Assembly: GCA_017412085.1 (NCBI GenBank)
Contig: JAFPYS010000015.1
Span: 1-39,410, forward strand
DNA length: 39,410 nt
Reading direction: 5' to 3'
From: Alphaproteobacteria bacterium
Lineage (GTDB): Bacteria; Pseudomonadota; Alphaproteobacteria; CAAHEQ01; UBA3637
Of the stretch, positions 1 to 39,410 are shown one piece after another (within the stretch, counting starts at the first letter, position 1; each line of letters begins with the position of its first letter). The position numbers and the translations under genes are program-made. Under the pieces are notes generated by a model. The model was not told where the DNA came from and ran no database searches. It saw nothing but the letters and a program-made list of their open reading frames with translations.

Positions 1-74
1 ACGCATTTTAAAGGAACGTTTTTGTATGTTGGGAAAGTAAATTGAGATTTGTTAACAAACGAAAGGAACATAAA

Positions 75-479
75 ATGAGAAATACAGAATCCGGCCGTTC
101 AATGGTCGAAATGTTGGGCGTGTTAGCCATTATCGGTGTGTTATCCGTTGGTGGTATCGCTGGTTACACAATGGCTATGAAAAATTATAAGGCAAATGAA
201 ATTATTAATAGTTTTGCCTTGGCTGCTATGGCAATAAATGAAGCGGGAGCCGGGGCTAATCTAGGCCCAGAAGATCTTGCAGCCAAGGGGATTGCGATGC
301 CTCCTGGTTGTACTGCCGGCTTTTCTGGTGGTGAGTTCAGTGGTATAATAAATGTGGGATGCGATTCAACTGCCGATGTTGTGCAAATAGTACGTGACAA
401 AGTTGGAACGGATTCTACAAAGAATGTTTATGCAGAGCAGAATAGTGGCACAGCAGCGGTTATTCATTATAAATTTTAG
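75..479 (+). CDS. Type IV prepilin-like / pseudopilin protein
   Basis: A 134-residue prepilin-like protein, probably a pilus or pseudopilus subunit that sits in the inner membrane before assembly. The short polar leader MRNTESG is followed by RSMVEMLGVLAIIGVLSV, a hydrophobic helix with Glu at +5 if prepilin peptidase cuts after Gly7, as in type IV pilins. The +1 residue would be Arg instead of the usual Phe or Met. Two cysteines near residues 83 and 99 could form a C-terminal disulfide loop. I chose the ATG at 75 because AAAGGA lies just upstream; an in-frame TTG at 42 has no ribosome site. A terminator follows at 509-538, so it may be transcribed apart from the ATPase gene downstream. The pilin class is clear from the N-terminus; the system it belongs to is not. 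Confidence 0.8.
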   Translation: MRNTESGRSMVEMLGVLAIIGVLSVGGIAGYTMAMKNYKANEIINSFALAAMAINEAGAGANLGPEDLAAKGIAMPPGCTAGFSGGEFSGIINVGCDSTADVVQIVRDKVGTDSTKNVYAEQNSGTAAVIHYKF

Positions 480-508
480 TGTAAGGCTATAGATCATTAA
501 AAGCGCAT

Positions 509-538
509 AAAAACGGGAGCCGATTGGTTCCTGTTTTT
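509..538 (+). terminator. Rho-independent terminator after the prepilin gene
   Basis: A 13-bp stem (AAAAACGGGAGCC pairing with GGTTCCTGTTTTT, including G-U pairs) closes a GATT loop and ends in a T-run. It lies 30 bases after the pilin stop codon. The A-tract before the stem means it could also work in the opposite direction. Confidence 0.8.
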
Positions 539-604
539 ATGTTACAAAAAACGCTTGCAAAAAGATAAAAAAAAGGCAATGATAAAAGAAAAGAGGAGGT
601 TTTT

Positions 605-2065
605 ATGTTTGAACGTTTTTTAAAGGGAACAAAATCGGCAACACCGCCCGCAACACCTAAAGCGGCTACCCCTGGTACTGACGTACAACGTCCTGTTCCA
701 GCCGCAAAGCCGGCGGAAGCTCCTGAGCCTCCTGTTTCTGCGGCGCAAGCTCCAAGCGAACCAACACAAACTCCTGTCCCAGAGAAAGTTCAAGAACCAT
801 TAAAACCCGTTCGTGAAGAACCAATGGCGGATTCAATTGATCCTGCTGCCCGTCCACCGATGGCACACAATCCAATGCAAGGAAACAGTATGCCATCCGC
901 GGTTCCTGAGCTGCCAGATGAAGAAGAGGCGCCAGAGGACGCTTTGCCGGTGGATGATGTTCCAGATAATACACCGCCGCCAGACCCCCCTTCATTTTTG
1001 CAAGAAAAAGATACTCCCAATGAGGATTCTGATGATGCAAAGGAAGAAAAGAAAGCGCCGGTTATACAGCCAACAATGGGGGCAACAAAAGAGCCGGAAA
1101 CCGTTCGGGGTGAGTCATTGCATACCGTTGATTTTGCTGATATTTGGTATACCCCAGAAGGAATCGCTTATGTTCGTGATAAAAGCACAAGATTTGCCTT
1201 GACCCCTATTGAAACAGACGATTTGGAAGATTTTCATAAGGCGTTGGAACAAGGTTTTACAGGAATGTCCAGCTATGCGATTAAATTTGCCGGAGATTCT
1301 TATCGTGTGGAACGTGTGAACACCATAGATGGTTTGCAATATAACTGTCGAAAAATGCCAACAACAACACCGGAAATTGAAACATTGGGATTTGAGCCAC
1401 AAATCGTGAAGCATTTGACAAGTTTGAGTCGTTCTTCCGGATTATTGTTGTTTGCTGGTCCAACGGGCCAAGGTAAAACAACAACAGTTTCCTCGCTGAT
1501 GAAACGTTATTTGGATACAGATGGTGGCTTTTTGTATACGATTGAAGATCCACCAGAAATGCCGTTGTCCGGTATATATCATTCCAAAAATGGCGGATTA
1601 GGTTTGTGTAAGCAGGTGCCCGTTGAAAATGATCAGTGGGGTGCGGGATTGCGTTCTGCGTTACGTTCTAAACCGCGGTATATTTTAGTGGGTGAAATTC
1701 GAACACCCGAAACGGCCAGCCAATGTTTGGTGGCAGCCACTTCTGGTCACTTGGTGCTATCAACAATTCACGCCAATGGTGTGGAGGATGCTTTAAATTC
1801 CATCATTAAATATGCTGCATCCACAGGGTTGGATAATGGTTTGGTGGCCGATCTTTTGGCGCGTGGTATTTTGGGCGTGATACACCAAAGGTTAGAGGGT
1901 ACAAACAAGTTGAAATTGGTATATCAATCGGCATTTGCTAATCCCAACGCGCAGGCGGCGGATCAGATGCGTATGGCTATTCGAGATACGAACATCAACT
2001 TAGCAACGTTTATGGAACAACAAAAGACGCGGCTGGAACGCGGCTTACCAATGTTTAGGGAGTAA
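605..2065 (+). CDS. PilT/GspE-family secretion or pilus ATPase
   Basis: A 486-residue secretion ATPase of the type II/IV family (PF00437), which hydrolyses ATP at the inner membrane to drive pilus extension, retraction or substrate export. Residues 15-165 or so are rich in Pro, Ala, Glu and Asp and look disordered. The conserved part begins near residue 175. Walker A is GPTGQGKT at 285-292, an Asp-box-like stretch IEDPPEMP lies near 317, a Walker B region ILVGEIR near 360 and the His box STIHANG near 387. The core resembles PilT and DotB more than GspE, since no four-cysteine zinc motif is seen. AGAGGAGG precedes the ATG at 605. The next small gene starts six bases after the stop. No inner-membrane platform or secretin gene is visible in the window, so its partners must lie elsewhere. 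The long acidic, proline-rich N-terminus is unusual for PilT. Confidence 0.8.
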   Translation: MFERFLKGTKSATPPATPKAATPGTDVQRPVPAAKPAEAPEPPVSAAQAPSEPTQTPVPEKVQEPLKPVREEPMADSIDPAARPPMAHNPMQGNSMPSAVPELPDEEEAPEDALPVDDVPDNTPPPDPPSFLQEKDTPNEDSDDAKEEKKAPVIQPTMGATKEPETVRGESLHTVDFADIWYTPEGIAYVRDKSTRFALTPIETDDLEDFHKALEQGFTGMSSYAIKFAGDSYRVERVNTIDGLQYNCRKMPTTTPEIETLGFEPQIVKHLTSLSRSSGLLLFAGPTGQGKTTTVSSLMKRYLDTDGGFLYTIEDPPEMPLSGIYHSKNGGLGLCKQVPVENDQWGAGLRSALRSKPRYILVGEIRTPETASQCLVAATSGHLVLSTIHANGVEDALNSIIKYAASTGLDNGLVADLLARGILGVIHQRLEGTNKLKLVYQSAFANPNAQAADQMRMAIRDTNINLATFMEQQKTRLERGLPMFRE

Positions 2066-2070
2066 AGAAT

Positions 2071-2256
2071 ATGATGGGCGCTCTTGGAGATTTTTTTTAT
2101 TATATTACAAGTCCGATAATTATGTTTATCAAACAAGTTGCGGACAGCCTTTTATCGGCATCAAATTATGTGCTTAATTTTTTGATGTCCTTTTTGGAAG
2201 GCATTATGAACATTTTACAGGCTGTCTTGGACGCTATCACTGGTATCTTGAGCTGA
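2071..2256 (+). CDS. Small hydrophobic protein downstream of secretion ATPase
   Basis: I do not recognise this 61-residue protein. It is almost entirely hydrophobic or amphipathic, with a few acidic residues (DFF, ADS, EGI, LDA) spaced along what would be two helices, at about residues 5-25 and 30-60. It has no cleavable signal and no cysteines. The start lies six bases after the ATPase stop, with GGGAG at the end of that gene as a likely ribosome site, so the two are probably co-translated. ATG also occurs at 2074. Its last 42 bases overlap, tail to tail, the end of the DUF5665 gene on the other strand. A membrane partner of the ATPase is a guess from position only. The tight spacing and good ribosome site are the evidence that it is real. 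Confidence 0.55.
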   Translation: MMGALGDFFYYITSPIIMFIKQVADSLLSASNYVLNFLMSFLEGIMNILQAVLDAITGILS

Positions 2257-2598
2257 TTGATGTTGCCGAGGCGGATGTTGTTGATGAACCGGTTGATAGC
2301 GGCTTTGTAATGTGGCTTGCACTTCCTTCATCATATCGCTTAGGTACGGCACGTTCAGGTTGATCAGAGCACTGATAATTTTAAAGATAATAGCGATTAC
2401 TAAAGTGGCACCAATCGTTAAACCAACGCCACGGGCAATACCACTGACAAGATTTAACCAAATTAAACGAGAGGTTTTATTCAAATTCGTAACGTAATCT
2501 CCCACACGCATGCGCTCTAAACGATCGGCTAATTTTTCTAACTGAGTAATTTTTTCTTTTTGTGCCGGAGTCATTTGTTCGGTTTGTTTTTTTGTCAT
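2215..2598 (-). CDS. DUF5665 family membrane protein
   Basis: A 127-residue protein that I match to DUF5665 by eye; function unknown. A charged N-terminal helix (about residues 10-40, with ADRLERMRVGDYV) leads into a segment with WLNLVSGIARGVGLTIGA and then a second hydrophobic stretch to about residue 85. It therefore looks like a small inner-membrane protein with a cytoplasmic N-terminus. The C-terminal 25 residues are rich in Gln, His and Ser and look disordered. AAGGAG lies within the end of the glycosyltransferase gene, and the start ATG overlaps that gene's TGA, so it is translationally coupled as the last gene of the long envelope operon. Its 3' end overlaps the convergent 61-residue gene by 42 bases. 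Confidence 0.7.
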   Translation of the reverse strand: MTKKQTEQMTPAQKEKITQLEKLADRLERMRVGDYVTNLNKTSRLIWLNLVSGIARGVGLTIGATLVIAIIFKIISALINLNVPYLSDMMKEVQATLQSRYQPVHQQHPPRQHQSAQDTSDSVQDSL

Positions 2599-3725
2599 TT
2601 TAAAATCTCCTTATATAATTTTAAAGTTTTTTCACACATTGTTTGAATAGAAAAATGATTATAGGTATTTTGTGCTGCCGCTTGTTCCATTTTTTTCTTT
2701 TGGGCGGGCGACATATCTAATACTTTATCCAGAGCCTTTGCAAGGGCCGGTATGTTTCCTACGGGCGTTAAAAAGCCTGTTTTTCCATCCACAATTGTTT
2801 CCACGGGACCACCGTGGTTAAAAGCAATCACAATCTTGTGCATAGCGTTGGCTTCTGTGATTGTGCGGCCAAAAGCTTCAGGGATTAAAGAGGTAGACAC
2901 AACAATATCTGCGGTTGCATAAGCTAATGGCATTTGATCGCCCGGCAGAGAAATAATTTTCAGGGAAGTCTCATCGGGCAGTTTTTTAATCAAGTTATTT
3001 AGCTCTTCTTGGTATTGTGGTGTTGCTTTTCCACCAATAAGCAAACACGTCACCTCGTGATGTTTCATTTTATTGAGCGCTTGTAATAACTCTAATTGCC
3101 CCTTTGGTTTTGAAAGCCGTGCAACCAACATAATAATTGGTTTTTCTGTTGGAATTTGATATTTTGTTGTAAATTCATCTAGCTGTTTTTGTGAGATTTT
3201 ATCGGGATCAAATCTTTTTAAATCAGCGCCCCGATGAATGACATGAATTTTGTTTTCGGGATAATGGTAAACGGAAATTAAATGTTGTTTAACATAATCG
3301 GATACGGCGATTGTACACAACCCCTTCAACATCACGCGATTATACAGTTTTTTTATAGCCGGTTTAATGCCATAAATACCGTGATATGAAGAAATAAAAG
3401 GAATCCCCGTCTTTCGGGATGCCAACCACACGGACCAAGCGGGTGCACGAGATCTAACATGCATCAAAGCCACATCATTTTGTTTAGCAATCTTGGCCAG
3501 CTTTTTTGCATTCATCCAAATTTTAAATGGATTTTTGGTTTGAACGGGAAGTGTTATATGTTTTACGCCGATTTTTTTTAACAACTCAACCATGGGCCCA
3601 CCAGAAGACACAACAATATTCGGCATGCGGGCCTTTTGAAGAGCGGTTGCAATTTCAACGGTTCCAACTTCTACACCACCTTGTTTAAGTGAAGGTAAAA
3701 CTTGCATGATCGTTTTTTGTTTCAT
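2595..3725 (-). CDS. Glycosyltransferase family 4 (GT-B fold)
   Basis: A 376-residue glycosyltransferase of the GT4 family, which transfers a sugar from a nucleotide-sugar donor, usually to a lipid or glycan acceptor on the cytoplasmic side of the inner membrane. The N-terminal half has the Gly-rich motif QGGVEVGTVEIA near residue 15. The C-terminal half carries LVARLSKPKGQ near 200 and the retaining-enzyme EX7E motif EAFGRTITE near 285, then GGPVETI. AAGGAG sits eight bases before the ATG. The gene follows the lipoprotein gene by 12 bases in the lipid A operon, so a role in lipopolysaccharide core or another envelope glycan is plausible, but donor and acceptor cannot be read from the sequence. 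Confidence 0.85.
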   Translation of the reverse strand: MKQKTIMQVLPSLKQGGVEVGTVEIATALQKARMPNIVVSSGGPMVELLKKIGVKHITLPVQTKNPFKIWMNAKKLAKIAKQNDVALMHVRSRAPAWSVWLASRKTGIPFISSYHGIYGIKPAIKKLYNRVMLKGLCTIAVSDYVKQHLISVYHYPENKIHVIHRGADLKRFDPDKISQKQLDEFTTKYQIPTEKPIIMLVARLSKPKGQLELLQALNKMKHHEVTCLLIGGKATPQYQEELNNLIKKLPDETSLKIISLPGDQMPLAYATADIVVSTSLIPEAFGRTITEANAMHKIVIAFNHGGPVETIVDGKTGFLTPVGNIPALAKALDKVLDMSPAQKKKMEQAAAQNTYNHFSIQTMCEKTLKLYKEILK

Positions 3726-3737
3726 ATAAAGCTCTCC

Positions 3738-4151
3738 TTACATCGGGAACACTTGTCTATTTTGCGTCGCGGGCAATCTTTGATGATAATGGCGCGCTGT
3801 CATGCACTCTTCATAGGAATCATAGTCCACAGACCAGTCATCCTGTGCAGAGTTAACATACAATGGATGAGCGCCTGGGTAAGGTACAAATTGAGCCCAA
3901 ACGCCGGATGGGGCATCATTATCAAAACGCAATTTCATTTCCTTTGGCTTTTCAGAGAATAGGGGGATGCTGGGCCATTCAAACGGGAATAAGTCGGCTT
4001 CTTGCATACATTCGCGGTGATCTTTTACAAACCAGGCTACGCCTGTGTTGGGGCGTTCCCAATAAAAGACTTTCTGGCCTTCCTCACCAACCATCGCTTG
4101 GCATCCCAATAAGCCGCATGTAAAGATCAGAATTGCAAAGATTTTTTTCAT
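3738..4151 (-). CDS. Putative outer-membrane or periplasmic lipoprotein
   Basis: A 137-residue predicted lipoprotein of unknown function. MKKIFAILIFTCGLLGC is a signal peptide with the lipobox LLGC, giving an acylated Cys17. The mature part is rich in aromatic residues and acids and has three further cysteines or Cys-containing motifs (REC, EEC), which could form disulfides in the periplasm. I recognise no domain. GGGGAG lies upstream of the ATG. It sits 14 bases after the fzlA-like gene and 12 bases before the glycosyltransferase gene, so it belongs to the same transcript as the lpx genes. A role in the cell envelope is inferred from that context and the signal peptide alone. Confidence 0.75.
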   Translation of the reverse strand: MKKIFAILIFTCGLLGCQAMVGEEGQKVFYWERPNTGVAWFVKDHRECMQEADLFPFEWPSIPLFSEKPKEMKLRFDNDAPSGVWAQFVPYPGAHPLYVNSAQDDWSVDYDSYEECMTARHYHQRLPATQNRQVFPM

Positions 4152-4165
4152 CTGATTCTTCTCCC

Positions 4166-4843
4166 CTAAAAATCCAAATCGGTATAACCCTCTGCTGGCA
4201 TTATACCACCAACTTTATCTTGAAGTAAAGATTTAAATGAAGCCCTGGATTTTATTTTGGCATACCATGTTTTAATATCGGACAATTTATTCCAATTTAA
4301 TTCTCCTAGATAATCCAAAACGGATAATTGTGCTGCGACAGCTAAATCGGCATAAGAAATATGTCTTCCGCCCAAATAAGATCTGCGCGAGGCAATCCAA
4401 TCTAGATATGGCATCAGAATGGTATAATTTTTTCTTGCAGCGCGCAACACATTAGAATCAGGAACGCCTTTGTGTTGCAAAGCTTTGTAAACACGTTCAT
4501 CCAAAATTGGCTTAACAACATCACGGTAAAAGGTGGAATGCACCCATTCAATTAGTCGGCGTACTTCTGCGCGCCCTCTGGGGGTTTCTCCCAGCAAATC
4601 AGGCAACGGATTAATTTCGTTTAAATAAGCACAAATGGTTGTTGCTCCGCTTAATAAGTAATCATCTGGCTCAGCAATCATGGGTAATATTCCCAAAGGA
4701 TTTTTTTCTAAAAAAGCGGGACGTCTTTCCCAAGGGATTTCGGTTAACAAGGCATGAGGAATGCCCTTTTCATAGAAAGCCAAGCGCACCAAACGGCAAA
4801 ACGGGCACAGAGGATAATGATAAATCAAAGTTCTGTCTGTCAT
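4166..4843 (-). CDS. fzlA: FzlA-like glutathione-S-transferase-fold division protein
   Basis: A 225-residue protein with a GST fold: a thioredoxin-like N-terminal domain to about residue 80 (with IPWERRPAFLEKNPLG and the SGATTICAYL stretch) and an all-helical C-terminal domain. The features that point to FzlA, the alphaproteobacterial FtsZ-binding regulator of constriction, are AEVRRLIEWV near 100, DYLGELNW near 185, KTWYAKIKSR and the very end YTDLDF, as I remember for FzlA proteins. FzlA lacks ordinary GST activity and in Caulobacter bundles FtsZ and promotes septal synthesis. The N-terminus carries a CPFC pair (Cys13, Cys16), so a redox role is a possible alternative. The start ATG overlaps the lpxB TGA, which couples the two. 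An ordinary GST remains possible. Confidence 0.65.
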   Translation of the reverse strand: MTDRTLIYHYPLCPFCRLVRLAFYEKGIPHALLTEIPWERRPAFLEKNPLGILPMIAEPDDYLLSGATTICAYLNEINPLPDLLGETPRGRAEVRRLIEWVHSTFYRDVVKPILDERVYKALQHKGVPDSNVLRAARKNYTILMPYLDWIASRRSYLGGRHISYADLAVAAQLSVLDYLGELNWNKLSDIKTWYAKIKSRASFKSLLQDKVGGIMPAEGYTDLDF

Positions 4844-5973
4844 GTGTTCCTCGCCAGTTTAATCAGATGTTGTGCCACCTTTTCAGACGGAGAGGATTCT
4901 AGACCTAATTTTTCCAGGGCAGCATGTGTGTCCTGCTGTTTGTTATTAAGTAAAGATCTCATGGTTGCTGTGATCTTCGGAACGGTACAGTTTTCTTGCA
5001 GTAATTCGGGAATAATGGGGGCATCCATAATTAAATTGATAAGATTGACATATTTAATTTTTAAAACGCGTCGCGCAAGCGCGGCGGTAATAGGATTCAT
5101 ACGATATGCAATCAAGTGGGGCACGCCAGCCATGGCCAATTCCAGACTCACCGTTCCGCTGGCCGCAATCGCACCAGACGCCGCTGCAAAAGCGTTGTAA
5201 CGTTCTTGTTCGCCCGTGACAATTAAGTGTGGTGTTTGCCAATTTTCCAATTTTTTTTCAATTTTTTCGCGAACGGTTTCTACGGTTGGAATGACGACAA
5301 ATAAATCTGGATTTGTGGCAACCAAATTATCTGCCGCCTGAATAAAATCATCAAGCAAATAATTTATTTCATTGGATCGGCTGCCGGGCAATACACACAA
5401 AATTTGTTTGTTTGCGGGAATTTGGTGTTCATCACGAAAAACGGTGGCATCCCCTTTGTCTGCACCGCCTTCAATAACTGGATGTCCTACAAATGTAGCG
5501 GGCATGCCATAGGGGGCAAAATAACCCGGTTCATTGGGCAATAGGCAGAATAAATGATCGATAAAATGCCCAATTGTTTTGGCGCGCTTTTTGTTCCAAG
5601 CCCACACTTGGGGTGCGACCAAGTGAACATGCGGTACAGTACATCCGTTTTTCTTCAATGCTTTGTGAACGCGGATTGAGAAAGAATAGCTGTCGATCGT
5701 CATAATAATATTAGGCTTAACCTTGTTGATATCGTGTTGGATGTCATCAAAGTGGGCTAATATCTTGGGTAAATTGGGTAAAACTTCAAAAAATCCCATC
5801 ACCGCTAAATCCTTGATATTGAACAAAGATTGCAATCCTTCGGTTTGCATGCTCTCTCCACCAACACCAAAAATTTGGACGTCCGGTTCAAGTTTTTTGA
5901 GCGCGTGCATGACACGAGCGCCCAATAAGTCGCCAGAAGGTTCGCCCGCAATCAAATACACTTTTAAACTCAT
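4840..5973 (-). CDS. lpxB: Lipid-A-disaccharide synthase
   Basis: A 377-residue GT19 glycosyltransferase that joins 2,3-diacylglucosamine 1-phosphate to UDP-2,3-diacylglucosamine and releases UDP, forming the lipid A disaccharide at the inner face of the inner membrane. The N-terminus AGEPSGDLLGARVMHAL and the motif GVGGESMQ near residue 37 are diagnostic, as are the MGFFEVLPNLPKI region, APQVWAWNKKRA near 123, the donor-site LPGSRSNEI near 196 and ASGTVSLELA near 275. Length is normal for the family. Its ATG overlaps the lpxI TGA and its TGA overlaps the fzlA ATG, so the three are translationally coupled. Confidence 0.97.
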   Translation of the reverse strand: MSLKVYLIAGEPSGDLLGARVMHALKKLEPDVQIFGVGGESMQTEGLQSLFNIKDLAVMGFFEVLPNLPKILAHFDDIQHDINKVKPNIIMTIDSYSFSIRVHKALKKNGCTVPHVHLVAPQVWAWNKKRAKTIGHFIDHLFCLLPNEPGYFAPYGMPATFVGHPVIEGGADKGDATVFRDEHQIPANKQILCVLPGSRSNEINYLLDDFIQAADNLVATNPDLFVVIPTVETVREKIEKKLENWQTPHLIVTGEQERYNAFAAASGAIAASGTVSLELAMAGVPHLIAYRMNPITAALARRVLKIKYVNLINLIMDAPIIPELLQENCTVPKITATMRSLLNNKQQDTHAALEKLGLESSPSEKVAQHLIKLARNT

Positions 5974-6788
5974 TTAACTTCTACTCCAATAATAAAAACC
6001 CCCAACTGATTAGCCAATTTGATGGCTTTTTCCGCTTCGCTGAACAAAACAGAATCTGCCTGTACAGCAATACCCGCTAAGCCAGCTTCGGCGACTGATT
6101 GCACCGTATTTGGTCCAATGGTCGGCAGATCAGCGCGGCGATCTTGTTGAGGTTTTGCAACTTTGATCAAAACGCCACGCCCCCCTTTTCGACGTAGCGC
6201 CTTGGAACGATGAATCAAAGCATCTGTGCCTTCAATTCCTTCCACAGCCAGTACAAGGCCTTGCTGGACAATAACGGCCTGTCCGACATCAACTTCTCCC
6301 AGTTTTCGGGCCACCTGAACGCCGCGTTTTATATCGGCTGTATCTTGTGCCGTTGGAATTAAACGACCATACACCCCCTTTTTAATAAGTAAATGGGGTA
6401 GAATTTGATCAATTCCAACAACCTTAAATCCTTCTTTTTCTATCTCTTTAATTAAAATTTTTAAAAGGGCATCATCTCCCAAAGCTTTTTTGCCATATTT
6501 TAATAGCATTTTAAAGCATTTCCAGTCGGGCCATAAGCCGACAAAGGAAGGGCGTCTAACGGCGCCAATCATGACAACTTCTTCAACGTTATTTTTTTTA
6601 AATAATTTAAAGCCTTTACCCAAACCGCCCAGGCGAATCCATCCCAGAGGAGTTCCTTTGGGTAGGGCGTCTTTTTCAAGACATCCTTTTAATCCCACAA
6701 CAAAATAGGGACGCTTCATCTGTTCGCAAGCTTGCACCAAGCAAATGGGTAAAGCGCCAGCACCAGCAATGATCCCTAATTTTTTCAT
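5970..6788 (-). CDS. lpxI: UDP-2,3-diacylglucosamine diphosphatase LpxI
   Basis: A 272-residue LpxI (formerly DUF1009), which hydrolyses UDP-2,3-diacylglucosamine to lipid X and UMP just before LpxB. LpxI replaces the unrelated LpxH in most alphaproteobacteria. Visible family marks are LGIIAGAGALP at the N-terminus, VMIGAVRRPSF near residue 75, the DGRL-like KGVYGRLIPT, and the active-site region KPQQDRRADLPTIGP near 215, which contains the conserved Asp. The gene starts two bases after lpxA, with AAAGGAAAT at the end of lpxA as ribosome site, and overlaps lpxB by four bases. Confidence 0.95.
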   Translation of the reverse strand: MKKLGIIAGAGALPICLVQACEQMKRPYFVVGLKGCLEKDALPKGTPLGWIRLGGLGKGFKLFKKNNVEEVVMIGAVRRPSFVGLWPDWKCFKMLLKYGKKALGDDALLKILIKEIEKEGFKVVGIDQILPHLLIKKGVYGRLIPTAQDTADIKRGVQVARKLGEVDVGQAVIVQQGLVLAVEGIEGTDALIHRSKALRRKGGRGVLIKVAKPQQDRRADLPTIGPNTVQSVAEAGLAGIAVQADSVLFSEAEKAIKLANQLGVFIIGVEVK

Positions 6789-6790
6789 TT

Positions 6791-7579
6791 TTATTTCCTT
6801 TCAGGATGTAAAATGCCGTTTTTGGATGGATTTTGACAGAAAGTAAGAACTTTTTGAACCAATGGATTTGAGCTGTTTTCAGCAACCAATTTTGCCAAAC
6901 GATCCCCAAAAACGCCTTCCCCTGAAAGAAACAGTTCTTTAAAGACTTTTTGTAGTTCCATTACAAGGGTTTTATCCACCCCGGCGCGTTGTAATCCAAC
7001 CAAATTCAAACCCGCCAATCCATCTTTCATAACAATACCAAACGGAATAACGTCTTTCGGAATACCACACATGCCGCCAATCATCGCGCCTTCGCCAATT
7101 CTGGTAAATTGAAGCACGCCAGCCATGGCGCCGATAATGGCCCGATTTTCAACAATAACATGCCCCGCCAAACCGGCGTTATTACTCATCACAATATCAT
7201 CTCCAACAACGCAATCGTGTGCGACATGGGACCCAACCAAAAACCAGTTGCGGGAACCAATGATGGTAATTTTTTTATCCACATCTGAACCGGTGTGTGC
7301 GGTAAAATGTTCGCGGAAGATATTATCATTTCCAACAACCAGTTTCGTGTCTGTTGCCTTGTTACGCTTATGTTGACAAGGAAGGCCCAAACTTGCAAAA
7401 GGATATAACGTATTACCTGTTCCAATTTCAGTATCCCCATCAATAACATTGTGAGATATTAAGCGTGTGCCAGCACCAATTCTTACTTGGGGTCCTATTG
7501 TACAAAAGGGACCCACCTCCACATCATCGGCCAGTTCGGCCTTTGGATCAACAATACTTAAAGGATGAATTTTCGCCAT
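6791..7579 (-). CDS. lpxA: UDP-N-acetylglucosamine acyltransferase (divergent)
   Basis: A 262-residue left-handed beta-helix acyltransferase that puts the 3-hydroxyacyl chain on UDP-GlcNAc, the first step of lipid A synthesis. Hexapeptide repeats fill residues 5-190 and a helical C-terminal domain follows. The catalytic His (Escherichia coli His125) is kept in SHVAHDC, along with the equivalents of His122 and His144 and the Gly that allows long acyl chains. By eye, however, the usual AVHQF is GVLQF here, so His160 is Leu, Asp74 appears to be His and Glu200 is Val. These substrate-pocket changes are unusual. It lies three bases after lpxD; the fabZ gene normally found between them is absent. 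Its place between lpxD and lpxI supports LpxA over a paralogue. Confidence 0.88.
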   Translation of the reverse strand: MAKIHPLSIVDPKAELADDVEVGPFCTIGPQVRIGAGTRLISHNVIDGDTEIGTGNTLYPFASLGLPCQHKRNKATDTKLVVGNDNIFREHFTAHTGSDVDKKITIIGSRNWFLVGSHVAHDCVVGDDIVMSNNAGLAGHVIVENRAIIGAMAGVLQFTRIGEGAMIGGMCGIPKDVIPFGIVMKDGLAGLNLVGLQRAGVDKTLVMELQKVFKELFLSGEGVFGDRLAKLVAENSSNPLVQKVLTFCQNPSKNGILHPERK

Positions 7580-7582
7580 CGT

Positions 7583-8662
7583 CTAACCTTTCTTAATAAA
7601 TTTCTTCCAAAACCAAATTTTTGCATCAGCCTTTACTTGTTCGCTTTTCTTTTTGGTTAAGTTGCGCAAAGCAACAACTTGACGCATAATTTCATGCCCT
7701 TCTTGTGCCGGAGAGCCCATCATTTTTTTCATAGGTTCTACGCTGCTGATAACACCAGCCTTAGCGGCAATTTGAGCGCCTGTACCAACGGTAATATGTC
7801 CAGCATAGCCTGCCTGACCACCAGACACAACGAAATCTCCGAACTTACAACTACCCGCGATACCGTTTTGTGCAACAATGACGCAGCAGCGCCCCAGTTG
7901 TACGTTGTGTGCAATTTGACACAGGTTATCGATGCGGCAACCATCCCCAATCACCGTGTCTCCCATGGCGCCACGATCGACCGTTGTGCAAGATCCAATT
8001 TCTACATCGTTTCCAATAATGACGCGACCTAATTGTGGGCATTTTTGAGGGCCTTTTTCGGGACTCATTGCGAAACCAAAACCATCTTGACCTACTTGGG
8101 CGCCGGGATAAATATAAACTTTTGCGCCAGCAACACAATGTGATACAGTGGCATTAGCGCCAACAATACACATAGGCCCCATTTCAACACCATCTTCAAC
8201 AACGGCATTGGCGCGGACATGGCACATCGGCCCTAACTTTACGTTTTTACCAATAACAGCACCCGCCTCAACGCGACAACCATCGCCCAGTTGAGCGGTG
8301 GGATCAATATGTGCATCGGGCGAAATAAAGGGTTCAACTGTGCTTGGATAGAAAGCGCTGGCCACCAAACCATAGGAACGGTGCGCATCTTTTGAAACCA
8401 AAGCAACGGTGCCTTCTGGGACCAAGTCCTTAAAGTTTTCTGGGACGATAACAGCCCCCGCCTTTGTGGCTTTCAGCTGATCACGCACAGAGGGAATAAA
8501 TGCCCACGAAACATCTTTTTCTGTGGCGGCTTCTAAATCTGCCACGTCATCAAATGTTTTTGTTGTATCAACACCTTCCGGCAAAACAACTTCGCCACAA
8601 GCGGCGATATCTGCCAAACTTAATCCCCCCTGTTTTTTTTGAAAAAAGCGTGTATCAGCCAT
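7583..8662 (-). CDS. lpxD: UDP-3-O-acylglucosamine N-acyltransferase
   Basis: A 359-residue LpxD, which adds the N-linked 3-hydroxyacyl chain to UDP-3-O-acylglucosamine, the third step of lipid A synthesis. An N-terminal uridine-binding domain (to about residue 105) is followed by hexapeptide repeats of a left-handed beta helix and a C-terminal helix with [13 protein letters not shown]. The catalytic His lies in QIAHNVQLG near residue 253, and GQDGFGF near 200 and [11 protein letters not shown] near 232 are typical. Length is normal. AAGGAG precedes the ATG at 8662. It follows skp and leads into lpxA with a three-base gap. Confidence 0.96.
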
Positions 8663-8671
8663 TTTATCTCC

Positions 8672-9238
8672 TTATTGTAATGTGACAGGATCTGGATAGT
8701 TAACGGTTTGTGCGCGTTTATCCAATTCTTTTACAAAAACATCTGTAAAATCAGCCTTTTCTGAGGCATACAAAATTGTATTAACGGGCAATAGCACCTT
8801 TGCGCCGGTTTTTTGAGATGTTGCTTCAATCGCTTCGGCAATTTGTTTTTCCAAAGCTTTTAAGGCCAATTGAGAGGCCATGGCATTGCGTTCAAAAGAG
8901 GCACGATAGCGCTCATTGATTTTTAAAGCTTTTTCTTGCAAAGCATTGGATCTGCGCTCAAATTCATCTTTTGACAAGGTGTTTTGTTGTTCGGACAAGC
9001 GTTTACCTTCTTCCTGTAATTGGATAAAGTCCTTGTCTTTCATAATGATTGCTTGGATTTGTTCGTCATATTTCTTTTGTTGTTCCGCGGCAGCAACGTA
9101 GGCCTTTGCTTTTTGTTGAACAGTTGCAAAATTAATAATACCAACTTGTGGACGACCGGCTCGGCAAATTCCATAAGCCAACAAGGCGATGGCGGCCACG
9201 CCAACCAATATTGTAATTACTTTCTTATTTTTCTTCAT
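8672..9238 (-). CDS. skp: OmpH/Skp-family periplasmic chaperone
   Basis: A 188-residue OmpH/Skp protein that holds unfolded outer-membrane proteins in the periplasm on their way to BamA. An uncleaved or weakly cleaved N-terminal hydrophobic stretch (about residues 7-27) precedes the conserved VGIINFATVQQKAKAY. A long coiled-coil region rich in Lys, Glu and Gln (about residues 45-145) forms the tentacles, and the C-terminal part returns to the trimer body. The Ala-Tyr-Gly-Ile-Cys-Arg end of the hydrophobic part is not a clear signal-peptidase site, so it may stay anchored. AAAGGAG precedes the ATG. Position between bamA and lpxD is the classic one. Confidence 0.88.
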   Translation of the reverse strand: MKKNKKVITILVGVAAIALLAYGICRAGRPQVGIINFATVQQKAKAYVAAAEQQKKYDEQIQAIIMKDKDFIQLQEEGKRLSEQQNTLSKDEFERRSNALQEKALKINERYRASFERNAMASQLALKALEKQIAEAIEATSQKTGAKVLLPVNTILYASEKADFTDVFVKELDKRAQTVNYPDPVTLQ

Positions 9239-9258
9239 TTTTTCTCCTTTCTATTAAA

Positions 9259-11523
9259 TTAAAAACCTTTTCCGAAATTCAAACGGAAAACGCGTGTCTT
9301 ATCGTATTTCTCTTTAGCAAAAGCATATGAGAAATCGAAATTGATAACACCCATTGGAGAGGACCATTCGATCCCCGTTCCGACGGCCGCCCGCAAACGA
9401 TTTGAATATTCCATCGTTTCGGAATCAAAATCGTCAGGTTTACCGATTAAGCCTGCATCTGTAAATAATTTACCCTTGATACCCATTTCTTTTGGCAAAC
9501 CAATTGGGAAGGTTAATTCCGCACTAACAGTGCTATACCAGTCGCCGCCCAAAGCGTCATCGGAAGCCTTATCTCTAGCGCCAACGCCGCCGTATTCAAA
9601 TCCGCGCAAACTTCTGTCTCCTAAGAAGTAGCGATCATTGATGCGTAAATCTTTACCGCCAATCCCCCAAATATATCCGCCGTCTGCTCTTAAAGAGAAC
9701 ACAACATCTTCTGCAACGGGGAAGTATTTGATAGCTGTTGCATCAACCCGGAAGAATTTTGTATCTCCACCCAAGCCGGCAAGATCTGTACTTAAGGATG
9801 TGTAGTAGCCCTTTGTTGGATTTAAACGACTGTCCCGTTTGTCATAGATTAAATCTTGTCCAATCATGGACACAATTGTTTTACCTTTTTGTTCTTTAAT
9901 AGATAAGGCTGCATCGCTGTCAATATCATAGATGTCGTCTTGACGCAATGTGTAACGCACAACTTGGCGTAAAGCGTCCGTGTAATCCCAGCCGAAACGA
10001 ATCGTGCCACCGGTTGTTTTATAACTGTATGATGAAGAATCGCTGTTATCACGTGTTGTGTGATATAAATCAATTCCTGCAGACATGTTATAACCCAGGA
10101 AGTATGGATCTGTTAAGCTGATCGTATATTGGGTTTCACGTTGGCTTAACATAATATCCAATCCAGCAGCCTTTCCGGTTCCCAAGATGTTGCGTTCTTG
10201 AATGCCGGTTTCAAACATCATACCATCATAAGACGACCAACCAATACCAATATTAAAGGCACCAGTTGACTTTTCAGTCACAGACATATTTACATCCGCT
10301 AAAGATGGATTCATTGGTACTGGTGCTGTGTCCATTTCTACGTTAGAAAAGTAATCCAAATCAGAAACGTTTTGTTTGGAACGACGCAATAAGCTTGCAT
10401 TAAAAGCGTCGCCTTCCTTAATGCGGAATTCACGACGAATAACTTTATCCTGAGTTCTTGTGTTTCCTTTGATGTTAATCCGGCGAATGAAGATTTTTTC
10501 ACCTTCGGATATGCGATAAACAACGGTAGCTGTGTGTTTTTCGTGATTTGGAATAATATCCGGTTCAACATTAACGAAAGCATATCCATCGTTCAACAAT
10601 CTTTCGGTCAATTCATCAACCGTCGTTTCTACTTTTGTGATGTCCAGAATATCCCCATCATCTTGTTCCAAATATTTCTCTAATTTTAAAGTATCTTTAT
10701 AATCCGGCAAGCTGACTTGTAAATCTTGTTTTTCGATTCGGAAAGGTTCGCCTTCATCCATCTTGATGGTAAGAATGAAGCCTTCTTTATCTGGAGTTAA
10801 TTCAGCTGTGGCATCGGTAATTTTGAAGTCAAGATAACCGTGTTCCAAATAAAAGCGGCGCAGCAATTCTTGATCATATTTAAAACGATCTGCATCATAA
10901 GTGTCTGTGCTGGACAAAAAGCGATACCATGCTTTTTCTTGAGTCATCATTTTACCTTCTAGAGTGCTTTCGGAAAAGGCATTATTTCCAACAAACTTAA
11001 TATCTTCTACAAAAGCTTTTCCGCCCTCGTTAATTTCAAAAATAACGTCTACACGATTTTGATCTTTTTCAATAATTTTTGGTTCAATAGTGGCCGCAAA
11101 ACGCCCATTTCTTTTGTAAACAGCCAACAATCTGTCCGCATCTTTTTGAACTTTTGTCTTTGTATAGACAGATCTGGGTTTCATCTGAACTTCTGTCTTT
11201 AAAACATCATCCTCTAGGGCCTTGTTTCCTTCAAAAAACACTTCATGAACGATGGGGTTTTCTTCCACTTTCACGGTGGCAATACCATTGTTCATTTTGA
11301 TGTTAACATCAGAAAATAAACCAGACGCAAACAAAGTTTTGGTTGCTCGATCCAAATCATGTGGTGTGACATTTTGGCCGATCTTCATGCCGGTATAGTT
11401 TGTAATGGTAGCATCTTCAATACGACGAGTGCCTTGAATTTTCATGGCTTTTAATGTTTCTGCCTGTACTTGAAAGGCAACCAAACTGATTGCTGTAAGA
11501 AGTGTATATTTTGTTATGTTCAT
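9259..11523 (-). CDS. bamA: Outer-membrane protein assembly factor BamA
   Basis: A 754-residue Omp85 protein, the central subunit of the BAM complex that folds and inserts beta-barrel proteins into the outer membrane. MNITKYTLLTAISLVAFQVQA is a signal peptide. Five POTRA domains follow to about residue 415 (marked by IKGNTRTQDKVIRREF near 350), then the 16-strand barrel. The loop-6 motif appears as SLRGFEYGG near 640, and the chain ends in Phe (RLNFGKGF), the usual outer-membrane targeting end. I chose the ATG at 11523 because it opens the signal peptide and overlaps the rseP TGA; a longer reading would start inside rseP. Skp follows 20 bases downstream. Confidence 0.97.
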   Translation of the reverse strand: MNITKYTLLTAISLVAFQVQAETLKAMKIQGTRRIEDATITNYTGMKIGQNVTPHDLDRATKTLFASGLFSDVNIKMNNGIATVKVEENPIVHEVFFEGNKALEDDVLKTEVQMKPRSVYTKTKVQKDADRLLAVYKRNGRFAATIEPKIIEKDQNRVDVIFEINEGGKAFVEDIKFVGNNAFSESTLEGKMMTQEKAWYRFLSSTDTYDADRFKYDQELLRRFYLEHGYLDFKITDATAELTPDKEGFILTIKMDEGEPFRIEKQDLQVSLPDYKDTLKLEKYLEQDDGDILDITKVETTVDELTERLLNDGYAFVNVEPDIIPNHEKHTATVVYRISEGEKIFIRRINIKGNTRTQDKVIRREFRIKEGDAFNASLLRRSKQNVSDLDYFSNVEMDTAPVPMNPSLADVNMSVTEKSTGAFNIGIGWSSYDGMMFETGIQERNILGTGKAAGLDIMLSQRETQYTISLTDPYFLGYNMSAGIDLYHTTRDNSDSSSYSYKTTGGTIRFGWDYTDALRQVVRYTLRQDDIYDIDSDAALSIKEQKGKTIVSMIGQDLIYDKRDSRLNPTKGYYTSLSTDLAGLGGDTKFFRVDATAIKYFPVAEDVVFSLRADGGYIWGIGGKDLRINDRYFLGDRSLRGFEYGGVGARDKASDDALGGDWYSTVSAELTFPIGLPKEMGIKGKLFTDAGLIGKPDDFDSETMEYSNRLRAAVGTGIEWSSPMGVINFDFSYAFAKEKYDKTRVFRLNFGKGF

Positions 11524-12617
11524 CCGACCACCCTTTGTATAATTCTGGGAATATCCAGAAGCATTGTGTAGGCGAAGATTGTGATTAAAATGCTGAAGCC
11601 CGCCCACATAATGGCTGTCTGCATTTTTTCGGTTAACGGCTTACGCCGAATAGCTTCGATGGCATAGAAGAACAAATGTCCTCCATCCAACAAAGGAATA
11701 GGTAATAGGTTCATTAATCCTATGGCAATAGAAATTTGTGCGACAAATGCAATTAAGGAAATAAACCCGCCTAACAACGCATCTCCGGACGCCTCAGCAA
11801 TACCCAAGGGGCCGCGCATATCGTTGGGGGCGCGCTTTCCGGTCAAAACTTGTCCCAAATACATTAAGGTATCTCGGGTTGTTTCATAAATTATAAGAGC
11901 GGCTTTTTGACACGATGTAACAAAAGATAAATCTTCATTGATGACAACAGTTTCTCCCGCAGCCGCAATGCCAATCAGTGGTCTCTGTGTTTTTTCGTCC
12001 ACACGAGGGGTCAAGGCAATGGTCAGCAATTGATCATTTCTTTTTATGCTTAAAGTTAATTCTTGTCCATAGTTTGTCAGCAGGACTTTGCGTTGAATGT
12101 CGGCGAAGGAATCAATGGGCATTTCGTTAATGCTGATGATTTCGTCTTGTGGCATTAATCCAGCTTCGCTTGCGGCAGAATCGGGAATCACAGATCCAAT
12201 AACTGGTTTGACAATTACTTCTCCCACGCCCCAGAAAAGACCAATTAAAAGGACAAATGCAAACACATAATTCATCGCGGGGCCCGCAAAAATAATGGCG
12301 GCACGTTGAGGTAAACTTTTTGACGCAAAAGTTTTATCTTTATCTTCCGGCGGAATATCTTTATCAGATGATTTTGCGCTGGCGGCGTCTTCGTCGCCCA
12401 ACATTTTGACGTATCCCCCCAAAGGAATCAATCTTAATTGCCAAGCTGTTCCGCGCTTGTCCGTTTTGGAAAACAATTTTTTTCCAAATCCCATGGCAAA
12501 TTCGGTTACTTTGACGCCGCACAATCTCGCAACAATAAAATGTCCGCCCTCGTGAACGATAACAACAAGAGATAATACAACAACGAACGCAAACAAATAT
12601 AACAAGGTTGTTGTCAT
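11520..12617 (-). CDS. rseP: Site-2 protease RseP
   Basis: A 365-residue intramembrane zinc metalloprotease that cleaves membrane-bound anti-sigma factors and leftover signal peptides. The first membrane segment carries HEGGH near residue 21, with two zinc-binding His and the catalytic Glu. A PDZ domain spans about residues 120-205 (SAASEAGLMPQDEI). The third zinc ligand lies in NLLPIPLLDGGHL near 310. Four membrane segments are expected. Only one PDZ domain is apparent, where E. coli RseP has two, a common alphaproteobacterial form. The ATG at 12617 overlaps the cdsA TGA; an upstream in-frame TTG is unlikely. The dxr gene often found just before rseP is missing. Confidence 0.95.
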   Translation of the reverse strand: MTTTLLYLFAFVVVLSLVVIVHEGGHFIVARLCGVKVTEFAMGFGKKLFSKTDKRGTAWQLRLIPLGGYVKMLGDEDAASAKSSDKDIPPEDKDKTFASKSLPQRAAIIFAGPAMNYVFAFVLLIGLFWGVGEVIVKPVIGSVIPDSAASEAGLMPQDEIISINEMPIDSFADIQRKVLLTNYGQELTLSIKRNDQLLTIALTPRVDEKTQRPLIGIAAAGETVVINEDLSFVTSCQKAALIIYETTRDTLMYLGQVLTGKRAPNDMRGPLGIAEASGDALLGGFISLIAFVAQISIAIGLMNLLPIPLLDGGHLFFYAIEAIRRKPLTEKMQTAIMWAGFSILITIFAYTMLLDIPRIIQRVVG

Positions 12618-13450
12618 GGTGTCCACCAACTTTCTCCCATAAATACGACAGCAATTGCCACGGCACAGGCGGCAAAAATTAATCCGTCAAAACGATCAAA
12701 TAAGCCCCCTTGGCCTGGAATCATATCGCTAGAATCTTTAATTTGAAGACGGCGTTTAATATAGGATTCAAATAGATCGCCAATCTGAGAAATAATGGCT
12801 AAAATTCCAGATGAAATCACCAACATTTTTGTGTTAAAAATAAAATCACCCGTCATATAGCCATGAGCTTTTAAGTATAACGCAAAAACATAAGCAACGG
12901 CCAGGGCAAAACAAATAGCGCCAATTAACCCCGCCCATGTTTTCTTGGGACTAATTTTGGGGGCAAGCTTGGGGCCACCAACGGATTTACCAACAACATA
13001 TCCGCCAACGTCTGTGGCCCAAACAATAAAGAACAGCCATAGCACAACCTCACGGCTTACGTGGCCATTTGTATGATACAGGTAACTTAAAGCCGCCAAA
13101 GGTAAACCGATATAAGCCATGCCAAGCGAAAACGCCAATTGTCCCTTTGTTTTATAGAAAAGCGTTGTTATTCCCGCCAAAATAATCCACAAGGCAAAAG
13201 GTGGCCGATCCTCTGTAATAAAAACAACAAGACAGGCAAATAATGTAATCAATACGCTGTTTATTGTGATTTTTTTATTGAACATTGTATCCCATTCCCA
13301 TGCCAATCCTGCACCCAAGCAGGCCAGAAAAATATTAAACAGCGGAATGGAATAATCCTCATATGCGCTCCGCCCATACCAAATAGCACCCAATACGATG
13401 GGAACGAACACAATAGATGAGACAATTCTTAAAAATAAATTAGAGTGCAT
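12614..13450 (-). CDS. cdsA: Phosphatidate cytidylyltransferase
   Basis: A 278-residue multi-pass membrane enzyme that makes CDP-diacylglycerol from CTP and phosphatidate, the branch point for all phospholipids. About eight hydrophobic segments are visible. The C-terminal family signature is clear: SYIKRRLQIKDSSDMIPG followed by QGGLFDRFDGL near residue 245. The residue normally His in PGHGG is Gln here. GAAAGG precedes the ATG at 13450. This is the first gene of the long envelope operon, with a promoter at 13476-13504 and the rpsT terminator upstream of that. It overlaps rseP by four bases. uppS, often just upstream, is not here. Confidence 0.95.
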   Translation of the reverse strand: MHSNLFLRIVSSIVFVPIVLGAIWYGRSAYEDYSIPLFNIFLACLGAGLAWEWDTMFNKKITINSVLITLFACLVVFITEDRPPFALWIILAGITTLFYKTKGQLAFSLGMAYIGLPLAALSYLYHTNGHVSREVVLWLFFIVWATDVGGYVVGKSVGGPKLAPKISPKKTWAGLIGAICFALAVAYVFALYLKAHGYMTGDFIFNTKMLVISSGILAIISQIGDLFESYIKRRLQIKDSSDMIPGQGGLFDRFDGLIFAACAVAIAVVFMGESWWTP

Positions 13451-13475
13451 TTTTCGCCTTTCTGTTATCTATTGA

Positions 13476-13504
13476 ATAAAAGCAGATTTTTGGCGTTATG
13501 TCAA
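13476..13504 (-). promoter_or_regulatory. Sigma-70 promoter of the cdsA-lpx operon
   Basis: On the minus strand, TTGACA (13499-13504) is followed by a 17-base spacer and TTTTAT (13476-13481). The -35 is perfect and the -10 matches four of six. It lies 26 bases before the cdsA ATG and just beyond the rpsT terminator, so it is the likely start of the 12-gene transcript. Confidence 0.65.
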
Positions 13505-13527
13505 GTGTTTTAGGGTAAAAAAATAAT

Positions 13528-13555
13528 AAAAAAACCCGTCCGAAGACGGGCTTTT
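13528..13555 (-). terminator. Rho-independent terminator of rpsT
   Basis: On the minus strand a GC-rich stem CCCGTC/GACGGG closes a TTCG tetraloop and runs into seven T residues. It begins 17 bases after the rpsT stop and separates rpsT from the cdsA promoter. Confidence 0.92.
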
Positions 13556-13571
13556 AAAATCTTCAACATCA

Positions 13572-13841
13572 TTATTTCTTGAAAAGAGCTTTCACGGCAG
13601 CGGCCAAACGAGATGTTTGACGGGCGGCAGTGCGCTTTTTAATGGTGCGTTTTCCAGCGGCACGAGCCAAGGATCCCTCGGCTTTCTTAAATGCCTTTTG
13701 AGCACCTTCCTTATCTCCGGCAGCGATTGCGGCACGGGTTTGTTTAACAGCAGTACGAACAGAACTTAAACGGTTCTTATTGACTTGCTCTCTTCTTTTA
13801 TTCCGACCAACACGGGTCTTGGATGAACGTAAATTTGCCAT
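13572..13841 (-). CDS. rpsT: 30S ribosomal protein S20
   Basis: An 89-residue, very basic protein that binds 16S rRNA early in 30S assembly. The N-terminus MANLRSSKTRVGRNKRREQV, the SSVRTAVKQTRAAI region and the Lys/Ala-rich C-terminus (GKRTIKKRTAARQTSRLAA) are typical of S20, and the length is normal. TAAGGA lies upstream of the ATG. It has its own strong promoter at 13886-13914 and a strong terminator at 13528-13555, so it is a single-gene unit between two operons. Confidence 0.97.
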   Translation of the reverse strand: MANLRSSKTRVGRNKRREQVNKNRLSSVRTAVKQTRAAIAAGDKEGAQKAFKKAEGSLARAAGKRTIKKRTAARQTSRLAAAVKALFKK

Positions 13842-13885
13842 TTTTCTTATCCTTAAATAAATTGTTTTGTCTTAAACAGGCCTTC

Positions 13886-13914
13886 ATTATACAAGACCCA
13901 AAATAAAAAGTCAA
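13886..13914 (-). promoter_or_regulatory. Sigma-70 promoter of rpsT
   Basis: On the minus strand TTGACT (13909-13914), a 17-base spacer and a perfect TATAAT (13886-13891). The predicted transcript start is near 13880, leaving a leader of about 38 bases before the rpsT ATG. Confidence 0.85.
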
Positions 13915-13921
13915 CAGTTTT

Positions 13922-14260
13922 TTATTTGTTTGCAAAGGTTAATTGAAGTTTTACGATGGTTTTAAGCTTTGTGGGAATAACCTGTAAAATAAGCTCATCT
14001 TGATCTCGACGATATTTTTGTTGAGATTTTTGTTGCCAACCTAATGCAAGTAAACTTTCGTGATAAAAGTTTAAAATCTCTTTTTTGGAAGCAGAGGTTT
14101 GTGCTGTTAAGCTGAGAATTTGTCCTGACGGTGTATCAAAAGAAACGGTGTCGTTTTCGTTGACGATTAGCCCATCCATTAAAGGAACATCGGTGCCGGC
14201 TAAAAACTCTGCACGCAAAGGCAGACAGAGCAGCAAAAACAATACAAAAAAGTATTTCAT
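13922..14260 (-). CDS. Small exported protein of unknown function
   Basis: A 112-residue protein I do not recognise. MKYFFVLFLLLCLPLRA is a signal peptide. The mature part, from AEFLAGTDVPLMDGL, contains a segment SASKKEILNFYHESLLALGW with the look of a small periplasmic domain in which an FY...L...GW stretch follows a Ser-containing turn. The C-terminal half alternates charged and hydrophobic residues like beta strands (ELILQVIPTKLKTIVKLQLTF). The start ATG shares a base with the TAA of the gene upstream (TAATG), so the two are coupled and probably made together. No cysteine lies at a lipobox position. Confidence 0.75.
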   Translation of the reverse strand: MKYFFVLFLLLCLPLRAEFLAGTDVPLMDGLIVNENDTVSFDTPSGQILSLTAQTSASKKEILNFYHESLLALGWQQKSQQKYRRDQDELILQVIPTKLKTIVKLQLTFANK

Positions 14261-14898
14261 TAAAAACGATCCTTCTCGGAAAAAATCTGTGTCACAGGCG
14301 TTGGTAATGGCGCGCGGCGTCCAAACTTAGAGGTTGGGTTAGCCGTTTCTTCTGAATCTGTCTTAGGCGCATCTAATTGGATTTTTTCTTGTTGCAGGGC
14401 ATCCAATTGTTTTTTCATGTTTTCTTGAATTTGCAGCCGCGCTGTTTGAATGGCGCTGCCAGTTGCCTCTAAATCGGAAGTGGTTAAAAATTGTTCTAAG
14501 CTAAGCGTAAACTTTTCGGCCTCTTTGTTCCCATTAAGTGCGGAAATGAAAGCCCATTTATAAGCGCTTAGGTCGTCTTGCGGCAAAATATCACCCTTAT
14601 TATAAAGCTGAGCTAATTTAAATTGAGCATCGGCGTTACCATTTAAAGCAGCGACTAAAAAACAATAAGGGGCTTGCCGTTTGATTTCGTAAGATTGGTT
14701 TTCCAAAAAGATATTGCCATATTGATAAACATCTTCAACAGAAGGCATAAAAACACCCCCGCGCACTTCGTCAAAACGAGCATCGCATTCTGGGGCAATA
14801 GTCATAGGTTGTTGTTCGTCGTTGAAACTCCAGAACAGATTCTGAGCAGAAGCTGTCCACGCGGTTAAAATAAAACTTAAGAACAATAATTTTTTCAT
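14260..14898 (-). CDS. Exported Sel1-like repeat protein
   Basis: A 212-residue exported protein. MKKLLFLSFILTAWTASA is a signal peptide, probably cut before Gln19. Residues about 75-125 hold two repeats of the Sel1/TPR-like type (ALNGNADAQFKLAQLYNKGD, then ALNGNKEAEKF), which mediate protein contacts. A coiled-coil-like stretch rich in Gln and Lys (NMKKQLDALQQEKIQL) follows near 155, and the last 40 residues look disordered. AAGGAG precedes the ATG, and a weak promoter lies at 14920-14948. It is coupled to the small exported protein downstream. The target process is unknown; the surroundings suggest the envelope. Confidence 0.75.
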   Translation of the reverse strand: MKKLLFLSFILTAWTASAQNLFWSFNDEQQPMTIAPECDARFDEVRGGVFMPSVEDVYQYGNIFLENQSYEIKRQAPYCFLVAALNGNADAQFKLAQLYNKGDILPQDDLSAYKWAFISALNGNKEAEKFTLSLEQFLTTSDLEATGSAIQTARLQIQENMKKQLDALQQEKIQLDAPKTDSEETANPTSKFGRRAPLPTPVTQIFSEKDRF

Positions 14899-14919
14899 GA
14901 AAACCCTCTCCTTATGTTA

Positions 14920-14948
14920 TTCATACTCGTTTTTTTTAAGAATATCAA
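14920..14948 (-). promoter_or_regulatory. Possible promoter of the Sel1-like protein gene
   Basis: On the minus strand TTGATA (14943-14948), a 17-base spacer and TATGAA (14920-14925). Both boxes match the consensus only in part. It sits in the 59-base gap between the yejA-like gene and the Sel1-like gene. Confidence 0.4.
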
Positions 14949-14957
14949 GCACAAATT

Positions 14958-16709
14958 TCATTTTTTCCACCAAGTCATTAAATCCATTCCATGCAAGGGT
15001 ATTTTTTCGGGGGCATGCAGTGCGGGCACGTGAAGCAACCGCGTGTTAGGACTGTACCAATGAGGAATGACCAAATAATGATGTAGCAAAATACGATCCA
15101 AAGCATGCGCTGCGGTTGTAAGTTCTTGTTGAGTTTGCGCTGTTTTTACTTTCTCGATGATGGCATCTATTGCAGGACTTTGAATGCCCGAGAGGTTTGA
15201 GCTGCCAGGCGTGGTCGCGGCGCTTGTGCCCCAATAATCGCTTTGTTCGTTACCGGGAGATAGTGAGTTACCCCAAACAAAAACAATCATATCGTAATCA
15301 AAGTTGTCTAGACGCTGTTTATATTGCAATAGGTCTAGAGCTTGGATTTCAACTTGGATTCCCAAACGGCGTAGTTGGGCGATAAACGGTAATGCGATAC
15401 GTTCCCAAACGGGAACGGAAGGGGCGTCCATTAACAAAGTAAAGCGGAAGGGTTTTCCGTCTTTTTGCAGGACATTATCTTTGACGCTCCAGCCTGCTTG
15501 GTTCAATAATTCAAGTGCTTCGGTTAAGGCTTGTCTAGGGGGAAGGTTTTCCAAGACAAATGGCTTGTCCAATGTTCCCGCAGGCAAAATATTTTTATAT
15601 GGAGTTAACAGCTTTAGTTCTTGTTTGTCCGGAAGTGGGGGTGCTTTCAGATCGGAGTTATCAAAATAACTTGTTGTCCTTTTATATAAATTAAAGAACA
15701 GGTTTTTATTGATCCAATCAAAATCCAATACCTTTGTCAATGCTTGGCGGACGCGAATATCTTGAAACAAGGGATTGCGCAAGTTGAAGACAAATCCTTG
15801 CATACCACTGGGCAAATGATGAGGGATTTCTGATGTAATTAATTTTCCTTGTGCGATCTCGGGCCAAGATTGTTCTGCATGCCACCTTTTTGCCACATTT
15901 TCGGTGTGAAAATCGGTTAACCCAGATCGAAAAGCCTCCACCATGACGGTGCTGTCTAAATAACAATCGTACTTAATTTCCTTGAAATTATAAAATCCCA
16001 CATTGACGTTCAAATCCTTGGCCCAGTAGTCTGGATTTCGTGTATAGGTAATAGAATGATTGGGTTGAAAATTTTTAATTAAGTAAGGTCCGCTGGACAC
16101 AGGAACATCCAGGGTTGTTTTTGAAAAGTCCTTATTTTCCCAATAAGTTTTTGAAAGAATTGGCATCTGGCCAAGGATCAGGGGGAGTTCCTGATTTTGT
16201 GTGTTTTTTAAAGAAAATTGGATACGTCGATCATCTAAGATTTTGACGTTTTCTACATCCTGATAATAGGTGCGATAAATGGGTAATCCTTTTTCTCTTA
16301 ATGTATTAAAAGAAAATAAAACATCTTGTGTGGTGATAGGGGAACCATCATTAAAACTTGCTTTTGGATTAAGGGTAAAAGTAATATGGCGGCGATTGGG
16401 AGACACTATAACATCTTGGGCAATCAGGCCGTATTGCGAGAAAGGTTCGTTTGCATTGGATTTCATCAGGCTGTCGTGTGTTAACTGAATGCCCGCTGGT
16501 GCAATTCCGTTGATTGAAAATGGATTAAGGGTGTCAAATCCGTGAGGCATAGCGGCTTTTAGTTCGCCATCTTTTGGGGCATCAGGATTCACATAATCAA
16601 AGTTTTGAAAATTGGGAGGAAGCGCGGGTTTTCCATGCAAAGCCAGTCCGTGAGCGGCAAGAACTGGCAAGCTCCATAATAATAAGAAAAAAGGTAAAAT
16701 TTTATTCAT
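14958..16709 (-). CDS. YejA-like extracellular solute-binding protein, family 5
   Basis: A 583-residue periplasmic binding protein of the SBP_bac_5 family (COG4166, YejA type), which captures peptides for an ABC importer. MNKILPFFLLLWSLPVLA is a signal peptide. The mature start HGLALHGKPALP, then FDYVNPDAPKDGELKAA and GFDTLNPFSI, are typical of YejA proteins, as is SFNDGSPITTQDV near residue 130. Length is normal. I chose the ATG at 16709, which begins the signal peptide and overlaps the end of the small membrane protein gene by eight bases. The permease and ATPase genes (yejB, yejE, yejF) are not next to it, so the transporter, if present, is encoded elsewhere. Confidence 0.9.
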   Translation of the reverse strand: MNKILPFFLLLWSLPVLAAHGLALHGKPALPPNFQNFDYVNPDAPKDGELKAAMPHGFDTLNPFSINGIAPAGIQLTHDSLMKSNANEPFSQYGLIAQDVIVSPNRRHITFTLNPKASFNDGSPITTQDVLFSFNTLREKGLPIYRTYYQDVENVKILDDRRIQFSLKNTQNQELPLILGQMPILSKTYWENKDFSKTTLDVPVSSGPYLIKNFQPNHSITYTRNPDYWAKDLNVNVGFYNFKEIKYDCYLDSTVMVEAFRSGLTDFHTENVAKRWHAEQSWPEIAQGKLITSEIPHHLPSGMQGFVFNLRNPLFQDIRVRQALTKVLDFDWINKNLFFNLYKRTTSYFDNSDLKAPPLPDKQELKLLTPYKNILPAGTLDKPFVLENLPPRQALTEALELLNQAGWSVKDNVLQKDGKPFRFTLLMDAPSVPVWERIALPFIAQLRRLGIQVEIQALDLLQYKQRLDNFDYDMIVFVWGNSLSPGNEQSDYWGTSAATTPGSSNLSGIQSPAIDAIIEKVKTAQTQQELTTAAHALDRILLHHYLVIPHWYSPNTRLLHVPALHAPEKIPLHGMDLMTWWKK

Positions 16710-16968
16710 CTTTATCAACAAATGAAACATCCGCTTCTTCTGGAGTCAAATCTTTATATTTTGAAAGGGGTTCATCTTTAGAAATTTCCAAATGGACGGG
16801 TGCTTCTGGTTCTTTGGATTCTGCGGAAGGTGTTTGTGGTGGCAAAAATTGGGCCATCATTTGTTTTTGACGCTTTAACAACAGCCATCCATAAACAAAA
16901 AACAGCACGGCCATCAGCCAAACACCGACGATCAGTATGATCAATTCCCAAAACAAATATGGTGCCAT
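16702..16968 (-). CDS. Small single-span membrane protein of unknown function
   Basis: An 88-residue protein I do not recognise. One long hydrophobic segment (about residues 5-32, LFWELIILIVGVWLMAVLFF) is followed by basic residues KRQKQ and an acidic, proline-containing tail of about 50 residues. Positive residues after the span suggest a cytoplasmic tail. I chose the ATG at 16968 because AAAGGGA lies nine bases before it; a longer reading would run back through the promoter. It overlaps the yejA-like gene by eight bases and is the first gene of that transcript. Confidence 0.65.
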   Translation of the reverse strand: MAPYLFWELIILIVGVWLMAVLFFVYGWLLLKRQKQMMAQFLPPQTPSAESKEPEAPVHLEISKDEPLSKYKDLTPEEADVSFVDKDE

Positions 16969-16990
16969 AATATTCCCTTTGTTAAAATAC

Positions 16991-17019
16991 TGGACATTTC
17001 TAAGTATAATTTGTATAAT
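16991..17019 (+). promoter_or_regulatory. Promoter of accA
   Basis: TGGACA (16991-16996), a 17-base spacer and a perfect TATAAT (17014-17019). A second TATAAT occurs nine bases upstream at 17005-17010. It overlaps a divergent minus-strand promoter. Predicted leader before the accA ATG is about 20 bases. Confidence 0.75.
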
Positions 17020-17031
17020 TAAAAAAAGCAA
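17003..17031 (-). promoter_or_regulatory. Promoter of the small membrane protein/yejA-like genes
   Basis: On the minus strand TTGCTT (17026-17031), a 17-base spacer and TATACT (17003-17008). It lies almost fully on top of the accA promoter, so the two polymerase sites probably exclude one another. Confidence 0.5.
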
Positions 17032-17046
17032 ACAAAAAGGATGGGT

Positions 17047-17982
17047 ATGCAGTATTTAGATTTTGAGAAAACAATTAAGGCTGTGGATGATAAATTGGCG
17101 CGCCTAAGTACGGGCGAAAAAGCGCTGATGGATAAAAATCAGTTGGAGATTAAGCGTTTAACCACAAAACGCGCCAGATTGATTAAAAATGCCTATGAAA
17201 AGTTATCTCCATGGCAAAAAGCTCAGGTGGCACGTCATGAATCCAGGCCGCATACACTAGATTATATCAACACAATATTTACAGATTTTGAGCCTTTGGC
17301 GGGTGATCGTGTGAGTGGAGAGGATGAGGCGATCGTTGCTGGATTTGCTAAATTGAATGGAAGAACCGTGATGGTGATCGGCCATGAAAAGGGCTACGAT
17401 ATTGACAGCCGCATCAAGCATAATTTTGGTATGGCACGTCCAGAGGGTTATCGAAAAGCGATTCGGTTGATGCATTTGGCTGAACAATACAATTGTCCTG
17501 TGATTACGTTGGTTGACACGGCGGGCGCTTTTCCGGGCGTAGAGGCAGAAGCCAAAGGACAAGGACGAGCGATTGCCGCGTGTATAGAGACTTCATTAAA
17601 TTTGCGTGTGCCAGTTATTTCTTGTATCATTGGGGAAGGTGGCAGTGGCGGTGCATTGGCGCTGGCGGCTGGAAATGTTGTCGTTATGTTGGAAAACGCA
17701 ATTTATTCTGTAATTTCGCCGGAAGGGTGTGCTTCTATTTTGTGGAAAGATTTTAAATATGCCCAAAAGGCAACGGATATTTTGCATTTAACGGCAGCGG
17801 ACATGTTGAAATTGGGTGTTATTGAAGAGGTGATCCCAGAACCAATTGGCGGGGCGCATCGTTATCCAAAAGAAACAATGACTTCTGTTGCAGCGGTTAT
17901 CACGAAGTATCTTACTCAACTGGACGCACAGTCTCCGGAAGAATTAATTGAGAATCGGCACAAACGGTTTTTGTCTATTTAA
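17047..17982 (+). CDS. accA: Acetyl-CoA carboxylase carboxyltransferase subunit alpha
   Basis: A 311-residue AccA. With AccD it transfers the carboxyl group from carboxybiotin to acetyl-CoA, giving malonyl-CoA for fatty acid synthesis in the cytoplasm. MQYLDFEKTIKAVDDKLARL is the usual N-terminus. VTLVDTAGAFPGVEAEAKGQ near residue 155 and GEGGSGGALALAAG near 197 form the crotonase-type CoA and oxyanion sites, followed by SVISPEGCASILWKD. I chose the ATG at 17047; AAAAGG is six bases before it, while the in-frame ATG at 17041 directly abuts that site. The stop codon overlaps the ftsZ stop region tail to tail by eight bases with no terminator between. Confidence 0.96.
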   Translation: MQYLDFEKTIKAVDDKLARLSTGEKALMDKNQLEIKRLTTKRARLIKNAYEKLSPWQKAQVARHESRPHTLDYINTIFTDFEPLAGDRVSGEDEAIVAGFAKLNGRTVMVIGHEKGYDIDSRIKHNFGMARPEGYRKAIRLMHLAEQYNCPVITLVDTAGAFPGVEAEAKGQGRAIAACIETSLNLRVPVISCIIGEGGSGGALALAAGNVVVMLENAIYSVISPEGCASILWKDFKYAQKATDILHLTAADMLKLGVIEEVIPEPIGGAHRYPKETMTSVAAVITKYLTQLDAQSPEELIENRHKRFLSI

Positions 17983-19480
17983 AAAAACTTGGAATAGTTA
18001 GGTCTAGCTCTGGCAAAGGGGGCTCTTTATCCTTTTGCTTGGGTTGATGTTTTTGTTTTGGTGAGCGTAAATTCCACAAAGCGGGAACCAATTTAAATAA
18101 GTCAGGTTTAGCAGAGGTCACGTTAGATTCCGCTGTCTTATGTTCCAAATTAATAGGATCTTCTGTTTGAACGGTTGTTGTCACTTCTTCAACGGGACCA
18201 ATTGTTGGCGGTGTATTCGGCAATAAAGTCTCTTGTGTTGCATTGATTTCTTCAACACCCTCCACAACAAGATCTTCGGTCGGTTCGGCCGCAACTTTGG
18301 TCATAGGAACAAACTCAAACGGAGAAGGAGGAATTAAGGAAGGTTCTTCTGATGCGGGGGTTTGAGATTCTTCTGTTAATTGGTCTAATTTCAAAGAAGG
18401 AATGGGATTTTCAGGGGGAGTGACGGGCGTTATGGACGGCCGTGTGGAGGGTACCTCTGGTTTTTCAGTTTGTGCTTGGGGGTCCAAGCCTGTGGCAACG
18501 ATGGACACTTGGATAGAACCTGCCAAATTTTCATTCAATGTTGTACCCCAAATGATATTTGCATCAGGATCGGCTTCCTCCGTAATGCGTTGAGTGATAA
18601 TATCGTTTTCAACCAAAGTTAAATCTTTGCCGGCGCAAACGTTAATTAAAACACAATGTGCTCCTTTCATGGACATGTCGTCAAGCAGAGGGTTGGATAA
18701 AGCTTTTTCTGCGGCAATCATTGCGCGGTTTTCTCCGGATGCCGTTCCGGATCCCATCATAGCGCGTCCCATGCCTTTCAGAATGGTTGTTAAATCAGCA
18801 AAGTCTAGGTTCACCATACCAGGATTCATAATTAAGTCGGTAATAGAACGAACCCCTTGGCACAAGACATCGTCTGCCATTTTAAATGCTTCAACGAAAG
18901 TGGTGTCTGGTTTTGCGACTCTAAAGAGGTTTTGGTTGGGCACAACAATCATTGTGTCAACATATTTCTTTAATTCCTCAATACCCCCTTTGGCGGTTTC
19001 CATGCGCTTTTTTCCTTCAAAATTAAAAGGTGTGGAAACAACGGCGACGGTCATAATTCCCATTTCATGGGCCATCTTAGCAATAACGGGTAAGGCACCT
19101 GTTCCCGTGCCACCCCCCATTCCGGCGGTTAGAAACAAAAGATGCAAACCAGTAATTTCTTCCTTCAACTTATCAGCAGATTCTTCGGCGGAAGCCTTGC
19201 CAATTTCCGGATGAGCACCCGCTCCAAGCCCCTGTGTTGTCTTAACGCCCAACTGGATACGTTCAGAACAAAGAGACTTAGAAAGAGCTTGAGCATCGGT
19301 ATTGGCTGCAAAAAAATTAACACCACTTAGATTTGAAGAAATCATGTTATTAACGGCGTTACCGCCCGCACCACCAACACCAATAACGCCAATATTTGGG
19401 GTTAACAATACTTCTGGGGGCGGGGTTGCCAATGTGATGCCCAATGTATTTGTAATATCTACAGGTTTTGTTTCAGCCAT
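17975..19480 (-). CDS. ftsZ: Cell division protein FtsZ
   Basis: A 501-residue tubulin-like GTPase that polymerises into the Z ring. GVGGAGGNAVNNMI begins near residue 34 after an extension of about 25 residues. The tubulin signature GGGTGTG lies at 122-128, and the GTPase core runs to about 335. A long disordered linker rich in Pro, Glu and Thr (about 150 residues) follows, as is usual in alphaproteobacteria. The conserved end peptide reads LDLTIPSFFK and stops there, without the basic tail many FtsZ proteins have. I chose the ATG at 19480, with GAAAGG upstream, inside the end of ftsA (22-base overlap). It is the last gene of the dcw run; lpxC does not follow. Confidence 0.97.
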   Translation of the reverse strand: MAETKPVDITNTLGITLATPPPEVLLTPNIGVIGVGGAGGNAVNNMISSNLSGVNFFAANTDAQALSKSLCSERIQLGVKTTQGLGAGAHPEIGKASAEESADKLKEEITGLHLLFLTAGMGGGTGTGALPVIAKMAHEMGIMTVAVVSTPFNFEGKKRMETAKGGIEELKKYVDTMIVVPNQNLFRVAKPDTTFVEAFKMADDVLCQGVRSITDLIMNPGMVNLDFADLTTILKGMGRAMMGSGTASGENRAMIAAEKALSNPLLDDMSMKGAHCVLINVCAGKDLTLVENDIITQRITEEADPDANIIWGTTLNENLAGSIQVSIVATGLDPQAQTEKPEVPSTRPSITPVTPPENPIPSLKLDQLTEESQTPASEEPSLIPPSPFEFVPMTKVAAEPTEDLVVEGVEEINATQETLLPNTPPTIGPVEEVTTTVQTEDPINLEHKTAESNVTSAKPDLFKLVPALWNLRSPKQKHQPKQKDKEPPLPELDLTIPSFFK

Positions 19481-20703
19481 TCCTTTACCTTTCCGAGCCA
19501 ACCGATAACGGCTGGTTTTTCTTGATAATCATCTAACACTTTGTTTTGCATTCGCATCTTGGCATAAACCAATAATCCAACGCATACATTAAATGTACAC
19601 GAATCGTATTGATTTGGCAAGTTTTTTATTTGTTTTATTTTTCCCAATCGTGCGATGCCGCCTAATGTGGTGGCAGTTTTTTCAACAAGACCATCAAAAC
19701 CAGCGCCGCCACCAGTCAAGACATAACGGTTCGCAACGGAAGAAAAAGTAGAATCTTCATCTAATTGGGCTTTGAGGTTGGTTAAAATGTTGTCAACAAC
19801 AGGCAAAATTACGGAAATAAGATCTGATCTCATAATTTGAATGTTAGCGCCGGTGTCGTCGCCCAAAACAGGAACAATAACTGGCTCTAATTCATCGCGG
19901 GGAGCCAGTGTTGCTGCCCCATTTAACACTTTTTTACGTTCAGCGTTTTGCAAATCAGTGTTGAATGTTTGGGCAATAACCCTTGTTATGTCGTTGCCGC
20001 CGTTCGGAACCAAGCCTAATTGCATTAACCCACCACCAATTAAGATGGCATAACTGGTTGTTCCTGCGCCAAAATCGATAACAGTTGAACCCAAATCCAT
20101 CTCGTCTTCATTCAAGACGGCAAGTGCGCTGGCATAAGGAGTGGCCACTTTTGCATTCACTGTTACATGGCACCAATCCAACACCTTTAACAGGTTCATT
20201 ATTTGTGTTTCAGGAATTGTAATGACATGAATTCGGGCACCCAAAGTGTTTCCGTGAATACCGCGCGGATCCGATCGACCTTGTTCATGATCAACGGAAT
20301 AGCCAATAGGGATGGCGTGTAAAATTTCTTCCCCTACAGGCACTTGTGTTGAAAGCATGCTGTCAACCAATTGTCGAACATCGTCACTTGTAATAGCTCT
20401 GCCGCCAGGGATATCCATCTCATCGTAGAGCTGTAAGGATTTAATTTGACTGGATGAGATATTGACATACACACTTGAAATGGTACGCCCTGCCATTTTT
20501 TCAGCTTGACGCAAAGCATTGTCAACACATAATTTGGCAGCCTCAATATCCCAAATAGCACCATTTTGAATGCCTTTGGATTGGACGGAACTGTGGGCAA
20601 TAATTTCGGGGGAACTACCCTCTGGCATACGCGCCATTAAACAAGAAATTTTAGACGTACCAATATCCAAGAAAGTATAAATTGATTTTGAATTAGTTTT
20701 CAT
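19459..20703 (-). CDS. ftsA: Cell division protein FtsA
   Basis: A 414-residue actin-like ATPase that ties FtsZ filaments to the membrane and signals to the divisome. FLDIGTSKISCLMARM at the N-terminus is the first phosphate-binding loop, the SHS2 (1C) insertion lies around residues 85-165, VIDFGAGTTSYAIL near 208 is the second loop and YVLTGGGAGFDGL near 340 the adenosine motif. The C-terminal end WLGKVKEWLKQNL is the amphipathic membrane-targeting helix. The start ATG overlaps the ftsQ TGA. Confidence 0.97.
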   Translation of the reverse strand: MKTNSKSIYTFLDIGTSKISCLMARMPEGSSPEIIAHSSVQSKGIQNGAIWDIEAAKLCVDNALRQAEKMAGRTISSVYVNISSSQIKSLQLYDEMDIPGGRAITSDDVRQLVDSMLSTQVPVGEEILHAIPIGYSVDHEQGRSDPRGIHGNTLGARIHVITIPETQIMNLLKVLDWCHVTVNAKVATPYASALAVLNEDEMDLGSTVIDFGAGTTSYAILIGGGLMQLGLVPNGGNDITRVIAQTFNTDLQNAERKKVLNGAATLAPRDELEPVIVPVLGDDTGANIQIMRSDLISVILPVVDNILTNLKAQLDEDSTFSSVANRYVLTGGGAGFDGLVEKTATTLGGIARLGKIKQIKNLPNQYDSCTFNVCVGLLVYAKMRMQNKVLDDYQEKPAVIGWLGKVKEWLKQNL

Positions 20704-21509
20704 TTTTTCTTGGCCTTCTGTGGTGTTTTAGATGCAGTTAATGGTTTCAGCACGACTTTGTCCGCTGTGCGTAAATCAATGGCGGCAATTTGACGTTTAA
20801 TTAATTTTTCTTGTTTGTTGTGAGCATCAAGTCTTCGTAAAGCGGACAAAATATTTGTTTCTGGCAACAAAACCTCTACGCCTTTTTCGGCATTAAATAG
20901 TTTTAGATTCCAACGTCGTTCCCCGACGCGAACGGCGGCTCGGACATATTGATAAATGTCTGGTACTTGTTCTAAGTCCTTAATTAATGGAATCAGATGT
21001 TTGGGTGCATCTGGTCCAACGACCAACAATAAATCTGCTGGTAATTGTTTGGTGGTATCAATAATTTCTGCACGTTCGTCCAAAGGATGATATTTGCGGT
21101 TATTTTGCCACAAAGCCAATGGCATTTTTTCTTCTATAGTAATTTTGATCATATTTGGCCAATATCTTTCAATAATGGCCGTTCGAATCCAAGGCAACTT
21201 CTCAATGCTGTTTTGCAAGTCGCCGAGCTGAATTTGTGCCATCGGATCGCCTTGTTTTACGTGAATTGTTTTAAGAATTTCTTCTGTTTTAGTATAATGA
21301 TTTGGGTTTTGCCAATTGATCTCAACCTGTTTCAGGTTTCTGTTGGTTTTTTGAAAAGCAATATTGCCACATTCTTTTGTCCACTGTACAAAATGGTGCC
21401 CTGGCATTGAGTAAAAAAAAGCAACAACGCCAATGGTAATCCACAAAACGCTCGCGATGAGGGCGCGTGTTTTTATTGGCCATTTAAAATAGTTATATTT
21501 TAATCGCAT
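20700..21509 (-). CDS. ftsQ: Cell division protein FtsQ
   Basis: A 269-residue bitopic membrane protein that links cytoplasmic and periplasmic divisome parts. A basic N-terminus and one membrane span (about residues 15-36) are followed by a POTRA domain, with VKQGDPMAQIQLGDLQNSIE near 86 and WIRTAIIERYWPNMIKI near 110, then the FtsQ beta domain to about 245. A basic tail (about 25 residues, Lys-rich) ends the chain. The start lies inside the end of ddl (10-base overlap) and its TGA overlaps the ftsA ATG. Confidence 0.93.
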   Translation of the reverse strand: MRLKYNYFKWPIKTRALIASVLWITIGVVAFFYSMPGHHFVQWTKECGNIAFQKTNRNLKQVEINWQNPNHYTKTEEILKTIHVKQGDPMAQIQLGDLQNSIEKLPWIRTAIIERYWPNMIKITIEEKMPLALWQNNRKYHPLDERAEIIDTTKQLPADLLLVVGPDAPKHLIPLIKDLEQVPDIYQYVRAAVRVGERRWNLKLFNAEKGVEVLLPETNILSALRRLDAHNKQEKLIKRQIAAIDLRTADKVVLKPLTASKTPQKAKKK

Positions 21510-22420
21510 TGCGCTTCTTTCAATAATTTTTCAACCAACATATCATACGTTATTTTTTTATATTTGGCAATATCTGGAACCAAAGAAAATGGTGTCATTC
21601 CAGGATTTGTATTGATTTCCAAAAAGACCAATCTTGGATGACGTTTATCCGAATCGTCATAGCGAAAATCGCTGCGTGTAACACCTCGGCACCCTAACAC
21701 CGTGTGAATTTGTTCTGCATATTTAGCGATCAAGTCAGCCTGTTTTTTGGGTAAAGGCGCCGGAATTAAATGATCTGTTTTGCCGGAGGTATATTTGTTT
21801 TTATAATCATAAAATCCAGATTTGGGAACCAATTCTAAAGTCCCAATACAGCGGTTATTTAACACGGCGGCGGTTAATTCGCGTCCGGGAATATATTCTT
21901 CCACTAGCTTATATTTATCTTTTCCCCATTTTTTCAGCAATTGTGCATGTTCCTTTTTGGTTTTAACAATAAAAACACCCAAAGAGGAGCCGTCTGCATT
22001 TGGTTTGGCAACATAGGGCAATGCGGGCATTTTCTTTTTCATTTCTTCTTTTGTTCTAAGCCCACCTTTTGCGACAGGAACGCCTATTTTTTGGGCAATT
22101 TCGCGTGTTTTTTCTTTGTCCATCCCCAGGGCAGAGGCCAACACACCAGAGTGGGTGTATGGGATATGCATAAGATCTAAAAGGCCTTGCACACAACCGT
22201 CCTCACCAAAAGCACCATGTAAAGCATTAAAAACAACATCGGGTTGAAATGTTTTTAGTGCTTTTACAAATGCCGCAATATCTTTTGTTAAATCAATAGG
22301 TTTAACGGTGTATCCCAATCTTTTTAACGCAGCGACCACGCCTTTGCCCGAAGATAATGAAACCTCTCTTTCTCCAGACAAGCCCCCCATAATCACCGCG
22401 ATTTTTTTGATCTTTGTCAT
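21500..22420 (-). CDS. ddl: D-alanine--D-alanine ligase
   Basis: A 306-residue ATP-grasp ligase that makes D-Ala-D-Ala for the MurF step. GGLSGEREVSLSSG at residues 13-26, the HGAFGEDGCVQGLLDL motif near 65, PYVAKPNADGSSLGVFIV near 135 and the metal-binding end FLEINTNPGMTP near 270 are all present. Length is normal for DdlB. AAGGAGACAAA precedes the ATG. It follows murB by nine bases and overlaps ftsQ by ten. Confidence 0.97.
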   Translation of the reverse strand: MTKIKKIAVIMGGLSGEREVSLSSGKGVVAALKRLGYTVKPIDLTKDIAAFVKALKTFQPDVVFNALHGAFGEDGCVQGLLDLMHIPYTHSGVLASALGMDKEKTREIAQKIGVPVAKGGLRTKEEMKKKMPALPYVAKPNADGSSLGVFIVKTKKEHAQLLKKWGKDKYKLVEEYIPGRELTAAVLNNRCIGTLELVPKSGFYDYKNKYTSGKTDHLIPAPLPKKQADLIAKYAEQIHTVLGCRGVTRSDFRYDDSDKRHPRLVFLEINTNPGMTPFSLVPDIAKYKKITYDMLVEKLLKEAQCD

Positions 22421-22429
22421 TTTGTCTCC

Positions 22430-23332
22430 TTATTTTCTTTTCCCGATTCGTTTGATTTCCCACTCTAGTGTTTGGCCGGTCTTATCGGCAACAGTTGTGC
22501 GTACAAATTCGCCCAATTCCTCAAGCGTGGTGGCGGAAGCATGACCTTCATTGATCATGAAATTAGAATGTTTCTCACTCATTTTGGCACCCTTGTATGT
22601 ATACCCGCGCAATCCCGCCGCGTCAATCAGCTTCCAGGCCGGAATATTGGGTGGATTTTTGAAAGTAGAGCCGGCTGTCCGCACCTTTTGTGGTTGTGTT
22701 TGAATGCGCTTTTGCCGCAAATTTTCCATGGTCTCTAAAATGATTTTTTTATCCTTTGGAATGCCTTGTAGGATTGCCTCAACAAATATCCATCCCTCTG
22801 GAATTTCACTGTGACGATAGGCAAAGAAATTAGTTTTGGATGGGATAATTTTATGAAGTTTGCCATCAAGATCCATTACCTTTAATTCTGTGACAATTTG
22901 GGACATATCCGATCCATATGCGCCTGCATTCATTTTTAATCCGCCCCCCAATGAGCCGGGAATACCGGACATAAATTCAAAACCGGACAATCCATTTTGG
23001 GCGGCAATTTTTGCTAATTCTATTAAGGACAAACCGGCGGCACAAGTAATACAATTTTTTTCGACCTCATAGTTTTTAAAAGATTTTCCCAAATGAATCA
23101 CAATGCCATCGATGCCGCCGTCGCGAATTAAAATATTGCTTCCCGCCCCCAAGATGGTAATGGGCATATCAGCTTTGTTTTTAAAAATAAGTTCTAAATC
23201 ATTTAAATCTTGCGGCTCAATATAATATTGGGCTGGGCCGCCAACACCAAGCCAAGTTTTTTTTGCAAGATCATAATTTTTGCAAATTTTAGCTTTTAAT
23301 TTTGGGATTTTAAATGTGTCTTTTTTTAACAT
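22430..23332 (-). CDS. murB: UDP-N-acetylenolpyruvoylglucosamine reductase
   Basis: A 300-residue FAD enzyme that uses NADPH to reduce enolpyruvyl-UDP-GlcNAc to UDP-MurNAc. The FAD domain shows TWLGVGGPAQYYIEP near residue 28 and ILGAGSNILIRDGGIDG near 60; GIPGSLGGGLKMNAGAYG near 125 is diagnostic. The proton-donating Ser is in AGSTFKNP near 222, and SEKHSNFMIN follows. The short form of the C-terminal region marks a type II enzyme. The start lies inside the end of murC (seven-base overlap). Confidence 0.97.
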   Translation of the reverse strand: MLKKDTFKIPKLKAKICKNYDLAKKTWLGVGGPAQYYIEPQDLNDLELIFKNKADMPITILGAGSNILIRDGGIDGIVIHLGKSFKNYEVEKNCITCAAGLSLIELAKIAAQNGLSGFEFMSGIPGSLGGGLKMNAGAYGSDMSQIVTELKVMDLDGKLHKIIPSKTNFFAYRHSEIPEGWIFVEAILQGIPKDKKIILETMENLRQKRIQTQPQKVRTAGSTFKNPPNIPAWKLIDAAGLRGYTYKGAKMSEKHSNFMINEGHASATTLEELGEFVRTTVADKTGQTLEWEIKRIGKRK

Positions 23333-24711
23333 GTCTTATCCCCCTTTAAAACAAGCGCTTTCGCAAAAGCGGAAATGGATCCCGCCCCCAAACATAAAAT
23401 CACATCATTAGGTTGGATTGCTTCTTGTAATGCTTTTTCCAAATTTTCAAATGAAACGAATTGGGTTGGTTTTGTTAAAGCTAATTTTTGAGCAAATTCA
23501 TTGGGTGTTGGCCCTTCATTTTGTGTTTCGCCCGCGGCATAAACATCCGAAACAATAACGGTATCGGCCAACTCAAAAGCATTTAAAAAATCAAAATATA
23601 AATCATGAAAACGTGTCCATCTGTGGGGTTGCCACACAGCAATTAGGCGTCCTTTCACATGAGGTCTAATGGCCGACAATGTTGCCTTGATTTCGTTGGG
23701 ATGGTGTGCGTAGTCGTCGTAAACCAAAGCATTTTTAAATTGACCACGTAAGGTTAATCGACGTTGAATGCCGTCAAAATTTTCAAGAGCTTGTTGGATG
23801 GTTTCGGGTGCAATATGCAAATATAATGCAACGGCGATAGCAGCCAATGCGTTTTGAACGTTGTGTTGCCCCATCATGTGCAGACAGAGATTGTTTAAGT
23901 GGATTTCGGTACCATTTATATTTGCGGTGGCGTCAAAAGAAATGCCGGCGGGAACGACCTGAATGTTTTGTGCGTAAACATCTGCCAAAGGACTTAAGCC
24001 ATAAGTTATGACAGGGCGATCTTTGATGCTTGGCAACAATTCACGTATCACAGGATGGTCCAAACAAACAACGTTTACGCCATAAAAGGCCGTTTGATTA
24101 AGCATTGTTAAAAAGGCAGATTTTTCATGGTCAAACGTTTTATAAAAATCCATGTGTTCCGGATCAATGTTGGTGACGACCGAAATGGTGGAAGGGAGCC
24201 GCAAAAAAGATCCGTCGGATTCATCAGCTTCGGCCACAACCCAATCGCCAGATCCCATCTGCGCATTGGATTGTTTTGAATTTAAAATACCTCCGATGAT
24301 GAAGCTCGGATCCAATTGAGCAGATATTAAAATGCTGGCAATCAAAGAGCTTGTAGTTGTTTTTCCATGCGTCCCTGCGACACAAATACTATGTTTTAAT
24401 TTTAATAATTCGGCCAACATTTCTGAACGGTGCGCAACGGGAATTCGTTTTTGTAGGGCGGCCTTAACCTCTACATTTTCCTTGGTGGCGGTGGAATAAA
24501 CAATGGCATCAGCTTGCTGAATATTTTCTTCTTTTTGTCCGATAAATACCGTAATTCCTTTTGCACGAAGTCGTTTGATGTTGTCATTTTCTGTGCGATC
24601 GGATCCTTGGACAGTGATGCCCAAAGCCTGCACCATTTCTGCGATGGCGCTCATCCCGATGCCGCCAATACCGACAAAATGAACACATGTAAAAGGCAAA
24701 ATAGATTTCAT
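23326..24711 (-). CDS. murC: UDP-N-acetylmuramate--L-alanine ligase
   Basis: A 461-residue Mur ligase that adds L-Ala to UDP-MurNAc. A Rossmann N-terminal domain carries GIGGIGMSAIAEM near residue 15 and GSDRTENDNIKRL, the central ATPase domain has GTHGKTTTSSLIAS near 113 and ADESDGSFL near 173, and the C-terminal domain has YDDYAHHPNEIKATL near 330. Length is normal. The ATG overlaps the murG TGA with AAGGAG just upstream, and murB starts before its stop. Confidence 0.97.
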   Translation of the reverse strand: MKSILPFTCVHFVGIGGIGMSAIAEMVQALGITVQGSDRTENDNIKRLRAKGITVFIGQKEENIQQADAIVYSTATKENVEVKAALQKRIPVAHRSEMLAELLKLKHSICVAGTHGKTTTSSLIASILISAQLDPSFIIGGILNSKQSNAQMGSGDWVVAEADESDGSFLRLPSTISVVTNIDPEHMDFYKTFDHEKSAFLTMLNQTAFYGVNVVCLDHPVIRELLPSIKDRPVITYGLSPLADVYAQNIQVVPAGISFDATANINGTEIHLNNLCLHMMGQHNVQNALAAIAVALYLHIAPETIQQALENFDGIQRRLTLRGQFKNALVYDDYAHHPNEIKATLSAIRPHVKGRLIAVWQPHRWTRFHDLYFDFLNAFELADTVIVSDVYAAGETQNEGPTPNEFAQKLALTKPTQFVSFENLEKALQEAIQPNDVILCLGAGSISAFAKALVLKGDKTC

Positions 24712-25796
24712 TTTGTTGCTCCTTGAATAATATCGTGGATTGATTCTGCAAACCGTTCGGCAGCATCAACAATTGCCAAGGCATGTGCTTTTTGCCCCAT
24801 CTGTTTTAAAGTTTCCGGATTGTCCATCAGAGATTTAATTGTTTGTGCCATTTGATCTGCATCAAAATCTTTTTGTTCAACAACCCATCCACCGCCAGCA
24901 TTTTCCAGTTCTTTTGCGTTGGCGACTTGGTGGTTGTCTGCGGCTGTTGGCAGAGGAACAATGATAGCGGGACGTCCCACAATCATAACTTCTGTTAATG
25001 TGCCGGCGCCGCCACGACCAATAACTAAATGTGCTTCACTTAAAAGGTCTGGCATGTTTTTAAAGAAGGGCGCAATAGTAAGGGAATTAAAGCCGGCATC
25101 AGCATAAGCCTGTTTCAGTTTGTCTTCATCTTCGGGACGTGCTTGTTGTGTCAATTTAATTTTGGCACGATATTCTGGGGGCAGTTTTTTCAAAACATCG
25201 GGGATGTGATCACTGAAAAAATGTGCACCTTGACTGCCGCCAAACACCAATAAATTAAATGTGTCATTTGGTGCAAATGGAGCATTTTGTTTTTCCAAAA
25301 TCGGCGCCCGTACAGGTTGCCCCACATGAAGTGTTGGGACGTTTTTGGGAACGCGTTCCACATGGGGAAAAGAGGTTGCAATCATCCGTGTGCCATTTGC
25401 AGCAACTCGATTTGCGCGACCCAAAATGGCATTTTGTTCGTGTAAAATAACGGGAAGACGTAGCATTTTAGCACTCATTACGGTTGGCAAGGAAGCATAT
25501 CCACCGAATCCAACAACCACTGCTGGTTTTAATTTTGCCAGCAATTTCATGGCTTGCCACGATCCAATCCAAAGTTTAAATAAGGCGGCGATTTTGCCGA
25601 AAATGGAACGTCCTGTGACGGATTCGGCGGCCAAATGATATGTTTCAACTTCTGGTAAATTTTGGAAAGCATTGCCTCTTTTGTCGGTAATAAAGACAAC
25701 GTGATATCCTTTTTCCACTAACTTGGCCGCCACGCTTTGTGCCGGGAAAATGTGGCCACCGGTACCACCTGTTGTCAGGACGATTGTTTGTGTCAT
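24708..25796 (-). CDS. murG: Lipid II synthase MurG
   Basis: A 362-residue GT28 glycosyltransferase that adds GlcNAc from UDP-GlcNAc to lipid I at the inner face of the membrane, making lipid II. TTGGTGGHIFPAQSVA is the first Gly-rich loop (residues 8-23). GFGGYASLPTVMSA near 95, HEQNAILGRANR near 118, FGGSQGAHFFSD near 185 and the donor-site GRGGAGTLTEVMIVGRPAI near 260 are all typical. The ATG overlaps the ftsW TGA. Confidence 0.97.
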   Translation of the reverse strand: MTQTIVLTTGGTGGHIFPAQSVAAKLVEKGYHVVFITDKRGNAFQNLPEVETYHLAAESVTGRSIFGKIAALFKLWIGSWQAMKLLAKLKPAVVVGFGGYASLPTVMSAKMLRLPVILHEQNAILGRANRVAANGTRMIATSFPHVERVPKNVPTLHVGQPVRAPILEKQNAPFAPNDTFNLLVFGGSQGAHFFSDHIPDVLKKLPPEYRAKIKLTQQARPEDEDKLKQAYADAGFNSLTIAPFFKNMPDLLSEAHLVIGRGGAGTLTEVMIVGRPAIIVPLPTAADNHQVANAKELENAGGGWVVEQKDFDADQMAQTIKSLMDNPETLKQMGQKAHALAIVDAAERFAESIHDIIQGATK

Positions 25797-26914
25797 TCTA
25801 GCCCCCTTGAAAAAGTTTGTCGTTTTGTTAATGCCAAAATAAGTCCGAACGCGAAAGACATGGAAACAAGTGAAGATCCACCATATGAAATGAGTGGCAA
25901 AGTCATGCCTTTTGTCGGAATCAAATTTAATGTAGAACTTAAATTAACGATGGCTTGAGCGGCGATCTGTGTGATAAGTCCGCCGACCGCCAATTGAACA
26001 AAATAATTGTTGTTTTGACGAATAAGCTTGGCGCCTTTATAAACAATATACATAAAGGTAAGCACGATCACGCTAGACAAAATAAAGCCAAATTCTTCAG
26101 CAGAAACCGCCATAATAAAATCTGTATGCGCATCGGGCAATGTGTATTTAACAACCCCTTCGCCAGGACCTTTTCCAAACCACCCCGCTGTTTTTAAAGT
26201 TTCCATAGATTGTCGTACCTGATAGGCATTTTCGGTTGTTGGATGTAAAAAGATTTCTATTCTGTGTCGGACGTGTTCCAATAAAAAATACGCGGCAGGA
26301 ATCAGCGAGGCGCCAGCAACGGCCAGGGGGGCAATGATTTTCCATGAGATACCCGATAAAAATAATTCGATACCAAAGATGGCTGTCACGGTTAAAATCA
26401 TTCCGAAGTCGGGCTGCAAGTAAAGCAACAGCACGGTTAAAAAATATGTTCCCCAAGCCAATAATCCACCGCGAGATTTACGCATTAACTTTCCTCTGGC
26501 AAGCAGCCACCCGGTAACGATGGCAAAGGCTGGTTTTGCAAATTCCGATGGTTGGACAGAAATGCCGGCAATATTAATCCATCTGGCCGCGCCTTGAAAG
26601 CGTGTGCCAAACACCAAAACGGCCATCATTCCAAAAATGGAACCAACAAACACAAGAAAGCTTAATCGGCGGGCAAATTTAACAGGTAGCAGCGCTGTTC
26701 CAATTAAAATTAAGATGCCGACAGGCATAAACATCAAGTGTTTGTAAACGAAATATGACCATTCATAATTACGCCGTTCTGCCACAACAGGGCCCGCCGC
26801 AAAAGTTAAAAACAATCCGAAAAACATTAAAATAAGTGCGCTGTACAAAATGCCGCGGTCAAGACTGCGAAATTCTGTAAGAATATTTTTTTTCAGCGTA
26901 CTTATCAGCTTCAT
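25793..26914 (-). CDS. ftsW: SEDS peptidoglycan glycosyltransferase FtsW
   Basis: A 373-residue SEDS-family polymerase with about ten membrane spans that builds septal glycan from lipid II with FtsI. RSLDRGILYSALILMFFGL opens the first span. FQGAARWINIAGISVQPSEFAKPA near residue 110, the loop with PDAHTDFIMAVSAEEFGFI near 265 and the final TKGMTLPLISYGGSS near 330 are the SEDS hallmarks. I chose the ATG at 26914, two bases after mraY, with GAGGT upstream; a longer reading would start inside mraY. murD, normally between mraY and ftsW, is absent. Confidence 0.96.
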   Translation of the reverse strand: MKLISTLKKNILTEFRSLDRGILYSALILMFFGLFLTFAAGPVVAERRNYEWSYFVYKHLMFMPVGILILIGTALLPVKFARRLSFLVFVGSIFGMMAVLVFGTRFQGAARWINIAGISVQPSEFAKPAFAIVTGWLLARGKLMRKSRGGLLAWGTYFLTVLLLYLQPDFGMILTVTAIFGIELFLSGISWKIIAPLAVAGASLIPAAYFLLEHVRHRIEIFLHPTTENAYQVRQSMETLKTAGWFGKGPGEGVVKYTLPDAHTDFIMAVSAEEFGFILSSVIVLTFMYIVYKGAKLIRQNNNYFVQLAVGGLITQIAAQAIVNLSSTLNLIPTKGMTLPLISYGGSSLVSMSFAFGLILALTKRQTFSRGLE

Positions 26915-26916
26915 AA

Positions 26917-28002
26917 TTACCTCAACTTCAATGTAGCCAAGGCCATCAAAGCCAAGACAATGGAAATGATCCAAAAGCGTGTGACAACAGTTGTTTCGCT
27001 CCATCCCATTTTTTCAAAGTGATGATGAATTGGAGCCATCAAAAAGACGCGTTTGCCACGCCATTTGTATGAGCCCACCTGAATCATAACGGATAATGCT
27101 TCCACCACAAAAATAGCTCCCGCAATCGCCAAAACAATTTCGTGTTTGGTGGCCACAGAAAGGGCACCCAAAAAACCACCCAAAGCCAACGAGCCCGTGT
27201 CACCCATAAAAACTTGGGCGGGATGAGCGTTGTACCACAAAAAGCCCAGTGTTGCCCCGATAATGGCGCAACATAAAATAGCAATTTCGCCCGCGCCCGG
27301 GATATACGCAATTTGCAAATATTCAGAGTAGTCTGTACGGCCTGAAACATAAGCAATTACCGTGAAAACTAATGTGCACATAATTACCGGAAAACTGACC
27401 AAACCATCCAATCCATCCGTCAAATTAACCGAATTGGCGGCCCCGACCATAACGAACATGGCAAACGGAATATAAAAATAGCCAAGATCAATTAAAATGT
27501 TTTTAAAGAAAGGAATAGTAAGAGTCGTTTGTGTGGATGAATCGGCTAAATACATCATGCCCATGCAAGCAATAAAAGCTAAAGCAAATTCAATTAATAG
27601 CCGAGTTTTCCCCTTGACGCCCCCATTGCTGTTATGGTGTGTTAATTTTAAATAATCATCTGTGGCGCCGATAATCCCAAATCCCCAAAAAATGGCCAAT
27701 AAAATCCATACGTAAGGATTTGTCCATGGAGAGCATAGTAGCGTTGCAAAGGTGGCGCTTAATAAAATCATCAGGCCGCCCATAGTTGGGGTTCCTTTCT
27801 TCGCCAGATGGGTTTGGGGGCCGCATTCGCGAATGGGTTGTCCTTCGCCCTCTTTGCTTTTGAGCCAGTGGATAATGCGAGGGCCAATCCACAAGGTCAA
27901 AAAGAAAGCAACAAGCAATGCGCAGCCCATCAAAAATGTGTGATATCTGAAGACGTTTAACACGCCCAATACATTAGATAATTTTGATAAGTAAAAAAGC
28001 AT
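26917..28002 (-). CDS. mraY: Phospho-MurNAc-pentapeptide transferase MraY
   Basis: A 361-residue membrane enzyme with ten spans that loads the MurNAc-pentapeptide phosphate onto undecaprenyl phosphate, forming lipid I. KKGTPTMGGLMILLS near residue 68, the Asp pair GATDDYLKLTH near 115, the NSVNLTDGLDGL nucleotide loop near 190 and MAPIHHHFEKMGWSE near 322 are all in place, so the active site is complete. The ATG lies one base after the murE/murF stop with AAAGGAG upstream, and ftsW starts two bases downstream. Confidence 0.97.
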   Translation of the reverse strand: MLFYLSKLSNVLGVLNVFRYHTFLMGCALLVAFFLTLWIGPRIIHWLKSKEGEGQPIRECGPQTHLAKKGTPTMGGLMILLSATFATLLCSPWTNPYVWILLAIFWGFGIIGATDDYLKLTHHNSNGGVKGKTRLLIEFALAFIACMGMMYLADSSTQTTLTIPFFKNILIDLGYFYIPFAMFVMVGAANSVNLTDGLDGLVSFPVIMCTLVFTVIAYVSGRTDYSEYLQIAYIPGAGEIAILCCAIIGATLGFLWYNAHPAQVFMGDTGSLALGGFLGALSVATKHEIVLAIAGAIFVVEALSVMIQVGSYKWRGKRVFLMAPIHHHFEKMGWSETTVVTRFWIISIVLALMALATLKLR

Positions 28003-28003
28003 A

Positions 28004-30799
28004 TCATTCTCCTTTTAATTTTTGAATAAGCAGATCCAACCTTGTGCCGTGGGAAGCTTTGAAAAGGACCCAATCTCCATCTTGCAAGTCGTGTTTCAAA
28101 ATATCCACAAGATCTGTTGCAGATAAAACTTTTGCACCTTGCATATCGGGGGAGGTAAGATCAAAGACCTGGCTCATGAACGGACCTACCGCATACAATT
28201 TGTTGATGTTATTTTGCTCCAAGTATTGCAGCATGTCAAGATGCATTTGCTGGGATTTTTCGCCTAATTCCAACATATCTCCTAACACAGCAATTTTATT
28301 TCCTTTTCGTAACCCCAAAGCGCGTATGCTGGCCGCCATGGATACGGGATTTGCATTATAAGCGTCATCAATCAAATGCACAGTTTTTTGTCCGATGGTA
28401 CACGTATAACATTGACCACGACCTTGGATAGGAAGCAAGGTTTGCAGATCTTGAATGGCTTGTTCCACGCTGGCTCCAATGGCGTCGATCGTTGCCAAAA
28501 CACCCAAAGAATTTAAAGCAAAATGGGCGCCAACAAAATTAATATTGTATTCTAATTTTTCTCCATGCCACATAGCTTTTACGTGTGTCTTTTCTCCATT
28601 TAAAACGGCAGAAAGCAACTGGAAGTCGGCTCGTTCATTTTGTCCAAAACGAATGATTTTTTTAAGCCCTGCCGCGGTGGCGGTGTCTGCCAAAAATTGG
28701 TATTGCGGATCATCAATATTTAAAACAATGGTGCCCTCTTTGTTTTGGTAGTCCAGAATATGAATTTTTTCCGCCGCAATTGCACGTGTGTCCGGGAAAT
28801 ATTCTTGATGTGCGGGGGCAATGTTGGTGATCAAGGTGACGTTTGGACGAACAAAATCTGATAATTCAACCATCTCTCTTGGATGACTGATACCCATTTC
28901 AATAACGGCATATTGAGTGTCGGCAGGCATGTTGGACAGCGTAAACGGAACCCCCAGATTGTTGTTAAAATTCTTTTGGGTTGCGTGTGTTTTCCCCTGT
29001 TTGGATAAACAGGCGGATAACATTTCTTTTGTGCTTGTTTTACCGCAGCTGCCGGTAATACCCACAACCATTGCTTCTGTGCGCATGCGGGCAAAGCGCG
29101 CCAAAGCTTCCAATGCCTTCAAAGTGTCGGGCACAATAATTTGATTGCTTGGCAAGAGGTCCTCAACTTTATGATCAACAATGCAAGCACATGCGCCTTT
29201 TTCAAGTGCTTGATGCACATACTGATGTCCATCATTTTTTTCTGTCTTCAAAGCAACAAAAATATCTCCCAATTGGACGGATCGAGAATCAAAAACAACG
29301 CCAAAGGCATAAATGTTTTTATCAACAGCGGTATTAAGTGCCATTTGTAATTCCGATGCGTTCCACAAGGGTTTTTGTGTCATTGTTTTTAAAATTAATT
29401 GTGCCTCAATTTTATCATTAAACGGATAATTGACTCCTTGGATCATTTGGCCTGATTCATGTCCTTTACCGGCCAACACTAAAATATCCCCAGTTTGTAA
29501 ATTTTGGATGGCAGCAAGGATTGCTTCGCGCCGATTTTCATATTCTTTTCCTTTAGGGCAAGCCTCTTTGATTGCGGCGCGGATAGGCGCAGGATCTTCG
29601 TTGCGGGGATTATCATCTGTGATGTATACATAATCGGCAAGACGGTTGGCGATTTCTCCCATTTGAGGACGTTTGCCGGTGTCGCGGTTACCACCACACC
29701 CAAATAGACAATGCAATTTGTTTTTCGTATGCGCTCTTAAGGACAAAAGGATACGTTCAAGGGCGTCCGGCGTGTGGGCATAATCAACAAAAACCTGAGC
29801 CCCATTTTGTGTTGTGCCGACCAGCTCCAATCGACCTGCCGGTGGCGTGAGATTATTTAAAGTTGGGGCAATTTCTTGCCATGATTTTCCAAGTCCCATG
29901 CACAAACCGACGGCGGTTAAAACGTTGTAAGCTTGAAAATCTCCGTAAATTTTTAAGGAAACTTCATGTGCTTTTCCATCGACTTGAATTGTTAAATCCT
30001 GGCCGTCTAAAGTGGCTGTTTGTTTTACAAGTTTTAAAGTTTCTCCATTTTTTCCATACGAGACGATTTTAAGATTTCTTTCTAGACAGATCTTTTTTAA
30101 AAAGTCATATTCTGGAACATCTGCATTTAAAACTGCCGTTCCATTTTCTTGAATATAATCGGAAAAAAGTTTTGCTTTGGCGGCAAGATAATTTTCCATT
30201 GTTTTATGATAATCCAAGTGATCGCGCGTTAGATTTGTAAAGGCGCCGGCGACAAGAAGGTTTCCCGCCAAGCGATCCTGATCCAACCCATGACTGGACG
30301 CTTCCATAGCAACGGCTTGAAGTCCGTTATCTTGCAACAGATGGAGCGTTTTATTTAAAGTGACGGCATCTGGGGTTGTCATGCTGCCTTCGATGTTGAC
30401 AGATGGAGAAGCCACGCCAACGGTACCCATGCTGGCCGTTTGTGTTCCAAGCTGATTCATAATTTCGGCAACATAGTAGACGGTGGAAGTTTTACCATTT
30501 GTTCCGGTTACAGCAACCTTTTTTAATTGTTCAGAGGGATAGAGTTGCGTGGCAATTTTTGTTAAAATCAAACGAGGATTTTTCACCTTGATAACGGGAA
30601 TTTCGGAATGGATATCTTGGTCTGTTAAAATGGCGGTGGCACCATTTTGAATCGCCTCTGGGATAAAGTCAGCCCCATTAACTTTGGTTCCTTTTAGAGC
30701 ACAAAAAATATCGCCCTTTTGAACTTCGGAAGCCTTTTCTGTAATACCCGAAAATTCAATATTTGGAATATCTTCATTTAATATGTCATGCAGCTTCAT
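28004..30799 (-). CDS. murE/murF: Bifunctional MurE-MurF ligase fusion
   Basis: A 931-residue fusion of two consecutive Mur ligases. Residues 1-472 are MurE, which adds meso-diaminopimelate: ATP loop GTNGKTST at 99-106 and the DAP-specific DNPR at 396-399, with GKGHESGQ near 445. Residues 473-931 are MurF, which adds D-Ala-D-Ala: the N-terminal DSRSVQLGDIFVAL near 504, ATP loop GITGSCGKTST at 580-590 and DDAYNANPVSM near 825. The two halves run in one frame with no stop. A Met codon at 29383 (residue 473) sits at the joint but has no ribosome site upstream, so separate MurF translation is unlikely. The ATG overlaps the ftsI TGA and mraY starts one base after the stop. Both active sites look complete. 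Confidence 0.95.
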   Translation of the reverse strand: MKLHDILNEDIPNIEFSGITEKASEVQKGDIFCALKGTKVNGADFIPEAIQNGATAILTDQDIHSEIPVIKVKNPRLILTKIATQLYPSEQLKKVAVTGTNGKTSTVYYVAEIMNQLGTQTASMGTVGVASPSVNIEGSMTTPDAVTLNKTLHLLQDNGLQAVAMEASSHGLDQDRLAGNLLVAGAFTNLTRDHLDYHKTMENYLAAKAKLFSDYIQENGTAVLNADVPEYDFLKKICLERNLKIVSYGKNGETLKLVKQTATLDGQDLTIQVDGKAHEVSLKIYGDFQAYNVLTAVGLCMGLGKSWQEIAPTLNNLTPPAGRLELVGTTQNGAQVFVDYAHTPDALERILLSLRAHTKNKLHCLFGCGGNRDTGKRPQMGEIANRLADYVYITDDNPRNEDPAPIRAAIKEACPKGKEYENRREAILAAIQNLQTGDILVLAGKGHESGQMIQGVNYPFNDKIEAQLILKTMTQKPLWNASELQMALNTAVDKNIYAFGVVFDSRSVQLGDIFVALKTEKNDGHQYVHQALEKGACACIVDHKVEDLLPSNQIIVPDTLKALEALARFARMRTEAMVVGITGSCGKTSTKEMLSACLSKQGKTHATQKNFNNNLGVPFTLSNMPADTQYAVIEMGISHPREMVELSDFVRPNVTLITNIAPAHQEYFPDTRAIAAEKIHILDYQNKEGTIVLNIDDPQYQFLADTATAAGLKKIIRFGQNERADFQLLSAVLNGEKTHVKAMWHGEKLEYNINFVGAHFALNSLGVLATIDAIGASVEQAIQDLQTLLPIQGRGQCYTCTIGQKTVHLIDDAYNANPVSMAASIRALGLRKGNKIAVLGDMLELGEKSQQMHLDMLQYLEQNNINKLYAVGPFMSQVFDLTSPDMQGAKVLSATDLVDILKHDLQDGDWVLFKASHGTRLDLLIQKLKGE

Positions 30800-32547
30800 T
30801 CTTTTTTCTTCCTTCCGTTTTTAATTAAAGAAATATCAATTGATTTTTGAACAAACTCTGGCGGTTGATAATCAAACACTGGGGCGATGTTCAAATAAGG
30901 CGCAATCTCGTTAATGATATTCAATCCAACCATCTTTGCATTCCAACCAGCGTTGTTAAACATAAAGGTCTCTTTAATTCCTTTGGGGTTTAAAAGAGTG
31001 ACCTGTACAGCATATTTGGGATCGTTGACGGGGAAAACGCCCACAAAACTTGTGCGAACTTTATCGGTGTTGTAGCCATGCCCTTCTTTCATGTTGGCAG
31101 TACCTGTTTTCCCTCCGACGGCGTAATGTTTGGCCGGATTTTTTGTCCATGGATCCCAATTGATGACCGCCCACATCATGTGACGTAATTGTTCAGAGAT
31201 AACATTGTCCAATACTTGAGTAGTTGCTTTGTTTTTATTGCCATCCTTAATGAAGGTGGGTGTGTTGTAAAATCCCCCATTTGTTAAAGCGGCCACACCC
31301 GCCAGAAGATGCAGTGGCGTGACCGCGATACCATAACCAAACGAGACGTTGACGCTTTCAATTTCCGCCCATTTATCCTTGGTGTTATATAAGGGGGTGC
31401 CTCGCTCAGGTAGAGGAATTGACAACTTGTCATACATATTAAATTTCTTCAAAAAATCACGTTGTTTTTCATAACCCGCTTGTAATGCAATTTTTGCAGA
31501 TCCAATGTTGGATGAATGAATCAAAACTTCGGTAACGGTTAAAGGCCTGTTTTGACCGTGAAAATCTTCAACTGTTTTTTTGCCCACTTTGAGAGGGTGA
31601 GAAGCATCAACTTTGTCGGTTATTTTAATGACTTTGTTTTCAAGCGCCATAGCTGTGTTAAATAATTTAAACACAGAACCAAATTCATATACACCAAGCG
31701 TTGGCATATTGAACCGAGCAGAGGTATCTTTTCCGGCGGGGACTTCTGGATCATAATCCGGTAAGGACACACTGGCCAACATTTCGCCCGTATTGATATC
31801 TATTACCATCCCCAGCCCGCCTTCGGCCTTGTATTTTTGAATGCCGTTTTTTAAGTTCGTGCGAACCATTTCTTGAACAGAAACGTCCAAAGACAACTGA
31901 ATTTCGTGTTCTTTTAGATCTTCGTCATAGGCCTTTTCAATGCCCGCAATACCCACATTATCGATGTTAACTCCTCCCAAAATATGAGAGAATAAAGCTC
32001 CTTGTGGATAAGCGCGTTTGTTGACCGCTTCATAAGTTAAAAAGTGATATCCAAGCCAGTTAATAGCTTCCAATTCTTTTGGTGTTGCGCCGCGTTTGAT
32101 ATATTTAAAATTGCTGTCTGATGTTAATTTTTCCAACAGTTCAGATTCTTTAACGCCTTCCAATTTTGTGGCTAATTGATGAGCTACTTCCTTTGGATCT
32201 TTAACTTTTGTTGGATTCACGGAAATATCCCAAGACGTGAGCGTTGTAGCAAGGACGGTACCATTCCTGTCCACAATATTGTAGCGAGGTAAATTTTCTT
32301 CTATGTGCCATGTTGTTGATTTCGTTGGACGTTTATTGTAATTTAACACCGTCAGATAAAACAACCGTCCCCACACGATACACAGGCAGAAAATAAAAAT
32401 GACGGCGGCTAAAATCATGCGGCCAGAAGCGGTCTTCAAACTTTTTTGTGTGGCGGCATCCATATAGCGTTCTTTTTCACGCTTAGGGGCGGGAATTTCT
32501 TGGCAAGGCACATAGAAGAGGGCGACTTTTTTTCTATGAAAAATCAT
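30796..32547 (-). CDS. ftsI: Septal peptidoglycan transpeptidase FtsI (PBP3)
   Basis: A 583-residue class B penicillin-binding protein that cross-links septal peptidoglycan with FtsW. A cytoplasmic N-terminus of about 45 residues precedes one membrane span (about 44-66), the pedestal domain with DRNGTVLATTLTSWDISVNP near 95, and the transpeptidase domain. The active-site Ser lies in EFGSVFKLF near 295, the SxN motif is HSSNIGSAKIA near 347 and the KTG motif is GGKTGTANM near 472. The ATG at 32547 lies inside ftsL (14-base overlap) with GCGAGG upstream. Confidence 0.96.
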   Translation of the reverse strand: MIFHRKKVALFYVPCQEIPAPKREKERYMDAATQKSLKTASGRMILAAVIFIFCLCIVWGRLFYLTVLNYNKRPTKSTTWHIEENLPRYNIVDRNGTVLATTLTSWDISVNPTKVKDPKEVAHQLATKLEGVKESELLEKLTSDSNFKYIKRGATPKELEAINWLGYHFLTYEAVNKRAYPQGALFSHILGGVNIDNVGIAGIEKAYDEDLKEHEIQLSLDVSVQEMVRTNLKNGIQKYKAEGGLGMVIDINTGEMLASVSLPDYDPEVPAGKDTSARFNMPTLGVYEFGSVFKLFNTAMALENKVIKITDKVDASHPLKVGKKTVEDFHGQNRPLTVTEVLIHSSNIGSAKIALQAGYEKQRDFLKKFNMYDKLSIPLPERGTPLYNTKDKWAEIESVNVSFGYGIAVTPLHLLAGVAALTNGGFYNTPTFIKDGNKNKATTQVLDNVISEQLRHMMWAVINWDPWTKNPAKHYAVGGKTGTANMKEGHGYNTDKVRTSFVGVFPVNDPKYAVQVTLLNPKGIKETFMFNNAGWNAKMVGLNIINEIAPYLNIAPVFDYQPPEFVQKSIDISLIKNGRKKKE

Positions 32548-32893
32548 TTGGTACCTCGCTTGATTCTCTTATAGGCAGGACTTCTTCGCTAAAGGGTTTA
32601 ACTGGCGGAACAGGAACGGGTGTTAATTCCACATCGTCGGGTGAAATAACTTGTTTGACATCAATGCGTTTCACAGAGCTTTCTGAAATAAGATGTCTTA
32701 ATCTGGATGGTTCGGTTAAAACCGCCCAATCAGCCTTGAGCGTATGGATTTCTTTCATGTCGGCTAAAATTTCATTTGTAAGACTGTTTAATTCTTTTTC
32801 ATATTCTACCACACGTTGCTTCATCAGGAACAGCCCAATTCCGATTCCAATCGCAAGGACAAGCAAAATTAAATTGATAAGCCATTGTTTCAT
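32534..32893 (-). CDS. ftsL: Cell division protein FtsL
   Basis: A 119-residue bitopic protein of the FtsQLB complex that activates FtsWI. A short N-terminus, one membrane span (about residues 5-23) and a periplasmic coiled coil (KQRVVEYEKELNSLTNEIL) lead to the conserved LKADWAVLTEPSRLRHLI stretch near 65, typical of alphaproteobacterial FtsL. A proline-rich tail of about 30 residues follows. The ATG overlaps the rsmH TGA. Identification rests on the Trp-x-x-Leu-x-x-Pro stretch and position between rsmH and ftsI. Confidence 0.9.
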   Translation of the reverse strand: MKQWLINLILLVLAIGIGIGLFLMKQRVVEYEKELNSLTNEILADMKEIHTLKADWAVLTEPSRLRHLISESSVKRIDVKQVISPDDVELTPVPVPPVKPFSEEVLPIRESSEVPNDFS

Positions 32894-33795
32894 GCTGACA
32901 CCTTTGTCCTTTCGGCGGCACGTAGTTTAGCGCTGTGGGCGCGGGGATTTTTTTCTAATTCGGACGCAGAAGCGGTCACGGGTTTCTTTGTTAATATTTT
33001 GAATAAGCTATTGTCCTGCGGCGCGGGAGCATATTTGTTTTGATGAATTGTTTTTGAGGAATTTTTATTCAAAAAATCTTTAACAATGCGGTCTTCTAAG
33101 GAATGAAACGACACGACAACCAAACGGCCATTGGGCTTTAAGAGCTGTGGCGCGGCCTCCAAGGTGCGTTCCAGCTCACCCAACTCGTCATTGACAGCTA
33201 TTCTGAGCGCCTGGAAAGAACGCGTGGCGCTGTCCGATCCATCTTTGGGACGAGGCATTATGTGGTGGATAATGTGGGCCATTTCACCCGTTGTTGTGGG
33301 CGTGTGTTCTTTAAGTGCGTGCGCGATTTTGCGGCTTTGACGTTCCTCGCCATATTTGTATAGGATGTTGGCCAATTGACTTTCGGGGAGTGTTTTGATT
33401 AGGTCGGCAGCGGTTAGTCCTTCGTCGCTCATGCGCATATCCAATGGGCCATTAAAACGCAAAGAAAAACCACGTTCGGGCGTGTCAATTTGCATGGAAG
33501 AAACACCGATATCCAATACGATGCCGTCCACTTTTTCGGTTAAATAATTCGCCATGTGGCTGAAGCAATCTTGGATAAATGCAAAACGATCGCCAAATTT
33601 TTTTTGAATTTGTTCGGAGGTAAAGCGAGTGGTTGGATCACGATCAAATGCAATAACTTGGTTGTTTTTGTTGGCATTTAAAATGGCCTTTGTATAGCCG
33701 CCAGCTCCAAAAGTGCCGTCCACAAAAGTCCCGCCATTGGGGGCTAAATAATTCAAAACCTCATCCAACAAGACAGGAATGTGGGCTGCTTGCAT
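32890..33795 (-). CDS. rsmH: 16S rRNA (cytosine-1402-N4) methyltransferase
   Basis: A 301-residue S-adenosylmethionine enzyme that methylates N4 of C1402 in the 16S rRNA decoding site. HIPVLLDEVLNYLAP at the start, the SAM loop FVDGTFGAGGYTKAIL near 26, DGIVLDIGVSSMQID near 95, RGFSLRFNGPLDMRM and VVVSFHSLEDRIVK near 230 are diagnostic. I chose the ATG at 33795, preceded by AAAGGA, over a longer reading through the promoter. It is the first gene of the dcw run; mraZ, often upstream, is absent. Confidence 0.96.
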   Translation of the reverse strand: MQAAHIPVLLDEVLNYLAPNGGTFVDGTFGAGGYTKAILNANKNNQVIAFDRDPTTRFTSEQIQKKFGDRFAFIQDCFSHMANYLTEKVDGIVLDIGVSSMQIDTPERGFSLRFNGPLDMRMSDEGLTAADLIKTLPESQLANILYKYGEERQSRKIAHALKEHTPTTTGEMAHIIHHIMPRPKDGSDSATRSFQALRIAVNDELGELERTLEAAPQLLKPNGRLVVVSFHSLEDRIVKDFLNKNSSKTIHQNKYAPAPQDNSLFKILTKKPVTASASELEKNPRAHSAKLRAAERTKVSA

Positions 33796-33819
33796 TTTTT
33801 GATCCTTTCTTTTATCAAA

Positions 33820-33849
33820 AGTATAGCTGATTTTATCCGCGAAATGCAA
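33820..33849 (-). promoter_or_regulatory. Promoter of the dcw cluster
   Basis: On the minus strand TTGCAT (33844-33849), an 18-base spacer and TATACT (33820-33825). It lies 25 bases before the rsmH ATG in the gap after ndk. No other convincing promoter is visible for the 13-gene cluster, though internal ones within genes cannot be excluded. Confidence 0.6.
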
Positions 33850-33891
33850 GGGATTTTTGTGGAAAATGGCAAAAATTTAAAGGGGTAAAAA

Positions 33892-34311
33892 TTACTTTAA
33901 TTCGTCTTCGGAAAACCATAAAGAAATTTCTCGTGCAGCGCTTTCAGGACTGTCCGATCCATGCACGGAATTTTTGGTTTTACTTTCTGCATAAAGTTTG
34001 CGCAATGTTCCTTCGGCAGCTTCGGCCGGATCTGTTTTGCCCATAAGAGTACGATAGCGTTGAATAGCATCTTCGCCTTCCAAGACCTGAACAACAATCG
34101 GGCCAGAAGTCATAAATTCCAACAATCCTTCGTAAAAGGACTTGCCTTTGTGTTCGGCATAGAAGGCTTCAAATTGGGCGCGTGTAGGTTGCTCAACGCG
34201 CTTGGAGGCAATAATATTTAATCCTGTTTCACGAATTTTGTTGTTGATTTCATCTTCTAAATGACGAGCGGTTGCATTTGGTTTGATAATGCAAAAAGTT
34301 CTTTCTAACAT
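33892..34311 (-). CDS. ndk: Nucleoside diphosphate kinase
   Basis: A 139-residue enzyme that moves the terminal phosphate between nucleoside tri- and diphosphates. [20 protein letters not shown] is the typical start, and the phosphorylated His lies in [12 protein letters not shown] near residue 115. Length is normal. I chose the ATG at 34311 with AAAGGA upstream. It has its own promoter at 34338-34366 and no clear terminator, so some transcription may run on into rsmH and the dcw genes. Confidence 0.97.
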
Positions 34312-34337
34312 GATTTTTCCTTTCATTTTATGGGGCA

Positions 34338-34366
34338 AAGATATGCCTGTTTTTAAGTTATGTCAA
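34338..34366 (-). promoter_or_regulatory. Promoter of ndk
   Basis: On the minus strand a perfect TTGACA (34361-34366), a 17-base spacer and TATCTT (34338-34343). The leader would be about 20 bases. The stretch CTTGACAT with CATATCTTTG also resembles alphaproteobacterial heat-shock promoters. Confidence 0.8.
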
Positions 34367-34376
34367 GATAATTTTC

Positions 34377-34405
34377 TTGATTTTTTGGGGGAGATATGTT
34401 AGAAT
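34377..34405 (+). promoter_or_regulatory. Promoter of tRNA-Ser
   Basis: TTGATT (34377-34382), a 17-base spacer and TAGAAT (34400-34405), preceded by TGT as an extended -10. It points away from the ndk promoter, and the two -35 boxes are only ten bases apart. The tRNA begins about 38 bases downstream. Confidence 0.7.
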
Positions 34406-34443
34406 TAAGCGTCCTTTTGAGAAGGGGCAGAAGGCATGAATGT

Positions 34444-34534
34444 GGAAGGGTGGCAGAGTGGTCGAATGCGGCAGACTCGAAATCTGTTATAGGGATTTTC
34501 TCTATCGGGGGTTCGAATCCCCCCCCTTCCGCCA
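34444..34534 (+). tRNA. tRNA-Ser (anticodon CGA)
   Basis: A 91-base serine tRNA reading UCG. The acceptor arms GGAAGGG and CCCTTCC pair, with discriminator G and an encoded CCA end. The D arm begins GCAGAGTGGTCGAATG. The anticodon arm CAGACT-CGA-AATCTG carries CGA. A long variable arm (ATAGGGATTTTCTCTAT) marks a class II tRNA, and the T arm GGGGGTTCGAATCCCCC is canonical. Boundaries follow from the acceptor stem. Confidence 0.97.
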
Positions 34535-34557
34535 TACATACCTATTCTAAAATCTAT

Positions 34558-34586
34558 TTGATTTTTAACATAAAATCGTGTATAAT
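34558..34586 (+). promoter_or_regulatory. Promoter of uvrA
   Basis: TTGATT (34558-34563), a 17-base spacer and a perfect TATAAT (34581-34586), 23 bases before the uvrA ATG. No clear SOS (LexA) operator of the alphaproteobacterial GTTC-N7-GTTC type is seen near it. Confidence 0.8.
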
Positions 34587-34609
34587 CCTTGCCCAACAAG
34601 GAGAGGCAA

Positions 34610-37393
34610 ATGGATTGCATTAAAATTCGCGGCGCAAGGCAGCACAACTTAAAAAACATCAATGTTGATATTCCCAAAAATCAGTTGGTGGTGATTACAG
34701 GTGTTTCCGGTTCGGGTAAGTCCAGTTTAGCGTTTGATACCATTTATGCGGAAGGACAACGGCGTTATGTGGAAAGTTTGTCCGCCTATGCACGTCAGTT
34801 TTTAGACGTGATGGGTAAACCAGATGTAGACCTTATCGAGGGTTTGTCGCCGGCTATTTCTATTGAACAAAAGACAACCAGCCACAACCCGCGTTCCACC
34901 GTTGGTACGGTCACAGAAATTTATGACTACATGCGTCTTTTGTGGGCACGCGCTGGTACGCCATATTCTCCAGTAACGGGATTGCCGATTAAGGCCTTGA
35001 CGGTCAGCCAGATGACTGATGGTATTTTAACCGAGCCCGAAGGTACAAAATTAATTTTGATGGCGCCGGTTGTGCGTGATCGCAAGGGGGAATATAAAAA
35101 GGAAATTGCCGCTTGGCAAAAGGCGGGCTTTACCCGTTTGAAGGTGGACGGCATATTTTGTGAAATTGAGGAAGCGCCGGAATTAGATAAAAACAAAAAG
35201 CACACCATTTCCGTGGTGGTAGACCGTATCGTTGTTAAAAAAGAAATTGAAGGACGCATTGCGGGATCTGTTGAAAAATGTTTATCGTTGGCGGATGGGT
35301 TGTTGGAAGTGGAAAATGTTGCGACGCACGAATCTAAAATTTATTCCAGCAAGTTTGCTTGTCCTGTGTCCGGTTTTACGATTGCTGAATTGGAGCCGCG
35401 CCTGTTTTCGTTTAACAACCCAGAGGGCGCATGTCCTGTTTGTGCGGGTTTGGGAACAAAGCAAGGCGTAGACGAAAGTTTAGTGATTCAACATCCAGAA
35501 TTGTCCATCAAGCAAGGGGCTATTGCGCCGTGGACCAGTTCGTCGGGCGACATGTATCAATGGCATGAATATGCATTAAGACCTTTGATTCGTGCGCTGG
35601 ATTTAAATCTTGATACACCTTGGTGCAAGTTGCCGAAAGAAACACAAGAGGCGATTTTACATGGCTATCACACAAAGGGACTTCACTTTGAGGGAGTAAT
35701 TCCCAATATGGAGCGCCGTTATTTGGAAACCGAATCTGACTGGGCACGCGAAGAGATGAGTAAATACATGCTGAACACACCTTGTGAAGCGTGTGGCGGG
35801 GCAAGATTAAAACCCGAAGCGTTGGCGGTTAAAATAGCTGGAAAAAACATCTCAGAGGTAACGGAACTTTCCATCGCCGAATCATTTGAATGGTTTCAAA
35901 AAGTGCCATCAAAATTGGACCACGAAAAACAAGAAATTGCTGAACGTATTTTAAAAGAAATTGTGGAACGGTTGCGCTTTTTGAATAATGTCGGATTGGG
36001 GTATTTGCCGTTGAATCGTATCAGTGGTACCTTATCCGGCGGTGAGGCACAGCGCATTCGGTTGGCCAGTCAAATTGGTTCTGGGTTAACGGGCGTGTTA
36101 TACGTGTTGGACGAACCATCGATTGGTTTGCATCAACGCGATAATCACAAATTGTTGGAAACATTATTCCATCTGCGTGATTTAGGAAACTCGGTTATTG
36201 TGGTGGAACACGATCAAGAAACAATGGAAGCTGCGGATTACATTTTTGATATTGGACCCAAAGCCGGCAGGCATGGAGGGCATTTGGTGGCAGAGGGGAC
36301 TCCAAAAGAAATCTCACAAAATCCAAAATCCATCACGGGGCAATATCTGTCTGGAGCCAAAGAAATTAAAGTGCCGTCCAAACGTCGTGAAGGAAACGGC
36401 AAAACGTTGACGATTGAAGGGGCCAAATGTCACAACTTGAAAAATGTAACGGTGGACATTCCTTTGGGTACATTCACGTGTGTGACGGGCGTATCTGGTG
36501 GTGGTAAATCCAGCTTGATTATTGAAACACTATATAAGGGGCTCAGTAATATTATTGGCAAGACAAAACAATTGGCAGGCGCTTACAAAACAATGCGTGG
36601 TACGGCAGCGATTGATAAAATTATTGACATTGATCAAAGCCCAATTGGGCGCACGCCGCGGTCTAATCCTGCCACCTATACGGGCATGTTCTCACCGATT
36701 CGTGATTGGTATGCTGCTTTGCCAGAGGCTAAAGCACGTGGATACAAGGCGGGACGCTTTTCGTTTAACGTGGCTGGTGGCCGTTGTGAGGCATGCGAAG
36801 GGGATGGCGTGAAGCAAATCTCCATGAACTTTTTGCCGGATGTGTATGTGACATGTGATGTGTGCCACGGCACGCGGTATAATCGCGAAACGTTGGAAAT
36901 TAAATACAAAGACAAATCGATTGCGGACGTTTTGAATATGACAGTGGATGAGGCGTTTGAATTCTTTAACCATGTGCCCGCTATTCGTGAAAAATGCGAT
37001 CTGTTGCGTAAGGTTGGCTTGGGATATATTACGTTGGGACAATCGGCTGTTACGTTGTCGGGCGGTGAAGCGCAACGCATAAAGTTGGCTAAAGAATTAT
37101 CACGCAAATCCACAGGTAAAACTTTATATATCTTGGATGAGCCAACAACTGGATTGCACTTTGCCGACATTCAAAAACTGTTGGAAGTGCTGCAAGCTTT
37201 GGTGGATGCGGGTAATACCGTGGTTGTCATTGAGCATAACTTAGATATTATTAAGTCGGCGGATTATATCATTGACATGGGCCCAGAAGGCGGACACGCC
37301 GGTGGTCGTATTGTTGCCACGGGTACACCTGAACAAGTTGCAAAAGTTAAAGAAAGCTACACTGGACAATACTTAAAAAAGATATTGAAATAA
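34610..37393 (+). CDS. uvrA: Excinuclease ABC subunit A
   Basis: A 927-residue DNA damage sensor of nucleotide excision repair, an ATPase with two ABC modules that loads UvrB at lesions. Walker A motifs are GVSGSGKSS (31-39) and GVSGGGKSS (about 627); ABC signatures are [15 protein letters not shown] near 477 and [15 protein letters not shown] near 818. The second zinc finger is intact (CEACEGDG and CDVCHGTR). The first has CPVSG in place of CPxC, with CPVC following, a form I remember from other alphaproteobacteria. I chose the ATG at 34610 with AAGGAGAGG upstream. The stop directly abuts the map stop on the other strand. Confidence 0.98.
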
Positions 37394-38185
37394 TTATTCG
37401 TTGTAAGGTGGAAAATCCCAACCCTTGGGAGATTTTGTGAAAATTTCAAAGCCATCTTCTGTTACCCCTAACATGTGCTCAAATTGCGCCGAAAGCTGTT
37501 TGTCCTTTGTCACAACCGTCCAATCATCATTTAAAACAACCGTTTCAAAAGTGCCAACATTTACCATAGGCTCCACTGTAAAGACCATGCCTGGTACAAT
37601 TTTAACGCCGCTTCCTTTGTGGCCAAAGTTCAAAATGTTTGGCGCGCCATGAAAGACCTTCCCGCAGCCATGCCCACAATAATCACGCACAACAGAAAAC
37701 CCTTCTTTTTCGGCCGTCTTTTCCATGGCATAGCCTAAATCGCCTGTTGTTGCACCTGGCTTGACTGCGTTAATACCGGCCATCATTGTGTCATAGGCAT
37801 TCATGACAAGACGCTTTGCTTTAACAGAGGGATGTCCCACAAAATACATGCGTGATGTATCGCCATAGTACCCGTCTAAAATCACCGTAACGTCAATGTT
37901 GATAATGTCGCCATTTTGAAGATGCTTGTCGGGACTTGGAATGCCATGACAAATGACGTGATTTGGTGAGATACAAGTTGCCTTTGGATAGCCATGATAG
38001 CCAAGGCACGCCGATACGCCGCCCTTGCTTTTGATAAAATCATTCATCAGATTGTCCAAATATTCTGTGGAAACACCGACTTTAACAAAAGGGGCAATAT
38101 AATCCAATGTCTCGGCGGCCAAACGCCCCGCTGCGCGCAGGCCAACAAAATCAGAGGATGTATATATAATAATATCTTCTTTCAT
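37394..38185 (-). CDS. map: Methionine aminopeptidase, type I
   Basis: A 263-residue enzyme that removes the starting Met from new proteins. Metal ligands are visible in NIDVTVILDGYYGDTSRM (two Asp, near residues 100-111), GHGCGKVFHGAP (His, near 173) and VFTVEPMV (Glu, near 206), with a further Glu near the end; HGIPS near 80 holds the substrate His. Length is normal. There is no ribosome site before the ATG at 38185, but a TGCTATAAT box ends only seven bases upstream, which suggests a leaderless transcript. The other possibility is readthrough from rpoH, 41 bases upstream. Confidence 0.96.
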   Translation of the reverse strand: MKEDIIIYTSSDFVGLRAAGRLAAETLDYIAPFVKVGVSTEYLDNLMNDFIKSKGGVSACLGYHGYPKATCISPNHVICHGIPSPDKHLQNGDIINIDVTVILDGYYGDTSRMYFVGHPSVKAKRLVMNAYDTMMAGINAVKPGATTGDLGYAMEKTAEKEGFSVVRDYCGHGCGKVFHGAPNILNFGHKGSGVKIVPGMVFTVEPMVNVGTFETVVLNDDWTVVTKDKQLSAQFEHMLGVTEDGFEIFTKSPKGWDFPPYNE

Positions 38186-38192
38186 AAAGATT

Positions 38193-38201
38193 ATTATAGC
38201 A
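38193..38201 (-). promoter_or_regulatory. Extended -10 promoter of map, probably leaderless
   Basis: On the minus strand TGCTATAAT is a perfect extended -10. The matching -35 position holds only a poor TTTCAT. Transcription should begin about seven bases on, which falls at or next to the map ATG, so the mRNA would have no leader. Confidence 0.6.
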
Positions 38202-38226
38202 CTATTTCACACAAAATGAAAGCTTT

Positions 38227-39102
38227 TTATAGGGCGTACTTTGCGGCGCCAGCATGAATGGCCTTGGAAACTTTTTGATAAGCTTTTGTTTCAATTTGGC
38301 GCACGCGTTCGCGGCTGATGTGAAACTCCAAGCCCAAGTTTTCCAATGTTTCAGGGTTGTCTGTCAAAAAACGTTTTTGCACAATTAGGCGTTCACGGTC
38401 GGATAAAGATGCCAAAGCTTCTTTTAAAAGCTTCTTTTTTAACAGCATTTCTTGAGATTCACCCAATTTTTCTTCGATGGTTTCATCGCCGTCCGTCAAC
38501 ATATCTTGATAATTTGTTGTGGAGTCATGAGATAAAGAAGCATTCAAGGACGAATCGCCAGACAGGCGTTGCTCCATTTCAACCACATCGCGCTTTGTAA
38601 CGCCCAGCTCTTCGGCAATTTGTTCCGCCGTTTCATCGTTCAATGATGTTTCGCCATAAAGTCCCAAACGAGATTTAATTTTATGCAAGTTATAAAACAG
38701 GCGTTTTTGTGTGGCAACGGTGCCAATCTTCACCAAAGACCAAGATTTTAAAATGAATTCAGACACAGCGGCTTTAATCCACCAAATGGCATAAGTGGCC
38801 AAACGGAAGCCTTTATCTGGATCAAACTTTTTAATGGCCTGCATAAGCCCGATATTTGCTTCAGAAATTAAATCCGACAAAGCCAACCCATAGTGCCGAA
38901 AAGAAATCGCCACTTTGGCGGCCAAGCGCAAATGAGAAGTTGTCAATTCGTGCGCGGCCTCGATGTCGCCAGTTTCACGATAACGCTTTGCAAGCATATA
39001 TTCTTTGTCAGCGTCCAACATAGGAAACTTGTTAATTTCAGCCAAATATCTGGGAAGCGAGGCATTTGATGCCAATAAAGATAAAGCGTAGGTGTTCGTC
39101 AT
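38227..39102 (-). CDS. rpoH: RNA polymerase heat-shock sigma factor RpoH
   Basis: A 291-residue sigma-32 that directs RNA polymerase to chaperone and protease genes. Region 1.2 (LPRYLAEINKFPMLDADKEY) is followed by region 2 with LSDLISEANIGLMQAIKKFD and the -10-binding RLATYAIWWIKAAVSEFIL near 101-119. The RpoH box QKRLFYNL near 131 is specific to sigma-32. Region 3 (ETAEQIAEELGVTKRDV) and region 4, with a helix-turn-helix LGLEFHISRERVRQIE near 258, complete it. AAGGAAAGGA precedes the ATG. A strong sigma-70 promoter with a leader of about 80 bases lies upstream. Confidence 0.96.
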   Translation of the reverse strand: MTNTYALSLLASNASLPRYLAEINKFPMLDADKEYMLAKRYRETGDIEAAHELTTSHLRLAAKVAISFRHYGLALSDLISEANIGLMQAIKKFDPDKGFRLATYAIWWIKAAVSEFILKSWSLVKIGTVATQKRLFYNLHKIKSRLGLYGETSLNDETAEQIAEELGVTKRDVVEMEQRLSGDSSLNASLSHDSTTNYQDMLTDGDETIEEKLGESQEMLLKKKLLKEALASLSDRERLIVQKRFLTDNPETLENLGLEFHISRERVRQIETKAYQKVSKAIHAGAAKYAL

Positions 39103-39188
39103 TTTATATCCTTTCCTTGAAGCAATATAAAGTTTTGTTCCCTCTATTTAAGACAAGAACAAGCCCATCTTTCGAACTAAGCCCCTTT

Positions 39189-39217
39189 ATTGTAGCAAAA
39201 GGAATGGGCGATGTCAA
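39189..39217 (-). promoter_or_regulatory. Sigma-70 promoter of rpoH
   Basis: On the minus strand a perfect TTGACA (39212-39217), a 17-base spacer and TACAAT (39189-39194). The predicted leader is about 80 bases, the longest in the window, and could hold temperature-dependent structure, though I see only a weak TTGTTC/GAACAA pairing in it. Confidence 0.85.
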
Positions 39218-39235
39218 GAATATTTTCGTATTTTT

Positions 39236-39410
39236 TTAATCCCGATGATAAGGGTGGCCATCCAAGATCGTTTTGGCGCGATAGATTTGTTCGGCCAATA
39301 CGACGCGCATTAAAAAGTGTGGCAAGGTCATGCGGCCAAAAGACAATGTGAGATTAGCTCTGTCTTTCACTTTTTTGCCGTGTCCATCGGCGCCGCCAAT
39401 CAAAAAGGCA
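39236..39410 (-). CDS. rlmH: 23S rRNA (pseudouridine1915-N3)-methyltransferase, 3' part
   Basis: The last 57 codons of rlmH; the 5' part lies beyond the window. The product methylates pseudouridine 1915 in helix 69 of 23S rRNA. The SPOUT-fold knot region is recognisable from [33 protein letters not shown] and the end GHPYHRD, in which the final His-Arg is conserved. It reads toward rpoH but rpoH has its own promoter in the gap. This part was too short at the window edge to be listed as a full gene, but the match is strong. Confidence 0.92.

Follow-up and report, generated by a model that had tools for sequence, protein, structure and literature searches.

A probable second PilT-like motor of an R64/bundlin-type IVb pilus, encoded apart from the main pilus locus and beside one of many dispersed prepilins in an alphaproteobacterial genome

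The window analyzed here is the entire contig C11 (39,410 bases), which leaves no sequence to extend into on its left side, of a source assembly of 967 kb in 21 contigs that is 86% complete, and it begins with genes for a prepilin-like protein, an ATPase and a small hydrophobic protein (Table 1). We conclude that the ATPase is almost certainly a member of the R64/bundlin-type type IVb pilus (T4bP) systems, where it represents the second, PilT-like motor. There are good reasons to regard it as a motor whose gene directly follows the pilin gene in relatives and here lies off the main T4bP locus on contig C18, with a likely role in the retraction of filaments made of dispersed prepilins. This picture is drawn from computation, namely homology, the gene order of relatives, dispersal, predicted disorder and the restricted occurrence of the small gene. 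The system is ordinary by family, and unusual in its layout, in the tail of its motor and in the number of its pilins. A puzzling trio is hereby assigned to a known machine, and the accessory motor gains a recognizable signature. The three genes and their common strand, first proposed in an initial annotation made from the sequence, were confirmed by an ORF check.

Table 1. Positions of the features discussed in the text; those without a locus prefix refer to the window.
Feature	Position	Strand	Remarks
Prepilin	75-479 (ATG 75 to stop 479)	+	134 aa; N-terminus of the type IVb kind; ORF check and GRSMVEMLGVLAIIGVLS motif
PilT-like ATPase	605-2065	+	486 aa; PF00437 match
Small hydrophobic protein	2071-2256	+	61 aa, two-helix; begins 6 bases past ATPase stop
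Prepilin 5' cassette	1-129	+	shared with contig C1 right end; part of inverted repeat beside dispersed repeat
Terminator-like hairpin (A-tract/GC stem/T-tract)	506-541	+	between prepilin and ATPase
ATPase N-terminal extension	605-1132	+	disordered, Pro-rich, 176 aa; only part of orthologues have one
ATPase PilT-type core	1133-2065	+	Walker A, Asp box, Walker B, His box intact; TIEDPPEMPL
Dispersed-repeat sites	L209:1-107, L210:1-159, L211:1-21, L212 ~2517-2655, L184 spacer		

In Pfam profile searches the ATPase matches PF00437 (E 6.6e-31), a family present at three places in the whole genome: the window, contig C18 and contig C8. Its best NCBIfam model is that of the PilT family, TIGR01420, with 118.5 bits and thus well below the cut-off of 319.1, and it scores 72.4 bits against the DotB model TIGR02524 (cut-off 463.3) and 76.1 bits against the TraJ model TIGR02525 (cut-off 368.3). 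Assignment to the GspE/PilB/PilQ assembly ATPases found no support, the protein being under the cut-offs of these models and outside the PilQ rows of our tree. In this tree of 61 rows, which is unrooted (the root serves for drawing only) and has some long branches, a split with 98/99 support sets 26 rows of the window type and 16 of T4bP second ATPases apart from all others; the other side of the split holds PilQ, R64 TraJ, YggR of E. coli K-12, a VirB11-like row and the remaining ATPases. Most window-type and second-ATPase rows share a TIEDPPEMPL-type region at the Asp box; in YggR, TraJ and the single third-ATPase row displayed, this position reads EDP[VI]E. The Walker A and Walker B motifs are preserved in both groups, and the window clade also keeps an intact Asp box and His box. 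A structure comparison covering residues 168-483 of the AlphaFold2 model placed PilT first (Z 27.4), followed by PilT4, DotB (26.6) and PilU (26.6), a tie within 1 Z. The secretion ATPase with a PilT/DotB-like core recognized in the initial annotation is well supported by these structural matches and by the PF00437 hit. Core fold and domain order are also those of type IVa PilT and PilU; however, we rejected a type IVa PilT, given the score below the TIGR01420 cut-off and the split from YggR in the tree, and the long N-terminal tail is a further difference.

Operon forms of this motor are found in relatives. In genome G213, a single run (L229) reads TcpQ-PilN-PilO-PilP-PilQ-PilR-(206 aa)-prepilin-ATPase, with an ATPase of the window type that lacks the extension (446 bits to the L125 copy, 449 bits in the class search). 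The prepilin of this locus carries the N-terminal motif of the window prepilin, matches the Pfam families PilS and Bundlin, and has weak matches to the solved structures of bundlin (3.5e-5), TCP pilin (1.1e-4) and PilS (0.003). The window pilin, unlike this L229 pilin with the same motif, has no match to PilS PF08805 or Bundlin PF05307 at E 0.01, and is one of many dispersed copies. Locus L125, on a contig shared with L160, reads PilO-(609 aa)-PilQ-PilR-prepilin-ATPase, its prepilin being open in two frames. Among nine outside loci (L132-L140), seven have the homologue as the gene right after a pilS-like one within R64-type T4bP clusters, from Rhodospirillaceae, Anaerolineae, an alphaproteobacterium, Methylococcales, Methylophilus, Ventosimonas and Comamonas; in L132 and L139 (Hydrogenophaga and one gammaproteobacterium) no pilS is labelled among the genes of the locus. 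Pilin followed by second ATPase is also the annotated order in three plasmid records, including P. putida pND6-2 and Methylovorus pMsip01, and an excerpt of PMC3984277 on R64-variant operons gives the order S2-T2-V2 for PAPI-1 and mentions the PilT2 ATPase of Burkholderia Tfp7.

The window ATPase therefore resembles the second ATPase of R64-type T4bP (such as PilT2 of Burkholderia Tfp7) in its side of the tree split, in the TIEDPPE-type signature of most rows, and in the place after the pilin in operon forms (pND6-2, pMsip01, L229). It differs from it in that the window family has its gene outside the T4bP locus and a disordered extension, and in a His box that reads GH in the window clade and GR in 9 of the 16 T4bP second-ATPase rows. 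The N-terminal extension, which the initial annotation could place in no known type IV pilus or type II secretion operon, is a real oddity. We infer that the window ATPase and its kind of prepilin derive from the last two genes of an operon like those of L229 and L125, which traces the origin of the motor from an operon position to a stand-alone gene. The prepilin-ATPase order of the window repeats that of the operon, and both retention and re-acquisition may account for it.

The T4bP parts found in the genome are TcpQ, secretin, PilO, PilQ, PilR, prepilin peptidase and prepilin. The run on C18 (L004) encodes TcpQ, the secretin, PAP_PilO, a PilQ-type T2SSE ATPase and the T2SSF platform protein (PilR), together with a 308-aa protein without family match in the PilP position. 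PilQ has 645 aa and also a Pro-rich start of about 110-120 residues (10.5% Pro over the first 200 residues). The only Peptidase_A24 match of the whole-genome search, the prepilin peptidase, lies on C15, in agreement with the remark in the initial annotation that the window has none. The ATPase on C11 is consequently not in the T4bP locus on C18; co-location is usual and not defining, and an excerpt of PMC6668835 has the T4bP model set as multi-locus. The initial annotation was ready to give up a set of its own if ATPase and pilin turned out to belong to an ordinary, complete pilus or T2SS locus, and this is essentially what we found, the one departure being that the T4bP genes are spread over several loci.

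AlphaFold2 predicts hardly any order in the ATPase before residue ~165, with pLDDT values of 43-64 for residue blocks 1-160 and of 86-97 for blocks from 171 onward; the disordered, Pro-rich N-terminus of about 160 residues described at the outset is therefore real. Ahead of the core, 35 of 52 orthologues have 40-265 residues (median 122) and the other 17 have 8-27, as counted from an alignment to window residue 177 from which 5 fragments were dropped, and from the first start codon, so that lengths may be slightly long, or short at contig starts. In those 35 the extension has 15% Pro versus 5% in the core, and 23% hydrophobic residues versus 34%. Between the window and its sister L076, dN/dS is ~0.19 in the extension and 0.022 in the core, rough values at a dS of ~1.5 or more, and the extension thus appears to be under weaker constraint than the core. 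In G115, ATPase and PilO lie on different contigs and the ATPase has no extension; because this copy is off the PilO contig yet tail-less, relocation and tail gain are separate events. We also considered a conserved N-terminal peptide and rejected it: the pattern, drawn up after the fact and descriptive only, is found in 26 of the 35 extensions and in 43 of 293 background ORFs and is missing from the N-terminus of the window ATPase, and a few of its 26 extension matches sit on other Met residues. A disordered tail of 40-265 residues on a pilus motor raises the question of how such motors are recruited.

In the mechanism that we propose, PilQ on C18 would drive filament assembly, and the window ATPase would drive disassembly or retraction of filaments built from dispersed prepilins, the window prepilin among them. 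Retraction as the job of the ATPase is suggested by its likeness to PilT (with which DotB ties structurally), and by this analogy we consider it moderately probable. The 176-residue disordered tail might tether the motor to the membrane or to the base of the pilus, an idea to which we give even odds. It is also possible, if rather doubtful, that the ATPase is an auxiliary or regulatory T4bP motor, for example for minor-pilin loading or filament release, and that PilQ carries out both extension and retraction. Five of the nine outside loci have a third ATPase besides PilQ and the second ATPase, so that a division of roles is conceivable; in the stretch of R64 examined, PilQ is the sole annotated ATPase among the pil genes, TraJ being in the tra region; and an excerpt of PMC6668835 states that the Tad pilus can retract without PilT and considers an ancestral ATPase that served both functions. 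An auxiliary role fits less well with PilT being first among the structural matches, even if DotB ties, and with the intact catalytic boxes of the window clade.

Two other readings would take the ATPase out of the T4bP altogether. Contig C8 carries VirB8-, CagX/VirB9-, TrbI/VirB10- and VirB11-like genes that represent a separate secretion system, and DotB, which powers Dot/Icm, ranks with the best structural matches (Z 26.6); still, it is extremely unlikely that the window ATPase plays the same part for the C8 system, since that locus has its own VirB11-like ATPase, the tree splits the window ATPase from both TraJ and VirB11, its scores fall far below the DotB (72 bits versus 463) and TraJ cut-offs, and its orthologues sit in pilus loci such as L229, a gene order that largely refutes the VirB reading. 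We accordingly rejected an identity as a DotB/TraJ or VirB-system ATPase. That the three genes form a pilus or secretion set of their own, of an uncharacterised kind, as initially proposed, is very unlikely as well, even though they lie side by side on the same strand with the small gene starting 6 bases past the ATPase stop. The 3 kb that precede the ATPase contain a prepilin in one of 21 neighbourhoods, that of the window itself, and the small gene occurs in 3 of 43 family genomes, counts that lead us to reject the trio as a conserved operon and show that the three genes do not stay together in relatives. The 21 neighbourhoods comprise the window and 20 from the 39 further family genomes that have the ATPase, and the view upstream is limited (108 bases at L049, 604 at the window); in the closest relative, G032, no prepilin was found within 3 kb upstream of the ATPase. 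Moreover, prepilin and ATPase of these kinds occur together within the T4bP locus L229, and in the window they are separated by a 16-bp hairpin (folding energy -22.4 kcal/mol for 506-552), because of which we read the prepilin as a transcription unit of its own; a consensus scan does not include this hairpin among its predictions. The trio is better explained by the main T4bP locus lying elsewhere, with a second motor and a prepilin of T4bP kind in the window.

Uncultured assemblies, many of them from rumen or gut samples, account for 56 (L076-L131) of the 68 related loci; their titles read Alphaproteobacteria, Rhodospirillales or, in one case, proteobacterium, and these relatives presumably belong to the order RF32 of GTDB. 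A strong ATPase orthologue is present in 40 of the 43 family genomes, in a few as contig-end pieces, and in G011, G024 and G036 (91-94% complete) PilQ is present and no ATPase orthologue was found. Among 289 genomes of the class, 96 match an ATPase alignment at 1e-25; 17 of these are window-type best matches (>420 bits), 10 are second-ATPase-like (231-289 bits), and the other 69, at <=144 bits, were counted as other family members, the cuts having been chosen after gaps in the scores were seen. PilO (PF06864) is present in 23 of the 289 genomes, 18 having both ATPase and PilO, nine the ATPase only and five PilO only (Fisher 7e-18, a value that ignores shared ancestry). Of the nine with the ATPase only, four (G089, G213, G308, G096) do carry a T4bP locus, whose PilO-like gene escaped PF06864, G141 and G291 each have a long PF00437 ATPase, and G014, G111 and G194 (98, 78 and 87% complete) gave no PilQ-type match. 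The clearest exception is G014, which has the ATPase and 26 prepilin matches and gave neither a PilQ nor a PilO match. The coupling of ATPase and T4bP is hence imperfect across genomes. A literature search by titles and starts of abstracts, with terms that also matched unrelated words, retrieved nothing on T4bP in these bacteria, and in the extracts of PMC8992543, on rumen assemblies of RF32 among other orders, the words pili and secretion system are absent.

The 61-aa gene is restricted to G000, G032 and G034, where it starts 4-6 bases past the ATPase stop, and its wider conservation, on which the proposed set depended, is thus essentially lacking among the 43 family genomes. Its profile also matches 16 additional genomes, though weakly (best E 0.004 to 0.7) and in several cases within long frames or with stops; we treated these matches as chance and rejected a wider family. 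The window and G032 copies are 50% identical, with dN 0.47 and dS 2.06, the latter near saturation; the dN/dS of ~0.23 and a length difference of one codon indicate that the ORF is coding. The hydrophobic character noticed initially was borne out as well (GRAVY 1.09, best 19-residue window 1.51). Structure prediction from the three sequences gives helices at residues 2-27 and 33-60 (pLDDT 75), and the modelled protein may be either a membrane hairpin or an amphipathic surface binder. We regard it as a small protein, specific to the lineage, that sits in the membrane or on its surface; it is probably translated together with the motor and may interact with it. On the opposite strand, a DUF5665 protein gene (2215-2598) is convergent and overlapping with the 61-aa gene, and a DUF5665 relative is the first or second gene downstream of the ATPase in all eight other loci of the genus that were examined.

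The window prepilin scores 14.4 bits against Pfam N_methyl, below the cut-off of 21.2, and was called from its GRSMVEMLGVLAIIGVLS motif; this motif and the matches of its N-terminus to 18 other places in the genome, one of them a fragment at a contig end and perhaps the same gene, uphold the initial description as prepilin-like. In total, the genome has about 18 prepilin-like genes. Ten of these copies (L056-L065) are near-identical over their first 45 residues and differ in their C-termini, and their 5' parts are mostly alike at the DNA level too, L064 being different; eight other copies show a looser likeness. In the 43 family genomes, which measure 0.7-1.8 Mb, prepilin matches, counted as such and not as checked genes, range from 6 to at least 97 (G020) per genome, with a median of 26. 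A pool of this size suggests a heavy dependence of these bacteria on surface filaments. Some prepilin-like proteins are large (L239:256-4968, 1570 aa; L240:812-4267, 1151 aa; L241:160-2901, 913 aa), and another of 417 aa (L242:404-1657) has an F5/8 type C (galactose-binding-like) domain; prepilins with such large C-terminal parts may serve as alternative or tip pilins. The large prepilin families of these small genomes often form tandem or inverted arrays (L171, L173, L179).

The 5' part of the window prepilin belongs to a repeated cassette. Window bases 7-129 are identical to the right end of contig C1, where two divergent prepilins (L184:5374-5734) share 123-nt arms that form a 98% inverted repeat on either side of a 115-nt spacer; inspection by eye shows a -35/-10-like pair directed to one of the two sides. 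Window bases 1-6 match the opposite side of this spacer, meaning that the other spacer end is joined to the same arm. A dispersed repeat of ~140 nt with terminal inverted repeats (CGTYCCTTTAAA / TTTAAAGGRACG) occurs at several contig starts and beside housekeeping-type genes. Spacer-like copies start C16, near a groEL-like gene, and C19, near a putative lipoprotein gene, and C9 retains 21 bases of it near a polynucleotide-phosphorylase-like gene, all these neighbours being named by sight. Because spacer-like copies recur beside unrelated genes at contig starts, we read the spacer as a short dispersed repeat that breaks the assembly. The arrangement at the window start is what promoter inversion would give; as judged from the sequence, the dispersed repeat would be the simpler reading. 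It is plausible that C1 adjoins C11, and in G037 orthologues of several C1 genes do precede the ATPase, but it is the opposite end of the block that comes nearest to it.

Inverted repeats across prepilin genes were also found in L171 and L179, and, among five further regions from three loci, L175 has inverted pairs of up to 58 nt at 90%; the same search in the prepilin regions L172 and L169 gave none. A broader scenario would have one T4bP machine fed by dispersed prepilins, giant ones of 913-1570 residues included, with a near-fixed assembly half and a varied exposed half, their expression switched at the inverted 5' cassettes by recombination or promoter inversion, and mixed filaments handled by the tethered off-operon motor. 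We consider this joint scenario improbable; if its switching part were true, the window contig would start inside such a switch.

Two further observations concern VirB-like genes elsewhere in the genome. Adjoining the T4bP locus on C18, on the opposite strand, is a gene for a 121-aa TrbC/VirB2-like protein just below the Pfam cut-off (L004:3183-3548). The VirB10-like protein of the VirB8/9/10/11-like locus (L005:9342-19290) is 2158 aa long and contains many beta-flower repeats (PF21785).
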